Shown here piece by piece: positions 1-57,939 of a DNA stretch of 57,939 nucleotides. The DNA is from an uncultured Bacteroidales bacterium (GTDB lineage: Bacteria > Bacteroidota > Bacteroidia > Bacteroidales > ML635J-15): the NCBI GenBank assembly GCA_937982115.1, contig CALJNE010000049.1, forward strand, positions 1-57,939, given 5' to 3'. Position 1 is the first letter of the stretch; each line of letters opens with the position of its first letter. The notes under the pieces were generated by a model. The model was not told the DNA's origin and did no database searches. It saw only the letters and a list, made by a program, of their open reading frames with translations. A program made the position numbers and the translations under genes.

Positions 1-1
1 C

Positions 2-544
2 TACGGCATCATTGCCCAAGCTAATTTTCCGATTTTTTCGCAAAAAGGCTTTGACTTTGATTTTCGTGTGGGTGCAGGAGCTTTGGTCGCTTTTTTCGAT
101 AAGTTTAAATCCATTGCAGGATTAAGTTGGAATTTTTCAAGAACAGCCGACCTGAACGGGCGTTATTTTCATTCAGGGTTTAAAATTGACCTTCTGCCTG
201 GTTATTATGGTAACAAATGGGTTTTTGCTCCTCACGTATCGCTTAACTATCAACCTTGGGTTAATATTGAACACAGTGAATATGCCATAAACACCTTTCA
301 GGGTTTGTATCCCAATGGAAATGGGCAATTCATAGCACCCAAAGATGGTTGGTTTTATCAAAATAACATCACGGTACAAACAGGTATCAGTGTGGCGTAT
401 TACCAACCTAATTGGCATTTAAACCTTACGGCAGGATTTCAGTATCAACCAAACAGACTTGCGTTAATTGCATTACCAGACATCGGAATTATGCCATTTT
501 ACGGTGGACTGAACTTTGGATATACAATTCTAAGTGATCATTAA
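2..544 (+). CDS. C-terminal part of an outer-membrane beta-barrel protein (5' end outside window)
   Basis: The reading frame is open from base 2 to the stop at 542-544, so the gene begins before the window; the GTG at 68 is only an internal codon. The visible 180 residues alternate polar and aromatic/hydrophobic residues in short strands ending in Tyr/Trp/Phe, with Gly/Asn-rich turns between them. This is the usual appearance of an outer-membrane beta-barrel. There is no recognisable catalytic motif. The final strand reads FYGGLNFGYTIL before a short polar tail. The family cannot be named from this fragment. It runs on the + strand and is followed by a gene-poor stretch before convergent polA. 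The barrel call is an inference from composition and strand pattern. Confidence 0.6.
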   Translation, partial: YGIIAQANFPIFSQKGFDFDFRVGAGALVAFFDKFKSIAGLSWNFSRTADLNGRYFHSGFKIDLLPGYYGNKWVFAPHVSLNYQPWVNIEHSEYAINTFQGLYPNGNGQFIAPKDGWFYQNNITVQTGISVAYYQPNWHLNLTAGFQYQPNRLALIALPDIGIMPFYGGLNFGYTILSDH

Positions 545-1006
545 AAAAGAAAAAACTGCATAAAAACAGCGGTTTCGCGTAATGGTGGGTGACAAGATTA
601 ATTGAACATTATACCACTCATCAACTTTTGTGATGTATTGACAATTTTGTGTTCCGGAATCCAACACCGCACCAAGCTGCAAACCGTCAACTGACTTTGT
701 TTCTTTTTTGAAAAATTCAGACTTATGAAAGATGTAATCGTTTGATATACAGTTGTAGATGTTTTTGTATTTTTTTTAAACTTATTTGTTGTGTATAAAA
801 ATATGTTTTCATTTAACTTATTCAAAAAAATATTTTTACTTTGTAGTATGTTTATATGAGTAAAAAAACGTCAAATTCGTCTGAAAAAGCTGTGCAAATA
901 GTTGATAATATGCGTATTGCAAATAAGGTTAAACAACATATTGTTTGTTTGTCATGTGGGACCGCCTTGAATGATGAGAAATTTAAGGCTCTTGGTTAAA
1001 AATAAA
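545..1006. other. gene-poor stretch between the barrel gene and polA
   Basis: About 460 bases without a convincing conserved gene. It holds a 47-codon + strand ORF (856-999, listed separately) and, on the minus strand around 541-780, an open frame without a start codon whose translation looks protein-like (it includes GLQLGAVLDSGTQNCQYITK). That may be a decayed gene. A 75-codon minus-strand ORF with a start (598-825) lies in a different frame there and reads as low-complexity, so it is not called. No terminator with a clear U-run is visible after the barrel gene. Confidence 0.5.
856..999 (+). CDS. possible small protein, 47 residues, unknown
   Basis: ATG at 856 opens a 47-codon frame ending at TAA 997-999, seven bases before the convergent polA stop. 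The protein is basic at the N-terminus (MSKKTSNSSEK) and contains a single CLSCG motif, which is half of a possible zinc-binding site. About 12 bases upstream there is TTACTTTG, one mismatch from the Bacteroidota -7 consensus TAnnTTTG, so expression is plausible. I recognise no family, and an ORF of this size could arise by chance in A+T-rich DNA. Confidence 0.3.
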   Translation: MSKKTSNSSEKAVQIVDNMRIANKVKQHIVCLSCGTALNDEKFKALG

Positions 1007-3820
1007 TCAATGTGCATCGAGCCAATTTTCACCAATGCCATAATCAACTACTAAAGGTACTTTTAAAGAAATTACATTTTCCATTTCTGTAACAACTATT
1101 TCCTTTACTTTTTCTAATTCGGGTTTATAAACATCGAAGTTTAATTCATCATGTACCTGTAAAATCATTTTTGAATTTAAGTTTTCTTCCCGAAAGCGAT
1201 TAGCTATTTTTACCATGGCAAGTTTTATAATATCAGCAGCAGATCCTTGAATAGGGGCATTAATGGCATTTCGTTCCGCAAAACCTCTTACAACGGAATT
1301 TCGACTGTTAATGTCGGGTAAGTATCTTCTTCTTCCGAAAATTGTCTCAACGTATTCTTTATCTCTAGCCTTACGAATACATTCATCCATATATGATTTT
1401 ACTCCTGGAAAAGATTCAAAATAGCTGTCTATCAGTTGTTTTGCTTCAGTTGCAGGGATGTTTAAACGCTGGCTTAATCCAAATGCGGAAATCCCGTAGA
1501 TTATTCCAAAGTTTGCAGTTTTGGCTTTTGCCCTCATTTCTTTAGTTACTTTGTCTTCATCAACCTTGAATATTTTTGCAGCCGTAGCCGTGTGAATGTC
1601 GAGACTATACTTATTGAAAGCTTCGAGCATATTTTTGTCGTTGCTTAGATGAGCCATCAATCTTAACTCAATCTGAGAGTAATCCGCTGAAAAGAAAACA
1701 TGTTCGGAATCTGATGCAACAAAACACTTCCTGATTTCTCGTCCTCGCTCTTCACGAATTGGGATATTTTGCAAATTAGGATTATTCGAACTTAATCTTC
1801 CGGTTGATGTAATTGTTTGGTTAAAACTTGTGTGGATTCTGCCGGTTTGCGGATTTACAAGCTGAGGCAACACCTCTACATAAGTGTTTAATAATTTGTT
1901 TACCGATCTGTATTCGAGAATGTCATTTATAATTGGATGTTTATCGGTAAGTTTTACAAGTTCTTCTTCTCCTGTGCTGTATTGTTGTGTTTTTGTTTTT
2001 TTTGGATTGTTTATTATTTTTAATCGTTCAAATAAAACCATTCCAAGCTGTTTAGGTGATGAAATGTTAAATTCTATTCCTGCATACGAATATATTTTTT
2101 GTTCTATTTTTTGCATTTCTTCTCTGAGATGAATGGCATAATTTCTTAAATAATCAGTATCAACTTTTACTCCTGCAGCTTCCATGTTTATTAGCACATA
2201 CACAAGAGGCATTTCAATTTGATTAAACAGGAAGTATAAGTTATTTTCTTCAATTTGTTTTGCGAAAATTTGCTTGAGACGTAATGTTATATCTGCATCT
2301 TCGCATGCATAATCAGATACAATTTTTACGTCAACATCTTTCATATTTCTTTGCCCCTTACCTTTTTTACCGATAAGGCTCTCAATCGAAACCATTTTAT
2401 AGCCCAGATAAGTTTGAGCAAGTGTATCGAGATTATGTTTTTGCTCGGGTTGCAAAAGGTAATGAGCAATCATGGTATCAAAAAGGCGTGTCTGAAGTCT
2501 AATGCCGTATTTTAGCAAAACTGTAAGATCGTATTTTAAATTCTGACCAACAATTAAAATATCTTTGTTTTGAAAAATAGGATTGAATTTTTCTAAAGTC
2601 TTAATTTTTAGGTCAAAACTTTCCGGCATTAATACATAAAATGCTTCTTTTTCTTTTACCGAAATAGCCATTCCCAAAAGTTCCGCTTCCCATGGATTTA
2701 GAGAACTGGTTTCTGTATCTATGCAAATTTCGTTGTAGTTTTTCAGTTTCTCTATAAGTGTGTCAATTTCAAACTCTGTTTCTACAAGTTCGTAATTCAC
2801 ACCAGATTTATCAAAAGTGTAAAATTCTGTTACCGGATTATCCTTCGGTAAGGGCAGATTATTGTTTCCAAACAAATCAAGCTGGACATGCGTTTGGCTT
2901 TGTGGCTGATGCTTAGTTTCGGAATTTTCGTTTAAGTTGATTTCTAATTCCGGCTTTAGTATTCTTTCTTTTAGGGTTCGAAATTCAAGTTCGTCAAAAA
3001 TTTCAGCTATTTTTTTTGTGTCCGGCTTTTCAATCTCTAAAGCCTTGAGGTCAACATCAACTGGAACATCTGTTTTAATCGTAACAAGTTCGCGGGCTAA
3101 TATTAATTTTTCCTTGTTATTCAAAATATTTTCTTTTTGCTTTCCCGAAAGTTTTTCGATGTTGAGAAAGATATCATCAATACTTCCAAATTCTGAAATT
3201 AGTTTTGATGCAGTCTTTTCTCCTATTCCCGGAACTCCCGGAACATTATCCGAAGCATCTCCCCATAATGCTAATATATCTCTAACTTTTGATGGTGAGT
3301 TTACTCCATAATAAATTTGAATATTTTCGGAATTGATAACTTCAGCGGAGTTACCGGAACGTCCTGGTTTATATATCAGAATATTTTTATCTACTAACTG
3401 ACCATAGTCTTTGTCTGGAGTCATCATGTAAACAATATTTCCGTCCTCAGCAAATTTTTTTGCTAAAGTTCCAATAACATCGTCGGCTTCATATCCTTCA
3501 ACCTCAATAACGGGAATTTTATATGCTGCCAGAATTTTTTTTATATATGGAACAGCAGCTTTAATGTCTTCCGGAGTGGCTTCTCTATTTGCCTTGTATT
3601 CCGGATATAATTCATGTCTGAAATTTGGACCTGGTGGATCAAAAACAACTGCAATGTGAGTTGGACTTTCTTTCCTTAAAACTTCTTCGAGAGTATTCAC
3701 AAATCCAAATATTGCCGAAGTATTAAAACCTTTGGAATTTATCCTTGGATTACGAATAAATGCATAATATGATCTAAATATGAGAGCGTAAGCGTCGAGT
3801 AAAAATATTTTATTTGCCAT
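1007..3820 (-). CDS. polA: DNA polymerase I
   Basis: A 937-residue family A DNA polymerase for Okazaki-fragment processing and repair synthesis. The N-terminal 290 residues form the 5'-3' exonuclease/flap nuclease (LLDAYALIFRSYYA start, DKDYGQLV, and a helix-hairpin-helix VPGVPGIGEKTASKLI). The middle is a 3'-5' proofreading domain that keeps the acidic residues (CIDTETSSL, then YACEDADITLRL), so proofreading is probably active. The C-terminal polymerase domain shows motif A (DYSQIELRLMAHLS), motif B/O-helix (TANFGIIYGISAFGLS) and motif C (QVHDELNFDV). Length is normal for Bacteroidota PolA. The ATG at 3820 lies 14 bases after a TAnnTTTG promoter box. It is transcribed alone, and its stop faces the small ORF at 856-999. 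Confidence 0.97.
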   Translation of the reverse strand: MANKIFLLDAYALIFRSYYAFIRNPRINSKGFNTSAIFGFVNTLEEVLRKESPTHIAVVFDPPGPNFRHELYPEYKANREATPEDIKAAVPYIKKILAAYKIPVIEVEGYEADDVIGTLAKKFAEDGNIVYMMTPDKDYGQLVDKNILIYKPGRSGNSAEVINSENIQIYYGVNSPSKVRDILALWGDASDNVPGVPGIGEKTASKLISEFGSIDDIFLNIEKLSGKQKENILNNKEKLILARELVTIKTDVPVDVDLKALEIEKPDTKKIAEIFDELEFRTLKERILKPELEINLNENSETKHQPQSQTHVQLDLFGNNNLPLPKDNPVTEFYTFDKSGVNYELVETEFEIDTLIEKLKNYNEICIDTETSSLNPWEAELLGMAISVKEKEAFYVLMPESFDLKIKTLEKFNPIFQNKDILIVGQNLKYDLTVLLKYGIRLQTRLFDTMIAHYLLQPEQKHNLDTLAQTYLGYKMVSIESLIGKKGKGQRNMKDVDVKIVSDYACEDADITLRLKQIFAKQIEENNLYFLFNQIEMPLVYVLINMEAAGVKVDTDYLRNYAIHLREEMQKIEQKIYSYAGIEFNISSPKQLGMVLFERLKIINNPKKTKTQQYSTGEEELVKLTDKHPIINDILEYRSVNKLLNTYVEVLPQLVNPQTGRIHTSFNQTITSTGRLSSNNPNLQNIPIREERGREIRKCFVASDSEHVFFSADYSQIELRLMAHLSNDKNMLEAFNKYSLDIHTATAAKIFKVDEDKVTKEMRAKAKTANFGIIYGISAFGLSQRLNIPATEAKQLIDSYFESFPGVKSYMDECIRKARDKEYVETIFGRRRYLPDINSRNSVVRGFAERNAINAPIQGSAADIIKLAMVKIANRFREENLNSKMILQVHDELNFDVYKPELEKVKEIVVTEMENVISLKVPLVVDYGIGENWLDAH

Positions 3821-3834
3821 AATTTTTATTTTTC

Positions 3835-3842
3835 CAAAGATA
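3835..3842 (-). promoter_or_regulatory. -7 promoter element of polA
   Basis: On the minus strand the bases read TATCTTTG, an exact match to the Bacteroidota housekeeping consensus TAnnTTTG. It lies 14 bases upstream of the polA ATG, implying a leader of roughly ten bases. Confidence 0.7.
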
Positions 3843-3915
3843 TAAACTATAGTGCAATTTAAAACTTAAACTTGTAAATATGAAATTAAAATTTGATGCC
3901 GGTCAGGAATTTCTT

Positions 3916-5634
3916 TTACTCTTTGATAAATCTAATCGAGTAGGTGAAATTTGCTGATTTCAATTGCAATAAATATAAACCTTTTTGTAATCCTTCAATT
4001 TCAATATAACTCAAATTATCCGAAATAGTTCCTTCTAATAAAATTTTTCCAGTTAAATCAATTATCTGGTAGTTTAGGGCAGGTTCTAAAATTTCAATTT
4101 TAAGATAATCATTTGCCGGATTTGGATAAATTTTTAATGTCGAGTTTTGATAGTAATTGGTTATTGATGTGATATTATTGGAATTTATTGAAAACCAATT
4201 TACTGCATGATTTTCATTCTCGTTTAAAATTATAAATAACTCGTCGGAAACCAATCCTGGTTTTTCTACGCTTATATAATAAGAACCGAAAGCAAGATTT
4301 TTAAATTCAAAATATCCGCTTCCGTCGGTTAATCTAAAATTCATAACATTTTTATTTGAATTTTTTAGAAGCACAACAGTGTTAGCTGCCATGTCTTCTT
4401 CAAAATCTGTTTGTCGAAACCAGTTTCTTAAAAATATATTTTCTTCAAAGCTTGCAGTATCAGTATATCTTACAAAGCCGGATATTTTTCCGTTGTTTAT
4501 TCCAACTTCATAATAGGGATATAAAAAACTCTGAAAAATAGTATCTGAATAAAGATTTATTAAAGAAGCATCCTGCCAGAAAACGTTATTGCTTTGATAA
4601 ACAGGAGAATATTTTGGAAAATAGATAGTATCTATATCAAAATACGGGATTAAATGTGCTAGATATTGATTGTTTCTGTCAAGATTTTCAAATTTGTAAG
4701 AACCATCTATAATTTCGCTTTGGGCAATAGCTTTAAAATATTCTCCGGATCTTTGGTATAATACAGCCATACCTGATGGAAGCAAAGTAGCCCCGGCTTT
4801 TACAATTCCGTATAAATTAGAAATATTTGGCACAACCTGATTAACTGATATATTTTTACATATTGTTGAAGAGCAATTATAATGAGTTTGAATTGTTAAG
4901 CAAACTTCATAATTTCCGGGCTCACGATAAATATGCAAAGGATTACGGGCAAACGAATAATTCCCGTCTCCGAAATCCCAATAAAAATAATCTTCTTCGC
5001 CATGAGAATTATTTACAAATCTATATAATCCGAAAATTTGCTGAAAACTTAAAGAGTCAATACTAAAATCTGCATTGCAGTTGTTGTTGTATCCTATTGT
5101 TACACAATCTGTACCATAGCAGTTATCTCCATTTGTAAGAGTAACACAATAAGTCCCTGGCGATAGGTTTTGAATCTCAGCACCTGTTTGTCCATTGCTC
5201 CAATATGCAAAATAGCAACAAGGTATATTGGAATATCCGTAAACATAAGCCCTGCCATTGTTATAATTAGGGGCTGTAGCATTTTGTGTTGCAAAGTAAA
5301 TATCTAAATAACAATTCGGTGATGAAGCCGGAATACCAACTAAAATTTCTTTTTCTATGTAATCAAAGCAACCTTCTTCTGTGAATATGCTAAGCCTAAC
5401 AACATATCGTCCGGGATTAGAATATAAATTAGATGGATGTTCCTGATAGCTTGTATTTCCATCTCCAAAATCCCAGTGTTGATAAATCTGTCCTTCGTCC
5501 GATATCTGAGATTGATTATAAAATTGTATATGTAAAGGAGAAGTTTCCTGGTAAATAAAATTAGCCTCACATCCTGCAATTGCAGGATTAAAGCTAATAA
5601 TTACAATTGCCAATATCAAAAGAAAATGCCTCAA
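3916..5634 (-). CDS. secreted PKD-repeat protein with T9SS type A sorting domain
   Basis: A 572-residue exported protein. A Sec signal peptide occupies about residues 1-20 (hydrophobic core then NPAIAG). Two PKD domains follow, each with the hallmark WDFGDGN (about residues 49-95 and 215-265). Between them is a Cys-rich SprB-like repeat stretch (YWSNGQTGAEIQNLSPGTYCV). A SdrD/carboxypeptidase-regulatory-like segment lies near 425-465. The last 75 residues are a type A T9SS C-terminal domain (IYPNPANDYLKIEI, ending in FTYSIRFIKE), so the mature protein should be secreted and anchored at the cell surface. It sits 8 bases downstream of the barrel-ended anti-sigma gene and is the third gene of that ECF operon. 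It may therefore be part of what the sigma system senses or controls; that link is inference from position. Confidence 0.85.
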   Translation of the reverse strand: MRHFLLILAIVIISFNPAIAGCEANFIYQETSPLHIQFYNQSQISDEGQIYQHWDFGDGNTSYQEHPSNLYSNPGRYVVRLSIFTEEGCFDYIEKEILVGIPASSPNCYLDIYFATQNATAPNYNNGRAYVYGYSNIPCCYFAYWSNGQTGAEIQNLSPGTYCVTLTNGDNCYGTDCVTIGYNNNCNADFSIDSLSFQQIFGLYRFVNNSHGEEDYFYWDFGDGNYSFARNPLHIYREPGNYEVCLTIQTHYNCSSTICKNISVNQVVPNISNLYGIVKAGATLLPSGMAVLYQRSGEYFKAIAQSEIIDGSYKFENLDRNNQYLAHLIPYFDIDTIYFPKYSPVYQSNNVFWQDASLINLYSDTIFQSFLYPYYEVGINNGKISGFVRYTDTASFEENIFLRNWFRQTDFEEDMAANTVVLLKNSNKNVMNFRLTDGSGYFEFKNLAFGSYYISVEKPGLVSDELFIILNENENHAVNWFSINSNNITSITNYYQNSTLKIYPNPANDYLKIEILEPALNYQIIDLTGKILLEGTISDNLSYIEIEGLQKGLYLLQLKSANFTYSIRFIKE

Positions 5635-5642
5635 AATACGAA

Positions 5643-7238
5643 CTAAAATTTATATGATATTCCTGTTCTCAATCCATATCTCATTGAACGCAAATCAAGG
5701 GCATAATTTCCATTAAAACTATTAATAACATTGCCTCTAAAATATGGCTCTACATAAATACCAAATCGTTTGGTTATCGAGTAATTTAAGTTCAAGGAGA
5801 TGTAATAATCTAAATTAAATTTTCTAAATGGAATTTCAGCTATCGGCGAAATTTCGTTAGAATACACATTATAAAAATTACCTTTTTTATCAATTAACAT
5901 TCCTCCAATAATTCCGGCTTTGGGAATAAATTCCAGCTTACCTGTTTTAAATGAATAACCAAAAACAACAGGTATTTCGATATACGACAGTCTGCTTTCG
6001 GCTGAAAAACTCAAATTCTTTAAAACAGTATCATTTCTTGCTATCGAAATGGAATCTTTAAAAACAAAATTTATTGAATCAACATGTGGAATGTAAACAA
6101 TATTGCCGTTCAAATATTCATCGAGATCCAAAAACCAAACAGTATCGTAAATCCACACTGAATTATCGAAATATTGAAAATCGGTGATAGTATTTATCTC
6201 TGTTTCTACTTTATCAAAATTTATTTTTTGACGATTATAAAAATAAGAAATACCACTGTTTATATATAATCGTTTATAAAAATAATCAAGTCCAAGACCA
6301 AAACCAAATGAGTTGTTGTCTTTTAAATTTTGTGAAAATGTGTTAAATTCATTTTGAATTTCAGGATTATTTAATTCAAATCTATATTTGTTGCTAAAGT
6401 AATAATCATAGTATAGACTTAACCTGAAAAATGATTTATCCTCTACAATCGGAACTCCTCCAAAATCATAACCAATAGTATCTCTTTTTATTTCATTATT
6501 AGCAATAAAGTTGTTCAATAAACTATCGGTTGGGATTTTTAATTCCGGATATCTCAGATATAAGGGTTTATTTAAGTTGAGGAAGTGAGGAATTTTAGAG
6601 TAAGCTTGTATATCTCTGGTTTGTAAATCATTTTTGTTTTCAGTTATAAATGAATTGTAATTAATTTCATTTTCAACTATTTTAGAAACCTCATTTTTTG
6701 TATTTTCCGTAAAAACGATATTGGTTGTCGTTAATGGAGTTGTTTTTGAGTTATCTGTTATTAAGATATTATCATCTAAAAATTCAGTATTGTTGACTTC
6801 TTGATTAATAGGTGTAATTGTATTTTGTTCGTCTTCCGATAAGTTATTTAATTCAGGGATGTCATTGTTTTGAGTTTGAGAGTTGTCATTAACGACAATT
6901 TCTCTTCCACCGTCGAAGTTAAAAAATTTGAATTCGGTATTGTTAAAAAATATTACTGAGCCAACTATTGAAGTGATAATGAGTCCGGCGTAATAGATAT
7001 TAAAACTGAAAGGAGAAAAATGTAAGAATTTGTTGAACCAAAGAGCAGTGGCAATTCTTCTCCAAACAGCATCAGACACATTCATTTTAAAGCCTCTGAA
7101 CTTTTCCTGATAAAGATGCTCGAGTCTCATGCCGGAAATTTGATTTTCAATTCCCGACCACACCTTTTCAGAAGGCTCCAGGCTGAAATCTTTGAATTCA
7201 TCCCTGAAAATATCTTCTATGTTTCCTTTCTTACTCAT
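5643..7238 (-). CDS. envelope-spanning anti-sigma-like protein with C-terminal outer-membrane barrel (Dma-like)
   Basis: A 531-residue protein in three parts. Residues 1-70 are cytoplasmic-looking and contain the same 24-residue motif twice (from about 7 and 39; spacing [ILF]-x7-F-x2-F-x4-S-[ED]-x-V-W-x2-I), interpreted as a sigma-binding segment. Residues 80-98 form one membrane helix (IYYAGLIITSIVGSVIFF) with no cleavable signal. After about 150 residues of Asn/Thr/Glu-rich, probably disordered linker comes a beta-barrel from about residue 255 to the end, with the terminal aromatic GISYKF typical of BAM substrates. This matches the dual membrane-spanning anti-sigma (Dma) architecture reported in Bacteroides. 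I chose the ATG at 7238, which overlaps the sigma stop by 8 bases; a TTG at 7247 would add three residues. Anti-sigma activity is inferred from architecture and operon position. Confidence 0.8.
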   Translation of the reverse strand: MSKKGNIEDIFRDEFKDFSLEPSEKVWSGIENQISGMRLEHLYQEKFRGFKMNVSDAVWRRIATALWFNKFLHFSPFSFNIYYAGLIITSIVGSVIFFNNTEFKFFNFDGGREIVVNDNSQTQNNDIPELNNLSEDEQNTITPINQEVNNTEFLDDNILITDNSKTTPLTTTNIVFTENTKNEVSKIVENEINYNSFITENKNDLQTRDIQAYSKIPHFLNLNKPLYLRYPELKIPTDSLLNNFIANNEIKRDTIGYDFGGVPIVEDKSFFRLSLYYDYYFSNKYRFELNNPEIQNEFNTFSQNLKDNNSFGFGLGLDYFYKRLYINSGISYFYNRQKINFDKVETEINTITDFQYFDNSVWIYDTVWFLDLDEYLNGNIVYIPHVDSINFVFKDSISIARNDTVLKNLSFSAESRLSYIEIPVVFGYSFKTGKLEFIPKAGIIGGMLIDKKGNFYNVYSNEISPIAEIPFRKFNLDYYISLNLNYSITKRFGIYVEPYFRGNVINSFNGNYALDLRSMRYGLRTGISYKF

Positions 7239-7788
7239 TTCGAGCAATTTTTTTCAATTCAGTTAATTTTTCTTGCAACAAAGCTCTGGCTCTGCTATAT
7301 TGCGATTTAGAAGTTCCAACGCTGATATTAAGCATTTCTGCAATTTCGCGATGTTTAAATCCTTCGATCGCAAATAGGTTAAAAATAATTTTAAATCCCG
7401 GCGGAAGCATATTTATGCTTCTCAGTAGTTCCTCTCTGGTAAACTCTTCATTGTCAATTTCGTAGTCCCCGTCAATAATTTGAGTTTCTTGAATACTGTC
7501 AAAATCTTTATGAAAATCATGTTTCAATGAATTTCTGTAATGACTTATGGCAGTATTCACCAGAATTTTTTTCATCCAACCTTCAAAAGAACCTGTTTCA
7601 TTATATTGATCAATTCTCGTAAGAATTTTCACAAATGCTTCCTGCAGGATATCTTCTGCATCTTCACGAGACTTACTGTATCTGTAAGCAATTCCCATGA
7701 AGAGTGAGGCATACCTTTCGTAAAGGCATCTTTGTGCCCTTTTATCCATTTTTCGGCAGCCCGCAATTATTTCGTTTAAATCCTGCAT
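7231..7788 (-). CDS. ECF-type RNA polymerase sigma factor
   Basis: A 185-residue sigma-70 family protein with only regions sigma2 and sigma4. Sigma2 covers about residues 20-90 (CLYERYASLFMGIAYRYS, EDAEDILQEAFVKI, GSFEGWMKKILVNTAI). Sigma4 covers about 125-180 (MLPPGFKIIFNLFAIEGFKH, REIAEMLNISVGTSKSQYSR), with the helix-turn-helix in IAEMLNISVGTSKSQYSRAR. It heads the operon with the barrel-ended anti-sigma-like gene and the PKD protein. It is clearly paralogous to the sigma factor at 56778-57311, sharing GSFEGW, NTAI/NNAI and IAEMLNI in register. A CAAC-N18-GTCT element 17 bases upstream of its start suggests autoregulation. Confidence 0.93.
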   Translation of the reverse strand: MQDLNEIIAGCRKMDKRAQRCLYERYASLFMGIAYRYSKSREDAEDILQEAFVKILTRIDQYNETGSFEGWMKKILVNTAISHYRNSLKHDFHKDFDSIQETQIIDGDYEIDNEEFTREELLRSINMLPPGFKIIFNLFAIEGFKHREIAEMLNISVGTSKSQYSRARALLQEKLTELKKIARNE

Positions 7789-7805
7789 TCAGGCATCACT
7801 GTTTT

Positions 7806-7831
7806 AGACTTAATAATATAAAAAAAGGTTG
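7806..7831 (-). promoter_or_regulatory. candidate ECF-type autoregulated promoter
   Basis: On the minus strand the element is CAAC, one base, TTTTT, twelve bases, GTCT, with GTCT ending 17 bases before the sigma-factor ATG. The same layout with identical spacing precedes the second ECF sigma gene (57324-57349). No TAnnTTTG box is found here. A CAAC-plus-T-tract -35 and a GTCT -10 resemble promoters I recall for Bacteroidota ECF factors. That these two factors use it is inference. Confidence 0.6.
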
Positions 7832-7920
7832 CAATTGAATTTTACCAATAAAATTTTTTCAAATTGCCAAAATAATATATTTCATTCAAAGATTGGAATC
7901 TGTGAAAAATTTTTTTTAAA

Positions 7921-8457
7921 TCACTCTAAATACAATTGAATTAAGCCCTCGGGTGCGTTGATTATGATTTTTTTATTATCATAATCAATGGCTTTGATAA
8001 TATCTTCATTCCAGGGAATAATTATATTTTTACCTTTAAATTCTGTTTCAAACACTGTATTTCCCGGAATTTCATTAAAAAGAATAATCTTACCAATGAA
8101 TCCAAAATTTTCGTCAAAGACTTCAAAGCCTTCTAAATCGGCAAATTCATCTTCGTACTCTGCTTCATTCGTATCAGGTAGGTCATCTATTTTAACTAAA
8201 ACATCAATATTTGAATATTTTTGTGCTTGTTCTTCGGAGTCTATAAATTGTAGTTTTAAAACGAGGTTAGCAGCATGTTTAATTTCTTGGATAAAAAAAG
8301 GAACCGGTATTCCTTCGATTAGTAAGAATACCGGTTTGTTAATTTCAAAAATTTCTTCGGAAAAATTTTCGACAAGTTTTATGCTTAGGTGTCCTTTTAA
8401 ACCGTGAGGCTTAACCACGGAAGCAACCTGAATCAGCTCAACTACATCAAAAACCAT
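7921..8457 (-). CDS. rimM: 16S rRNA processing protein RimM
   Basis: A 178-residue ribosome maturation factor that assists late assembly of the 30S head with S19. The N-terminal beta-barrel domain starts with the family signature VASVVKPHGLKGHLSIKL. The C-terminal PRC-barrel region is recognisable from DLEGFEVFDENFGFIGKI to about residue 165, including the IIIPWNEDII stretch. The gene starts one base after the rpsP stop, the common rpsP-rimM order, and should be translated from the rpsP promoter. Confidence 0.95.
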   Translation of the reverse strand: MVFDVVELIQVASVVKPHGLKGHLSIKLVENFSEEIFEINKPVFLLIEGIPVPFFIQEIKHAANLVLKLQFIDSEEQAQKYSNIDVLVKIDDLPDTNEAEYEDEFADLEGFEVFDENFGFIGKIILFNEIPGNTVFETEFKGKNIIIPWNEDIIKAIDYDNKKIIINAPEGLIQLYLE

Positions 8458-8458
8458 T

Positions 8459-8986
8459 TTATTCCTCAGTGTTTTCTAAATTTTCGCTCGATTCGGGCTG
8501 AGTGTTTTCTTCTTGTTCAGCAGCTTGAGCAGCAAGTTTTTGTGTAATAGCTTGAGCTTTTGCTTCTCTTACTTTCTTTTCAGCTTCAAGTCTTTCTTTT
8601 TCTTCTTTACGTTTTTGATCTGCAAGGCTAACGACTTTAGTTTTAATCTTAGATTCTTTTTGTTCTAACCATGCATTGAAACGTCTTTCGGCTTCTTCCA
8701 TATCGAAAGCTCCTTTTTTAACGCCTTCGAGCAAATGCTTTTTCATCAAAACACCTTTGTAAGATAAAATTCTTCTTACTGTAGGAGAAGGTTGTGCTCC
8801 TTTTGTTAACCAATCCAAAGCTCTGTCGAAATTTAATTCGATAGTTGCAGGATTTGTCATTGGGTTGTAAGTTCCCAACTTTTCAATAAATTTACCATCA
8901 CGTGGCGCACGGCTATCAGCAGCAACAATGTGATAAAACGGTCTGTGCTTACGGCCATGTCTTGCAAGTCTTAATCTAACTGCCAT
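8459..8986 (-). CDS. rpsP: 30S ribosomal protein S16
   Basis: A 175-residue S16. The conserved core is residues 1-85 ([53 protein letters not shown]). The remaining 90 residues are a charged, probably coiled extension ending in a Glu-rich tail ([16 protein letters not shown] region). Such tails are usual in Bacteroidota S16 and absent from the ~82-residue E. coli protein. First gene of the rpsP-rimM pair, behind an exact TAnnTTTG box at 9039-9046. Confidence 0.97.
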
Positions 8987-9038
8987 AATTTCAATTTTAA
9001 AGTTAATAACTACATTAGCGGTTTCTCGAACCGGGCTG

Positions 9039-9046
9039 CAAAATTA
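9039..9046 (-). promoter_or_regulatory. -7 promoter element of rpsP-rimM
   Basis: Reads TAATTTTG on the minus strand, an exact TAnnTTTG match, 52 bases upstream of the rpsP ATG. This leaves a leader of about 45 bases, longer than for most genes in the window. Confidence 0.6.
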
Positions 9047-9085
9047 ACATAATTTTTTGATAAAAGAATCTTTTACCGAAGATTT

Positions 9086-10564
9086 TTATTTTTTTACTAT
9101 AATTTTTACAAGATGCTTGCGTTCATTTAAGTAAACAAACAATAAAAATCCAATGAAAAGTATTGTATTCAATATAATCCGAAGATATGGTGTTTCAGGT
9201 TTTATGTAAGTGCTTGTAAAATAAATGATTAAACATAGAAATAAATACAATATGGAATTTTTTAGTTTATAAGGAACATGATAATATTTTTGTCCCCAGA
9301 AATATGAAAGCAGAGTCATTAAAAAGTAACAAATAAATGTTGCCCAGGCTGAACCAACATATCCATAAACAGGTATTAAAATTAAATTTAAAATAATTGT
9401 TACGGCTGCTCCGAAAACAGCAAGATAGGCTCCGTAACGTGTCATGTCGTTGAGTTTATACCAAATAGAAAAATTATAAAAAATTCCGAGGAAAAGATTT
9501 GCCAGCAATAAAATAGGAACAACCTTCAATCCTTCATGAAATTTTGAACCAATAAAATATTTTATGATGTCTATATAAAGCATTACACCTAAAAAGATAA
9601 TTAATCCGCATATAATGAAATATTTTGTTGCAAGAGCATAAAGTTCTCTGGCATTTTCTTCGTTTTTATTGCTAAAGAAAAACGGATCGGCAGCATACCT
9701 ATACATTTGTATAAATAAAGTCATCAATATTGCAAGCTTATAATTAGCTCCATAGATTCCCAATTGTACCATCGGATTGTTTTCGAGCGGCACCAGGTAT
9801 TTAAGCATCGCTCTGTCGAGAGTTTCGTTTATCATTCCCGCAAATCCTGCTATTAATAATGGCCACGAATATGATAATATTTCTTTTAGAAGTTTTCGAT
9901 TAAAATCAAATTTTACGTCAAAAATCTCCGGCAACAAAATTAAAAGCGTTATGATGTTTGCTACTAAATTCGAAATAAAAACATAACCAACACCTATATT
10001 ACCATTATAAAAATATAGAAGCAAGGAATTCGGATTGGAGATTTCGAGTTTGGGACAAAGCAGATAAAAATAGAGATTTAACCCTATATTAACAGCTATG
10101 TTAATTAGCTTTAAAATTGCAAATTTCCATGCTTTATTCTGAAGCCTGAGTTTGGCGAATGGAATTGAAGTGAATGCATCTATTGAAACAATTATTGCCA
10201 TCCACATTATAAACTCAGGATGTTCTGAATATCTTAGAATTTCGGATATTGAAGATAAATTTAACCGTATTAAAATTATGAATAATAGAGAAGTTGTTGC
10301 AAGGCTGGTTAAAATTGTGGAATAAACACTGTTAAATTTTGATTTGTCTTGTGCAAATCTAAAAAATCCGGTCTCCATTCCGTATGTTAGCAATATCAAT
10401 AAGAAGCTGACATAAGCATACAATTCGGTTACAATTCCGTAAACTTCAGGGATAAATATTCTTGTGTAAAGAGGAACAAGAAGATAGTTTAATAATCTTC
10501 CGATTATGCTGCTAAGTCCGTAAATTGCAGTTTGTCCTGCTAATTTTTTTATGGCTTTATTCAC
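9086..10564 (-). CDS. polysaccharide flippase (Wzx/MATE-type, oligosaccharide flippase family)
   Basis: A 492-residue polytopic membrane protein of about fourteen helices, beginning AIKKLAGQTAIYGLSSIIGRLLNYLLVPLYTR, the usual opening of the MOP-superfamily polysaccharide exporters. It likely flips a lipid-linked sugar repeat across the inner membrane. A polysaccharide_synt_C-like region starts near residue 330. It lies close to the divergent wbpD-wbpB-wbpA sugar genes, which fits a role in surface polysaccharide. The ATG at 10564 is the first in frame. No exact TAnnTTTG box is present, although TACTTTCG occurs just upstream. Confidence 0.85.
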   Translation of the reverse strand: MNKAIKKLAGQTAIYGLSSIIGRLLNYLLVPLYTRIFIPEVYGIVTELYAYVSFLLILLTYGMETGFFRFAQDKSKFNSVYSTILTSLATTSLLFIILIRLNLSSISEILRYSEHPEFIMWMAIIVSIDAFTSIPFAKLRLQNKAWKFAILKLINIAVNIGLNLYFYLLCPKLEISNPNSLLLYFYNGNIGVGYVFISNLVANIITLLILLPEIFDVKFDFNRKLLKEILSYSWPLLIAGFAGMINETLDRAMLKYLVPLENNPMVQLGIYGANYKLAILMTLFIQMYRYAADPFFFSNKNEENARELYALATKYFIICGLIIFLGVMLYIDIIKYFIGSKFHEGLKVVPILLLANLFLGIFYNFSIWYKLNDMTRYGAYLAVFGAAVTIILNLILIPVYGYVGSAWATFICYFLMTLLSYFWGQKYYHVPYKLKNSILYLFLCLIIYFTSTYIKPETPYLRIILNTILFIGFLLFVYLNERKHLVKIIVKK

Positions 10565-10647
10565 TTGTTTTTTTTGCGAAAGTAGTAAAGTTAAATTTTA
10601 AAATCATCAAATGATGCCAATATTTTTTAACTTACTGTTGTTTGTTA

Positions 10648-12138
10648 TTATGAATTGAGTGTGTCAAAATATTTTTGTTCATCTTTGTCTTTAGTTAGTA
10701 AACTTACAATAATTGTTACAATTAAAGATGCAAAAAATCCCGGGATAAGTTCGTAAACAACACTTTTTAGAGCTGGGATTTGATTCCATATAATTACCGT
10801 AACAGCTCCTGTAATAATACCTGCAATAACACCGGTACGTGTTGTTTTTTTCCAGAAAAGCATTAAAATTGAAGTAGGGCCGAAAGCAGCTCCAAGTCCT
10901 CCCCATGCAAATAATACAAGCCAAAATACAATATCTTTTGCAAAAAAAGCCAGTAACAAGCTAATTCCAACGAGAATTAAAATAGTTATGCGGCTTAATA
11001 AAACTAATTTTTCTTGAGGTATTTCAATGTCTCTTTTCAATATTTTTTGATAAATGTCCCTCACAACACATGAGGCTGCAACTAATAATTGAGAATCTGC
11101 AGTTGACATTATTGCAGCAAAAATTGAAGATATAACTATTCCAAAGATTAATGGGCTAAATTTGTATGCAGCTAAAGCCGGATAAGCATTTTCCACATCC
11201 CCACCCGGTAACATTGATACTTCGGGAAAATAAATTTTGGCTGCAATCCCCGTAAAAACAGCTCCTACTGCCATAAACACATTCATAATGGTCCCGATAA
11301 CTGCAACTTGAGTTAAGTTTTTTGTTTTATCAATAGACATATATCTCACTACTATATGAGGATTACCGGCCGAACCCAATCCTATACCAAGAAATCCTAC
11401 TAAGGCTCCGAGCGAAATAGCGCTTAGACTACCAAAATTACTGCCGCCTATTGATAAGGCTGCATCCCAAAAATTGGAAACTCCGCCAAGTTTAATAATC
11501 GCAATAATAGGCAAACCAAGTAAAGCAAAAAGCATAAAGAGACCCTGAATGGTATCGGTTAAACTAACAGCCAAAAAACCACCTAAAACTGTATAAAACA
11601 AAATTATTGCTGCAGTAATAAGCAGTCCTTCGGTTGGGGATATGTTGAAACTTGTTGAAAACGTTTTTCCTCCTGCTACAAATTGTGCCGATAGGTAGGA
11701 AATCATAAACAATAAAATAATAATAACAGTAATAATTCGTAATACAGATTTTTTGTCGTTGAATCTTTGACTGTAAAAATCAGTTATTGTGATGCAGTCG
11801 TATTTTTCACTGAAACGTCTAATGCGTGGAGCATAACTAAAAAATAACCAAAATTCAGCAATAATGTAACCTATCGAAGCCCAAATTGCTGAAATACCCA
11901 TTTTATAGGCCATTCCCGTAACTCCTAAAAGTAGCCATGCACTCCTTCCACTGACAACTGCCGACATTGCTACTACTAGCTTGTTCATTTTTCTGCCACC
12001 AATGAAAAAATTATTAATCCCTTTTGACGAAAATTTTGTAGCAAAAATTCCGATAAAAATCATTATAACCAGATATCCCAAAAACGCTGCAATTGTTACA
12101 ATACCAGATTCAACAGCTATTCCGGTTGTGTGTTCCAT
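10648..12138 (-). CDS. sodium/solute symporter (SSS family, proline-symporter-like)
   Basis: A 496-residue secondary transporter with about thirteen membrane helices. The region AVVSGRSAWLLLGVTGMAYKMG and the following IAEFWLFFSYAPRIRRFSEKY resemble PutP Na+/proline symporters. The Na+ site helix (LGIGLGSAGNPHIVVRYMSI) and STADSQLLVAASCVVRDIY are conserved features of the SSS family. Substrate cannot be fixed from sequence; proline is the nearest guess. Monocistronic, with two TAnnTTTG boxes upstream, divergent from wbpD. Confidence 0.85.
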   Translation of the reverse strand: MEHTTGIAVESGIVTIAAFLGYLVIMIFIGIFATKFSSKGINNFFIGGRKMNKLVVAMSAVVSGRSAWLLLGVTGMAYKMGISAIWASIGYIIAEFWLFFSYAPRIRRFSEKYDCITITDFYSQRFNDKKSVLRIITVIIILLFMISYLSAQFVAGGKTFSTSFNISPTEGLLITAAIILFYTVLGGFLAVSLTDTIQGLFMLFALLGLPIIAIIKLGGVSNFWDAALSIGGSNFGSLSAISLGALVGFLGIGLGSAGNPHIVVRYMSIDKTKNLTQVAVIGTIMNVFMAVGAVFTGIAAKIYFPEVSMLPGGDVENAYPALAAYKFSPLIFGIVISSIFAAIMSTADSQLLVAASCVVRDIYQKILKRDIEIPQEKLVLLSRITILILVGISLLLAFFAKDIVFWLVLFAWGGLGAAFGPTSILMLFWKKTTRTGVIAGIITGAVTVIIWNQIPALKSVVYELIPGFFASLIVTIIVSLLTKDKDEQKYFDTLNS

Positions 12139-12161
12139 AAAACTTTAATTTATTGTTATTT

Positions 12162-12169
12162 CAAACATA
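12162..12169 (-). promoter_or_regulatory. -7 promoter element of the symporter gene
   Basis: TATGTTTG on the minus strand, exact TAnnTTTG match, 23 bases before the ATG at 12138. A second exact box (TATCTTTG) sits at 12189-12196. Confidence 0.55.
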
Positions 12170-12188
12170 AAAAGATTTTTGCTTTGAG

Positions 12189-12196
12189 CAAAGATA
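12189..12196 (-). promoter_or_regulatory. second possible -7 element, symporter gene
   Basis: TATCTTTG on the minus strand, 50 bases before the symporter ATG. It lies only 14 bases from the divergent wbpD box, so both directions share one short control region. Confidence 0.4.
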
Positions 12197-12210
12197 AAAG
12201 ATAAAAATAC

Positions 12211-12218
12211 TATTTTTG
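12211..12218 (+). promoter_or_regulatory. -7 promoter element of the wbpD operon; decides the start
   Basis: TATTTTTG, exact TAnnTTTG. It overlaps the TTG at 12216 that would otherwise extend the ORF, so translation must begin at the ATG at 12231, 12 bases after the box. Confidence 0.7.
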
Positions 12219-12230
12219 CAAAAAAAATAT

Positions 12231-12803
12231 ATGGCAGAATATTTTGCTCACCCAACCGCTGTTATTGATGAAGGTTGTAAAATAGGAAAAGGAACCAGAA
12301 TATGGCATTTTACTCATATTATGCCAAATTGTATTATCGGCGAAAATTGTAATTTAGGTCAAAATGTTGTTGTATCTCCGGATGTTGTGTTGGGGAATAA
12401 TGTTAAAGTACAAAACAATGTTTCGATTTATACCGGTGTTATTTGTGAGGATGATGTTTTTTTAGGACCGTCAATGGTATTTACAAATGTTATAAATCCT
12501 CGTTCAGCGGTAAACAGGAGAGACCAATACCTCAGAACACTCGTTAAAAAAGGAGCTACAATAGGCGCAAATGCAACAATTGTTTGCGGAAATACGATTG
12601 GCAAATTTGCATTCATTGGAGCAGGAGCAGTTGTAACCAAAGATGTTCCGGATTATGCTCTTGTAGTAGGAAATCCTGCTCGCCATATTGGTTGGATGAG
12701 TGAATACGGACATCGTCTTGTTTTCGATGAAAACTGTATTGCTGTTTGTCCTGAAAGTAAAGAAAAATACAAATTGGAAAATAATATAGTTGTAAAATTA
12801 TAA
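12231..12803 (+). CDS. wbpD: left-handed beta-helix N-acetyltransferase, WbpD/WlbB-like
   Basis: A 190-residue hexapeptide-repeat acyltransferase. It probably acetylates the 3-amino group of UDP-GlcNAc3NA to give UDP-2,3-diacetamido-glucuronic acid. The left-handed beta-helix runs from about residue 8 to 155 ([67 protein letters not shown]). The loop INPRSAVNR with the following LVKKGATIG region is typical of WbpD/WlbB. The start at 12231 is fixed by the promoter box. The gene is followed after 4 bases by wbpB, so the two are co-transcribed. The substrate assignment rests on the company of wbpB and wbpA. Confidence 0.85.
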
Positions 12804-12807
12804 ACTA

Positions 12808-13758
12808 ATGGCAGGAAAAAATTTTGCATTGATTGGTGTTGCCGGTTATATTGCTGTTCGACATGTTAAAGCAATTAAAGAAACCGGTAATAATTTGGTG
12901 GCTACTCTCGATCCTTTTGACAGTGTTGGGTTCTTAGATTCTTATTTCCCCGAAGCAGACTTTTTTCACGAGTTCGAAAGATTCGACAGACATATATACA
13001 AACTTAGCCAAACTGATAAAAAAATTGATTATGTAAGCATCTGTTCTCCTAATTATTTACATGATGCTCATATACGATTTGCTCTTAGAAATAAAGCTGA
13101 TGCAATTTGTGAAAAACCTCTGGTTCTAAACCCATGGAACGTTGATGCTCTAAAAGAACTCGAAAAAGAAACAGGTAAGAAAATTTATAATATTCTTCAA
13201 TTGCGATTGCACCCTTCGATTATAGAATTAAAGAAAAAAATTGAAGAAGGACCGAAGGACAAAATTTATGATATTGACCTTGCCTATATAACATCTCGCG
13301 GAAAATGGTATCATTATTCATGGAAAGGGGATGTGCAAAAATCCGGTGGTATTGCAACTAATATCGGCGTTCACTTTTTTGATATGCTTACGTGGATTTT
13401 TGGTTCGGTAAAAAAATCTGTGGTTCACTTCAGTTCTAATGAAACAGCTGCCGGATTTTTACAATTAGAACGTGCAAATGTTCGCTGGATATTGTCAATT
13501 AATTATGATTTAGTTCCTGATAATATCAAAGTTAAAGGTCAACGAACCTATCGTTGTATAATGATTGAAGGCAACGAAATTGAATTTTCCGAAGGCTTTA
13601 CTGATTTGCATACCGAAATTTATAAAAATATATTAATTGACAAAGGTTTTGGTTTAGAGGATGCCAGAACTGCGATACAAACTGTTTATGATATACGAAA
13701 TGCAACACCGGTAGGAAAATTAGGAGATTTTCATCCATTATTACAAAAATCATTTTAA
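12808..13758 (+). CDS. wbpB: Gfo/Idh/MocA oxidoreductase, WbpB/WlbA-like UDP-GlcNAcA 3-dehydrogenase
   Basis: A 316-residue NAD-dependent dehydrogenase. The N-terminal Rossmann fold reads FALIGVAGYIAVRHVKAI, and the GxAGYIAxRH form is characteristic of WbpB/WlbA. The conserved EKP motif (CEKPLVLNPWNV) lies near residue 105. The C-terminal alpha/beta substrate domain contains GGIATNIGVHFFDML, which carries the active-site region. In the known pathway this enzyme oxidises C3 of UDP-GlcNAcA, and the 3-keto product is then aminated by WbpE. No WbpE-type aminotransferase is in this window. Confidence 0.87.
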   Translation: MAGKNFALIGVAGYIAVRHVKAIKETGNNLVATLDPFDSVGFLDSYFPEADFFHEFERFDRHIYKLSQTDKKIDYVSICSPNYLHDAHIRFALRNKADAICEKPLVLNPWNVDALKELEKETGKKIYNILQLRLHPSIIELKKKIEEGPKDKIYDIDLAYITSRGKWYHYSWKGDVQKSGGIATNIGVHFFDMLTWIFGSVKKSVVHFSSNETAAGFLQLERANVRWILSINYDLVPDNIKVKGQRTYRCIMIEGNEIEFSEGFTDLHTEIYKNILIDKGFGLEDARTAIQTVYDIRNATPVGKLGDFHPLLQKSF

Positions 13759-13804
13759 TTTGAGAAATTAGATTATATTTTAGCCGCAATTAAATTTTAA
13801 GATT

Positions 13805-15094
13805 ATGTACGAATCAATAATCAAAAAAGAGAAAAAGATTTCCGTTATCGGACTCGGTTACGTTGGTTTACCAATTGCATTAGAATTTGCAAGAAAAGTG
13901 AAAGTAGTCGGATTTGATATTAAGCCCGACAGAATCGAGATGATGAAAAATAAAATTGACCCCAGCAACGAATTAGCTCCCGAAGAATTCGAAGGTTGTG
14001 ATATTTTATTTACATCTAATCCCGAAGACCTTAGAGATTGCCATTTTCATATTGTTGCAGTTCCAACTCCAATTGACGAACATAAACTTCCGGATCTGAC
14101 ACCGGTTATCAAAGCATCTGAAACCGTAGGTAAAATTCTGAAAAAAGGTGATTATGTCATCTATGAATCAACTGTTTATCCGGGATGTACCGAGGAAGAT
14201 TGTGTTCCTGTGCTGGAAAAATTCAGCGGATTAAAATATATCGAAGATTTTAAAGTCGGTTTTTCGCCCGAAAGAATTAATCCCGGCGATAAAGTTCATA
14301 CTTTAACAAATATTGTAAAAGTTACTTCCGGTTGCGATCCTGAATCAGCGGAAAACATTGCAAAAGTTTATGAAATAATCATTAAAGCCGGTGTACATCG
14401 TGCAAGCTCAATTAAAGTTGCAGAAGCCGCAAAAATCATTGAAAATACTCAACGTGATGTTAATATTGCTCTTATGAACGAGCTTTCAATGATTTTCGAT
14501 ATTATGGGAATAAATACCTTTGAAGTTTTGGAAGCTGCCGGAACAAAATGGAACTTTCTTAAATTTATTCCCGGTTTGGTTGGCGGTCACTGTATAGGAG
14601 TTGACCCGTACTACTTGTTGCATAAGGCAAAAGAACTTGGTTATCATGCAAAAATGATTGGCTCAGGTCGTGCTATAAATGATGGAATGGGAGCACATGT
14701 TGCTCAAAAAATTGTTAAACTTATAATCTCCAAAGGAAAAGAAATCACTACTTCGAGAGTACTTATTCTAGGGATGACATTCAAGGAAAATGTTACTGAC
14801 ATCAGAAACTCCAGAGTTATTGATATAATTGACGAGTTGAAGAAATACAACGTAAAGGTGGATGTTGTTGATCCTTATGCCAACAAGCACGAGGTACTTG
14901 AAGAGTATGGAGTTGAAATGGCTGACGTTCCTTCAGGTAAATATGATGCTATTATTGTTGCTGTAAGTCATGATAAATTTGTAGAATTAACAGAAGATAA
15001 TTTTAAAGAATTTTCTGCTCCAAACGGAATTTTTGCTGATATTAAAGGCATCTATAGAAATAAAATAAAGGATTTAACTTATTGGAGCCTTTAA
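13805..15094 (+). CDS. wbpA: UDP-N-acetylglucosamine 6-dehydrogenase, WbpA/TviB type
   Basis: A 429-residue nucleotide-sugar dehydrogenase that oxidises C6 of UDP-GlcNAc (or UDP-ManNAc/GalNAc) to the uronic acid. The N-terminal NAD domain starts at ISVIGLGYVGLPIALEFA. The central helical domain carries VAEAAKIIENTQRDVNIALMNE, and the catalytic Cys is in the conserved GLVGGHCIGVDPYYL near residue 260. The C-terminal UDP-binding domain has ILGMTFKENVTDIRNS. It follows wbpB after 46 bases and would supply its substrate, although it comes last in gene order. A hairpin lies downstream at 15113. Confidence 0.93.
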   Translation: MYESIIKKEKKISVIGLGYVGLPIALEFARKVKVVGFDIKPDRIEMMKNKIDPSNELAPEEFEGCDILFTSNPEDLRDCHFHIVAVPTPIDEHKLPDLTPVIKASETVGKILKKGDYVIYESTVYPGCTEEDCVPVLEKFSGLKYIEDFKVGFSPERINPGDKVHTLTNIVKVTSGCDPESAENIAKVYEIIIKAGVHRASSIKVAEAAKIIENTQRDVNIALMNELSMIFDIMGINTFEVLEAAGTKWNFLKFIPGLVGGHCIGVDPYYLLHKAKELGYHAKMIGSGRAINDGMGAHVAQKIVKLIISKGKEITTSRVLILGMTFKENVTDIRNSRVIDIIDELKKYNVKVDVVDPYANKHEVLEEYGVEMADVPSGKYDAIIVAVSHDKFVELTEDNFKEFSAPNGIFADIKGIYRNKIKDLTYWSL

Positions 15095-15112
15095 TTTATT
15101 TGAACATTTATA

Positions 15113-15134
15113 CTTAGACTTTTGTTAGTCTAAG
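15113..15134 (+). terminator. hairpin after wbpA, weak terminator or attenuator
   Basis: A perfect 7-bp stem CTTAGAC/GTCTAAG with an 8-base loop, followed by T-rich but interrupted sequence (CTTTATTAATTTTT). It separates the sugar genes from the Mrp gene. The lack of a solid U-run makes it a weak terminator at best. Confidence 0.4.
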
Positions 15135-15157
15135 CTTTATTAATTTTTATTTATATA

Positions 15158-16258
15158 ATGAACATGGGAGCTACGAAAATTCAAGAATTATTAAAGGATA
15201 TAATTTATCCCGAAACAGGTGTGAATATTGTCGAAAGTGGAATCTTAGCTGAAGTAAAAGAAGAATCCGGTGAACTATTTATCACTCTGGAATTCACAAA
15301 ACCTACAGATCCATTTTTAAATTCAATAAAAAAATCTGTCAAGGAAAAATTAGAAAACAATTTCGGCAGCACCTATATAATTAATATTGTTACTAAAACA
15401 AAAAAATCTGCTAAGCCAAAAATTGAAACTACAGCAGGAGTAGAAGAAGTTGCTAATATTATTGCAATTGCAAGCGGGAAAGGTGGTGTCGGAAAATCTA
15501 CAATAACGGTTAATCTGGCTGTTGCATTGGCACAAATGGGCTATAAATGCGGAGTTGTTGATGCCGATATTTTTGGACCGAGTATCCCAAAAATGTTTGG
15601 TATTGAAAACGAAAAGCCTGGCGGAGTAATGGAAAACGGTAAAGAATTAATTGTCCCTGTTGAGAAATATGGTATTAAAATACTTTCTATAGGATTTTTT
15701 ATTGACCCTAAAGACGCTACAATCTGGAGAGGCCCTATGGCGAGCGGAGTCTTGAAACAATTTATCTACGATACTAAATGGGGAAAATTGGATTTTCTTT
15801 TATTTGATCTTCCTCCCGGTACAAGTGACATTCATCTTACTCTTGTGCAAAGTGTACCCGTAACAGGGGCAGTTATTGTCAGCACTCCTCAACAAGTAGC
15901 TATAGCTGATGCACGTAAAGGTGTTGCAATGTTCAGGGCTAATGGTATAAATGTGCCGGTTTTGGGTATTGTCGAAAATATGGCATGGTTTACTCCCGAA
16001 GAGTTACCTGAAAATAAATACTATATTTTTGGGAAAGGTGGTGTTGAACAGCTTGCCGCAGAAACACAAACACAGATTTTAGGACAAATACCTATAGTAC
16101 AGTCAATTTGTGAAAGCGGAGACAATGGTAAACCGGTGGCCTCAAATCCGAAAACAATACAGGGAAAAGCCTTCGAAGAGCTTGCCATTAAATTTGTAGA
16201 AGCCGTTGAAAAACGTAATAAAGAATTGCCAAAAACTCAACAAGTAATCGTAAAATAA
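15158..16258 (+). CDS. apbC: Mrp/ApbC family Fe-S cluster carrier ATPase
   Basis: A 366-residue P-loop ATPase that delivers [4Fe-4S] clusters. An N-terminal MIP18/DUF59-type domain covers about residues 5-85. The ATPase domain opens with the deviant Walker A IASGKGGVGKSTITVNLAVA near residue 108, followed by GVVDADIFGPSIPKMFG and LLFDLPPGTSDIHLTLVQ. The C-terminal CxxC pair seen in many homologs is not present where expected (the region reads ENMAWFTPEELPENKYYIFG), which is common in Bacteroidota Mrp proteins. It is followed after 18 bases by an Nfu scaffold gene, a functional Fe-S pairing. The start may be the ATG at 15158 or 15164. Confidence 0.92.
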   Translation: MNMGATKIQELLKDIIYPETGVNIVESGILAEVKEESGELFITLEFTKPTDPFLNSIKKSVKEKLENNFGSTYIINIVTKTKKSAKPKIETTAGVEEVANIIAIASGKGGVGKSTITVNLAVALAQMGYKCGVVDADIFGPSIPKMFGIENEKPGGVMENGKELIVPVEKYGIKILSIGFFIDPKDATIWRGPMASGVLKQFIYDTKWGKLDFLLFDLPPGTSDIHLTLVQSVPVTGAVIVSTPQQVAIADARKGVAMFRANGINVPVLGIVENMAWFTPEELPENKYYIFGKGGVEQLAAETQTQILGQIPIVQSICESGDNGKPVASNPKTIQGKAFEELAIKFVEAVEKRNKELPKTQQVIVK

Positions 16259-16276
16259 TAATCAAAATTTCAAGTT

Positions 16277-16507
16277 ATGGAAGAAATCATTAAGAAAATA
16301 GAAAAATCAATCGAAGAAGTTCGCCCTTATTTACAGGCCGATGGTGGAGATATAGCTTTAGTTGAAGTTACTCCCGATTTTGTTGTAAAAGTAAAACTCA
16401 AAGGAGCTTGCGGTTCATGTCCATTTAGCATTCAAACATTGAAATTAGGTGTTGAAGATAAGTTAAAACGTGATGTTCCAGAAGTTAAGGAAGTAGTAAG
16501 TGTTTAA
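16277..16507 (+). CDS. NifU C-terminal-domain Fe-S scaffold protein
   Basis: A 76-residue stand-alone Nfu domain that assembles or carries an Fe-S cluster. Key features are VRPYLQADGGDIALVEV and the cluster-ligating CxxC in LKGACGSCPFSIQTLKLG. The length matches the bare domain. It lies directly behind apbC and is probably co-transcribed, so the two should act in sequence in Fe-S delivery. Confidence 0.93.
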   Translation: MEEIIKKIEKSIEEVRPYLQADGGDIALVEVTPDFVVKVKLKGACGSCPFSIQTLKLGVEDKLKRDVPEVKEVVSV

Positions 16508-16535
16508 AATGAAATTCTGAAAATTTTGTTTAGAA

Positions 16536-17249
16536 TTAGAATTTATATTTTAATCCTATGTTAGCTAATGTAAAATAAAACGGCAGATCGTTACCATTTT
16601 CATCTTTTACTGTATTTAATTTATAGAATCTCCACAAATCTCTTTTTGCATTAAAAAACAAACTGTAGTTTTCGTTTATTTTATAATCCATTCCCAAACC
16701 TATTCCTCCATTTAGCAAATTTATGCCGGAAGAATTGTTCTGGTCTAAATTTACGTCAGGAATCAATCCGCCTTCGCCAACCTGCACTTTGATAAAAACC
16801 AAATCTTTGTGAATCAAATTAAATCTCGAATACAAATTTGTAAATATTATTATTTTATCAAAAAGTTTATACGACAAAATAATGTTTGGGATAAGATATA
16901 GTAGTCGGGTGTGTCCTTCAATAAAAGTGTAGTAATATGTGGGAACCATCACTGTGTTTCCCATAACTACACTTTCAACAATAGTATCTTTTTTATCCTG
17001 GTTAAGATAATAATTATATGCCGTAAAGCCCAGTTCTAATCCTGTTTTAATTGATATTTTTTTTAAATTCGAAATTTGTGTTGTTAATTCAAGATTTGCT
17101 CCCGGAAATATTTTAGCAGTACTGTTTTTTTGAGTTTTTTCAGGAATAGCACCTCCTAAATTTGTTGAAACAGATAAATATGTTTGTCCAAAAATATGGA
17201 AATGGAATGCTATCAGAATAAAAAATAATATAAAATACAATTTATTCAT
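16536..17249 (-). CDS. outer-membrane beta-barrel protein, unknown family
   Basis: A 237-residue protein with a signal peptide (hydrophobic residues 3-19, cleavage after HIFGQ). Alternating amphipathic strands (LSVSTNLGGAIP, KISIKTGLELGFTAYNYYL, YSLFFNAKRDLWRFYKL) run to the terminal ANIGLKYKF, a C-terminal Phe typical of BAM substrates. It is the last gene of an operon with two PCMD-type surface proteins and overlaps the previous gene by 8 bases. A role as an outer-membrane partner for those proteins is possible but not shown. Confidence 0.7.
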   Translation of the reverse strand: MNKLYFILFFILIAFHFHIFGQTYLSVSTNLGGAIPEKTQKNSTAKIFPGANLELTTQISNLKKISIKTGLELGFTAYNYYLNQDKKDTIVESVVMGNTVMVPTYYYTFIEGHTRLLYLIPNIILSYKLFDKIIIFTNLYSRFNLIHKDLVFIKVQVGEGGLIPDVNLDQNNSSGINLLNGGIGLGMDYKINENYSLFFNAKRDLWRFYKLNTVKDENGNDLPFYFTLANIGLKYKF

Positions 17250-17934
17250 ATCTTAAACTCAATTTGTCAATAATCAATACTGAACCGGGATGACCTTTGA
17301 AATCTTTTCCTGAAACGCTTGCAAGTAGTATAATATGAATAGAGTCCGGAGTAATGTCACTGTTGTAAACTATTGGCACATTAAAATTTTTATAGGTATT
17401 TTGAACTTCATTTGAAACAAATTCTCCTCTTCCTATAGTATCTCTCAGATTTTGTCCGGGATTATATTTTGTAAGAGCTATAAAAATAACAAGCGTGTCA
17501 TTATCTGCAGGTGAGTATTTGTAATAACCTTGAAAAAATGAAGGTCGTTTTGAAAAAGGTTTTCCGATTACAAGATTTTCGCCGATGGGAAGATTTGGGT
17601 CGAAATAACCTGTGGCTGCAATGCCCGGAATGCTTAATTCTTCGCCCCATAACTTTGTCTCAATTCTAAGAGCGTAATTGCCACTGTATGAATCATTTGT
17701 TCTTTCCATAGTTACCGGTCCTCCAATAACAGCTAAATAGTTTAATCCGTCCCACCAGTCTCCAGCCGGTTTGAGGAAATAAACTTCTCCTTGTGATACT
17801 GTTACCCAGTTTTCAAAGTCTCCTTGTACAATATCTTCTATTACAGGTTCATCAATAGGAGGTTTCGTATCACATGATATAAAAACTATTGATAATAAAA
17901 CAAAAATTGTTATGCTGATTATTTTGGTGCTCAT
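17242..17934 (-). CDS. PCMD-domain lipoprotein
   Basis: A 230-residue lipoprotein. The signal peptide ends in a lipobox (SIVFISCDT). The body fits the putative carbohydrate metabolism domain (PCMD): an opening FENW, then a conserved GYYKYSPADNDTLVIFIAL core, a NFNVPIVYNSDITPDSIHI strand region and the closing GSVLIIDKLSLRYE. It has no sorting domain, unlike its upstream paralog (17931-18821), with which it overlaps by four bases (ATGA). The two proteins share layout and the closing SVLI(I/V)DK motif. Biochemical function is unknown for the family. Confidence 0.75.
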   Translation of the reverse strand: MSTKIISITIFVLLSIVFISCDTKPPIDEPVIEDIVQGDFENWVTVSQGEVYFLKPAGDWWDGLNYLAVIGGPVTMERTNDSYSGNYALRIETKLWGEELSIPGIAATGYFDPNLPIGENLVIGKPFSKRPSFFQGYYKYSPADNDTLVIFIALTKYNPGQNLRDTIGRGEFVSNEVQNTYKNFNVPIVYNSDITPDSIHIILLASVSGKDFKGHPGSVLIIDKLSLRYE

Positions 17935-18821
17935 AATTTTATGAATTTTTGTGAGTGAATAATATTTGAAGTATAAACTTTTATTATGTAATTTCCTTTA
18001 TCTAAAGAGCTTATGTCAATACCATTTTCAAAGTGATTATCAAATTTAAAAATTTCTTTTCCTTGAATGTCAAAAATCTTAATTATATTAACGGAATTAA
18101 AATCTAATAAATCATTAAGATAAATTACATCTGATGCAGGATTTGGAAAAATTAAAAATTTTGTTTTATCATAAATATTTAATTCTGAAAATATTGGATA
18201 ATCCAGCTCAATTTTATCAACAATAAGAACACTCCCTGCAACCGGAGTATTGGGATTTGATGAAACAGCAATAATGTTTAAAATCTCCGGAGTAAATTCA
18301 TTTCTGTAAATAAGTTCGATTTCGAGTGGTGTAAATGAATTTTTTGGTTCAGAACCTTCAAAAAGTGCGGTTGCTACAGTATCAGGAATTTGAGTTCCAT
18401 CGTTTCTGAGCATCCACAATCCTATTCTGAAAAAGTCCCCTTGAGCAGGTGTATATTTATAATAAAGTTTAAGTTTTTCGGGTTTTAAATTAAAACTAAT
18501 TCCACCGGTGATACTTGTCTGTTGAGTAAAAAGATTGATATTGAACTCTCCTAATGTTATAAAACCCGGTGCTACAAATGTTAAAACTGTTTTTGAAGTG
18601 AGTTTTGCAGCATAATTTCCATCATAAGCATCATCAGTTCTTTCTGTTGTAATTTTGTTAATTGGAAAAACATTTGTCGTGGGATTTGCTGTATTCCATA
18701 CAACCGGATCTAAATGACCGGCAGAGTGCTGATACCATTCCTCGAAGCTATTATTCGGAATTGTTTGCCCGTAAAATATCCCGTAAATACAAATTAAATG
18801 TAGTAATAAAAATTTCTTCAT
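17931..18821 (-). CDS. PCMD-like secreted protein with T9SS type A sorting domain
   Basis: A 296-residue protein. It has a signal peptide (residues 1-18, ending GIFYGQ) and a PCMD-like domain (SFEEWYQH, LYYKYTPAQGDFFRIGLWML, FTPLEIELIYRNEFTPEI, GSVLIVDKIELDYP). It ends in a type A T9SS C-terminal domain (FLIFPNPASDVIYLNDL to IHSQKFIKL). It is the first gene of a three-gene operon with the lipoprotein paralog and a barrel protein. It is probably exported to the surface, while the paralog stays lipid-anchored. No exact TAnnTTTG box was found upstream. Confidence 0.8.
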   Translation of the reverse strand: MKKFLLLHLICIYGIFYGQTIPNNSFEEWYQHSAGHLDPVVWNTANPTTNVFPINKITTERTDDAYDGNYAAKLTSKTVLTFVAPGFITLGEFNINLFTQQTSITGGISFNLKPEKLKLYYKYTPAQGDFFRIGLWMLRNDGTQIPDTVATALFEGSEPKNSFTPLEIELIYRNEFTPEILNIIAVSSNPNTPVAGSVLIVDKIELDYPIFSELNIYDKTKFLIFPNPASDVIYLNDLLDFNSVNIIKIFDIQGKEIFKFDNHFENGIDISSLDKGNYIIKVYTSNIIHSQKFIKL

Positions 18822-18913
18822 AACATTTTTTTATTTCATAAACAATATTATATATATTTTGTTTAAAAAAATACTAAAATAATTAAACAATCAATGGTGT
18901 TTTATAAATCTAT

Positions 18914-20083
18914 CTATCTCAAATTTTTAAATCCATTTTCTATCTCAAAACTTATTCTTTCAAACACTTCCTCGAAAGATCCCATACCATTAATTTTAAC
19001 AACCCCATGAATTTCCTGATATTTTTTTATTACCGGAATAGTTTTGTTTTCATGGTCTTTTAGTCGTTGAACTATTTTTTCTATGCTGGTATCATAAGGC
19101 ATACATTCTTTAGTTTGGCTTCTTTTTACTAATCTCTGGATAAGTTCGAGAACTGGAACTTCGAGTTCGATGATTTTTGAAATTGAAGATCCGTGTTTTT
19201 TCAAAAGTCCGTCAAGAATATAGGATTGCACGAAAGTTCTTGGAAACCCTTTGAAAATATATCCTCTAACGCCTTTAGAGTTTTCAAGTTTCTTTTCGAT
19301 AAGAGGCACAACAATTTCATCCGGAACCAATAAGCCGTTTTCGTAAAGATTAAGAACTTTCTTTCCTATTTCTGTACCTTTTTTAATTTCTTCATCGAGC
19401 ATTGGCCCGGTAGCAATATATTCTAGTCCGTATTTTTTTGCGATGGCTTTACCTTGTGTTCCTCTGCCTGAGCCGGGATATCCGAAAAGTACAATATTAA
19501 GAAGTCGTTTGCTGAGTTCGGCCTGAATAATTTCTTTTATTTGTTGATGAACTTCTTCGATGCTTAGCATAGAGTTCACTTCTTTATAAAGTCCCTTTTC
19601 TTTGTAGAAAATCAAAACCGGTAAAGTTTTTTCGTAGTATTCTTTAAGTCTGTTTCTTATAACTTCTTCGTTGTCGTCGCTGCGTCCTGAAGTTTTTCCT
19701 CTATGCAATAATCTTCGTATAGATTCTTCCTCTGTTACATTTAAACTGATGAGGCAATTTAAAGATGTGTTCAATTTTATCATCAATCCCTCGAGAATGT
19801 AAGCCTGAATGTACGTTCGCGGGAAACCGTCAAATAAGAAGCCATTAGCATTGGGATTGTTGGTGATAGTTTTTTCAATTATCTGCACAATAATTTCATC
19901 CGGAACCAAGCCTCCGGAAGCAATTATGCTTTGGGCTTCCTTTCCAAGTTGAGTTTGTTCTTTGATTTCTTTTCTCAACAGATCACCGGTTGAAATGTAA
20001 AACAAATTGTATTCTTTTACCAAGAATTCCGATTGAGTTCCTTTTCCTGCTCCGGGAGGTCCGAACAAAGCAATGTTTAACAT
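18914..20083 (-). CDS. adk: tandem adenylate kinase fusion, second domain degenerate
   Basis: A 389-residue protein made of two adenylate kinase domains in line (about 1-192 and 193-389); a normal enzyme is ~190-215 residues. The first copy is intact: P-loop FGPPGAGKGTQ, STGDLLR, FDGFPRT, LID arginine region RGKTSGRSDDN, and NRLKEYYEKT. The second keeps the fold (GLEYIATGPMLDEEI, RGYIFKGFPRTFVQ, QRLKDHENKT) but has GYPGSGRGTQ, with the P-loop Lys changed to Arg. It also has KGFPRT for DGFPRT and no GRxDD LID signature. The first half should make ADP from ATP and AMP, and the second is probably non-catalytic. Last gene of the rluB-rbfA-permease operon. Confidence 0.92.
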   Translation of the reverse strand: MLNIALFGPPGAGKGTQSEFLVKEYNLFYISTGDLLRKEIKEQTQLGKEAQSIIASGGLVPDEIIVQIIEKTITNNPNANGFLFDGFPRTYIQAYILEGLMIKLNTSLNCLISLNVTEEESIRRLLHRGKTSGRSDDNEEVIRNRLKEYYEKTLPVLIFYKEKGLYKEVNSMLSIEEVHQQIKEIIQAELSKRLLNIVLFGYPGSGRGTQGKAIAKKYGLEYIATGPMLDEEIKKGTEIGKKVLNLYENGLLVPDEIVVPLIEKKLENSKGVRGYIFKGFPRTFVQSYILDGLLKKHGSSISKIIELEVPVLELIQRLVKRSQTKECMPYDTSIEKIVQRLKDHENKTIPVIKKYQEIHGVVKINGMGSFEEVFERISFEIENGFKNLR

Positions 20084-20096
20084 AGTATTTAGGGTT

Positions 20097-21329
20097 TTAG
20101 GTTTCTAAATTAGCATATTTTCTTGTGATATATCTTACAGGGAACCATGCAGCAAAAAGACCGATTATAATCACTGTAATAAATACATAAAACACATCAA
20201 CAGATTTCACCAGTACCGGATAATTTTCAATAATAAATGAACCTTCGTTTCCTAATTTTACCAAACCAAATTCCATTTGTAGCCAACAGATTAGCAATCC
20301 GAAAATTAATCCCATAATTGCTCCTGCTATTGAAATTAAAAGTCCTTCGTAGAAAAATATATTTCTTATTGTTTTAACATCTGTTCCCAAACTTCTGAAA
20401 ATATTTATATCTTCTTTTTTCTCAACTATCAGCATTGTGAGCGATCCAATTACGTTAAAAGAAGCAATTAAAAGAATAAAAACCAGAATCATGAATATTG
20501 CCCATTTTTCGGATTTCATGATTTTGTAGGCATATTCGTGTTGCATGTTCCTATCGAAAATTTTAAAATCGGGACCGAATATTTTTTTCAATTCTGAAAG
20601 GGCAATGGAGTTTTTTGTACCTTTTTTTAATTTAATTTCTATTGCAGAAACTTCATTTTCATATTCTAATAATCTTCGTGCTAAATTTATATCTATCAAA
20701 AAATATTTAGTGTCATATTCCTGTTGAATGGAAAAAATACCGGCATTATAAACCATTGCTTTGTTTATTGCGTCGGTTGCATCCAGAATATTTCCCCTTA
20801 ATTCTGCCTTACGACTTGGCACATAAATACTCACCGGACTTGCAGTTTGAACATCTAATCCTAAATTATATGCAATTCCCTGACCACAAACTGAGTAAAA
20901 TATATTTTCGTTTTTTAATAAAAATTCGCCTCGAACCAGCATTGAGTCAATTCCTGTTACTCGAGTGTAGTTTTCGTCAACACCTTTAATTGTTGCAACA
21001 ACTTGTTTTTGATTATATTCAATCATAGCATTTTCTTCGAGGCTAAGTGAGTAGTATTCAATAAAGCCTGTTTGATTTAAACTTTTGATAGTATTTTGAT
21101 CAATTGAAAAGTTTTTAGATTTTACAGATGTTACTTTTATGTCGGGGTCAAATGAATTATAAAGTTTTTTCAATAAGTAATCGAACCCGTTAAAAACAGA
21201 AAGTATTATTATCAGTGCAGCTGCACCTACAGATACACCGATAATAGAAATAAATGAAATTATATTAATCGCATTATGCGACTTTTTACTGAATAGATAT
21301 CTTTTTGCAATAAAAAACGAAAAATTCAA
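20097..21329 (-). CDS. LolC/LolE-like ABC transporter permease (FtsX family)
   Basis: A 410-residue inner-membrane permease of the lipoprotein-releasing type. It opens with FFIAKRYLFSKKSHNAINIISFISIIGVSVGAAAL (helix 1). A ~220-residue periplasmic MacB-like domain follows, then three C-terminal helices (FMILVFILLIASFNVIGSLTMLIV, FFYEGLLISIAGAIMGLIFGLL, VFYVFITVIIIGLFAAWFPVRY) with the family FRSLG motif. No LolD-type ATPase gene is in the window, so its ATPase must be encoded elsewhere. It sits 2 bases after rbfA and 13 before adk, in one operon. Confidence 0.87.
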   Translation of the reverse strand: MNFSFFIAKRYLFSKKSHNAINIISFISIIGVSVGAAALIIILSVFNGFDYLLKKLYNSFDPDIKVTSVKSKNFSIDQNTIKSLNQTGFIEYYSLSLEENAMIEYNQKQVVATIKGVDENYTRVTGIDSMLVRGEFLLKNENIFYSVCGQGIAYNLGLDVQTASPVSIYVPSRKAELRGNILDATDAINKAMVYNAGIFSIQQEYDTKYFLIDINLARRLLEYENEVSAIEIKLKKGTKNSIALSELKKIFGPDFKIFDRNMQHEYAYKIMKSEKWAIFMILVFILLIASFNVIGSLTMLIVEKKEDINIFRSLGTDVKTIRNIFFYEGLLISIAGAIMGLIFGLLICWLQMEFGLVKLGNEGSFIIENYPVLVKSVDVFYVFITVIIIGLFAAWFPVRYITRKYANLET

Positions 21330-21331
21330 AG

Positions 21332-21670
21332 CTATGATTTTAAAAGTTTATCAATTCTTTCGATGTAATCAAGAGAGTCGTCGAGATAAAAAATAAGTTC
21401 GGGAATTTTTCTAAGATTATTCTTTAAGGCCTGTCCGAGTTCGAAACGGATTTTTGATTTTACTTTATTAATCTCTTCAACGATTTTATCGGCATCATCT
21501 GAAGGAAAAATGCTTAGCCAAACTTTAGCTATACTTAAATCAGCAGTTACGGTAACATTTGTAACTGTTACCATACGACCTGGAACAAGCCCGTTGAATT
21601 TAATCATTATAATATTGGCTAATTCTTCTTTAATTTGTCCTGCAATTTGTATTTGTCTCTTGTTATTCAT
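21332..21670 (-). CDS. rbfA: ribosome-binding factor A
   Basis: A 112-residue KH-fold assembly factor that binds the 16S rRNA 5' region during 30S maturation and cold adaptation. Recognisable features are the opening RQIQIAGQIKEELANIIM, VTVTADLSIAKVWLSIFPSD and the closing IPELIFYLDDSLDYIERIDKLL. Length is standard. It lies between rluB and the permease, forming part of an rRNA-related operon. Confidence 0.95.
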   Translation of the reverse strand: MNNKRQIQIAGQIKEELANIIMIKFNGLVPGRMVTVTNVTVTADLSIAKVWLSIFPSDDADKIVEEINKVKSKIRFELGQALKNNLRKIPELIFYLDDSLDYIERIDKLLKS

Positions 21671-21682
21671 AATTCTAATATT

Positions 21683-22747
21683 TTATTCGTACATGCCTGT
21701 TTTTAATTTAACAATTTCACTTTGAGTAAGAAATCTCCATTTTCCTCTAGGTAGATTTAGTTTTGTTAATCCGGCATAATAAACTCTGTCGAGCTTTACA
21801 ACTTGATATCCCAGATGTTCCATCATTCTGCGAACAATTCTGTTTCTGCCAGAATGTATTTCGATTCCAATTTCAAATTTTGAATTACCAACATAACTTA
21901 TGGCGTCAACAGCTATCATGCCGTCTTCGAGCTCAATCCCGTTAAGTAATTCTTCCATGTGTTCGGGATGGAATGGCTTATCAAGAAAAACATGGTAAAT
22001 TTTCTTTTTGTTGTAGGAGGGATGTGTAAGTTTTTCGGCGAGTTCACCATCATTTGTAAGTAAAAGCAATCCGGTTGTATTTCTGTCTAATCGTCCAACG
22101 GGATAAACTCTTTCTTCGCAAGCTCCTTTTATTAAATCCATTACTGTACGTCTTCCTTCGGGATCATCGGTAGTAGTTACACAATCTTTGGGTTTATTTA
22201 AAAGGATATAAACTTTTTTTTCGGGGTTAACCTTCTCGTTATTAAATTTCACAACATCGCCGGGCATTACTTTTGTTCCAAGTTCGGTAACAACTTTTCC
22301 ATTAATTGTAACAAGTCCTGCAGAAATGAATTTGTCGGCTTCGCGGCGAGAACATATACCTGCATTTGCTAAATATTTATTTAATCTTTCACCTTCAGCT
22401 TTTTTAGGAGCTGAGGCTCCTGATTTTTTTTGTTTTCCTATTTTTTTGATCTTGGCTAGTCTGGTATCAATGCCCGACAACTCTTCACCTGATATTGTAT
22501 AATCGCCATCGTGCGATGTTTTCTTACCGACTTTTTGCGATGTTTTCTTTTTTATGTAATCAGGCTTTTCTGAGTATTTTGATGCTTTGTCGTATTTCTT
22601 TTTCTTAAAACCGGAATTATCCGGTTTTTTTAAAATATCTTCCAGGTCATCACCTTTGTTAGTCTTGTTTTTGGGTTTTTTCTGTTGATCTTTGTTCCTG
22701 AATTTGTCGGAACCACGGACTTGATTTTTACGGTTATCTCTCGACAT
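21683..22747 (-). CDS. rluB: 23S rRNA pseudouridine synthase, RluB/RsuA family
   Basis: A 354-residue RNA-modifying enzyme. The first ~115 residues are a Lys-rich, probably disordered extension. The S4 RNA-binding domain follows (ERLNKYLANAGICSRREADKFI), then the RsuA/RluB catalytic domain with the active Asp in YPVGRLDRNTTGLLLLTNDG and the later SGRNRIVRRMMEHLGY. A TTG start at 22765 would add six residues; the ATG at 22747 (MSRDNRKNQV) is chosen as the normal start. First gene of the rluB-rbfA-permease-adk operon, behind a TAnnTTTG box. Confidence 0.93.
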   Translation of the reverse strand: MSRDNRKNQVRGSDKFRNKDQQKKPKNKTNKGDDLEDILKKPDNSGFKKKKYDKASKYSEKPDYIKKKTSQKVGKKTSHDGDYTISGEELSGIDTRLAKIKKIGKQKKSGASAPKKAEGERLNKYLANAGICSRREADKFISAGLVTINGKVVTELGTKVMPGDVVKFNNEKVNPEKKVYILLNKPKDCVTTTDDPEGRRTVMDLIKGACEERVYPVGRLDRNTTGLLLLTNDGELAEKLTHPSYNKKKIYHVFLDKPFHPEHMEELLNGIELEDGMIAVDAISYVGNSKFEIGIEIHSGRNRIVRRMMEHLGYQVVKLDRVYYAGLTKLNLPRGKWRFLTQSEIVKLKTGMYE

Positions 22748-22778
22748 GATAAATTTGTTTTTCAAAATATATTAAACG

Positions 22779-22786
22779 CAAAATTA
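22779..22786 (-). promoter_or_regulatory. -7 promoter element of the rluB operon
   Basis: TAATTTTG on the minus strand, exact TAnnTTTG match, 31 bases upstream of the rluB ATG. Confidence 0.6.
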
Positions 22787-22860
22787 TTTAAAATGTTTCT
22801 TAATAAAACCTCTTAACTTACAAATTAACTAAATTTCTGCTAATTTTAGATAATAAAAAT

Positions 22861-22868
22861 TATTTTTG
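22861..22868 (+). promoter_or_regulatory. -7 promoter element of the AlbA_2 gene, implying a leaderless transcript
   Basis: TATTTTTG, exact TAnnTTTG match, with only four bases before the ATG at 22873. A start site a few bases after the box would put the 5' end of the mRNA at or next to the A of the ATG. Confidence 0.65.
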
Positions 22869-22872
22869 TAAC

Positions 22873-23826
22873 ATGAATTCATTGGTATTAAAAAAATACG
22901 AAGACATAATTTCTCTTGTTGAGAATAAAACAAAAATGCATTCCGAATTAATCTTTTTAAGCGGAAAAGATTTTTCGGAAGGCATGAAAAGTGTTTCTAA
23001 AATTGTAAAAATTTTAATTGCCATAGCTAATTCAGGCGGAGGAGAAGTATTTATTGGAATTTCCACAAAAAATAAAAGAGCCGATAAAATTGTTCCTGTA
23101 AGAAATTTCAATTTTACTGTTGATTGGTTGATGAATGAAATTCAATCAGAGGCAGATCCTAAAATTAAAGATTTATTTACTGATTATATTAGCATTGCCG
23201 GGAATGTCGAGGAAAAAATAATTTATTTTAGAATTCCTTTTGCAAATGGGCAACCCCACATGTATAGTGATTTCAGGTATTATAAATTTGAGAAATTAAA
23301 AGTTTTACCATTAGCGGAGAAAGAGGTTAGAATGCTTTACGGATTTAATCGCACAAGTGATATTGAATTACTGGGAATATATAATACAAACGGATTACCT
23401 GTTCTACAGTCCGGTAAATTTGCGGCAATGACTTTTTATCCGAAGGTTTTAATAAGAAATTCCGGGAATATTATTGAAAAGGATTACAAAGTTGAGATTT
23501 CATTTCCTGCAAATTTGTATGAAGAAAATTTTTTGCCTTTGCAATCTAATTTCATTCGCCACGATGGAAATTATGTTGTTTTTGGAATACCTAACAGATC
23601 ACCACTTTTTCAAAATGAAACTTCAACAATCATTGAAGCAAAACTCTCTGTGAATCAAAAAAATTATAGAGACTATGAAAATGGAGAGATACGCTTGATT
23701 TTATATTATGGCAGTGGTGTAAAAAAATATAATTTTAAGATTTGCGAAATTTTAACCTATAACGGTAAAAGCCTGCAAAAAAACGATTTCGCAGATTTGA
23801 ATCAACTACCGATTTTTAATGACTAA
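22873..23826 (+). CDS. AlbA_2/Schlafen-like domain protein
   Basis: A 317-residue protein. The N-terminal ~120 residues match the AlbA_2 (Schlafen-like, formerly divergent AAA_4) nucleic-acid-binding fold: an acidic SELIFLSGKDF followed by KILIAIANSGGGEVFIGI, with the GGG(x)hhIG(I/V) turn as the hallmark. The C-terminal 190 residues look beta-rich and match nothing I recognise. Such proteins are variously annotated as transcriptional regulators or ATP-binding proteins, so function is open. It stands alone, divergent from rluB. Its 3' end overlaps the convergent hydrolase gene by 11 bases. Confidence 0.7.
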   Translation: MNSLVLKKYEDIISLVENKTKMHSELIFLSGKDFSEGMKSVSKIVKILIAIANSGGGEVFIGISTKNKRADKIVPVRNFNFTVDWLMNEIQSEADPKIKDLFTDYISIAGNVEEKIIYFRIPFANGQPHMYSDFRYYKFEKLKVLPLAEKEVRMLYGFNRTSDIELLGIYNTNGLPVLQSGKFAAMTFYPKVLIRNSGNIIEKDYKVEISFPANLYEENFLPLQSNFIRHDGNYVVFGIPNRSPLFQNETSTIIEAKLSVNQKNYRDYENGEIRLILYYGSGVKKYNFKICEILTYNGKSLQKNDFADLNQLPIFND

Positions 23827-24457
23827 AAAACGGGTTGTATTTTATTTCGTCTTTAACTGTGGTATCTGGCCCGTGTCCGGGGAAGATAATTGTTTCGGGA
23901 GCTAAGGTGAATATTTTTCGTGTTACACTCGAAATTAGACTATCGTAACTACCTCCGGGTAAGTCAGTTCGTCCGATACTTTCCATAAAAATAGTGTCTC
24001 CTGAGAATAGCCATCCTTCTTCCGGAAAATAAAATCCAACGCTTCCGGGAGTGTGTCCGGGCAATGAAATAACTTTAAAATGAGTATCACCGAACTTTAG
24101 AATGTCGTTATCCTTGATGTTTTTATCAGGCATGGGAGGTTGTTCAATAACAAATCCGAACTTTTCGGCAAGCGGAATAGCTCCCTCTATTAAGTATTTG
24201 TCTTCGAAGCTCATTAGAATAGGTATCCTGTAATGCGATTCAAGATAATAATTCCCACAAACATGATCAAGATGCCCGTGAGTGTTCATGATGTATTTAG
24301 GGATAAGATGATTGTCGTTGATATAATCGTAAATCATTTTTATCTCTTTATGTGAATTAGCTGCTGCATCAATGATTACACATTCGTAAGAAGAATCGTA
24401 TAAAATGTAACAATTTACTTGAAAATCATTGAAAACAAAACGTTGATACTTTGTCAT
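23816..24457 (-). CDS. metallo-beta-lactamase-fold hydrolase (glyoxalase II-like)
   Basis: A 213-residue MBL-fold enzyme with the dinuclear metal motif in NTHGHLDHVCGNYY (HxHxDH). The later metal ligands are in ISLPGHTPGSVGFY and FSGDTIF, with the terminal FPGHGPDTTVKDE. This is the YcbL/glyoxalase II-like subgroup of thiolester or phosphoester hydrolases; the substrate is not determined. It follows the LpxL-type gene after 17 bases and is co-transcribed with it. Its 3' end overlaps that of the + strand AlbA_2 gene. Confidence 0.88.
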   Translation of the reverse strand: MTKYQRFVFNDFQVNCYILYDSSYECVIIDAAANSHKEIKMIYDYINDNHLIPKYIMNTHGHLDHVCGNYYLESHYRIPILMSFEDKYLIEGAIPLAEKFGFVIEQPPMPDKNIKDNDILKFGDTHFKVISLPGHTPGSVGFYFPEEGWLFSGDTIFMESIGRTDLPGGSYDSLISSVTRKIFTLAPETIIFPGHGPDTTVKDEIKYNPFFSH

Positions 24458-24474
24458 ATTTTTAAATTTTTAAT

Positions 24475-25344
24475 TTATTTTGAATGTTTCCATCTTCTAT
24501 GCGACCATAACCAGTATTCGGGAGCTTCGATAATGTCTCTTTCGAGATTATAGAAATATTTTTCTGTGATTTCTCCCGGTGCGATTGTGTCGAGTTGGAT
24601 TTTTAAGTCTTCAAATTTCATAATGTAATATCCTCGTTTGATTTTGGATATTTTTAGATACAACACCGGAAGTCCGATCTTTTTTGCGTAAGCTTCCGGT
24701 CCATGCAAGCAAGCAGTATCTTGATTAAGAAATTTTACCCAGATTGCCCTTTCGAGATTTGAGGGACTTTGATCTGCAGCCATTATAACTGCTACCGGGA
24801 TTTCAGGTTTGTTTTCAAAAATGCTTTTAGTTTCCTGTACTGCTATCATTTTCATTCCAAAACGACTTCTGCATTTTAGTCCGTACTTTTCGTTGCGTTT
24901 GTTGGTTAATGGCAGATACAATGAAATTGCCTGATGCATTATTGCCATATTGGTTGCAAGAATACCATATTCCCAGTTTCCGTAATGGCTTGCCAGACAA
25001 ATCACTGATTGCCCATTATTAAAATAACTGTTGGGAATTTCGATGTTTTCAATTTTGAATCTTTTTTCCAAACATGATTTGCTAATGGTCATTCCTTTAA
25101 TAGATTCAAATGTAATATCGCAAAGATGTCTGTAAAATTTCTTTTCGATTTTTTTTATTTCACTTTCTGTTTTTTCGGGAAAGCTTTTTCTTAAATTATT
25201 ATAAACTACCTCACGCCGATATTTTGCAACATAATACATTATAAAGAATGCAAAATCCGACATAAGATAAACTATTCTAAAAGGGCAGAATCTTAGAATA
25301 GCAACTAAAAATCTAAAAGCAATATATTCACCAAATTCTAACAT
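24475..25344 (-). CDS. lipid A biosynthesis acyltransferase (LpxL/HtrB family)
   Basis: A 289-residue inner-membrane-associated acyltransferase that transfers a secondary acyl chain to lipid A or a related lipid. An N-terminal hydrophobic anchor (LVAILRFCPFRIVYLMSDFAFFIMYYVA) precedes the catalytic H-x4-E motif in LASHYGNWEYG, near residue 140. Later blocks include AADQSPSNLERAIWVKFLNQ and the C-terminal APEYWLWSHRRWKHSK, a family signature (WxWxHRRWK). It lies divergent from the NlpC lipoprotein gene. Its own TAnnTTTG box sits 14 bases upstream. Confidence 0.92.
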   Translation of the reverse strand: MLEFGEYIAFRFLVAILRFCPFRIVYLMSDFAFFIMYYVAKYRREVVYNNLRKSFPEKTESEIKKIEKKFYRHLCDITFESIKGMTISKSCLEKRFKIENIEIPNSYFNNGQSVICLASHYGNWEYGILATNMAIMHQAISLYLPLTNKRNEKYGLKCRSRFGMKMIAVQETKSIFENKPEIPVAVIMAADQSPSNLERAIWVKFLNQDTACLHGPEAYAKKIGLPVLYLKISKIKRGYYIMKFEDLKIQLDTIAPGEITEKYFYNLERDIIEAPEYWLWSHRRWKHSK

Positions 25345-25358
25345 TTCCGAAAGCTATG

Positions 25359-25366
25359 CAAAAATA
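25359..25366 (-). promoter_or_regulatory. -7 promoter element of the LpxL-type gene
   Basis: TATTTTTG on the minus strand, exact TAnnTTTG match, 14 bases before the ATG at 25344. Confidence 0.65.
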
Positions 25367-25433
25367 TTTATTTTTCAACATTATTATATTAAAAAATTTA
25401 AAGAACTTAAAAAAAATCAAATCAAGGGATTTG

Positions 25434-25441
25434 TATTTTTG
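25434..25441 (+). promoter_or_regulatory. -7 promoter element of the first NlpC gene; decides the start
   Basis: TATTTTTG, exact TAnnTTTG match. It lies one base before an ATG (25443) and seven before the next in-frame ATG (25449). The longest ORF (from 25356) runs through this box, so its first 29 codons are not translated. Transcription would begin near 25446, favouring 25449 and a nearly leaderless message. Confidence 0.65.
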
Positions 25442-25448
25442 TATGACT

Positions 25449-26015
25449 ATGAAACGATTATTATTTTTAGTAAACTTAGTATTTTTATTTATTGTGTTTT
25501 TTGCCTGTTCGCGAAAAACTACTAATATTCAGTATGTTGTATATGACCCAAATGATTCTGGAATTGAGAATGAAAATAAAGTCCCTTCAAAAAATAAGGA
25601 ACAAAAAGTTTTAGAGTCTGTTGTTGATTTTTCAAAAACATTGATTGGTTCTCCTTATAAATACGGCGGAACAACACCTCAAGGATTCGATTGTTCGGGG
25701 TTTGTGCAATATGTTTTTGCTCAAAAAGGAATATCTATTCCAAGAATTCCAGTAGAGATGGCAAAAATTAGTGAAAGAGTAGAACTTAAAAATGTAAAAC
25801 CAGGAGATTTACTGTATTTTAAAGGTTCTGACAAAAATTCGGATGTAATAGGTCATGTTGCTTTAGTAATAGAAAATAATAACGGTAAAATTAAAATGAT
25901 TCATGCCACTACATCAAAAGGAGTAATTATCAATGATTTTGATGAATTTGATTATTGGAAAACAAGGTTTTTATTTGCTACTCGATTTCCATCAAATATA
26001 ATTTTGGAACAATAA
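25449..26015 (+). CDS. NlpC/P60 family lipoprotein (cell-wall peptidase)
   Basis: A 188-residue lipoprotein. The signal MKRLLFLVNLVFLFIVFFAC ends in a lipobox. The NlpC/P60 domain starts about residue 65: catalytic Cys in YGGTTPQGFDCSGFVQYVF, then the conserved PRIPVEMA, PGDLLYFKG and the His in IGHVALVI. It should cleave a peptide bond in the peptidoglycan stem, acting in the periplasm. It is followed by a second NlpC/P60 gene with its own promoter. The start is chosen from the promoter position; ATG 25443 is the alternative. Confidence 0.9.
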   Translation: MKRLLFLVNLVFLFIVFFACSRKTTNIQYVVYDPNDSGIENENKVPSKNKEQKVLESVVDFSKTLIGSPYKYGGTTPQGFDCSGFVQYVFAQKGISIPRIPVEMAKISERVELKNVKPGDLLYFKGSDKNSDVIGHVALVIENNNGKIKMIHATTSKGVIINDFDEFDYWKTRFLFATRFPSNIILEQ

Positions 26016-26041
26016 GTTTTTGGTCTTTTTAGGAAAATATT

Positions 26042-26049
26042 TATTTTTG
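26042..26049 (+). promoter_or_regulatory. -7 promoter element of the second NlpC gene; decides the start
   Basis: TATTTTTG, exact TAnnTTTG match, 21 bases before the ATG at 26071 and inside the longest open frame (from 26020). The upstream in-frame codons are therefore not translated from this promoter. Confidence 0.65.
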
Positions 26050-26070
26050 TTTGAATTTGAAAATTTTAAG

Positions 26071-27153
26071 ATGAGGTATTTTTTTTTAATTTCAATAGTA
26101 TTTATAGGGTTTAGCTCTTTTTCACAAAACAATCAAAATAATCAAGACAATCAAGATTCTTTTACAATAAAAAAAAAATTACCACAATTTGCTACAAGAG
26201 AAGACAGTGTTAAATATGTGAGGGAAAAATTGATTGATTCCATAATTGAATATGCGAAAACTTTTGTTGGAACAAAATATCGTTATGGAGGTATTACCCC
26301 TGCAGGTTTTGATTGTTCAGGTTTTATGTTTCATATTCACAGGCATTTTAATTTGCCATTGCCCCGCATTCCTGCTCATACCTGTGTAATGGGAACAGTG
26401 ATAAACGATATTGACAGTTTACAGCCGGGAGATTTAGTGTATTTTCGAGGGCGAAATGCAAATGATAATCGTATTGGACATGTGGGCATGGTAATAGAAA
26501 AAATTCCGGGGTCGTTTATTTTTATTCATTCTGCATCGCATGCAGGTTTAGTTATTGAAAATTTTAAAGAGCATTCTTATTACGTTAATAAATATTTATT
26601 CGCAAACAGATTGCCGGATGAGTTTTATCTTAGAGAATGGAATGATTCTCTTTTTAAAGTTTATCGCTACAGAAACGAAGATATTTATAAACAAACTAAT
26701 GAACGTCCTATGGAGCCTGTGCCTCAGCCACCAGGCACAACAGAACTTATTTATACCGTAAGAAGCGGAGATATTTTAGGGCTTATAGCTCAATGGTATA
26801 AAGTTAGCGTTAATGACATCAAAGCATGGAATGGACTCTGGTCTGATAGACTTTCCATAGGACAAAATCTGAAAATTTATGTAAAAAACGAACTTGTAGG
26901 AACATTTAAAGACGTAAATAATATGTCTTTTGAAGACAAACAAAAATTGATAAATGCAGGCAAGCCTATCAAAACACAAAACGAAAAATTAGATCCCAAC
27001 TATGAATACTATACTGTAAAGGCAGGAGATACTCCATATAGTATTTCGAAAAAATATCCGGGAACAACAGCTGATGAAATAATGAAACTCAACGGCATAT
27101 CAAATGCTTCATCTTTGCAGATAGGACAACAACTTAAAATTCGGAAAAAGTAA
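26071..27153 (+). CDS. NlpC/P60 peptidase with two LysM domains
   Basis: A 360-residue exported peptidoglycan endopeptidase. It has a signal peptide MRYFFLISIVFIGFSSFSQ. The NlpC/P60 domain spans about residues 60-175 (catalytic YGGITPAGFDCSGFMFHIH, LPRIPAHT, PGDLVYFRG, and His in RIGHVGMVI). Two C-terminal LysM modules bind the glycan: LIYTVRSGDILGLIAQWYKV to IGQNLKIYV, and YYTVKAGDTPYSISKKYPG to IGQQLKIRKK. It is paralogous to the lipoprotein just upstream, which lacks LysM. The start at 26071 restores a clean signal peptide and fits the promoter. Confidence 0.93.
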   Translation: MRYFFLISIVFIGFSSFSQNNQNNQDNQDSFTIKKKLPQFATREDSVKYVREKLIDSIIEYAKTFVGTKYRYGGITPAGFDCSGFMFHIHRHFNLPLPRIPAHTCVMGTVINDIDSLQPGDLVYFRGRNANDNRIGHVGMVIEKIPGSFIFIHSASHAGLVIENFKEHSYYVNKYLFANRLPDEFYLREWNDSLFKVYRYRNEDIYKQTNERPMEPVPQPPGTTELIYTVRSGDILGLIAQWYKVSVNDIKAWNGLWSDRLSIGQNLKIYVKNELVGTFKDVNNMSFEDKQKLINAGKPIKTQNEKLDPNYEYYTVKAGDTPYSISKKYPGTTADEIMKLNGISNASSLQIGQQLKIRKK

Positions 27154-27220
27154 AAAGTAAGTTTTAGAAATGAATTATTTATTGTATTCTTAGGAAATAT
27201 AATACTATAATTTATTTTAA

Positions 27221-27928
27221 TCAGATAGTATATCTTATTGGTATGCCAATCCTAATTCCAACATTTATAAGTGTTGGTCTATGCTTTATAAAATAAATGT
27301 GATTTTGAGCTTTATAATTGTCCGTAATTCCGTGCATAAATTTGATGTCTGAAAAAATGATAAAGTTTTTCTTAAGATTATATTCTAAACCAAAACCGTA
27401 ATTAAAACCAAAAGAGAACTTCTTATAAATATCCGTTCCAGAATAAACTGTTTTAATAATTATTTCATTATCAAAAACTTCCGGAACTGAATTAGAATAA
27501 ATCTTATGTGCCGTAAGAAAATCAAGGTCAATTCCGATACTTAGATAAACATTGTATTTACCCTTACGGAGATTATAGTTAAAATTAAAAGGAATGTTCA
27601 AATAATCAAATCTGTAGTTTGTATCATAAAATCCTGCAGTTCTTCCACTAATTGTGAAATACTCCAATTCATGAACAAAGCCTTTTTGAATATAATTAAT
27701 TCCTGTTCTGAAGCCAAATTCCCATTTCGGACGATAATAAACTAAAATTCCGTTATTAAAAGCCAACAATGGTTTATTATTACCGTCATTTCCAATTATT
27801 CTTGCGTAGGATAATCCACCCCAAAAACCTGCATAAATTGTTGTATCGGAACGAACTTCCCAGGCTTTTAAATGATTTATAAACCCAAAACCTATTAATA
27901 ATGAAGTAATAACGATTTTAATTCTCAT
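27221..27928 (-). CDS. outer-membrane beta-barrel protein, PorT/OMP_b-brl_2-like
   Basis: A 235-residue exported protein. It has a signal peptide (residues 1-22, ending HLKAW). An eight-strand-like barrel follows: FWGGLSYARIIG, YYRPKWEFGFRTGINYIQKG, YLNIPFNFNYNLRKGKYNVYLSIGIDLDFL, FGFNYGFGLEYNLKKNFIIF, TLINVGIRIGIPI. The YLNIPFNFNY strand (YLxIPxxxxY) is a hallmark of the Bacteroidota PorT-like barrel family. Its start overlaps the end of xseA by 11 bases, so it is the last gene of the subtilase-xseA operon, in the slot where xseB is often found. Confidence 0.8.
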   Translation of the reverse strand: MRIKIVITSLLIGFGFINHLKAWEVRSDTTIYAGFWGGLSYARIIGNDGNNKPLLAFNNGILVYYRPKWEFGFRTGINYIQKGFVHELEYFTISGRTAGFYDTNYRFDYLNIPFNFNYNLRKGKYNVYLSIGIDLDFLTAHKIYSNSVPEVFDNEIIIKTVYSGTDIYKKFSFGFNYGFGLEYNLKKNFIIFSDIKFMHGITDNYKAQNHIYFIKHRPTLINVGIRIGIPIRYTI

Positions 27929-29309
27929 TATCTTCGTTTTGAATGTTTAGAATTTTACTCGAAATTTTTCCGGAGTACAGAATTGTCTCAATTACATCAC
28001 CATTTTTAAGTTTGTTAGTATCTTTAATTAATTTACCGTTACATTTTGTAATAGAAAAACCTCGTTTTAGTAATAATTTAGGATCGCTGAGGCTAACTCT
28101 TTTTTCGAGATTGAAAAGATTATTCTGAATTTGCAAATAATTACGATAGTAAAATTTAGTTAATGATGTTTTTAAATTTTCAAGGCGGGAATTTTCTTTA
28201 CTGATATTGTCAACTGTTTTGGTCATAATTATTTCAGAAGCCGTTTCAAGTTTGTTTGTTTGAGATTTTATTAAGTTTTGGTAAAGGTTTTTAAGAATAA
28301 AAAATTTCTCATTACAGTCGTTTTGTTCTCGAGCAAGAACATCTTTTGTTTTATTAATTACGAGTACTATTGAAGTTATATAAGTTTCCTGAGCAAGAAT
28401 AATTTCTCTGGATTTGCTTAAGATATCCTGATAAATTTCTTCAATATCTTCCTCGAAATGACGATTATAATTAATTAAAAATTCAGCTACGGCTGTTGGA
28501 GTTTTTAGTTTAGTATTAGCTACCATATCTGTAATAGTTTCATCTCTTTCGTGGCCTATCCCGGTGATGACAGGAATTGGAAATTGAGTTATATGGTATG
28601 CTATATTGTAATTATCAAAATACCCTAAATCAATTTTAGAACCACCGCCTCTTAAAATGCAAACAATATCAAAATTGTGAATTTGTCTAAAGATTCGTTC
28701 GAGAGCTGCTATAACTGATTTTTCGGTTTTATCTCCTTGCATGTCGGCTTCGAACAGCTGTATATTCCATTTATAAAAAAATTTATTATTAGCAATTTGA
28801 TTTAAAAAATCTTCGTAACCTGCTGCAGTAGGAGAGGAAATTACAGCAACATTTTTAATTACAATTGGCAAAGGAAGTTTTTTGTTCAGATCAAAAACTC
28901 CCTCTGCAATAAGTTTATCAATAATTTCTTTTTTTCTTCTTTCTAGATCGCCGAGTGTATAAGCTGGATCAATGTCACGAACATTTAAAGAAAATCCATA
29001 AACTTCGTGAAAATCAACAATTACTTTAAGCATCACACTGATTCCTCGGGTGAGATCTGAGTTTGTAGCAGCTTTAAAATAAGCAGCAATATAGCGGTAT
29101 TGCGATGCCCAAATTGTTGCACGAGCCTGAGCAATAACTGTATCTGAATTTTTGGCTTTTTGTACAAGTTCAAGATAACAATGTCCACTGCGATGCAAAT
29201 TTATATTATTAATTTCGGCAACGACCCAAATTTCAGAATCAAAAGTTGAGTTTATAACGGACTTTATGGTATTATTCAACTCATAAAGACTTATTGCGGA
29301 ACTACTCAT
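27918..29309 (-). CDS. xseA: exodeoxyribonuclease VII large subunit
   Basis: A 463-residue nuclease subunit that degrades single-stranded DNA. An N-terminal OB-fold covers about residues 5-105 (DSEIWVVAEINNINLHRSGHCYLELVQ). The catalytic region includes KNVAVISSPTAAGYEDFLNQI, IVCILRGGGSKIDLGYFDN and GIGHERDETITDMVANTKLKTPTAVAEFL. A long coiled coil follows, then a final GFSITKCNGKLIK module. I chose the ATG at 29309, two bases after the subtilase stop; an earlier ATG at 29351 would overlap that gene by 41 bases. The small subunit XseB is not adjacent. Confidence 0.95.
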   Translation of the reverse strand: MSSSAISLYELNNTIKSVINSTFDSEIWVVAEINNINLHRSGHCYLELVQKAKNSDTVIAQARATIWASQYRYIAAYFKAATNSDLTRGISVMLKVIVDFHEVYGFSLNVRDIDPAYTLGDLERRKKEIIDKLIAEGVFDLNKKLPLPIVIKNVAVISSPTAAGYEDFLNQIANNKFFYKWNIQLFEADMQGDKTEKSVIAALERIFRQIHNFDIVCILRGGGSKIDLGYFDNYNIAYHITQFPIPVITGIGHERDETITDMVANTKLKTPTAVAEFLINYNRHFEEDIEEIYQDILSKSREIILAQETYITSIVLVINKTKDVLAREQNDCNEKFFILKNLYQNLIKSQTNKLETASEIIMTKTVDNISKENSRLENLKTSLTKFYYRNYLQIQNNLFNLEKRVSLSDPKLLLKRGFSITKCNGKLIKDTNKLKNGDVIETILYSGKISSKILNIQNEDNEN

Positions 29310-29310
29310 T

Positions 29311-30966
29311 TTATTGCTTGTAAAGTTTATTAATGAATTGCAATTCATCAATTTTGACTATCACCATATAAATACCGGCTTTAAGATTCTCAAGATCTGA
29401 TATTGTTATGGTCTGGTTAGGCTCATTACAAGTTGTTCCCATCCAGAAATAAGAGCGTCTTCCCGTGATGTCGTGAATCATAATTTGAACCTTTTGTCCT
29501 GTTTTGTTATTAAGTTTAATATTAAAAGTATCAATAAATGGATTAGGGAATATTTGAATATCCGGAGTCTCTATTTTAACGTTTTCATCTCCTAGAATTG
29601 TTGATGCAAGTAAAAGATTTGGGATTCCATACCCAAGATAATTATTGGGTTCAAGAAACAGATGGGAGGATTTAACAATTGCATCCATGATTTCATAGTT
29701 AGTTTTTTCAGGAAACTTTTGCCATAAACAAGCTATAATTCCTGAAATTAAAGGAGCTGAAAAAGAAGTTCCGTTGCCAGTTCCAATACTTCCATCCAGA
29801 TTTTGATTGTATGTACCTGCTCCCATAGCTACTACATCAGGCTTTACTCTTCCGTCATAGCTCGGTCCGATAGAACTAAACGAAGCATAGGAGAGGTCAG
29901 ACCAAATAGCACCTGCTGTTAAAACATCTTTTGCATCGCCAGGAGTATTAATATAAGGATGAGCAGGGGAATCCCCGCTATTTGCAGCAGCACAAACAAT
30001 AATCATTCCTTTTGAAGCTGCTGTTTTTGCTGCAATTGCAATAGGAGTAGTTTCTCCGTCTAAATCTTGATAAGTGTGATTTTGGGTGCTGTCATCAAAG
30101 TTAAGATATCCTAACGAAACATTGATAATATCGGCACCAATAGAATCGGCAAATTCTGCCGCACTTATCCAGTTGTATTCTTCTATAATATATTCAGAAT
30201 CGGGGTCCTCCGACATTAAAAGAACAAAATCTGCTTCCGGAGCTGTTCCGATAAGATTTCCCGGATAATTGCCTGCAATTATTGAAAAAACTCGCGTACC
30301 ATGAGTGCTGTAAGAATAAACTTCCGTTCCTCCATAAACAAAATTGCGAGTTGCTATAACTCTATTTGAATTATATACACTATCAAATGCCGGTAGATTC
30401 GGTAAGCCTGTAAAACCCGCATCTGTTATTGCAATCATTATTCCGGCACCTCTATAACCTTCATTATGTAAATACTGTGTGCTATGCATGGAAACCTGAT
30501 TCCAGGATGGTCCATAATCATAATAATTTTCCGATTTTATACCTTTCTTAATATTTTGTTCAACAAAATATTCTGAAGGAACTTGCTTTTTGTTACTTTG
30601 ATCAGGCTGAAGCTTGACTACGTTATTTATAAATCCCAAATTTTGTATAGTACTGATAATTTCGGAATCTTCCGAATAAATAGTAGCTCCATTAAACCAT
30701 TTGGTTGTATTTAAAATTTCTACTCCATAACTTAGTAAACTGTCAATATATATTTTACTAACCGGTAAATCACTCATATCTAAAGTTATTCCTTGTCTGG
30801 CTCTGCGTTCAAGAGATCTCGTAGAAAGAAATTGTTGGGGATTCTCCAAACTAAATTGATTGTTATTCTTATCTTTAAATTCAACATAATATTTATTAGG
30901 GGCTATCTGTGAAAATAATTTTAAACCACCTAATAAAAAGAATAAAATTGCAATAATATTTTTCAT
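29311..30966 (-). CDS. secreted subtilisin-like serine protease with T9SS sorting domain
   Basis: A 551-residue S8-family protease. It has a signal peptide (residues 1-19, ending LKLFSQ) and a propeptide to about residue 150. In the catalytic domain the triad is visible: Asp in IMIAITDAGFTG, His in YSTHGTRVFSIIAG, Ser in GNGTSFSAPLISGIIAC. It ends in a type A T9SS C-terminal domain (IQIFPNPFIDTFNIKLNN to FINKLYKQ), so it should be secreted across the outer membrane and retained at the surface. It heads an operon with xseA and a barrel gene, from a TAnnTTTG promoter. Confidence 0.93.
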   Translation of the reverse strand: MKNIIAILFFLLGGLKLFSQIAPNKYYVEFKDKNNNQFSLENPQQFLSTRSLERRARQGITLDMSDLPVSKIYIDSLLSYGVEILNTTKWFNGATIYSEDSEIISTIQNLGFINNVVKLQPDQSNKKQVPSEYFVEQNIKKGIKSENYYDYGPSWNQVSMHSTQYLHNEGYRGAGIMIAITDAGFTGLPNLPAFDSVYNSNRVIATRNFVYGGTEVYSYSTHGTRVFSIIAGNYPGNLIGTAPEADFVLLMSEDPDSEYIIEEYNWISAAEFADSIGADIINVSLGYLNFDDSTQNHTYQDLDGETTPIAIAAKTAASKGMIIVCAAANSGDSPAHPYINTPGDAKDVLTAGAIWSDLSYASFSSIGPSYDGRVKPDVVAMGAGTYNQNLDGSIGTGNGTSFSAPLISGIIACLWQKFPEKTNYEIMDAIVKSSHLFLEPNNYLGYGIPNLLLASTILGDENVKIETPDIQIFPNPFIDTFNIKLNNKTGQKVQIMIHDITGRRSYFWMGTTCNEPNQTITISDLENLKAGIYMVIVKIDELQFINKLYKQ

Positions 30967-31006
30967 AATCTTTTTTTATTTTAAAATTAAGAATACTTAA
31001 ATTTTT

Positions 31007-31014
31007 CAAAAATA
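31007..31014 (-). promoter_or_regulatory. -7 promoter element of the subtilase operon
   Basis: TATTTTTG on the minus strand, exact TAnnTTTG match, 40 bases before the ATG at 30966. Confidence 0.6.
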
Positions 31015-31059
31015 ATTGTATTTATTTATTCTGGGAAACATTTAATTTAAAAAAAAATT

Positions 31060-31067
31060 TATTTTTG
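31060..31067 (+). promoter_or_regulatory. -7 promoter element of the cytochrome-porin operon
   Basis: TATTTTTG, exact TAnnTTTG match, 29 bases before the ATG at 31097. Confidence 0.6.
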
Positions 31068-31096
31068 CATATCATTATTTATTAAATCACTTTATT

Positions 31097-33538
31097 ATGA
31101 AGAATAAAACTTATATTATTATTGTAATACTTGCATTTTGGACATTAGTATTTAGCTTTATTTTTTATACAGATTCAAAAGACCGAATGCCTCTTGTAGA
31201 TCGTGAATTAATAACCAAATCAAGTGTTTGTCCGCCGTTTTATCTATATGATGAAAATGACAGTTTGATAGATCCTGTGCATGGTATTAATGCCGATAAG
31301 CCTTTTTCTCCCAAAAATACATGTGGTAAATGTCATGATTATGATAAGATTACCGAAGGGTTTCATTTTCAGCAAGGAAAAGATGAAAAGCCTCAAGGTA
31401 AATTAGCTGAAAGATATCAATGGGTATTACATCCTGGTAATTATGGAGGCAATTGGTGTTCACCAGCTCCTTTATATAATTTTCTTTCTAAAAAAGAAAA
31501 TAAATCAGTTACTGAAATGGATATGACTTCATTTACTTTTATAACCAATGGATGTGGTACTTGCCATCCAGGAGGAGGTCCATTAGAATTTGACAGAAAT
31601 GGATATCGTTACGACAAATACATGGATTCATTAAATTATACTGCTGGAGGGATAAATGATTTAGATGGAGATTATTACAAAGCATATTGGAATCTTACAG
31701 GAGTAATTGAAGCAGATTGCAATATATGTCATCAACCCGAATATAATTTTATGGGTAGAAATAAAAATTTATTGAACTGGAATTTTAAATGGCTTGCTAC
31801 AGTAGGTTCCAAACTCGCAAAAGTAGAAGGTTCTATAAAAGATTCTATAGAGATAAAAGTGGTTTATGATTTATCAAAATTCGATAAAGATGGAAAAGTA
31901 TCTATGAATATTGTTAGGGAGCCAAGGAATGAAAACTGTCTCAATTGTCATGCAAAACCACAATGGAAAAAACGAGGTTCTTCTTTTTCATCAATGACAG
32001 ACGTTCATATAGCAAAAGGTTTAAAATGTGTTGATTGTCATGCTGCTGGCTCTATGGCTGCTAATACTCTGATCAAAGGAAAAGAAGTTCACCAAATAGG
32101 AAAAGGGGATGATCCTTCTGGTTGGGTTAGAAATGATTTGGACAACACAATGCGCACTTGTAATGATTGTCACATTAAAGGTTACGGTAATGCTCCCATT
32201 GCAAAACATGAATGGCTCCCCATAAATCATTTAGAGGATTTATCTTGTCAAGTATGTCATATCCCTGTTAAAAGAATAAAATCAGCTTTAGTACAAGTTA
32301 GTGATGTTTTTAATCCTGGAACTAAAATAAAGCCTCTAACAAAATATATCTGGACATTTTATGATCAAAATTTAAATTATTGGAATCATTACGGAGAACT
32401 CGAAATGTTTGGCTTTAATGATCAGCCTACGGATTATTACTATCCTCAATATGCTAAATATAAAGGGCAAATTTTCCCTGTTAATCCTGTTCATAGTGCT
32501 TGGCCAGCAATTTATACTGAAGGTAAAAAAGGTTTAGATCAGCCCAAAATGAAAGATATTTACAATATGTGGATTATTCATAATAATGATAAGTCAAAAT
32601 ATATAGCTCTTGATAAGATTAAAGATGATAACAACGATAGCATTCCTGAAATAAACACTCCAGAAGAAATAGATGCATTTATTAATTCTGTAACCGCTTA
32701 CTTGATAGATATTGGATATGAATTAAATAACAGAAAAATTGTTTGGGTTAATAATGATAGAATGTATTTTAGCGGGAAAGATTATAAAATTATTGAAAAA
32801 GAATATTACGAATCTTCTCCTTATGCTTCAGTATATAAATATAGCCATGATGTTTCTCCCGCCAAAGCTGCTCTTGGTTCAAAAGGGTGTACAGAATGTC
32901 ATTCTTTCAATTCTAGAATATTTTATGCTAATATAGTAAAATATCCATTTGGGGAAGATGGTAATCCTGTTTATGAACCTCAGTATGTTCGTTTAAATTT
33001 AAATCCTCTGTTTGTATGGATTTCTGCATTTAGAGAACAAATTATAAAAAGTGTTCTATATCCTTCATTTATTCTGCTTATACTGCTAAGCATTATACTA
33101 ATATTATTTGAAATAAATAAAAAATATAACTTTATACAGATAGAAAATAGTATTATTATTGTAATTTCATATATATTAGCTTTAATTTTATTTTTACTTA
33201 TATGGTTAAAACCAGACGTGCATACATTTGTTTTGCCCGAAAGACTATGGTTCGATAAAAATCACTTTTTAATCAGCGTAATTTCACTTGCAATAGCAGC
33301 ATGGTCGTATTTTAATCTAAAAAAATATAATAAAAATTTAAAAATTATTTACTATTTACAATTAATTTTTATTTTGATTGCATTTATTTCTGGTGGATTT
33401 ATGATTATAAAATGGGATGCAATTGAAAACATTGTTAGAATTTCTTATACTCTTTTTGATTTAGCAATAGTATTAAGCATTTTTATTTCAATTTTTTATC
33501 TTGTCTTTTTGACTTTTAATTCACCAGTTAAAAAATGA
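31097..33538 (+). CDS. membrane-anchored octaheme c-type cytochrome
   Basis: An 813-residue electron-transfer protein with eight CxxCH heme sites at about residues 76, 152, 206, 279, 310, 354, 383 and 597 (CGKCH, CGTCH, CNICH, CLNCH, CVDCH, CNDCH, CQVCH, CTECH). An N-terminal helix (YIIIVILAFWTLVFSFIFY) serves as signal/anchor, the hemes lie in the periplasm, and the last ~170 residues form about five membrane helices, so it is probably an inner-membrane quinone-linked module. It could be a reductase or oxidase or an electron conduit; no substrate is evident. It shares a four-base ATGA overlap with the downstream porin gene. The pair looks more A+T-rich than its flanks, which may indicate transfer. 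Confidence 0.85.
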   Translation: MKNKTYIIIVILAFWTLVFSFIFYTDSKDRMPLVDRELITKSSVCPPFYLYDENDSLIDPVHGINADKPFSPKNTCGKCHDYDKITEGFHFQQGKDEKPQGKLAERYQWVLHPGNYGGNWCSPAPLYNFLSKKENKSVTEMDMTSFTFITNGCGTCHPGGGPLEFDRNGYRYDKYMDSLNYTAGGINDLDGDYYKAYWNLTGVIEADCNICHQPEYNFMGRNKNLLNWNFKWLATVGSKLAKVEGSIKDSIEIKVVYDLSKFDKDGKVSMNIVREPRNENCLNCHAKPQWKKRGSSFSSMTDVHIAKGLKCVDCHAAGSMAANTLIKGKEVHQIGKGDDPSGWVRNDLDNTMRTCNDCHIKGYGNAPIAKHEWLPINHLEDLSCQVCHIPVKRIKSALVQVSDVFNPGTKIKPLTKYIWTFYDQNLNYWNHYGELEMFGFNDQPTDYYYPQYAKYKGQIFPVNPVHSAWPAIYTEGKKGLDQPKMKDIYNMWIIHNNDKSKYIALDKIKDDNNDSIPEINTPEEIDAFINSVTAYLIDIGYELNNRKIVWVNNDRMYFSGKDYKIIEKEYYESSPYASVYKYSHDVSPAKAALGSKGCTECHSFNSRIFYANIVKYPFGEDGNPVYEPQYVRLNLNPLFVWISAFREQIIKSVLYPSFILLILLSIILILFEINKKYNFIQIENSIIIVISYILALILFLLIWLKPDVHTFVLPERLWFDKNHFLISVISLAIAAWSYFNLKKYNKNLKIIYYLQLIFILIAFISGGFMIIKWDAIENIVRISYTLFDLAIVLSIFISIFYLVFLTFNSPVKK

Positions 33539-34911
33539 TAAGTTATTTAAGATATTATCTAATATTTTTTTCCATTTTAATTATCTCTATTTTTAGTAAT
33601 AAAACATTTTCTCAAAAAAACAATTTGCTTATAAATCTTGATGGCTCATTACGTTATCGCTATGAGATATGGAATGGAATGAATGCAAAAAACTATGGAG
33701 ACAATAGTCCGGAAGCTATTGGTAAAATAAAAGATGATTTTTTATTGCAGAGAGTTATTTTAGGTATAAATTCTATTTACAAAAATAGATATATTTTTGC
33801 TTTTCACATTCAGGATTCACGAGCATTTGGTTGGTCTTTAAGAAATAGTATATATCCCGATTTGTTTAAAGTTAGAAATAATGCCTCACTTGAGCCATAT
33901 TATAAAATGAATCCTCAGGAAGAATTTTTTGAAATTTACGACCTATATTTTGAAGCTAATAAAGTTATAAATTCATTAAATATAAAATTAGGAAGACAAA
34001 AAATTTTTTACGGAGACAATCGTATTTTTGGACCTGGTGATTGGGGAAATACCGGACGTTGGACATGGGATGCTTTAAAAATATCGTATAAAAAAGATAA
34101 GAATTTTATTGATATTTTTGCTGGAGGAACAAAAATACATGACCCTGAAAAAATATCATTACTTTTTACAAAAACAGAATTCTGGGGAGGAGGGTTATAT
34201 TCTCATTTAGAAATGCCTCAAGTTTTAAATTTTGAACTTTTTTATGCATATAAGACAGCAGGTTCTGCAGATTATATTAATACATTTAGTTTTGACAGAC
34301 ATTGGATTGGAACAAGATTATTCAACCAAGATATTTATTCTTTCCTAACGGATGCAACAATTGTATATCAATTTGGAAATAATCAATCAAAGAATATTAG
34401 TGCTTATGCATTAGCTGCAAAATTTGGATATCAATTTAATTTTTTACCTTTTAAACCTATCATAAGCATATGTGAGGCTTATGCATCAGGAGGTAAAAAC
34501 ACAGATAACAAAATACGAACTTTTGAACCTGTTTTTGGTGCTGCAGATAAATACTACGGTCGAATGAATATTACATCGTGGTCTAACATTGATGATAGAG
34601 AAATCATTTTAGAATTATTTCCTAATAAAAATATTTGGATTGAATTAAAATATAATATGTTTTATATACCTGAAACCGAAGGCTTTAAATTACTAAAAAA
34701 TCTAATGTTAAAACCCGGGAAAAAACACCTTGGTAATGAATTTAATATCTTTGTAACATATGAAATTAATAAAAATTGGCAATTAGTAGGCTCTTATGGT
34801 TATTTCTGTCCGAAAGATGTTTTAGACATTAATTTTGAAAAACCAAAAAACGCACTAATGACATCTTTCCAAATTTTATATTCATTTAATAAAAATTTAT
34901 TTTGTCATTAA
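33535..34911 (+). CDS. outer-membrane porin, alginate-export-like
   Basis: A 458-residue exported barrel with a signal peptide (residues 1-27, ending KTFSQ). The strand pattern fits the alginate_exp porin family: LLINLDGSLRYRYEIWNG at the start, LQRVILGINSIYKNRYIFAFHIQDSRAFGW, and INSLNIKLGRQKIFYGDNRIFGPGDWGNTGRWTWDALK, where the LGRQ..GD.R..G..DW.N motif is typical. Late strands include GNEFNIFVTYEINKNWQLVGSYGYF. Translationally coupled to the octaheme cytochrome (ATGA overlap). In context it may let the cytochrome's substrate pass, or form part of an electron route across the outer membrane. Confidence 0.83.
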   Translation: MISYLRYYLIFFSILIISIFSNKTFSQKNNLLINLDGSLRYRYEIWNGMNAKNYGDNSPEAIGKIKDDFLLQRVILGINSIYKNRYIFAFHIQDSRAFGWSLRNSIYPDLFKVRNNASLEPYYKMNPQEEFFEIYDLYFEANKVINSLNIKLGRQKIFYGDNRIFGPGDWGNTGRWTWDALKISYKKDKNFIDIFAGGTKIHDPEKISLLFTKTEFWGGGLYSHLEMPQVLNFELFYAYKTAGSADYINTFSFDRHWIGTRLFNQDIYSFLTDATIVYQFGNNQSKNISAYALAAKFGYQFNFLPFKPIISICEAYASGGKNTDNKIRTFEPVFGAADKYYGRMNITSWSNIDDREIILELFPNKNIWIELKYNMFYIPETEGFKLLKNLMLKPGKKHLGNEFNIFVTYEINKNWQLVGSYGYFCPKDVLDINFEKPKNALMTSFQILYSFNKNLFCH

Positions 34912-34930
34912 AAATATTCTTTTAATAAAA

Positions 34931-34957
34931 AAATCCGACTTGATTTAAGCCGGATTT
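34931..34957. terminator. bidirectional terminator between the porin and acyl-CoA dehydrogenase genes
   Basis: A stem AAATCCG/CGGATTT (7 bp), extended by an inner CTT/AAG, with A-rich sequence on the left and T-rich on the right. It lies between two convergent genes and can serve both. Confidence 0.7.
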
Positions 34958-34974
34958 ATCATGTTTAATTTTGA

Positions 34975-36750
34975 TTAAAATTTATATTCATTATCTTCAA
35001 TGAGTTTGTCGGCAATTCTGCGACGACATTCTTTAACATTAACTCCTTCTACACAAGTAAGAGATTTAATTGTTTTGTAAATGCGATTAGCTTCTTCTCC
35101 TTCAGCAATTGAAAAAGCAGCATCAATAGCTTTTTTGTAAATAATTCCAGCAGCGTCAAATACATTTACAGCAAGAATATCTTTATAAATTTCAGAGTTT
35201 TGTTTGAGATTTTCGTTTAAAATACGTGAAAAGCGGAGAGCTAATGATTCTGCAGAGTAGATTTGAATCATAATATCGCTGATATTATTGATAACTTCTT
35301 GCTCTTTCATTAAATCTCGTCCAAATTTTTGAGAAGCTGCATGGATAAGAATTAGTGCAGTTTTTTTGAAATTACGAATATATCTCATTCTTTTTTCAAT
35401 GAAACTTTCACCTTCGACGGCATTTTCACGGCAGTTTTCCATATTGTTATAATACTCTTCTGCCGGGGTTGACATATCAAATTCTCCTTTCATTCCGCGT
35501 TTTATGGCAGTTTCAACAAGTAAGAGGCGATTGATTTCGTTAGTGCCCTCAAAGATTCTGTTTATTCTTGAATCTCTGTATCCGCGTTCTACAGCCATTT
35601 CTGCGGAATAACCCATACCACCGTGTATTTGAACTGCTTCATCAACAACAAAATCTAATACTTCTGAACCAAATACTTTAAGTAATGCTGCTTCAACTGC
35701 ATAATAACTTATACCTTCAATAGAAGCTAAGCCTTTATCCATTCCGGATGCTTTATTTTCTTTTATCATTTGGTCAATATCGCTGCTTGCACGATAAATT
35801 GCAGATTCGAGAGCAAATGTTCTGATTACTTGTTCTGCAAGTTTATGTTTTATTGCCCCAAAACTTGATATAAGAACGCCAAATTGTTTACGTTCGTTAG
35901 CATATTTTACGGAGTCATTAATTGCTTTTTTAGCTGCTCCAATCACATTAGCACCTAATTTAATCCGTCCCATGTGCAAAATGCTTAGTGCAATTCTGAA
36001 TCCCATACCGGGTTTCCCGATTAAATTTTCTACAGGAACTTTTACGTCGTTATAATATATTTGGGCAGTAGAAGAACCTTTTATCCCCATTTTGTGTTCA
36101 TCCGGACCAACTACAACCCCCGGCATATTTTTTTCAACGATGAATGCAGAAAGAACTCTATCATTACCTATTTTTGCAAAAACTACGTGAGTGTCAGCAA
36201 AACCTGCATTTGTTATCCACATTTTTTGACCGTTCAGGATGTAATGTTTACCATCTTCTGAAAGCACAGCACGGGTTTTCCCAGAATTTGCATCTGATCC
36301 TGCACTTGGTTCGGTTAAGCAGTATGCTCCGATATATTCACCTGTTGCAAGTTTAGTAACATATTTTTGACGTTGTTCTTCATTGCCGTAATACATAATT
36401 GGCAATGTTCCAATTCCTGTGGATGCCATAAATGCTACAGAAAAAGAATATGCTGCTCCGATATTTTCGGCAGCTAACATTTGTGTAACAAAATCTTGTT
36501 CAAATCCTCCATATTCTTCGGGTATGGCAATTCCCATCAACCCTAATTCTCCAGCTTTTTTTAACTGGGTTCTCATTAATTCCCTATCGCCTTTGTCTAG
36601 CTCATCTAGTATTGGGAATATTTCAGCTTCGATAAAGTCTTTAATAGTTTGCTTTATCATTAACTGTTCTTCATTAAATTGCTCAGGAATAAAAATAATT
36701 GAAGGATCTGTTTCCTTAATTAAAAATTCACCGCTTTTTAAATTTTTCAT
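34975..36750 (-). CDS. acyl-CoA dehydrogenase
   Basis: A 591-residue FAD-dependent acyl-CoA dehydrogenase for beta-oxidation or butyrate/branched-chain metabolism. The N-terminal helical domain has MGIAIPEEYGGFEQDF. The middle has GAYCLTEPSAGSDANSGKT and KMWITNAGFADTHVVFAKI. The C-terminal helical domain has HGGMGYSAEMAVERGYRD and the catalytic-Glu motif RIFEGTNEINRLLL. About 150 extra residues at the C-terminus make it longer than the ~380-residue classic enzymes, as usual for this Bacteroidota subtype. No ETF genes are nearby. It is transcribed alone from a promoter box lying inside a palindrome at 36771-36798. Confidence 0.95.
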   Translation of the reverse strand: MKNLKSGEFLIKETDPSIIFIPEQFNEEQLMIKQTIKDFIEAEIFPILDELDKGDRELMRTQLKKAGELGLMGIAIPEEYGGFEQDFVTQMLAAENIGAAYSFSVAFMASTGIGTLPIMYYGNEEQRQKYVTKLATGEYIGAYCLTEPSAGSDANSGKTRAVLSEDGKHYILNGQKMWITNAGFADTHVVFAKIGNDRVLSAFIVEKNMPGVVVGPDEHKMGIKGSSTAQIYYNDVKVPVENLIGKPGMGFRIALSILHMGRIKLGANVIGAAKKAINDSVKYANERKQFGVLISSFGAIKHKLAEQVIRTFALESAIYRASSDIDQMIKENKASGMDKGLASIEGISYYAVEAALLKVFGSEVLDFVVDEAVQIHGGMGYSAEMAVERGYRDSRINRIFEGTNEINRLLLVETAIKRGMKGEFDMSTPAEEYYNNMENCRENAVEGESFIEKRMRYIRNFKKTALILIHAASQKFGRDLMKEQEVINNISDIMIQIYSAESLALRFSRILNENLKQNSEIYKDILAVNVFDAAGIIYKKAIDAAFSIAEGEEANRIYKTIKSLTCVEGVNVKECRRRIADKLIEDNEYKF

Positions 36751-37058
36751 ATGGTTTTGTTTTTAATTTATTTTATTTTTGCATATGCAAAAATAAAAAT
36801 ATTTTTAATATAAATTACTTTTGGAACATATTTGATTATTGAGGATAGATATTTAATTCTTAAACTTTCTTTAGCTCTTAAACGTAAAGAATGGGTTACC
36901 TTATCTTGGCAAAATTACAAAACTTTCTATCCCTTTTTTTTCTAGTGCATAATTTGGGTTTATAAATCTCTTAACTGTTGATTTTCTAGAAAAATTTTTA
37001 TTTCTAAATTGGGAACAAAGAATATTACTTATTTAACTCAATACGAACACGAAAGAGG
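36751..37058. other. intergenic region between acyl-CoA dehydrogenase and rsmE
   Basis: About 308 bases. The left end holds the palindromic promoter. From 36799 on I see no convincing ORF (the longest ATG-started one has ~22 codons), no strong hairpin and no RNA gene. The rsmE stop is at 37059, and no obvious terminator follows it. Confidence 0.5.
36771..36798. promoter_or_regulatory. 28-bp perfect palindrome containing two opposed -7 boxes
   Basis: The sequence is a perfect inverted repeat centred on CATATG (between 36784 and 36785). Each arm holds TATTTTTG: 36774-36781 on the + strand and 36788-36795 on the minus strand. The minus-strand box is 37 bases upstream of the acyl-CoA dehydrogenase ATG and is its likely promoter. 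No gene starts to the right on the + strand, so the second box may serve a short transcript, or the symmetry may be a dimeric regulator site overlapping the promoter. Confidence 0.6.
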
Positions 37059-37778
37059 TTATTTATGTTTCAACTCATTTATTACTGATACAATATTACA
37101 AGCAACAATTCCTGCTGTTTCTGTTCGCAGACGACTGTTCCCAAGCGAAATTTCCTTAAAACTATTATTGCATCCGGAAATAATTTCTTCTTTCGAAAAA
37201 TCACCTTCAGGACCTATTAATATTAATATGTTTTCTTTTGGTTTTATAGAGTTGCCTAAATATTGTTTTTGTGAACTTTCTTCGCAATGGGCAATAAATT
37301 TATTTAACTGATTAAAATTTGATTTTATGAATTTTTCAATGCTTATAGCTTCGTTAATTTTTGGAATATAGGCTTTTTGTGATTGTTTAATTGCAGCTTC
37401 TGCAATGCGATTTAACCGATCTGTTTTTACGATTTTTCTTTCTGAGTTTTTGCATATTATCGGAGTAATCTCATCTATCCCTATTTCAGTAGATTTCTCA
37501 ATAAACCATTCATATCTGTCAATGTTTTTTGTTGGAGCGATGGCAATATGTAAATAGTAGTTACGCTTTTGGTATTCTTTATATGTTTCAATAATCTCTA
37601 CCTCTACAATTTTTCCTGTAATATTATAAATAGTTGATTTATGCAAATTCCCTTTGCCGTCGGTAATCCAAATTTCATCACCGACCTGCATTCTTAATAC
37701 TCTTGAAATATGTTTAGACTCGTCCTCGTTAAATTTATGAAATGGAAAATTTATTTCCGGATCGTAAAAAAGATACAT
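37059..37778 (-). CDS. rsmE: 16S rRNA m3U1498 methyltransferase
   Basis: A 239-residue SPOUT-class methyltransferase that modifies U1498 of 16S rRNA. An N-terminal PUA-like domain (EDESKHISRVLRMQVGDEIWITDGKGN) precedes the trefoil-knot SAM domain, with IAIAPTKNIDRYEWFIEKSTEIG, KQSQKAYIPKI, LIGPEGDFSKEEI and ISLGNSRLRTETAGIVAC as the standard RsmE motifs. Normal length. It is preceded by the ompA-type gene, which ends at a strong terminator at 37799-37821, so rsmE probably has its own promoter, not identified here. Confidence 0.96.
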   Translation of the reverse strand: MYLFYDPEINFPFHKFNEDESKHISRVLRMQVGDEIWITDGKGNLHKSTIYNITGKIVEVEIIETYKEYQKRNYYLHIAIAPTKNIDRYEWFIEKSTEIGIDEITPIICKNSERKIVKTDRLNRIAEAAIKQSQKAYIPKINEAISIEKFIKSNFNQLNKFIAHCEESSQKQYLGNSIKPKENILILIGPEGDFSKEEIISGCNNSFKEISLGNSRLRTETAGIVACNIVSVINELKHK

Positions 37779-37798
37779 GTGATAATATTTAAAAAAAC

Positions 37799-37821
37799 AA
37801 GGAGCGATTTTCTCGCTCCTT
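37799..37821 (-). terminator. rho-independent terminator of the OmpA-family gene
   Basis: A 9-bp perfect stem AAGGAGCGA/TCGCTCCTT with a 5-base loop, followed on the minus strand by GTTTTTTT. It lies 6 bases after the OmpA-family stop. Confidence 0.85.
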
Positions 37822-37827
37822 AAAACT

Positions 37828-38856
37828 TTATTTCATCAACTCATATAAAATATCTAACTTAGGTGTGAGAATGATTTCGGTGCGGCGATTTTTTGCTCTT
37901 GCTTCCGGAGTCTTTGCAGGATCAACAGGCAGATATTGCCCTCTTCCTCCTGCAGTCAAGCGTGTGGGATCAATTTTTGAATTATTCAATAATATTTTCA
38001 CCACAGAAGTAGCTCTCTTAACACTTAAATCCCAATTGTCTTCAATGTTTCCGTTACTTCTGTATGGAACGTCGTCTGTATGTCCTTCTATCATTATATT
38101 AATGTCAGGATTTTGTTCAAGAACCTGTGCTAATTTTCTGAGAGCTTCAATTCCTCTGGGTTCAACGGTCCAGCTGCCTGATTTGAACAAAAGTTTTTCG
38201 TCAAGAGATACATATACTTTTCCGTTTTTGTTGGTTATTGTTAAACCATCTCCTTCAAAACCTACTAAAGCATCTGCAACTTTTCTACGGAGAGCATTTA
38301 ACAGAGAATCTTGAGCATTTAGTTTAGCTTCGAGTTCTTTCACTCTTGCATCTTTTGCCGCAAGTTCTTTTTCTTTTAAATCATTTCTGATTCGCATTTC
38401 TTCAACATTTGCTCTTTCTTGATTTAAACGAGCTTCTAATGCCCTTAATTCGTCTTCTTTGCGTTGTAATTCTTCTCGTGTCTGTTGAAGCAATAACATA
38501 GCTTTCTGTGTTTCAGCATCTGCTCCTGCACGTAATTTTTCCTGATTTTCGAGCAACTGTTTGTATAATTCATTGATTTTATCGTACTGAACCGTTAATG
38601 TTCTGTAGGCATTGCCTTTTATTGCAGTATCTGTTACTAAAGCATTTTTATCAATTGTAAGTTTTTCTATTTTGGCTTTTAACTCATTATTTTCGGTAGT
38701 TAAATTTTCGTTTGCTTTTTTTAGTTCTCTTCTATCATTTTCACATGATTCCTTTTTTTCTTTCATTTCTTCGAATTGTCTTGCAGGAACACATGAAAAA
38801 ACTATACCAGCAATCACCGTAATAGCTATTAAATTGATTATTTTTTTTGTTTTCAT
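37828..38856 (-). CDS. OmpA-family peptidoglycan-binding lipoprotein with coiled coil
   Basis: A 342-residue lipoprotein. The signal ends in a lipobox (IAGIVFSCVP). Residues ~27-195 are a long heptad-rich coiled coil (KKANENLTTENNELKAKIEKL through EELQRKEDELRALEARL). The C-terminal OmpA/MotB domain binds diaminopimelate in peptidoglycan: NPDINIMIEGHTDDVPYRS, LSVKRATSVVKILL, RLTAGGRGQYLPV, KNRRTEIILTPK. It probably links the outer membrane to the wall, with the coiled coil acting as a spacer. Monocistronic, with a TAnnTTTG box upstream and a strong terminator downstream. Confidence 0.92.
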   Translation of the reverse strand: MKTKKIINLIAITVIAGIVFSCVPARQFEEMKEKKESCENDRRELKKANENLTTENNELKAKIEKLTIDKNALVTDTAIKGNAYRTLTVQYDKINELYKQLLENQEKLRAGADAETQKAMLLLQQTREELQRKEDELRALEARLNQERANVEEMRIRNDLKEKELAAKDARVKELEAKLNAQDSLLNALRRKVADALVGFEGDGLTITNKNGKVYVSLDEKLLFKSGSWTVEPRGIEALRKLAQVLEQNPDINIMIEGHTDDVPYRSNGNIEDNWDLSVKRATSVVKILLNNSKIDPTRLTAGGRGQYLPVDPAKTPEARAKNRRTEIILTPKLDILYELMK

Positions 38857-38881
38857 GGTATTTAATTTTTATCTGTTTGTG

Positions 38882-38889
38882 CAAAAATA
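38882..38889 (-). promoter_or_regulatory. -7 promoter element of the OmpA-family gene
   Basis: TATTTTTG on the minus strand, exact TAnnTTTG match, 25 bases before the ATG at 38856. Confidence 0.65.
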
Positions 38890-38938
38890 AACAGTTATTT
38901 GATATTTTGTTCAATTCATTGTCGCAATTTATGAAAAA

Positions 38939-38964
38939 AAAGCTGTTTAAAACCGAACAGCTTT
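38939..38964 (-). terminator. rho-independent terminator after ornithine carbamoyltransferase
   Basis: A 9-bp stem AAAGCTGTT/AACAGCTTT with an 8-base loop, followed on the minus strand by a T-run. It lies 27 bases after the stop of the carbamoyltransferase gene. Confidence 0.8.
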
Positions 38965-38991
38965 TTTAATTTAAGATATTTATTAAAAATA

Positions 38992-39996
38992 TTATTCGCC
39001 TAAAGTTGCAACCATAACAGCTTTAATAGTATGCATTCTATTTTCTGCCTGGTCAAAAACTAAAGAGTTTTTACCTTCAAAAACATCTTCAGTAACTTCA
39101 ATGCCATTATTTAATCCGAATTCTTCGCTTACTTGTTTTCCAACTTTTGTATCAGCATTATGGAAAGAAGGTAGGCAATGCATGAATTTAACATTTGGAT
39201 TTCCTGATTTTGCAATTAATTCTGCATTAACCTGATATGGTTTTAATAATTTAATTCTTTCTGCCCAAACTTCTTTTGGTTCACCCATAGAAACCCAAAC
39301 ATCGGTATGAATAAATTCAACTCCTTTTACTGCTTCTGTAGGATCTTCGGTAATTGTAATACGTGCTCCTGATTCTTTTGCAATATTTTTGCAAGTTTCA
39401 ATTAATTCTTTTTCAGGCCATAATTCTTTTGGAGCACCGATTCTTACATCCATTCCCAAAATTGAGCCAATTGTTAATAATGATCTACCCATATTGAAAC
39501 GTGCATCACCAACATAAGTATAAGAGATTTTTTCCAGCGGGTTGTGTGAATGTTCCATCATTGTAAGAACATCTGCTAACATTTGGGTAGGATGCCATTC
39601 GTTTGTCAAACCATTCCATACCGGTACACCAGCATATTTAGCAAGTTCTTCAACAATTTCTTGCCCGAAACCACGATATTCTATGCCATCATACATGCGC
39701 CCCAATACTCTTGCAGTATCTTTAATTGTTTCTTTGTGTCCCATCTGACTTCCTGTAGGACCTAAATAAGTAACATGTGCCCCCTGGTCGTGAGCAGCAA
39801 CTTCAAAAGCACAACGTGTACGAGTTGAATCTTTCTCGAAAATCAATGCGATGTTTTTGCCTTTGAGTTTTTGTTGTTCTGTGCCGCTATACTTTGCATT
39901 TTTCAACTGTTTTGATAAATTAAGTAAGAACACAAGTTCTTCTTTTGTGAAATCCAATTCTTTTAAGAAATGTCTGTTTTTTAAATTGAAAGCCAT
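38992..39996 (-). CDS. argF: ornithine carbamoyltransferase
   Basis: A 334-residue enzyme that interconverts ornithine plus carbamoyl phosphate and citrulline plus phosphate. The carbamoyl-phosphate motif is in [17 protein letters not shown] and the HPTQ motif in [18 protein letters not shown]. The ornithine-side SMG loop is in [14 protein letters not shown], and the catalytic HCLP in [13 protein letters not shown]. The SMG loop marks a true ornithine enzyme rather than the acetyl- or succinylornithine type found in many Bacteroidota. It lies 33 bases after a carbamate kinase gene, so the pair likely runs citrulline breakdown for ATP (arcB role). Arginine deiminase is not in the window. Confidence 0.93.
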
Positions 39997-40029
39997 AATC
40001 CAATTAATTTTATGTTTAACATCAATTAT

Positions 40030-40986
40030 TTATTTTCCCATAATTATTCTTGTACCGGCTTCCGGATTTTCGAGTTGTCCGGCTTCGGTAATAATACATA
40101 CTTTGCCTCCGTTTTCAACAAAGTTTATTGCTGCACGAATCTTCGGAGCCATAGAACCCTCTGTAAAGTGTCCTTCTGCCAGGTATTGTTTTGCTTCCGA
40201 TACAGTAATTGTGTCCAATTTCTTTTCTTGAGGAGTGTTAAAATGCAGACATACTTTTGGAACATCGGTTAAGATATAAAACTCATCGGCATTTATGTAA
40301 ACTGCCAGCATCGAAGAGGCTAAATCTTTATCAATAACTGCATCTATGCCCTGTAATTTTCCGGGTTCAACATAAAATACCGGAATCCCGCCTCCGCCTA
40401 CAGTAACAACAATGTTACCTTCGCGAGCGAGACGCTCAACTATGTTTTTATTATTGATATCAATTGGTTTTGGAGAGGCAACAACTTTTCTCCAACCTTT
40501 TCCCTTGGGATCTTTAGCATAAGAATCTTCGGGATGTTTTTCCATTAAAATTTTAACTTCTTCTTCTGTGTAATAAGGTCCGATAGGTTTTGTCGGATTT
40601 TTGAATGCCGGATCATTTTTGTCAACAATCACTTGTGTTACAAGTGTGATTATATTTCTGTTGTATCCGTGTTTTGAAAGAACATTCATGAATTGTTGTT
40701 CAATTATGTATCCGATAAAACCTTGTGAGTATGCTCCACAAATATCCAGTGGCATTTCCGGAATTCCGTAAAGTTTTTCACCTGCATTCACTTGCAATAA
40801 AATATTGCCTACTTGTGGACCATTGCCATGACCTATAACAATGTCATAGCCTCTTTCAATTAAACTTAATAAACTTTCACATGTTTCAAAAACATTAGCC
40901 TCTTGCTCATCAATTGTTCCTTTTTGTCCTGCTCTTAGAAGTGCGTTCCCTCCAAAAGCTACTACTGCTAACTTCTTTCCATTCAT
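40030..40986 (-). CDS. arcC: carbamate kinase
   Basis: A 318-residue amino-acid-kinase-fold enzyme that makes ATP from carbamoyl phosphate and ADP. Motifs: KLAVVAFGGNALLRAGQKGT at the N-terminus, VIGHGNGPQVGNILLQVNAGE, PKPIDINNKNIVERLAREG, VVTVGGGGIPVFY, DKDLASSMLAVYINAD and the closing EAGQLENPEAGTRIIM. The longest frame begins at a TTG at 41013 inside the promoter box, so the ATG at 40986 is used. First gene of the arcC-ornithine carbamoyltransferase pair. Confidence 0.95.
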   Translation of the reverse strand: MNGKKLAVVAFGGNALLRAGQKGTIDEQEANVFETCESLLSLIERGYDIVIGHGNGPQVGNILLQVNAGEKLYGIPEMPLDICGAYSQGFIGYIIEQQFMNVLSKHGYNRNIITLVTQVIVDKNDPAFKNPTKPIGPYYTEEEVKILMEKHPEDSYAKDPKGKGWRKVVASPKPIDINNKNIVERLAREGNIVVTVGGGGIPVFYVEPGKLQGIDAVIDKDLASSMLAVYINADEFYILTDVPKVCLHFNTPQEKKLDTITVSEAKQYLAEGHFTEGSMAPKIRAAINFVENGGKVCIITEAGQLENPEAGTRIIMGK

Positions 40987-41010
40987 AAAAATTAAATTTT
41001 CAGTTTTTTG

Positions 41011-41018
41011 CAAATCTA
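41011..41018 (-). promoter_or_regulatory. -7 promoter element of arcC operon; decides the start
   Basis: TAGATTTG on the minus strand, exact TAnnTTTG match, 24 bases before the ATG at 40986. It overlaps the TTG at 41013, ruling that out as start. Confidence 0.6.
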
Positions 41019-41143
41019 TATTTTTAAAAAAAATCCAACAGCATTTATGTTTTTTAACATATTTAATTAATTGTTAAGTTTCTTAATAAGATGTTAAAGT
41101 TTTGAATATATTAAAAAAAATTTTTGTAATTTTTATAAAACAT

Positions 41144-41151
41144 TATTTTTG
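41144..41151 (+). promoter_or_regulatory. promoter of the DUF4412-like gene
   Basis: TATTTTTG, exact TAnnTTTG match, 47 bases before the ATG at 41199. A TTTG at 41123-41126, 17 bases further upstream, fits the -33 element, making this the most complete promoter in the window. Confidence 0.65.
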
Positions 41152-41198
41152 TGGTACTTAATTTGAAAGCGTTGAAATTATAAATGTTAAATTAAATT

Positions 41199-41882
41199 AT
41201 GAATATTATGAAAAGTTTATTTAAGTTCTCATCACTCGCAATAGCTGTTATCTTGTTATCAACAGGAGTCAGTTTTGCACAAAAAAAAGCAAAACCTTTT
41301 AACGGTGTTATTACTTATGAAATTTCTTATCTCGGCGATATTGACGAGGCCAGTAAGGCTCAATTAGCTAATATGTCAACATTGAGCATTAGCGGAAATA
41401 AAGCTAGAAGTGAACAAGTATCTCCGTTTTATACCGTTGCACAAATTTTTGATGTTGCAAAAGGAGATATGATTGTTTTAATTGAAGCTATGGGAATGAA
41501 AATTGCCGTTAAGCAAACAAAAGAAGAAATTGAAAAAAGAAATGCTGAAGCAGAAGCAAAAGATCCCGAAATAACTTATTTAGATGAAACAAAAATCATT
41601 GCAGGAGTAAAATGCAAAAAAGCTGAAGTTAAAGTCGAAGACCAAATTATAGATGTTTATTATACAGAAGAATTAAACGTACCAGAAGGAATTAATGAAG
41701 TACAGGGTTTTAAAGGATTAAAAGGTGTTTTGATGGAATACACTATCGAACAACAAGGAATTGAAATGAAATTTTCTGCAAAAGAAATAAGTTATAAGAA
41801 ACCTAAAGCCGGATTATTTGTAATTCCTGATGATTATCAGATTAAAAAGCCTGAAGAACTCGGTGGTCTTTTTGGAATGTAA
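41199..41882 (+). CDS. exported DUF4412-like protein
   Basis: A 227-residue periplasmic protein. It has a signal peptide (residues 4-27, ending GVSFAQ), then a beta-rich domain: GVITYEISYLGD near the N-terminus, KARSEQVSPFYTVAQIFD, and late IIAGVKCKKAEVKVEDQIIDVYYTEELNV. The ITYEI..G, Y.D...I.G.KCKKA and YYTEEL pattern resembles the DUF4412/GLPGLI-type families common in Bacteroidota, whose function is unknown. An ATG three codons later (41208) is an equally good start. It is transcribed alone and closed by a strong hairpin at 41901. Confidence 0.7.
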   Translation: MNIMKSLFKFSSLAIAVILLSTGVSFAQKKAKPFNGVITYEISYLGDIDEASKAQLANMSTLSISGNKARSEQVSPFYTVAQIFDVAKGDMIVLIEAMGMKIAVKQTKEEIEKRNAEAEAKDPEITYLDETKIIAGVKCKKAEVKVEDQIIDVYYTEELNVPEGINEVQGFKGLKGVLMEYTIEQQGIEMKFSAKEISYKKPKAGLFVIPDDYQIKKPEELGGLFGM

Positions 41883-41900
41883 AAAATTTGCAACAAAATA

Positions 41901-41924
41901 AAAAATCCTCAAAAGAGGATTTTT
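41901..41924 (+). terminator. rho-independent terminator before ftsK
   Basis: A perfect 10-bp stem AAAAATCCTC/GAGGATTTTT with an AAAA loop and a further T-run. It follows the DUF4412-like gene. It lies inside the longest ftsK frame (from 41888), showing that the real ftsK start is downstream at 41939. Confidence 0.85.
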
Positions 41925-41938
41925 TTTATTTTTACGGC

Positions 41939-44386
41939 ATGAATAAAAAGAAAAAAAATAGTAACGAAAATGATTCAAAAAAAGAACCCAAAAAAGGGTT
42001 CTTAAAATCAGTAAAATTTTTCTTTACAGATGAACGGTTTACGGTAAGTTTAGGATTAACATTGCTTGCTTTCTCTTTGATTCTTTGCCTTTCTTTAACA
42101 TCATATCTTTTTACCTGGAAAACAGATCAAAGTATTGCCGATCTTGGATTTAAAGGCATTTTTTCTGATTCTGCTTTTGAAGTTGACAACTGGGTTGGAA
42201 AAGTTGGGGCTTTTTTAGCTAATAAATTCATTTTTGATTGGTTCGGAATACCTTCATTTTCTTTTGTAATTCTATCAGCAGTTTATGGTTTAGCTCTACT
42301 GAAAGTAAAACTTGTAAAACTTCTCGAATTTACTTTTAAGCTTTTAATCTATACATTCTGGTTGAGTATTGCTCTGGCTTCGGTTTTTGGTGAAAAATAT
42401 TTTATGGTGGGCGGCTCTCATGGATTTTTTGTTTTTAATTGGCTTTACGATGTTATTGGTCCGGTTGGCGCTTATACAAGTATCGTGGTAAGTGCTTTTA
42501 TAATAATAATTTATTCTGTGAAAAATTCACTTAACTGGATGAAATCTAAAGTTGACAAGATTAAACATTTCGATAAAGAAAATTTACAAGAGGAAGAAAT
42601 TGAATCCGAGTCTGGTGAAAATATTTTAGTTACCAATACAGACAATAAGGAAAATATTACCGATGGGCAAAATGTTGAGCCAATAATTTTGGAAGAGGAT
42701 GAAAAAAGCGAAGAACTGCATTTAGATGAACAACTTGATAAAGAAGTTTTGTCAGATGAAAATAACTTAGAAATAAAATCCGACAGCAATAACCTTAATA
42801 TGACGGTGCAAGTTGCAGCAGAAGAAGAGACATTAAGCGAGGAAGAAATTCATTCAGATCTTCTGCAAGACTATGATCCAACAAAAGACCTTGAGTATTA
42901 CAAAATGCCTACCCTTGATCTTCTTACTGATTATCCTTCCAGTAAAGGAGATGTAACCAGAGAAGAGCTTAATGCAAATAAAAATAAAATAGTTAAAACT
43001 TTACTTGACTATAAAATTCAAATTTCAAAGATTATGGCTACCATCGGGCCCACTGTTACACTTTATGAAATAGTGCCGGCTCCGGGAGTCAGAATTTCTA
43101 AAATTAAAAGTCTTGAAGATGATATTGCGTTAAGTTTGGCTGCCCTTGGAATAAGAATCATTGCTCCTATTCCGGGAAAAGGAACTATCGGTATCGAAGT
43201 ACCAAACTCTAAACCCGAGATTGTGTCAATGCGTTCTGTTCTGAAATCGGCAAAATTTCAGGAATCCGATTATGAATTACCGGTTGCCATCGGTAAGACA
43301 ATCTCCAACGAAACTTATGTTTTTAATCTGGCTAAAACTCCTCATTTGTTGGTTGCAGGGGCTACCGGTCAAGGGAAATCTGTCGGGATAAATGCAATTA
43401 TTACATCTTTACTCTATAAAAAGCACCCATCTCAACTAAAATTTGTTTTGGTTGACCCAAAAATGGTTGAACTGTCAATATATCGAAATATTGAAAAACA
43501 TTATCTTGCAAAACTTCCAGGCGAAGAAAACCCAATAATAACTGATGTTTCTAAAGTTGTTCCTGCGATGCTTTCATTATGTATCGAAATGGATACTCGT
43601 TATGCTTTGCTTACCGATGCGGGCGTAAGAAACATCATAGAATATAATTCCAAATTCATATCCCGAAAATTGAATCCACAAAAAGGGCATTATTTCATGC
43701 CTTATATCGTTGTGATTATTGATGAATTTGCTGATATTATCGTTCAGGAGGGTAAACAAGTCGAAGCACCCATATCAAGACTTGCGGCAAAAGCACGAGC
43801 TGTCGGAATTCATTTAATTGTTGCTACTCAGCGTCCATCAACAGATGTTATTACCGGTGTAATTAAAGCTAACTTCCCAACAAGAATTGCCTTTAAAGTT
43901 ACTAATGGGCATGATTCCAAAACAATACTCGACGCTACCGGAGCCAATCAGCTTATCGGACGCGGGGATATGCTAATTTCCGAGACAGGTAAAATTACTC
44001 GTGTTCAATGTGCTTTTATAGATACCCCCGAAGTTGAAAATCTGGTTAGTTATATTTCTTCGCAACAAGGATATCCGTCAGCTATGGAACTTCCTGAACC
44101 TGTAATTGGAGAAGGAGAAACCGGCGGTGCTGCTTTTGATGCTAACGAAAAAGACGAACTTTTTGAGGAGGCTGCCAGAATAGTTGTCCGTCATCAACAA
44201 GGATCTACTTCCTTAATTCAGCGAAAATTAAGTATCGGTTACAATCGTGCGGGCAGAATTATTGACCAGCTCGAAGCAGCCGGAATTGTTGGTCCTTACG
44301 AAGGAAGCAAAGCTCGTCAGGTTAATTTTCCGGATGAATTAGCTTTGGAACAATATTTGAATACACTTAAAATCAATAACAATTAA
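41939..44386 (+). CDS. ftsK: DNA translocase FtsK
   Basis: An 815-residue septal DNA pump that clears chromosome dimers and segregates the terminus. Four membrane helices lie in the first ~200 residues (VSLGLTLLAFSLILCLSLTSYLF and others). An acidic linker to ~300 is shorter than in E. coli. Next comes the alpha domain (KIMATIGPTVTLYEIVPAPGVR). The RecA-like motor has Walker A HLLVAGATGQGKSVGINAI, Walker B YIVVIIDEFADIIV and AKARAVGIHLIVATQRPSTDV. The C-terminal gamma winged helix ends in STSLIQRKLSIGYNRAGRII. The start at 41939 is chosen because the preceding terminator (41901-41924) lies within the longer frame. Followed after 11 bases by lolA. Confidence 0.96.
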   Translation: MNKKKKNSNENDSKKEPKKGFLKSVKFFFTDERFTVSLGLTLLAFSLILCLSLTSYLFTWKTDQSIADLGFKGIFSDSAFEVDNWVGKVGAFLANKFIFDWFGIPSFSFVILSAVYGLALLKVKLVKLLEFTFKLLIYTFWLSIALASVFGEKYFMVGGSHGFFVFNWLYDVIGPVGAYTSIVVSAFIIIIYSVKNSLNWMKSKVDKIKHFDKENLQEEEIESESGENILVTNTDNKENITDGQNVEPIILEEDEKSEELHLDEQLDKEVLSDENNLEIKSDSNNLNMTVQVAAEEETLSEEEIHSDLLQDYDPTKDLEYYKMPTLDLLTDYPSSKGDVTREELNANKNKIVKTLLDYKIQISKIMATIGPTVTLYEIVPAPGVRISKIKSLEDDIALSLAALGIRIIAPIPGKGTIGIEVPNSKPEIVSMRSVLKSAKFQESDYELPVAIGKTISNETYVFNLAKTPHLLVAGATGQGKSVGINAIITSLLYKKHPSQLKFVLVDPKMVELSIYRNIEKHYLAKLPGEENPIITDVSKVVPAMLSLCIEMDTRYALLTDAGVRNIIEYNSKFISRKLNPQKGHYFMPYIVVIIDEFADIIVQEGKQVEAPISRLAAKARAVGIHLIVATQRPSTDVITGVIKANFPTRIAFKVTNGHDSKTILDATGANQLIGRGDMLISETGKITRVQCAFIDTPEVENLVSYISSQQGYPSAMELPEPVIGEGETGGAAFDANEKDELFEEAARIVVRHQQGSTSLIQRKLSIGYNRAGRIIDQLEAAGIVGPYEGSKARQVNFPDELALEQYLNTLKINNN

Positions 44387-44397
44387 ATTTTAAATAA

Positions 44398-45051
44398 ATG
44401 AAAAAGTTTGGATTATTTTTTTTGGTAATTTTATGTTTTTATTTTTCAAACGCTCAAACTCAAAACAATGACAATTCTGCAACTGCTTTGTTAGACGAGG
44501 TCGCTGCTAAAGCTGAGCGTTATACAAGTTTGAAAATTGATTTTAATATGTTTGTCGAAAATTTGCACTCCGGCAAAAGAGATTCTTACTCCGGAAATGC
44601 ATTGTATAAATCAGGCAACTATAAACTTGATGTAATGGGGCAGGTTGTTTATTCCGACGGAAAAACAAATTATACCTATCTTAAAGATGCAGATGAAATT
44701 AATATCTCTAAAAATGATTCACAAAGCGAAATGATTAATCCCCAGGCATTTTTGAAGGATTATAAAAACAACTACAAAGTAAAATACATTGCCGAAAAAT
44801 TTGAGAAAAACAGACCTCTGGTCGAGATTGATTTGTACCCGAAAAATGTTGAAAACAAAAAATATTCGAGAATCTCCGTTAAGGTTGATAAAACCAAGAA
44901 ACAAATTTATTCTGTGAGGTATGTTGGCAAAGATGGTGTTAATTATTTAATTGAAATTACAAAGTTTGAAGAAAATCCCGCAATACCGGATAATCAAATT
45001 AAGTTTTCAAAAGATTTATATCCCGGAGTTGAAATAATTGACTTGAGATAG
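44398..45051 (+). CDS. lolA: outer-membrane lipoprotein carrier LolA-like protein
   Basis: A 217-residue periplasmic protein of the LolA/LolB fold that ferries lipoproteins to the outer membrane. It has a signal peptide (residues 1-19, ending FSNAQ). Domain features are LLDEVAAKAERYTSLKIDFNMFVEN, the strand run SGNYKLDVMGQVVYSDGKTNYTYL, and PQAFLKDYKNNYKVKY. The ftsK-lolA order is common in Bacteroidota and elsewhere, which supports the call. It ends at a hairpin terminator (45074-45098) shared with the convergent rlmI-type gene. Confidence 0.87.
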   Translation: MKKFGLFFLVILCFYFSNAQTQNNDNSATALLDEVAAKAERYTSLKIDFNMFVENLHSGKRDSYSGNALYKSGNYKLDVMGQVVYSDGKTNYTYLKDADEINISKNDSQSEMINPQAFLKDYKNNYKVKYIAEKFEKNRPLVEIDLYPKNVENKKYSRISVKVDKTKKQIYSVRYVGKDGVNYLIEITKFEENPAIPDNQIKFSKDLYPGVEIIDLR

Positions 45052-45073
45052 AGTAATTATAAATCAAAAATTT

Positions 45074-45098
45074 AATTCCTGAAATTGCTTCCGGGATT
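45074..45098. terminator. hairpin between lolA and the rRNA methyltransferase gene
   Basis: An imperfect 10-bp stem (AATTCCTGAA/TTCCGGGATT, one mismatch and one G-T pair) with a 5-base loop, followed by T-rich sequence on the + strand. It lies between two convergent genes. Confidence 0.6.
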
Positions 45099-45100
45099 TT

Positions 45101-46264
45101 TTATTCTACCCTTAATATCAATCCTTTTAAATATTCTGTTTCGGGAACAAAGGCAGATACTGGATGGTCAGATGGTTGTGAGAGTATTCCCAATATTTTT
45201 ACGTTTCTACCGGATTCAATTGCTGCCGAACGAATTGCTGAAGTAAACAATTCTCTGGTTATGTATTGTGAGCAACTAAAGGTAAAAATTAATCCATTCT
45301 TTTCTATTTTTTGCATTGCCATCAGATTTATTCTTTTATAGGCTCGCAAGGCATTATTGGTTACATTACTTTTTTTTGCAAAGGCAGGTGGATCAATTAT
45401 AATCAAATCGTAATTTTTTGTGCATTTTTCCAGATATTCAAAAGCATCGGAGCAAATAGAATTATGACTTTTTTCAAAACTGTTTAATTTAATATTACGT
45501 TCAGTTATTTCAACAGCATTCTCAGATATGTCAATAGAATCAACGTGTTTTGCTCCACCGGCAAGTGCATATACTGAAAATCCTCCAGTATAAGCAAATA
45601 AGTTAAGAACATTTTTGTCTTTTGAATAATCTCTGACTATTCGACGATTATCTCGTTGGTCAATAAAAAATCCTGTTTTTTGACCATTGGGAATGTCAAC
45701 GTAAAATTTTAAACCATTTTCAGTTATAGTATCACAGATTTTGTTGCCGAAAACAATTTTATCCTCTGTATTCAACTTCAGTTTTGATGCTGATTTGTCG
45801 TAAATACATTCAACATTCGGAATGTTTTTACTTATACATTCGGAGATAAAATTAATTTTATTGTGTATTGCCTCAGTATGAGCCTGAATTACAACTGTAT
45901 TGTTATAAAAATCCACAATTAGTCCCGGTATGCTGTCTGATTCGGCAAAAATCAATCTATATGCATTAGTACTATTCTGCTCTGAGAATAAAATTTTACG
46001 AAATTCAATGGCTGCTTTAATATTTTGTTCGAGGCAAATATTTTCGTTTTCCTCAAATCCGAAATGAATTAATTTTACTGCAATTGAGGAATCCGAATAA
46101 TAACCAATACCTAATGGATTATTTTTGCTGTCAATTACTTTTACCCAGTCTCCCGTTCTGATATTTTTGGTTTTATTGTCTATTGCTCCGCTGAAAATCC
46201 ACGGATGTTTTCTTTTTACGGAAGACTCTTTTCCGGGTTTTAACTTTATTGTTCCGGCTATCAT
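45101..46264 (-). CDS. rlmI: 23S rRNA (cytosine-5)-methyltransferase, RlmI family
   Basis: A 387-residue class I methyltransferase of the YccW/RlmI type that methylates C1962 of 23S rRNA. An N-terminal PUA domain (KRKHPWIFSGAIDNKTKNI, GDWVKVIDSKNNPLGIGYYS) precedes a linker domain and the SAM domain (VLNLFAYTGGFSVYALAGGAKHVDSID). The catalytic-region motif is YDLIIIDPPAFAKKS, then LIFTFSCSQYITRELF. The length matches the family. It stands alone with a TAnnTTTG box 16 bases upstream and is divergent from the zinc-ribbon gene. Confidence 0.93.
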   Translation of the reverse strand: MIAGTIKLKPGKESSVKRKHPWIFSGAIDNKTKNIRTGDWVKVIDSKNNPLGIGYYSDSSIAVKLIHFGFEENENICLEQNIKAAIEFRKILFSEQNSTNAYRLIFAESDSIPGLIVDFYNNTVVIQAHTEAIHNKINFISECISKNIPNVECIYDKSASKLKLNTEDKIVFGNKICDTITENGLKFYVDIPNGQKTGFFIDQRDNRRIVRDYSKDKNVLNLFAYTGGFSVYALAGGAKHVDSIDISENAVEITERNIKLNSFEKSHNSICSDAFEYLEKCTKNYDLIIIDPPAFAKKSNVTNNALRAYKRINLMAMQKIEKNGLIFTFSCSQYITRELFTSAIRSAAIESGRNVKILGILSQPSDHPVSAFVPETEYLKGLILRVE

Positions 46265-46280
46265 ATAAAAAAGTTTTTTG

Positions 46281-46288
46281 CAAAGATA
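46281..46288 (-). promoter_or_regulatory. -7 promoter element of the rlmI-type gene
   Basis: TATCTTTG on the minus strand, exact TAnnTTTG match, 16 bases before the ATG at 46264. Confidence 0.65.
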
Positions 46289-46354
46289 TTATTTATTTAA
46301 TTTGCAGTTTTGGCAGTTACTAAATTTTAATGATTTGCAGTAGTTTGTTGATTT

Positions 46355-46684
46355 ATGGAATGTCCGAATTGTCATAGAAGAGGAAATGCTTTGAAAAGAA
46401 TTTTCTCAAAACGCGGTAACACCGGCACTCGCTTTTGTGTTTATTGTAACACCGAGGTTAGAATTATTTATAACTGGAAAAAGATATTTGTTTTATCATT
46501 ACTAGTGTTAGTTTTGTTACTAGTATTAAATGTCCTTTTACAAATGCTCGGATGGCCGGGAATTACAAGTGGTTTTGCCGGGGGGATGGGCGGTGCTGTA
46601 ATTGCAATTATGATTCGACGCGAACCTTATGTTAAAATCGAACTTGTTAATCCTCCCAAAACAAGAAAAAAAAGAAGGAACTAA
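46355..46684 (+). CDS. small zinc-ribbon membrane protein, unknown
   Basis: A 109-residue protein. A four-Cys zinc ribbon (MECPNCHRRG and FCVYCNTEV) fills residues 1-34. Two membrane helices follow (KKIFVLSLLVLVLLLVLNVLLQML and a Gly-rich SGFAGGMGGAVIAIMI), and a basic tail ends KTRKKRRN. The tail and the ribbon would both lie in the cytoplasm. I do not recognise a family. Its stop overlaps the start of the exonuclease/GIY-YIG gene (TAATG), so the two are translationally coupled and may act together. Confidence 0.65.
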   Translation: MECPNCHRRGNALKRIFSKRGNTGTRFCVYCNTEVRIIYNWKKIFVLSLLVLVLLLVLNVLLQMLGWPGITSGFAGGMGGAVIAIMIRREPYVKIELVNPPKTRKKRRN

Positions 46685-48075
46685 TGAATCAGCTTTTTTC
46701 AGTAGTGGATATTGAAACAACAGGTGGTGGTAAATATGAAAAAATTACCGAAATTGCGATTTTTGTTACCGATGGATATAATTTAGTAAGAAGTTTTCAC
46801 AGTCTAATAAATCCTGAACGCCGAATACCACCATACATCGTGAACCTAACCGGTATCACAAACGAAATGGTAGAAGACTCTCCAAAGTTTTACAAAGTAG
46901 CAAAAGAAATTCTGGAAACCCTTAAGGATACTGTTTTTGTGGCACATAACGTAAATTTTGATTATGGTATTGTGAAAAAAGAATTTGCAGAGTTGGGATA
47001 TAAATTCAGAATGAATACTTTATGCACTTTGCAGCTCTCTAGAAAACTTTTTCCGGGGTTGTCTTCGTATAGTCTTGGAGAATTGTGTAAAAGTCTGGAA
47101 ATCGAACTATTTGGTAGGCATAGAGCTGCAGGAGATGCAAAAGCTACTATGCATCTTTTTAATATGATTTGCCGGAAAGATCTTGCTGAAAATAACGGAT
47201 TAAATGTGCTGGGCTTTCAGTTTTCGGGATTATCACCAAAAATTAAGATTTCAAAGTTTCAAAATCTTCCTGATACAGTTGGAGTTTATTATCTCTATAA
47301 TGAAAATGATGAATTAATTTACATTGGCAAATCAAAAAATATAAAACAAAGGGTTTTCTCTCATTTAAAGAATGAATGCTCCAAAAAATCTTTAAACATG
47401 CGTTCCGAAATTGCCGATGTTGATTATGTGGAAACCGGATTTGAGTTAATTGCTTTGATACACGAATCAAACGTAATAAAGAAACATAAACCAAAATATA
47501 ACATTGCTCAACGCAGAAGTATTTACAACTGGGGAATTTATTTCTATGAAAATTCAGAAGGGTATTTTTGCTTTACCATAAAAAAAATTACCGACACCGA
47601 CGAGATGTTTTTGACCATGCACTCATCACGAGACGAAGCCATCGAAACCATGCGGAATTTTTGTCAAAAATACCATCTTTGCACCAAACTATGCGGACTA
47701 TATGAATCTGCAGGAGCTTGTTTTTATCATCAAATTGGTGAATGTGAAGGAGCCTGTTGTGGTGAAGAATCTCCTGATGATTATAACCTCAGAGCTCAAA
47801 AATTTATGGAAGAATTAAATATCGGCTACGATAATGTTTATATAATTCACGAAAACAAAGCTGAGAATATTACAGCATTTGTGAAAATTCAAAATTCACA
47901 TTTCAAAGGATACGGATATTTTGACAGCTTCGAGGAAATTATTGATATTGACGATTTTCTTACACCCATGCCCGAAACCAGAGACATCAAACAAATTATT
48001 AAAACATACCTAAAAAAAAACTCTGATTACAAAATTGTGAAGATAAAACAGGCTTTAAATTCAGAAAGCTTTTAA
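46684..48075 (+). CDS. DnaQ-like 3'-5' exonuclease fused to a GIY-YIG endonuclease domain
   Basis: A 463-residue two-nuclease protein. The N-terminal ~170 residues are a DEDDh exonuclease of the DnaQ type: FSVVDIETTGGGKYEKITEIA, VFVAHNVNFDYGIV and the final HRAAGDAKATMHLF. A GIY-YIG domain follows from about residue 195 (LPDTVGVYYLYNENDELIYIG, KSKNIKQRVFSHLK, and the late EL/YN region YNIAQRR), like the N-terminus of UvrC and the Cho nuclease. The ~190 C-terminal residues include Cys-rich CTKLCGLYESAGACF. A repair role is likely. The fusion is common in Bacteroidota and Actinobacteria. Confidence 0.9.
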   Translation: MNQLFSVVDIETTGGGKYEKITEIAIFVTDGYNLVRSFHSLINPERRIPPYIVNLTGITNEMVEDSPKFYKVAKEILETLKDTVFVAHNVNFDYGIVKKEFAELGYKFRMNTLCTLQLSRKLFPGLSSYSLGELCKSLEIELFGRHRAAGDAKATMHLFNMICRKDLAENNGLNVLGFQFSGLSPKIKISKFQNLPDTVGVYYLYNENDELIYIGKSKNIKQRVFSHLKNECSKKSLNMRSEIADVDYVETGFELIALIHESNVIKKHKPKYNIAQRRSIYNWGIYFYENSEGYFCFTIKKITDTDEMFLTMHSSRDEAIETMRNFCQKYHLCTKLCGLYESAGACFYHQIGECEGACCGEESPDDYNLRAQKFMEELNIGYDNVYIIHENKAENITAFVKIQNSHFKGYGYFDSFEEIIDIDDFLTPMPETRDIKQIIKTYLKKNSDYKIVKIKQALNSESF

Positions 48076-48130
48076 TTTATTCAATAAGATTTAATTTGTT
48101 CCGATGATATTTTTTTGGATAAATCTTTTT

Positions 48131-48138
48131 TATCTTTG
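48131..48138 (+). promoter_or_regulatory. -7 promoter element of asnS; decides the start
   Basis: TATCTTTG, exact TAnnTTTG match, 21 bases before the ATG at 48160 and within the longest frame (from 48115). The first 15 codons of that frame are therefore not part of the protein. Confidence 0.65.
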
Positions 48139-48159
48139 CAAGGTAAAACTAAAATTGGT

Positions 48160-49602
48160 ATGAAAAGAACAAAAATAGCTGATATTTTACAGCATTCGAA
48201 AGTTAACGAGGAAATTCTCGTAATGGGCTGGGTAAGGACAAAACGCATAAGTAAAAATGTTTGTTTCATCACATTAAATGACGGGTCTTGTTTGGCAAAT
48301 CTTCAGATTGTGATTGACATAACCCCCGAAATAGATGAATTGTTGTCGCATGTTCATTCGGGAGCTGCATTAAAAATATTCGGAGTTACGGTTGAATCCC
48401 CCGGACAGGGGCAAGCTGTAGAATTGCATGCTAAGGAAATAACTCTATTAGGCGAAGCAAATCCTGAAGAATATCCTTTACAACCAAAAAAGCACAGCCT
48501 TGAATTTTTGCGTGAAATAGCACACCTGAGGTTCCGTACAAATACTTTTGGTGCAATATTCCGAATCAGACATGCCATGACGTATGCAATTCATAAATTT
48601 TTCAATGATAAAGGATTTTACAATATACATACACCAATAATTACAGCTTCGGATTGCGAAGGTGCAGGCGAAATGTTCAGGGTAACTACACTTGATTTAT
48701 ACAATCTTCCGAAAACAGAAGATGGAAAAATTGATTTTACACAAGACTTTTTCGGTCGCGAAACTAATCTAACCGTTTCGGGTCAGCTCGAAGCTGAACT
48801 TGCTGCTCTTGCTCTTTCGCAGGTATATACATTCGGACCGACTTTCAGAGCCGAAAATTCAAACACTGCTCGTCATCTTGCAGAATTCTGGATGATTGAA
48901 CCCGAAATGGCATTCTACGACATCAACGATGATATGGATTTAGCAGAAGAAATGCTTAAATATCTTGTAAAATACGCCCTTGACAACTGTCGTGAAGACC
49001 TTGAATTTCTGCATAAACGCAGAGAAGAAGAGCAAAAACAAAAACCCCAAAACGAACGCGACGAAATGGGGCTAATACAAAGATTAGAATTTGTAATTAA
49101 TAATAATTTCGAAAGAATTACCTATACACAGGCTATAGAGATTCTTATGAATTCCAAACCGAATAAGAATAAACAATTTGTTTATTCGGTTGATAAGTGG
49201 GGCACTGATTTACAAAGCGAACACGAAAGATATCTTGTGGAAAAACATTTTAAAAAGCCTGTTATAATTACCGACTATCCAAAAGAAATAAAAGCTTTTT
49301 ACATGAAACTTAACGATGACGGGAAAACTGTAAGAGCTATGGATGTGCTATTCCCACAAATCGGAGAAATTATCGGGGGTTCGCAAAGAGAAGAAAATTA
49401 CGATAAACTTATTGGCAGAATGAAAGAAGTGGGAATACACGAAAAAGATATGTGGTGGTATCTCGAAACAAGAAAATTCGGTTCAGTACCACATAGTGGT
49501 TTTGGTCTTGGTTTCGAGCGTCTTATGTTGTTTATTACCGGAATGTCTAATATCAGAGACGTAATTCCTTTTCCGCGTACTCCAAAAAATGCAGAATTCT
49601 AA
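48160..49602 (+). CDS. asnS: asparaginyl-tRNA synthetase
   Basis: A 480-residue class IIb aminoacyl-tRNA synthetase that charges tRNA-Asn. An N-terminal OB-fold anticodon-binding domain ([25 protein letters not shown]) precedes the catalytic core. Motif 1 is [27 protein letters not shown]. Motif 2 is the region from [20 protein letters not shown] to WMIEPEMAF. Motif 3 is [21 protein letters not shown], with ending [13 protein letters not shown] typical of AsnS. The start is fixed by the promoter box. Transcribed alone, with rpoN 33 bases downstream on its own promoter. Confidence 0.97.
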
Positions 49603-49610
49603 AAATTTAT

Positions 49611-49618
49611 TATATTTG
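49611..49618 (+). promoter_or_regulatory. -7 promoter element of rpoN
   Basis: TATATTTG, exact TAnnTTTG match, 17 bases before the rpoN ATG and 8 bases after the asnS stop. Confidence 0.6.
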
Positions 49619-49635
49619 AAAAAATAAATTAAAAA

Positions 49636-51102
49636 ATGTTAAAACCGGGATTACAGCAAAAACTTCTTCAAAAACTTTCGCCTCAACAGATACAAATGAT
49701 TAAGCTGCTTGAACTGCCGACAGTACAACTGGAAGAGAGGATAAAAAAAGAGCTCGAAGAAAATCCGGCTCTCGACGAAGGTCCTGACGACAGCGAGGAC
49801 GAAAAATTTCAGGATAATCTCACAAACGAAGAGGAAGATAATTCTGCCGATAATTCCGACGATGAATTTTCTTTAGAAGATTATCTTCAGGACGAAGATG
49901 ATGAAATTCCGGCATATAAACTTCAGGCAAATAATTATTCAAAAGACGACGAACATAAAGAAATCCCTTATTCTGCTGCAAAAACATTTCATGAATTTTT
50001 GCAAGAACAACTAATACTAAAGGATTTAACAGAAAAAGAAAAAATAATTGCTGAATATTTAATCGGCAATATTGACGAGGATGGATACCTTAGGAGAGAA
50101 ATTGAAAATATAGTTGATGATATTGCTTTTTCTGCTAACATAGATGTAACAGAACAAGAAATTCTTAACGTTCTGGAGATAATTCAGGAATTGGATCCTC
50201 CCGGTGTTGGAGCTCAAAATTTACAAGAATGTTTGTTTATACAGCTCGAACGTAAAGAAGAACAAACTCAGGCAGTGAAAAATGCTAAAAGAATTATTGT
50301 TGATTGTTTCGAAGAATTTACTAAAAAACATTATCACAAGATTAAATCCAAATGCGATCTCGAAGACGAAGAGTTGAAGGAAGCTATTGATATAATTCTT
50401 AAACTCAATCCCAAACCGGGAAGTTCTTTTGGCGAACCTCAAACCAAATCCTTTAATGCAATAATTCCTGATTTTATTCTGGAAATTGAAAATAATAAAG
50501 TTATTGTTTCATTAAATTCAAGAAATACGCCGGAATTGCGGATTTCCAGGATGTTTTCTCAAATGTTAGAAGAATATTCTTCAAGTAAAAATAAAAATAA
50601 CAAAGAAGCTATTGCCTTTATTAAACAGAAAATAGATTCTGCAAAGTGGTTTATTGATGCAATCAATCAAAGACAAAATACTCTTTTATTTACAATGAAT
50701 GCAATAGCGGAGTTTCAGAAGGAGTTCTTTCTTACGGGAGACGAGACAAAACTGAAACCAATGATTTTAAAAGATATAGCTGAAATTACCGGACTAGATA
50801 TCTCAACAATTTCGAGAGTAGCAAATTCTAAGTATGTTGCAACGCCTTACGGAAATTTTCCTCTGAAATATTTCTTTAGCGAAGGTATGCAAACCGAAAC
50901 CGGAGAAGAAGTCTCAACCCGGGAAATTAAGCAGATCCTTAAGGAATGCATAGAAAATGAAAATAAATCAAAACCTTTAACCGACGATAAACTGGCTGAG
51001 ATTTTGAAATCCAAAGGTTATATCATTGCTCGCCGTACAGTTGCAAAATATCGCGAACAACTTGGAATTCCGGTTGCCAGACTTAGAAAAGAGCTCTTAT
51101 GA
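49636..51102 (+). CDS. rpoN: RNA polymerase sigma-54 factor
   Basis: A 488-residue sigma-54 that binds -24/-12 promoters and needs AAA+ activators. Region I is Gln/Leu-rich (LKPGLQQKLLQKLSPQQIQM). A strongly acidic region II (~45-95) follows, then the core-binding domain (AEYLIGNIDEDGYLRREIE, LDPPGVGAQNLQECL). The central helix-turn-helix is LKDIAEITGLDISTISRVAN, and the C-terminal RpoN box is IARRTVAKYREQLGIP. Complete and of normal length. No sigma-54 activator lies in the window. It is coupled (ATGA) to the next membrane-protein gene. Confidence 0.97.
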   Translation: MLKPGLQQKLLQKLSPQQIQMIKLLELPTVQLEERIKKELEENPALDEGPDDSEDEKFQDNLTNEEEDNSADNSDDEFSLEDYLQDEDDEIPAYKLQANNYSKDDEHKEIPYSAAKTFHEFLQEQLILKDLTEKEKIIAEYLIGNIDEDGYLRREIENIVDDIAFSANIDVTEQEILNVLEIIQELDPPGVGAQNLQECLFIQLERKEEQTQAVKNAKRIIVDCFEEFTKKHYHKIKSKCDLEDEELKEAIDIILKLNPKPGSSFGEPQTKSFNAIIPDFILEIENNKVIVSLNSRNTPELRISRMFSQMLEEYSSSKNKNNKEAIAFIKQKIDSAKWFIDAINQRQNTLLFTMNAIAEFQKEFFLTGDETKLKPMILKDIAEITGLDISTISRVANSKYVATPYGNFPLKYFFSEGMQTETGEEVSTREIKQILKECIENENKSKPLTDDKLAEILKSKGYIIARRTVAKYREQLGIPVARLRKELL

Positions 51103-51722
51103 AAGATTTTAGTTTGAAGACTATTTTAAATTACTTAAATTATTGTTTCCATCCTTTGCTAATGACCAGCTTTGCTGTGTATATTTTATTTAACTCAGGC
51201 TATTATCTAAGTCAAATTAATTCGGATATTCGCATGATAATATACTCTATATTTTTTATTTCAACTTGTATTATTCCCTTATTATTCATTCCTATTTTAT
51301 ATTATTTTGGTTTGATAAGTTCATTTTTAAATCCGGTAAAATCTGATAAAATTATAATTCTTTTCACTACTTCACTAATATATTCGCTTTCATACTACTT
51401 TATGAGCAGAATATCAATGCCTCCGATTTTAATCAATATAATTCTGTCGGCAGTCATACTCAATGTTATTTCATTATTAATTTATTTTTTCAAAGATTTT
51501 AGTTTATATACAATGGGTTGGGGAGCAATGTTGGGGTATGTGGTTTTCCTTGCAGGAATTAAAGCTCTTACAGTATTAAATATCGGCATTGTTGTGATTT
51601 TTTTTGCTGGCTTAACCGGAACTCTTCGACTTTATCTTAATAGGAACAGTCCTGAAGATGTGTATGTTGGTTATTTAATAGGTTTTGTAGTTTTTTATTT
51701 AAGTAATTTGCTGTTAACATGA
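51099..51722 (+). CDS. PAP2-like membrane protein, probably without phosphatase activity
   Basis: A 207-residue protein with about six membrane helices. The last part (TGTLRLYLNRNSPEDVYVGYLIG) matches the shape of the third PAP2 motif (SRxxxxxHxxxD with the following G..IG). However, the motif's His is replaced by Asn, and no PSGH-type second motif is visible where GWGAMLGYVVF stands. It therefore looks like a PAP2-fold protein that has lost catalysis. It overlaps rpoN by four bases and the following DUF4834 gene by four bases. This rpoN neighbour is familiar from Bacteroidota, but its role is unknown. Confidence 0.7.
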   Translation: MKDFSLKTILNYLNYCFHPLLMTSFAVYILFNSGYYLSQINSDIRMIIYSIFFISTCIIPLLFIPILYYFGLISSFLNPVKSDKIIILFTTSLIYSLSYYFMSRISMPPILINIILSAVILNVISLLIYFFKDFSLYTMGWGAMLGYVVFLAGIKALTVLNIGIVVIFFAGLTGTLRLYLNRNSPEDVYVGYLIGFVVFYLSNLLLT

Positions 51723-51988
51723 AGACCATTCTGATTTTTTTAATTTCTTTACTGATAGTATATTTTTTGTTTCATCTGTTTTTCAGATATATTCTTCCAT
51801 GGTTGCTGAAACGTTGGATAAAATCATTAATGAAAAAGCCTCAAGACACTTCAATTTATGATAAAATAAAAAGGGAAGGTGAAATAACTGTTGATTATAT
51901 TACATCAGAAAATGATTCCGGATCTGATTTTAAAGATTCCGGTGAGTATGTTGATTTTGAAGAAATTGACAAAAAAGAAAAAACATAA
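51719..51988 (+). CDS. DUF4834-like small membrane protein
   Basis: An 89-residue protein with one N-terminal helix (ILIFLISLLIVYFLFHLFF) followed by RYILPWLLKRWIKSLMKK and an acidic, probably disordered tail with SGEYVDFEEIDKK. The layout of one helix, a basic amphipathic stretch and a short YVDFEEI-like end fits the Bacteroidota family DUF4834. Function unknown. It overlaps the PAP2-like gene by four bases and lies 2 bases before the FkbM-type gene. Confidence 0.7.
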   Translation: MKTILIFLISLLIVYFLFHLFFRYILPWLLKRWIKSLMKKPQDTSIYDKIKREGEITVDYITSENDSGSDFKDSGEYVDFEEIDKKEKT

Positions 51989-51990
51989 TA

Positions 51991-52731
51991 ATGAAATATT
52001 TACGAAAAATATTGTTTAAAATTTTTGGGATTAAATTATATCTTCGACTAGTTTCAAATTTGTATTTAAAGATGGTAAATCTTGGTTTTTTTAAAAATCA
52101 ACATGCGGAGATACATTATTTGAAATCAATAATAAAACCCGGATTTGCCTGTATTGACATTGGTGCGAATCTGGGATATTACAGTTATTTTATGGCTAAG
52201 TATTGCGGTAAACAAGGACAGGTATATGCGGTTGAACCAGTTGGTCTGTTTACTGAAATCCTAAAAAAAAACACATCTAAATTCAAGAATATTACAATTT
52301 ATCCTTATGCCCTTGGAGCAGAGAATTGTATTGTGAAAATGGCAATACCATTTATTGATGGAGTGCTTCATCATGGAATGACTAAAATTTCTAAAACCGA
52401 AAACTCGGGAAAAATTATTTATTTTGAAGCAGAAATGTGTGTTCCTGATAAACTATTTTCCGACCTCGAAAGGCTTGATTTTTTAAAAATTGATGTAGAG
52501 GGATATGAAAATATTGTGCTGACCAATATGAAAAATATTCTACAAAAATTTTATCCTTTGATTCAATGTGAATTAAGTGGCGAACTAAATCGGCGAAGTA
52601 CAGTTAATTTTCTTAAATCACTTGGATTTAAGCCATTTATTTTAAAGAATCAAGAACTTGTTCCAATAGCCCCCGAAGAAATTGCTTTATGGGAAAAGGA
52701 TTTTTATTTTCTTTATAACGGATTTAGTTAA
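51991..52731 (+). CDS. FkbM-family SAM-dependent methyltransferase
   Basis: A 246-residue class I methyltransferase. The SAM-binding motif I is FACIDIGANLGYYSYFMAKYC near residue 50, motif II is GQVYAVEPVGLFTEIL, and the FkbM signature is LDFLKIDVEGYENIVLTNM near residue 165. Members O-methylate sugars, polyketides or other small molecules; the substrate here is unknown. It is the last gene of the rpoN operon, which ends in a weak hairpin at 52737-52759. Confidence 0.85.
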   Translation: MKYLRKILFKIFGIKLYLRLVSNLYLKMVNLGFFKNQHAEIHYLKSIIKPGFACIDIGANLGYYSYFMAKYCGKQGQVYAVEPVGLFTEILKKNTSKFKNITIYPYALGAENCIVKMAIPFIDGVLHHGMTKISKTENSGKIIYFEAEMCVPDKLFSDLERLDFLKIDVEGYENIVLTNMKNILQKFYPLIQCELSGELNRRSTVNFLKSLGFKPFILKNQELVPIAPEEIALWEKDFYFLYNGFS

Positions 52732-52736
52732 ACTCA

Positions 52737-52759
52737 AAAGTCAGTTCAAAATGACCTTT
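52737..52759 (+). terminator. weak hairpin after the rpoN operon
   Basis: AAAGTCA pairs with TGACCTTT (one bulged C) across an eight-base loop, five bases after the FkbM-type stop. No clear U-run follows, so termination is doubtful. Confidence 0.3.
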
Positions 52760-52859
52760 CTGAAAGTTTATATTGCAGTATTTAATTTGTTAGATAGACT
52801 TAAAATCTGATAATTAAAAACTTAAATTAAAAATATAGGTATTTTTTAATAAATTTTAT

Positions 52860-52867
52860 TATTTTTG
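52860..52867 (+). promoter_or_regulatory. -7 promoter element of the EF-G-like gene
   Basis: TATTTTTG, exact TAnnTTTG match, 52 bases before the ATG at 52920, leaving a leader of about 47 bases. Confidence 0.6.
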
Positions 52868-52919
52868 TCCCCCTGAAAATAAAATTAGTACTAATATAAT
52901 TAAAAACTGAAAGCGTAAT

Positions 52920-55070
52920 ATGAAAACTTATCAAACTAATCAGATCAGAAATATCACGTTGGCGGGTAATTCCGGATCCGGGAAAACGACTTTGGCTGAA
53001 AGCATGTTATTTGTTGGCGGTGTTATCAATAGAAAAGGAGATGTTAACAGTAAAAATACCGTTTCGGATTATCGTCCGATTGAACAGGAAAACGGTTTGT
53101 CTCTTTTTTCATCAATACTTTACACTGAAATAGCAAATACAAAAATCAATATTATAGATAATCCGGGAATGGATGATTTTATTGGTGGATTATATTCCTC
53201 ATTATTCCCAAGCGATATAGCAGTAATGCTTATAAACTCAACCAATGGCATCGAAGTAGGTACAGAAATTCACAATCGTTACCTCGAAAATGCCGAAAAA
53301 CCAATGATTATTGTTTTAAATCATCTGGATCACGAAAAAACAAATTTTGAAAAAACTGTTCTGGAGATTAAGGAATTATTTGGGGGTAATGCTGTTTTGG
53401 CACAGTTCCCGGTAAATCCCGGTGTTGGTTTTGACTCAATAATTGATGTTATTACCAACAAAATGTACACTATTAAAGGAAATGAAATTGTAGTTTCTGA
53501 AATACCGGCTCAATATGCCGACGAAGCTGAAGAAGTAAAAACAGCTTTGATAGAAAAAGCAGCAGAAGCCGACGAATCTTTAATGGAATTATTCTTCGAA
53601 AATGATACTCTCACCGAAGAAGAAATGATGAGAGGTATCGCTGCCGGGTTACCACAAAGAGGAATTTTCCCTATTTTCTGTATTAATGCAAAAAATGATT
53701 TAGGAGTAAAGAGATTGTTGGAATTTATTGCTAATGTTGCTCCGTCGCCGGATAAATTTCCTGCTCCTAAAAATACTCAAGGCGAAGAAATTATTTGCGA
53801 TGCAAACGGTAAGCCCGTAATTTTCCTTTTCAAAACTTCTATCGAAGAGCACATTGGTGAAATTTCATATTTCAAGGTTTTAAGTGGTACGCTAAATGAA
53901 AGCATTGACTTATATAACCCCAAAAATAATACTAAAGAACGTTTAGCGTCTTTGTTTGTTTGTGCAGGAAAAAACAGAACAAAAGTTGAAAAATTATTTG
54001 CCGGAGATATCGGAGCAACAGTAAAACTTAAAAGCTCAAAAACCGGTCATACTTTAGTAGCTCCGGGTATGGATATGGAAATGCCCGCAATTAAGTATCC
54101 GAATCCGAAACATCGTGTTGCAGTTAAACCATTAAGCGAAGGTGATGAAGAAAAATTAGGAGAAGCTCTCGGTAAAATGCGTGACGAAGATTCAACTATT
54201 ATTTTCGAATATTCAAAAGAATTGCGTCAGCTTATTGTTCAAGGTCAGGGAGAATATCATCTTAATATTTTAAAATGGCATCTCGAAAATCAATTTAAAA
54301 TCGCTGTTGAATTTTTAAAACCACGTATTCCTTACCGTGAAACTATTACAAAAGTTGCTTATGCTGATTATCGTCATAAAAAGCAATCCGGAGGAGCAGG
54401 TCAGTTTGGTGAAGTTCACTTGATTATTGAACCTTATGTAGAAGGTGCTCCTGATCCAACCGCATATAAAATTGACGGTAAAGAATTTAAAATTTCTGTT
54501 AGAGGAAAAGAAACTTACGATCTCGAATGGGGCGGAAAACTTGAATATTATAACTGTATAGTTGGTGGTGCTATTGATGCAAGATTCTTGCCTGCTATTT
54601 TAAAAGGTATAATGGAAAAAATGGAAGTTGCTCCGCTAACCGGTTCTTATGCCCGTGATATTAGAGTTTGTGTTGTTGACGGTAAAATGCACCCGGTGGA
54701 TTCTAACGAAATTTCATTTAAACTTGCAGGTCGTAACGCTTTCAGTTTAGCTTTCAAAAAAGCTAATCCAAAGATTATGGAACCAATTTATAATCTCGAA
54801 GTTCTTGTTCCAAGCGACAGAATGGGAGATGTAATGAGCGACTTGCAAGGCCGTCGTGCTTTGGTAATGGGTATGAGCAGTCAAAAAGGTTACGAAAAAA
54901 TTATGGCAAGAATTCCTTTAGCTGAATTGACTAATTACTCTACTGCATTAAGATCACTTTCAGGTGGTAGAGCTACTTATGAAATTACATTCCATGAATA
55001 TCAACAAGTTCCACCAGATGTTCAGGAACAATTACTAAAAGAATACGAAGCTCAACAAGACGAAGAATAA
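52920..55070 (+). CDS. fusA: elongation factor G paralog (EF-G2-like) with altered GTPase motifs
   Basis: A 716-residue five-domain translation factor. The G domain has an acceptable P-loop (AGNSGSGKTT, residues 15-24). Three other signatures deviate: the switch I RGIT is NGLS (58-61), DTPGH is DNPGM (80-84, losing the catalytic His), and NKxD is NHLD (134-137). Domain II (GEISYFKVLSGTL), domain III (KPLSEGDEEKLGEALGKM), domain IV (KKQSGGAGQFGEVHLI) and domain V (LEVLVPSDRMGDVMSDLQGRR) are intact. Bacteroides has such an EF-G2 paralog, reported to promote translocation without GTP hydrolysis; this protein may belong to that group. Transcribed alone and ended by a strong terminator. Confidence 0.9.
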   Translation: MKTYQTNQIRNITLAGNSGSGKTTLAESMLFVGGVINRKGDVNSKNTVSDYRPIEQENGLSLFSSILYTEIANTKINIIDNPGMDDFIGGLYSSLFPSDIAVMLINSTNGIEVGTEIHNRYLENAEKPMIIVLNHLDHEKTNFEKTVLEIKELFGGNAVLAQFPVNPGVGFDSIIDVITNKMYTIKGNEIVVSEIPAQYADEAEEVKTALIEKAAEADESLMELFFENDTLTEEEMMRGIAAGLPQRGIFPIFCINAKNDLGVKRLLEFIANVAPSPDKFPAPKNTQGEEIICDANGKPVIFLFKTSIEEHIGEISYFKVLSGTLNESIDLYNPKNNTKERLASLFVCAGKNRTKVEKLFAGDIGATVKLKSSKTGHTLVAPGMDMEMPAIKYPNPKHRVAVKPLSEGDEEKLGEALGKMRDEDSTIIFEYSKELRQLIVQGQGEYHLNILKWHLENQFKIAVEFLKPRIPYRETITKVAYADYRHKKQSGGAGQFGEVHLIIEPYVEGAPDPTAYKIDGKEFKISVRGKETYDLEWGGKLEYYNCIVGGAIDARFLPAILKGIMEKMEVAPLTGSYARDIRVCVVDGKMHPVDSNEISFKLAGRNAFSLAFKKANPKIMEPIYNLEVLVPSDRMGDVMSDLQGRRALVMGMSSQKGYEKIMARIPLAELTNYSTALRSLSGGRATYEITFHEYQQVPPDVQEQLLKEYEAQQDEE

Positions 55071-55079
55071 TAAAAAAAG

Positions 55080-55105
55080 GCGGGAAGTTTTCCCGCTTTT
55101 TTTTG
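55080..55105 (+). terminator. rho-independent terminator of the EF-G-like gene
   Basis: A 7-bp GC-rich stem GCGGGAA/TTCCCGC with a 3-base loop, followed by an eight-T run. It starts 9 bases after the stop. Confidence 0.9.
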
Positions 55106-55114
55106 CTAAATTAA

Positions 55115-55142
55115 AAAGGGCGGCTTTTAGCTGCCACCCTTT
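55115..55142 (-). terminator. rho-independent terminator of the CHU_C anti-sigma operon
   Basis: Outer stem AAAGGG/CCCTTT with an inner GGC/GCC. On the minus strand it is followed by a run of T. It lies 22 bases after the stop of the anti-sigma-like gene. Together with the 55080 hairpin it separates two convergent genes. Confidence 0.75.
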
Positions 55143-55164
55143 ACTGACACAATTAAATGAGCAA

Positions 55165-56781
55165 TCAGTTTCTTACAAGCTGCAGGGCCCCTTTTTGCTC
55201 AATTTTCACACTATATTTATCCTCTCCTCTTATGATGTAATAATATAATCCTTCGCTGGCTTCGTTTATCCCGCTTACTTTCCCGTCCCAACCATTATTT
55301 ATGTCATTATTTGTCCAGACAATTTCTCCAAAACGGTTCATTATTATAATACTGTAATTGAAAATTTCTCCGTCATAAAAAACTTTAAATTCATCACCAA
55401 TTCCATCACCGTTCGGAGTGAATATATTAGGCACTTTTAATGTATTACTTGATATTAAAATATCAATAGAATAAGATGAACTGCACTTTGTCCCTTTCAC
55501 TATTGCCAGCAACTCAACGGTATATTTTCCGTCGTTTAAAAACTCAAACTCAAAATTATCATCTTCACTTACATTTTGTCCATTGATTTTCCAGATAAAC
55601 TGTAGTTCGTCTTTCTTTTCGTAACCGGAGTCATCGAGTTTTGAGTAATTTCTGAAGAAATATTTTTTATTGTTTAATAAATCCTTTTCTGCAATGAAGA
55701 ATGGGTTAATGTAAAGACTGTCTTTAATTAATATTGTGTCGTGTAGGTAGCAATTATTGGCATAATTAACTTTCAGTGTGTAAATTCCGGAATTCAAATT
55801 ACTGAAGATACCTGTTCTTGATTCATATTCATTGTTTAATACGAAATTCTTAATTTGAGTAGAATTTTCTGCTGTAATAATTAATTTTCCGTTTGAACTT
55901 GAACAGAAATTCGGACTCGTTACTTTTTTCAACTTTGGTTTTTTTACCACTTCGATTTCTTTTATAATAGTGTTGTTACAAACTAAATTAGTAGAGGTGA
56001 TTTTTACTTGTTTTGTTCCCGGATTGTGGAAGTTATACAATTTATAATTTGAATTATCGGTTTGTTTGAGGCTGTAGTCGTCTCCAAAAACTGTGAAACT
56101 TTGTGTTCCTTTTCCGGTAATTTTTAGGCTAACTTCCTGACCTTCACAAATTTTATCCTGCGATAAACTTACATTAAATTCAGGGATTTCGTTAAATCTG
56201 ATTATTACTGTATCTCGATAAACAATCTCGGAATCTGTTTTTTGATAGATAACTTTGTAATTGCCGAATTTTTCTGCTTTGAAGTTTAACTTGTTGTTGC
56301 CGGATGTAAAATAAATGCCTTCCGGAATTATCAGGTAATCAATCTTGTCATTATAGTTAATGCTAATTTCTTTACCGCAGATAAGAGTGTCATTGATGTT
56401 AAAAACATTAGCTTTCGCAAAAACGATATTTTTATTTTGTTTTTCTGGCTTAGGCGTTACTATAGGTTTGGGATCTTCAATTTTCTGAATTGGGTTATTG
56501 TTTTTTACGAAATTATTCTCTTGGGGATAATTATTTTCAGATTTGTTCTGGCTTTCAATGATTACCGGGTTTATTTCTTCAATCGCTTTTTCTGGTAATA
56601 GGAAGTAAACAGCAATAGGAATAATTGTGAGAGCTGCAATGAAATAGTACTTATTGAGATTTAAAAATTCCCAAAAAGTTTTACGCGGATAATTTTTTCT
56701 GATATTCTCAAAAACCTGTTCAGATGGAATATCAGTGTAATTTTCCAGTTTTTGTTTTAATATGTTATCAAAATCACTCAT
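55165..56781 (-). CDS. membrane-anchored anti-sigma-like protein ending in a T9SS CHU_C sorting domain
   Basis: A 538-residue protein. Residues 2-30 carry the same spaced motif as the barrel-ended protein at 5643-7238 (FDNILKQKLENY, then IPSEQVFENI), interpreted as a sigma-binding segment. One membrane helix lies at about 45-62 (YYFIAALTIIPIAVYFLL), preceded by Lys/Arg (N-in). There is no cleavable signal. A Pro/Lys/Asn-rich linker leads to Ig/PKD-like beta domains (about 135-440) with several Cys. The last ~90 residues are a gliding-motility-type CHU_C domain (LKVPNIFTPNGDGIGDEFKV, IIMNRFGEIVW, NGWDGK, GLYYYIIRG), a T9SS signal. It overlaps the upstream sigma gene by four bases. Anti-sigma function is inferred. 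Confidence 0.82.
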   Translation of the reverse strand: MSDFDNILKQKLENYTDIPSEQVFENIRKNYPRKTFWEFLNLNKYYFIAALTIIPIAVYFLLPEKAIEEINPVIIESQNKSENNYPQENNFVKNNNPIQKIEDPKPIVTPKPEKQNKNIVFAKANVFNINDTLICGKEISINYNDKIDYLIIPEGIYFTSGNNKLNFKAEKFGNYKVIYQKTDSEIVYRDTVIIRFNEIPEFNVSLSQDKICEGQEVSLKITGKGTQSFTVFGDDYSLKQTDNSNYKLYNFHNPGTKQVKITSTNLVCNNTIIKEIEVVKKPKLKKVTSPNFCSSSNGKLIITAENSTQIKNFVLNNEYESRTGIFSNLNSGIYTLKVNYANNCYLHDTILIKDSLYINPFFIAEKDLLNNKKYFFRNYSKLDDSGYEKKDELQFIWKINGQNVSEDDNFEFEFLNDGKYTVELLAIVKGTKCSSSYSIDILISSNTLKVPNIFTPNGDGIGDEFKVFYDGEIFNYSIIIMNRFGEIVWTNNDINNGWDGKVSGINEASEGLYYYIIRGEDKYSVKIEQKGALQLVRN

Positions 56782-57311
56782 TTGAATCTTTCATTAATCA
56801 TTTTAATCAATGCTTCTCTTGCCTTTTTTAATTGTGTGCGGCAAGTAACCTCATTGATATTTAACATTTCGGCGATTTCGGCATGTTTATAACCTTCCAC
56901 CACATACAAATTGAAAACTGTTCTGTAACCAACGGGTAACAGTTTTACCAGTTTTAAAATTTCTTCGGCACTTAATTCTTCGATAACGCTATTGTTTATA
57001 TTCAGGTTTTCGTGCATAACATCATCCATATTATCAAAATCAAATTTCCTTTTTGATTTTATGTAGTTAATAGCGTTATTTACTGTTAATCGCCTTATCC
57101 AACCTTCAAAAGAACCTTTAAATTCATATTCAGTAATCTTTTCAAGAATTTTTATAAAACAATCTTGTAAAAGATCTTCTGCTTCTTGTCTGTCTTTTGT
57201 ATATCTTAAACATATACCGAAAATGACTGGAGAGTATAATTTGTACAATTCATCAAAAGCCTTATGAGACTTTTTCTGACATTGTTTTATTAACTTCTCG
57301 TTATCAATCAT
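56778..57311 (-). CDS. ECF-type RNA polymerase sigma factor
   Basis: A 177-residue two-domain sigma factor. Sigma2 is ELYKLYSPVIFGICLRYTKD, QEAEDLLQDCFIKILEKI and GSFEGWIRRLTVNNAINYI. Sigma4 is LLPVGYRTVFNLYVVEGYKH followed by AEIAEMLNINEVTCRTQLKKA. It aligns in register with the sigma factor at 7231-7788, so the two are paralogs. Its stop overlaps the start of the CHU_C anti-sigma-like gene (ATGA), implying fixed stoichiometry. It has the same CAAC-N18-GTCT element upstream as its paralog, and no TAnnTTTG box. Confidence 0.93.
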   Translation of the reverse strand: MIDNEKLIKQCQKKSHKAFDELYKLYSPVIFGICLRYTKDRQEAEDLLQDCFIKILEKITEYEFKGSFEGWIRRLTVNNAINYIKSKRKFDFDNMDDVMHENLNINNSVIEELSAEEILKLVKLLPVGYRTVFNLYVVEGYKHAEIAEMLNINEVTCRTQLKKAREALIKMINERFK

Positions 57312-57323
57312 TTTTCTGTATTA

Positions 57324-57349
57324 AGACAATCGGGAAAATAAAAATGTTG
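57324..57349 (-). promoter_or_regulatory. candidate ECF-type autoregulated promoter (second copy)
   Basis: On the minus strand the element is CAAC, one base, TTTTT, twelve bases, GTCT, ending 12 bases before the sigma ATG. Element order and spacing are the same as at 7806-7831, although the intervening bases differ. It lies in the 48-base gap after the CHU_C gene at 57360. Confidence 0.6.
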
Positions 57350-57359
57350 TTTCGGAAAA

Positions 57360-57939
57360 TTAATTTTCTCGCATTAAATGTAAAACTCCTTGTATATTAT
57401 ATTCTTTATCATCCCAACCTGTGGCTTTGATAATGTAATAATAAACTCCTGGAGCTGCTTTAGTTCCGCCTTCGAGGTTACCATCCCAGCCGGCTTCGTA
57501 ATCCTGCCAGTTTTCCCAGGTATAAACAACTCTACCGTAACGATTTACGATTTGTCCTTTGAAGGTTTTTAAAGTTCTTGCCTTAACCTGGAAAAAATCA
57601 TTTATGCCGTCGCCGTTCGGAGAGAAAATATTTGGTATTTCTAACATACTTTCATCGTCAACTTGAATGCATGCTTCGAGTCGAGCAGTATCTCTACATT
57701 CGGGTAAGTCTCTATTCATTACTATTAGGAATGGTTCATAACATCCTGATTTGGTATAGGTGTGTTCAACCATCGGGTCGCAGTTTTTGAGTTTAGTACC
57801 ATCCCCGAAGTTCCATTCACAGCGTTTACGAACATCATCGTAAATTGAATTATTAAGGAATGTAACAACAGCATTTGGTGCAACAAGGTTTTCGAGATCA
57901 ACAGAGGCTGCAACTTCCATTTGTGCATCAATCATGCCT
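57360..57939 (-). CDS. C-terminal part of a PKD/CHU_C surface protein (5' end outside window)
   Basis: The frame is open to the window edge, so the gene starts outside; the ATG at 57935 is probably internal. The visible ~192 residues hold a PKD-like domain (CEWNFGDGTKLKNCDPMVEH, SGCYEPFLIVMNRD). A CHU_C gliding-associated C-terminal domain follows (LEIPNIFSPNGDGINDFFQV, GQIVNRYGRVVYTW, AGWDGN, GVYYYIIKATGWDD, GVLHLMREN). It should be secreted by T9SS and belong to the adhesin-like PKD family. It lies on the same strand, 48 bases before the ECF sigma gene, whose partner ends in the same kind of domain. Confidence 0.88.
   Translation of the reverse strand, partial: GMIDAQMEVAASVDLENLVAPNAVVTFLNNSIYDDVRKRCEWNFGDGTKLKNCDPMVEHTYTKSGCYEPFLIVMNRDLPECRDTARLEACIQVDDESMLEIPNIFSPNGDGINDFFQVKARTLKTFKGQIVNRYGRVVYTWENWQDYEAGWDGNLEGGTKAAPGVYYYIIKATGWDDKEYNIQGVLHLMREN

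Follow-up and report, generated by a model that had tools for sequence, protein, structure and literature searches.

An anti-sigma-like membrane protein ending in a type IX secretion sorting domain, encoded next to an ECF sigma factor in Bacteroidales

Introduction

Can an anti-sigma factor held in the inner membrane carry, at its other end, a sorting signal for the type IX secretion system (T9SS), and what would such a protein do? The question is raised by two adjacent genes in a contig of an uncultured Bacteroidales bacterium, the whole of which (57,939 nucleotides) was analysed and is called the window below. Sigma factor regulation of T9SS has been described for the machinery genes, through PorXY-SigP in Porphyromonas gingivalis (PMC7712824), and in Flavobacterium psychrophilum the machinery genes have an ECF-type motif. 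A matching of cargo synthesis to T9SS capacity is not described in the available text of the literature covered. The original prediction, made from the sequence of the locus, knew of no T9SS-ended anti-sigma factor. Likewise, no anti-sigma factor with a T9SS domain appears in the accessible portions of the literature on type IX secretion and anti-sigma factors that was searched (mainly open-access journal papers, including PMC7712824, PMC9723704 and PMC12045153), and no publication was found that pairs 'gliding motility-associated C-terminal domain' with 'anti-sigma'.

Results

The gene pair

The features used below are the following.

57360..57938, minus strand: T9SS type B cargo gene, 3′ part (PKD and CHU_C), truncated by the contig end (ORF and profile matches)
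57322..57350, minus strand: promoter-like motif ACAAC-N16-TTGTCTTA, 10 bp ahead of the start codon of the sigma gene
56778..57311, minus strand: ECF sigma gene, 177 aa, Sigma70 regions 2 and 4
55165..56781, minus strand: gene of the anti-sigma-like membrane protein, 538 aa, with a T9SS type B sorting domain at its end
56653..56781, minus strand: residues 1-43, predicted cytoplasmic anti-sigma-like segment, helices 2-13 and 21-30 (profile and AlphaFold2 model)
56590..56652, minus strand: residues 44-64, single transmembrane helix, predicted N-in (hydropathy and model)
56431..56589, minus strand: residues 65-117, linker, probably disordered (pLDDT < 50 at 62-116)
55441..56430, minus strand: residues 118-447, stacked Ig/PKD-like beta domains (Pfam, AlphaFold2 model, fold search)
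55177..55440, minus strand: residues 448-535, CHU_C / TIGR04131 T9SS type B sorting domain (Pfam and NCBIfam profiles)
7231..7788, minus strand: comparator, another ECF sigma gene of the window, with an apparently barrel-ended partner
5643..7247, minus strand: partner of the comparator, Dma-like, with two tandem anti-sigma-like segments, a helix, a linker and an apparent C-terminal beta-barrel (judged from sequence, without a Pfam match)

The ORF calls place both genes of the pair where they had been predicted, with four shared bases (56778-56781). The upstream protein is an ECF sigma factor: Sigma70_r2 (PF04542) and Sigma70_r4_2 (PF08281) match with E values of 3.8e-16 and 2.7e-15, and these two models and TIGR02937 all score above cut-off. 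A CHU_C gene upstream of the sigma gene also recurs in relatives.

Inner end and topology of the anti-sigma-like protein

An AlphaFold2 model of the 538-aa protein (18 sequences, mean pLDDT 77.7, pTM 0.41) has helices at 2-13, 21-30, 36-42 and 44-61, low confidence at 62-116, and beta strands thereafter to the C-terminus. The strongest N-terminal hydrophobic stretch begins at residue 44-46, and its flanks are of opposite net charge (+2 over the preceding 15 residues, -3 over the 15 that follow). Hydropathy, flanking charges and model thus agree on the single N-in helix that had been proposed, and the region of low pLDDT followed by beta domains fits the proposed flexible linker and Ig/PKD-like domains, the PKD_3 match being barely above cut-off. 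The PDB matches that Foldseek listed include Ig-like arrays, the best being the grappling hook protein GhpA; the fold search is therefore uninformative on specific function.

The first 44 residues match no Pfam model at E up to 1. We used a profile of anti-sigma N-termini trained on 45 non-CHU_C ECF-linked proteins only. It matches residues 1-43 of the window protein with an E value of 5.1e-6 at Z=1000 and, at E<0.01, 20/20 family A members (the orthologs), 16/17 members at the phylum level, 8/11 at the order level and 3/10 of family B, the family of a second pair in the same genome. None of 58 shuffled sequences and none of the N-termini of 59 ordinary CHU_C cargo proteins were matched. By this profile, the N-terminus is anti-sigma-like and a predicted sigma-binding segment, as had been suggested, of the kind described for Dma-type anti-sigma factors, as judged against the other ECF-linked proteins of the profile.

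The helix might have been a cleaved signal peptide, a possibility that the original prediction had named as fatal to its claim. It lies too deep for a usual one: across the 20 family A rows its start falls between residues 36 and 55, versus by residue 17 in 46 of 59 ordinary CHU_C cargo proteins. By hydropathy rather than a dedicated predictor, the window protein has no usual N-terminal Sec signal peptide, its hydrophobic stretch beginning at residue 44, behind the anti-sigma-like segment.

The sorting domain

Both PF13585 (CHU_C, 61.8 bits for a cut-off of 27, residues 448-535) and TIGR04131 (45.6 bits for a cut-off of 35, residues 449-536) match above their curated cut-offs, which bears out the CHU_C domain of the original prediction and makes it a type B sorting domain. 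In an 18-row alignment of family A, 19 of the 28 invariant columns fall within the last 91 residues (hypergeometric p 8e-10). All 20 family A rows retain F5, P7, N8, D10, G11, D14, G36, W49, G51, G61, Y63, Y65 and G78, positions that are conserved in cargo; N13 of the cargo consensus is altered in 19 of them. In genome G011, an in-frame stop interrupts the anti-sigma frame and the gene call is without the CHU_C end.

Elsewhere the domain is more degraded. The CHU_C match of the second pair of the window's own genome is under the Pfam cut-off, and all 10 family B rows (this copy being outside these rows) have lost both the N of NGDG and the D of the ND that follows. Phylum-level members have a median CHU_C score of 41.8 bits versus 56.6 in cargo, as measured by a local profile that was seeded in part with the domain of the window protein itself.

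Linkage to ECF sigma genes and distribution

The sigma gene is present in 23 of 25 family A ortholog loci, the other two (L024 and L033) starting at contig ends, versus a sigma ORF in 0/60 other CHU_C loci (59 of which show the CHU_C ORF, five with its start cut off). The expectation that homologs would keep ECF gene and CHU_C protein together is therefore confirmed for the orthologs, and we reject a chance neighbourhood. For family B, linkage was found in 10/10 loci, and in L055. At the order level, the sigma gene is directly upstream in 14 of 28 loci and a sigma ORF is found in 15; for the remainder, ten genes are cut at the locus edge and three loci have no sigma ORF.

A phylum-wide search with the two family profiles, in which 4-7 candidates were scored per genome, gave mostly ordinary cargo and, besides the own genome, no full-length members among the matches listed. 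A sigma-based search was therefore adopted, using the best 80 of 505 relatives. The matches listed include 71 proteins encoded downstream of related ECF genes; CHU_C is matched by 17 of them and TIGR04131 by 17 (E<=0.01), while 22/71 match an outer-membrane barrel model. Crocinitomix catalasitica ATCC 23190, a named strain, carries one member (locus L279). A design private to one genus is rejected by the order-level loci and by CHU_C-ended neighbours of ECF genes across relatives. Barrel-ended and short anti-sigma types also occur downstream of the same ECF group. In a sigma tree built by a quick method, starred branches imply three or more switches of end type; window_7231, which is the sigma factor of the window's barrel-ended pair, clusters with two CHU_C-ended rows. 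Viral contigs scanned with the single anti-sigma-like protein yielded 0 relatives.

A promoter-like motif and a predicted regulon

A motif CAAC-N16-[T/C]TGTC (class CAAC-N17-TGTC) precedes the sigma gene in 23/23 family A genomes and only one of 179 other ORFs at the same loci, that one preceding a cargo operon. In a seven-genome subgroup of relatives, 54 strict matches were found (5-12 per genome) versus 12 for the reversed pattern. When the sites were fetched, 48 of 60 began with RCAACGAAA, and 1 of the 48 lay within an ORF.

Of 64 genes in first or second position behind the motif, 22 encode a T9SS domain, versus 12/324 neighbours (p 2e-11) and 10/104 signal-peptide-like neighbours (p 2e-4). 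The seeds of the local type A profile were nine of the operon proteins themselves and one window protein, so the counts were rechecked with NCBIfam models: the 64 genes gave 14 type A and 8 type B domains, equal to the local-profile counts, and the 104 background genes gave 10 type A, the 25 families listed for them including no type B. With sigma genes excluded, 7 of 37 operons behind RCAACGAAA were without a T9SS domain and did not run off the contig.

In 11 genomes beyond this subgroup, strict matches do not exceed those of the reversed control (23 versus 26). The window's own genome has it twice, once inside an ORF, and with one mismatch allowed the motif is above control neither there (4 matches versus 19) nor in genome G014 (10 versus 13). 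We infer that this sigma factor reads the motif, and the motifs of relatives predict for it a regulon rich in T9SS cargo.

T9SS machinery around the pair

SprA and 11 PorP/SprF matches are present in the own genome. SprA was found in 17/17 genomes of the CHU_C type obtained via sigma factors and in 24/25 further genomes of this type. Its co-occurrence does not differ significantly between CHU_C type (39/40) and other types (28/33, p 0.08), the 33 comparison genomes being hand-chosen from 54 loci of the other type, mostly barrel-like by eye. The 16 family A neighbourhoods, several of them incomplete, contain no PorP/SprF gene close to the pair, and the window contig, whose upstream side is cut, has none; G039 has one near its pair. 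Around the phylum-level CHU_C-type loci, another CHU_C gene is nearby in 3/17 and PorP in 0/17, and T9SS genes show no general enrichment around phylum-level members. Orphan type B substrates are known, according to the accessible text of PMC12618676.

Discussion

A probable switch between export capacity and cargo production

We consider it fairly probable that the pair is a sigma/anti-sigma switch coupling T9SS capacity to the production of T9SS cargo. The N-terminal segment would hold the ECF sigma factor at the inner membrane, and the Ig-like stack would place the type B sorting domain at the outer membrane, where it would be offered to the receptors of real cargo, the SprA translocon and a PorP/SprF-type shuttle. 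A free translocon or shuttle would capture the tip and pull or move it outward. Because its inner-membrane end cannot leave, the tethered protein would be strained or exposed and then degraded. This would set the sigma factor free to act on the sigma gene itself and on operons for surface proteins in which T9SS type A and B cargo abounds. Sigma binding, T9SS contact and the sign of the response are predictions of this model, which draws its support, all at the level of sequence, from the linkage, the shared anti-sigma N-terminus, the hydropathy topology, the intact sorting domain, and the motif with its cargo-rich distribution in relatives. The original prediction, in which the outer end would engage the T9SS and its export, stalling or cleavage could release the sigma factor, is partly supported. 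Three observations count against a simple T9SS-reading version: the degraded family B CHU_C in the own genome, the absence of PorP/SprF genes near the pair in the 16 family A neighbourhoods, and the own-genome motif count, which is not above control.

We suggest tentatively, with rather less than even confidence, a T9SS secretion checkpoint in which a tethered client anti-sigma factor would compete with cargo for SprA or the shuttle. A free site would capture the tip and pull on the tether, which would set off proteolysis and liberate the sigma factor for the transcription of more cargo. The inner module would be Bacteroidota-wide and its outer end exchangeable, either a barrel or a T9SS signal, so that each variant would report on another process at the outer membrane.

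Other readings

A periplasmic sensor is unlikely, though it is the rival that survives best. CHU_C would stay inside the outer membrane and act as an Ig-like module whose ligand is periplasmic, such as cargo awaiting export or the side of a shuttle that faces the periplasm. Cargo build-up or envelope stress would then free the sigma factor, much as happens with ordinary membrane anti-sigma factors. In family B and in many phylum-level members, the CHU_C domain has lost conserved core residues, although linkage to the sigma gene and a helix behind the N-terminal segment persist. This reading accommodates that, as it does the lack of shuttle genes in the 16 neighbourhoods and the occurrence of barrel-ended and short anti-sigma types after genes of the same ECF group. 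In family A, however, constraint is strongest in the sorting domain, where 19 of the 28 invariant columns fall (last 91 residues); for a generic ligand module such constraint would be needless. The many T9SS cargo genes of the predicted regulon also argue against it.

We hold it improbable that the protein is a surface-anchored dual-membrane sensor, comparable to barrel-ended Dma, whose tip is exported once, bound by PorP/SprF, and senses an external or mechanical cue rather than secretion flux. As described in the available part of PMC9143113, the P. gingivalis type B protein PG1035 is surface-located and PorP-bound with an apparently uncleaved CTD, which favours this reading, and the changes of end type in the sigma tree, at least three by the quick method, with window_7231 among CHU_C-ended rows, are in line with such a sensor. 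It does not by itself explain T9SS cargo in the regulon, though surface state could be the cue.

That the protein is normal T9SS cargo with a long N-region and a late-cleaved signal peptide, co-transcribed with the ECF gene by chance, accords with its sorting domain and its place after another cargo gene but is very improbable given the depth of the helix (36-55, versus by residue 17 in 46/59 cargo), the anti-sigma profile (20/20 family A, 0/59 cargo) and the 0/60 other CHU_C loci with a sigma ORF; helix position and profile match lead us to reject plain cargo.

Relation to known systems

Like Dma anti-sigma factors, the protein is encoded next to an ECF gene and has a putative sigma-binding N-terminus, one transmembrane helix, a long periplasmic part and an outer-membrane-directed C-terminus. 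Its outer end, however, is a T9SS type B sorting domain (CHU_C/TIGR04131) instead of a beta-barrel, its periplasmic part is mostly an Ig-like stack, of low confidence only at 62-116, where Dma has a disordered tether, and its predicted regulon includes T9SS cargo, whereas Dma1 and Dma2 affect vesiculation and PUL genes.

In the flagellar checkpoint of FlgM and sigma-28, the anti-sigma factor is a client of the export machine whose substrates the sigma factor transcribes. The same relation would hold here; FlgM, however, is small, soluble and wholly exported, and for the present protein a permanent inner-membrane anchor is predicted.

With type B substrates served by PorP/SprF shuttles, such as SprB/SprF (accessible text of PMC12618676 and PMC9143113), it shares the CHU_C/TIGR04131 domain and the conserved core residues. 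It differs from them in its ECF linkage, in the helix after a predicted cytoplasmic segment that replaces the usual signal peptide, and in having no shuttle gene in the 16 family A neighbourhoods. Finally, as in PorA-PorXY-SigP of P. gingivalis, a protein with a T9SS C-terminal domain would influence an ECF sigma factor serving T9SS. In that system, as far as the available text of PMC7712824 goes, the CTD is borne by a protein distinct from the two-component system that serves as membrane regulator, and the sigma factor acts on machinery genes with no domain-bearing anti-sigma factor.

If the model is right, a single protein would link the outer-membrane translocon directly to a sigma factor and match cargo to capacity with one part, and the dual-membrane anti-sigma design would be modular, i.e. 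the same inner end with different outer probes. The predicted promoter could be used as a ready reporter. The cell of a gut-type bacterium may thus sense its own export capacity directly, by way of a brake that bears the export tag.

The sigma gene and its T9SS-ended partner

The original prediction of an ECF sigma gene paired with an anti-sigma-like gene ending in a T9SS domain was correct in its coordinates and description: both ORFs are on the minus strand, overlap by four bases and give the expected domain matches. The features considered are:

56778-57311, minus strand: ECF sigma gene, 177 aa, Sigma70 regions 2 and 4
55165-56781, minus strand: 538-residue T9SS-ended partner gene, downstream of the sigma gene, 4-base overlap
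48 bp upstream of the sigma gene: 3′ part of a further CHU_C-encoding gene, truncated by the contig end
5643-7247 / 7231-7788: barrel-type comparator pair, its partner having a tandem pair of anti-sigma-like segments, then a helix and an apparent C-terminal barrel

The T9SS type B sorting domain at the C-terminus of the 538-aa protein scores 61.8 bits with PF13585 CHU_C (cut-off 27) and 45.6 bits with TIGR04131 (cut-off 35). Near the N-terminus, a hydrophobic stretch begins at residue 44 and is preceded by more positive charge than follows it. An AlphaFold2 model made from an alignment of 18 sequences (mean pLDDT 77.7, pTM 0.41) predicts short helices at 2-13 and 21-30, another at 44-61, a low-confidence segment at 62-116, and beta strands from there to the C-terminus. 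T9SS type B substrates have the domain together with a signal peptide, whereas this protein has the domain without the usual signal peptide; in 46 of 59 control CHU_C cargo proteins, a hydrophobic stretch appears by residue 17.

Linkage in relatives

Orthologs (family A) were taken as the 25 best loci from a search of 61 genomes, the host's own and its relatives. The sigma gene is present in 23 of them, the other two (L024, L033) starting at contig ends, versus none of 60 further CHU_C loci, taken from the matches listed for a 296-genome phylum sample, where no sigma ORF was found anywhere; the predicted linkage thus holds. Family A-like proteins also occur in a different family of the same order (G039, G450, G546), G039 being itself a member of the query alignment. 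A second, paralogous pair (family B), with a T9SS-ended partner of 411-440 aa, is found in the host genome (G000:C6) and in relatives, and its sigma gene adjoins the partner in ten loci (L059-L068) and also in L055.

Several neighbourhoods deserve mention. In G011:C10 (L039:5191-6429), an in-frame TAA interrupts the family A anti-sigma frame, the gene as called lacks the CHU_C end, and a cluster of CHU_C cargo genes adjoins it. Locus L057 (G039:C101) has, in a row, CHU_C cargo, PorP/SprF, membrane-transporter-like, ECF and T9SS-ended anti-sigma genes. Draft genomes of the window's genus often break in or beside cargo genes adjoining the pair (L446, L447, L448 and several family A contigs), and the contig ends C95 and C74 of the closest relative, G014, have letters in common, a hint of repeated or continuing cargo sequence.

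The inner end

A profile was trained on 45 N-termini, all from ECF-linked proteins without a CHU_C end. At E<0.01 it matched 20/20 family A N-termini, 16/17 at the phylum level, 8/11 at the order level and 3/10 in family B (10/10 at E<1). At the same threshold it matched none of 58 control proteins with only this segment shuffled, nor any of 59 ordinary CHU_C cargo N-termini, which bears out the predicted anti-sigma-like segment. From homology and gene order, we infer that the 538-aa protein binds the sigma factor.

The outer end

The last 91 residues hold 19 of the 28 invariant columns of the family A alignment. Taking as reference the residues conserved in 59 cargo domains, F5, P7, N8, D10, G11, D14, G36, W49, G51, G61, Y63, Y65 and G78 are kept in 20/20 rows; N13 of the cargo consensus is altered in 19/20. 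The predicted sorting domain of family A is thus well kept. The type B domain of F. johnsoniae SprB has five motifs, each required for secretion, and PorP/SprF-like shuttles serve type B substrates (PMC12618676).

Sorting domains of phylum-level members score below cargo. In the ten family B rows, which exclude the host's own copy, NGDG has lost its N, and the ND after it its D. The own copy (L059:3521-5354) has a CHU_C match below the Pfam cut-off and retains its sigma linkage; its outer end looks as if being repurposed. A degraded CHU_C domain with the sigma linkage kept favours a serious rival explanation, namely that these proteins are only sensors of a periplasmic ligand.

The host genome has SprA and 11 PorP/SprF matches; none of the latter type of gene was found near the pair in 16 family A neighbourhoods. 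SprA is present in 17/17 genomes of the T9SS-ended set found through the sigma factor, in 24/25 others of the T9SS-ended type and in 28/33 genomes with a barrel or other end type. With duplicates removed, the difference (39/40 versus 28/33) is not significant.

Distribution and exchange of outer ends

At the order level, the sigma gene is directly upstream in 14 of the 28 returned loci, from nine families including the window's, and a sigma ORF lies somewhere in 15. From a further search of GTDB genomes, queried with 17 aligned sigma factors, the best 80 of the 505 relatives listed were analysed. Of these loci, 76 had a callable sigma gene, and 71 also a co-oriented gene ≤200 bp downstream. 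Among these 71 downstream proteins, there are 17 CHU_C and 17 TIGR04131 matches (E up to 0.01) and 22 OMP_b-brl_2 matches. The T9SS-ended loci include, by record title, Bacteroidales, Flavobacteriales and Crocinitomicaceae, one member being Crocinitomix catalasitica ATCC 23190 (L279). T9SS-ended anti-sigma-like proteins beside ECF genes are a wider design, extending beyond the window's own family.

Both end types occur in the window, the comparator pair being apparently barrel-ended; its barrel was read from sequence, and a Pfam scan of it gave no match. Next to this pair is a T9SS cargo gene of type A (3916-5634, Por_Secre_tail). A quick-method tree of 100 sigma factors needs 7 changes of the label "CHU_C-ended", versus a mean of 32 with shuffled labels, and the starred branches force at least 3 changes of end type. 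Because of these two results, we conclude that the predicted outer ends track sigma clades, yet were exchanged on more than one occasion. The sigma factors of L240, L227 and L234, titled Sphingomonadales, Chlorobiota and Chryseobacterium gleum, fall among other Bacteroidota, and the labels may reflect wrong bins. That of L289 (Crocinitomicaceae) is sister to the family B clade; its 431-aa downstream partner gave no match to CHU_C and may have lost or altered its outer end.

A promoter-like motif and the predicted regulon

The motif CAAC-N16-[T/C]TGTC lies directly upstream of the sigma gene in 23/23 family A genomes, ending 11-20 bp from the start codon in 22 and 38 bp in G028, whose sigma start was set by hand. 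It precedes only 1 of 179 other ORFs in family A loci, and that one heads a cargo operon. It resembles an ECF autoregulatory promoter, with AAC at −35 and GTC at −10.

A strict form, RCAAC-N16-TTGTCWTA, gave 77 matches in 18 genomes, versus 38 for the reversed pattern; seven related genomes account for 54 versus 12, and the other eleven have no excess (23 versus 26). Sixty of the 77 were fetched with downstream DNA. Of these, 48 begin with RCAACGAAA. An ORF contains one of the 48, and another five lack any gene within 450 bp; the sigma gene itself lies behind five, and other operons lie behind the remaining 37, at a distance of 22-55 bp for 27 of them. The first protein is signal-peptide-like in 34 of the 37. 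By local profiles, a T9SS domain is found within four genes in 21, nine more run off the contig and seven have none. Sites with another prefix are inside ORFs in 6/12 cases.

The first and second complete genes behind the motif number 64 once sigma and anti-sigma genes are set aside, and 22 of them encode a T9SS domain (14 type A, 8 type B, NCBIfam; the two sets are disjoint by local profiles), versus 10/104 signal-peptide-like genes of the same loci (p 2e-4) and 12/324 genes overall (p 2e-11), pooled values that overstate independence because some operons have orthologs in several of the genomes. Taken genome by genome, the excess holds at p 0.001 (G006), 0.028 (G013), 0.019 (G017) and 0.0007 (G022). 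Products encoded behind the motif include a BspA-type LRR protein, FISUMP proteins, PKD arrays and a 3737-residue protein; type A or B domains are present in several. A four-gene operon recurs behind the motif in L382, L395, L407 and L410 (a small type A protein, two signal-peptide-like proteins and a FISUMP protein, domains scanned in L382 only). On G014 contig L448, three type B cargo genes stand in succession, with a one-mismatch motif before each of the two whose starts are on the contig, and an exact site ahead of the next operon.

The host genome has two strict sites, one before the sigma gene and one inside an ORF. On G000:C40, a one-mismatch motif, letter-for-letter identical in G014, lies 23 bp upstream of a signal-peptide gene; the next gene is cargo-like (P-proprotein and PKD domains). 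One-mismatch counts are not above chance in the host (4 versus 19 in the control) or in G014 (10 versus 13), so the regulon is predicted from the relatives, where it appears rich in T9SS cargo. In F. psychrophilum, expression of T9SS machinery genes, and of a sigma/anti-sigma pair, is driven by an ECF-type promoter motif (PMC9723704).

A putative secretion checkpoint

The dual membrane-spanning anti-sigma factors of Bacteroides (Dma) have deletion phenotypes that need the cognate sigma factor, and the architecture reported for them is that of the barrel-ended relatives (PMC13088901). The window protein has the same plan, but since it lacks the beta-barrel outer end that defines Dma it is not one, although it may work like one. 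In P. gingivalis, the T9SS-domain protein PorA influences SigP via PorXY (PMC7712824), a different route from a T9SS-ended anti-sigma factor. Our searches of an open-access library found no description of such a factor.

Because a predicted cargo sigma factor would be held by a membrane protein ending in a T9SS cargo signal, our results suggest a checkpoint. Free translocon or shuttle sites would capture the sorting-domain tip, the tethered protein would be strained or cleaved, and the sigma factor would be freed, so that cargo is made. The opposite sign is possible: the sigma factor would be released as cargo blocks the system, which agrees less well with a regulon that supplies more cargo. 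The proposed checkpoint, in which cargo would be made when secretion sites are free, would follow the same logic as FlgM and sigma-28.
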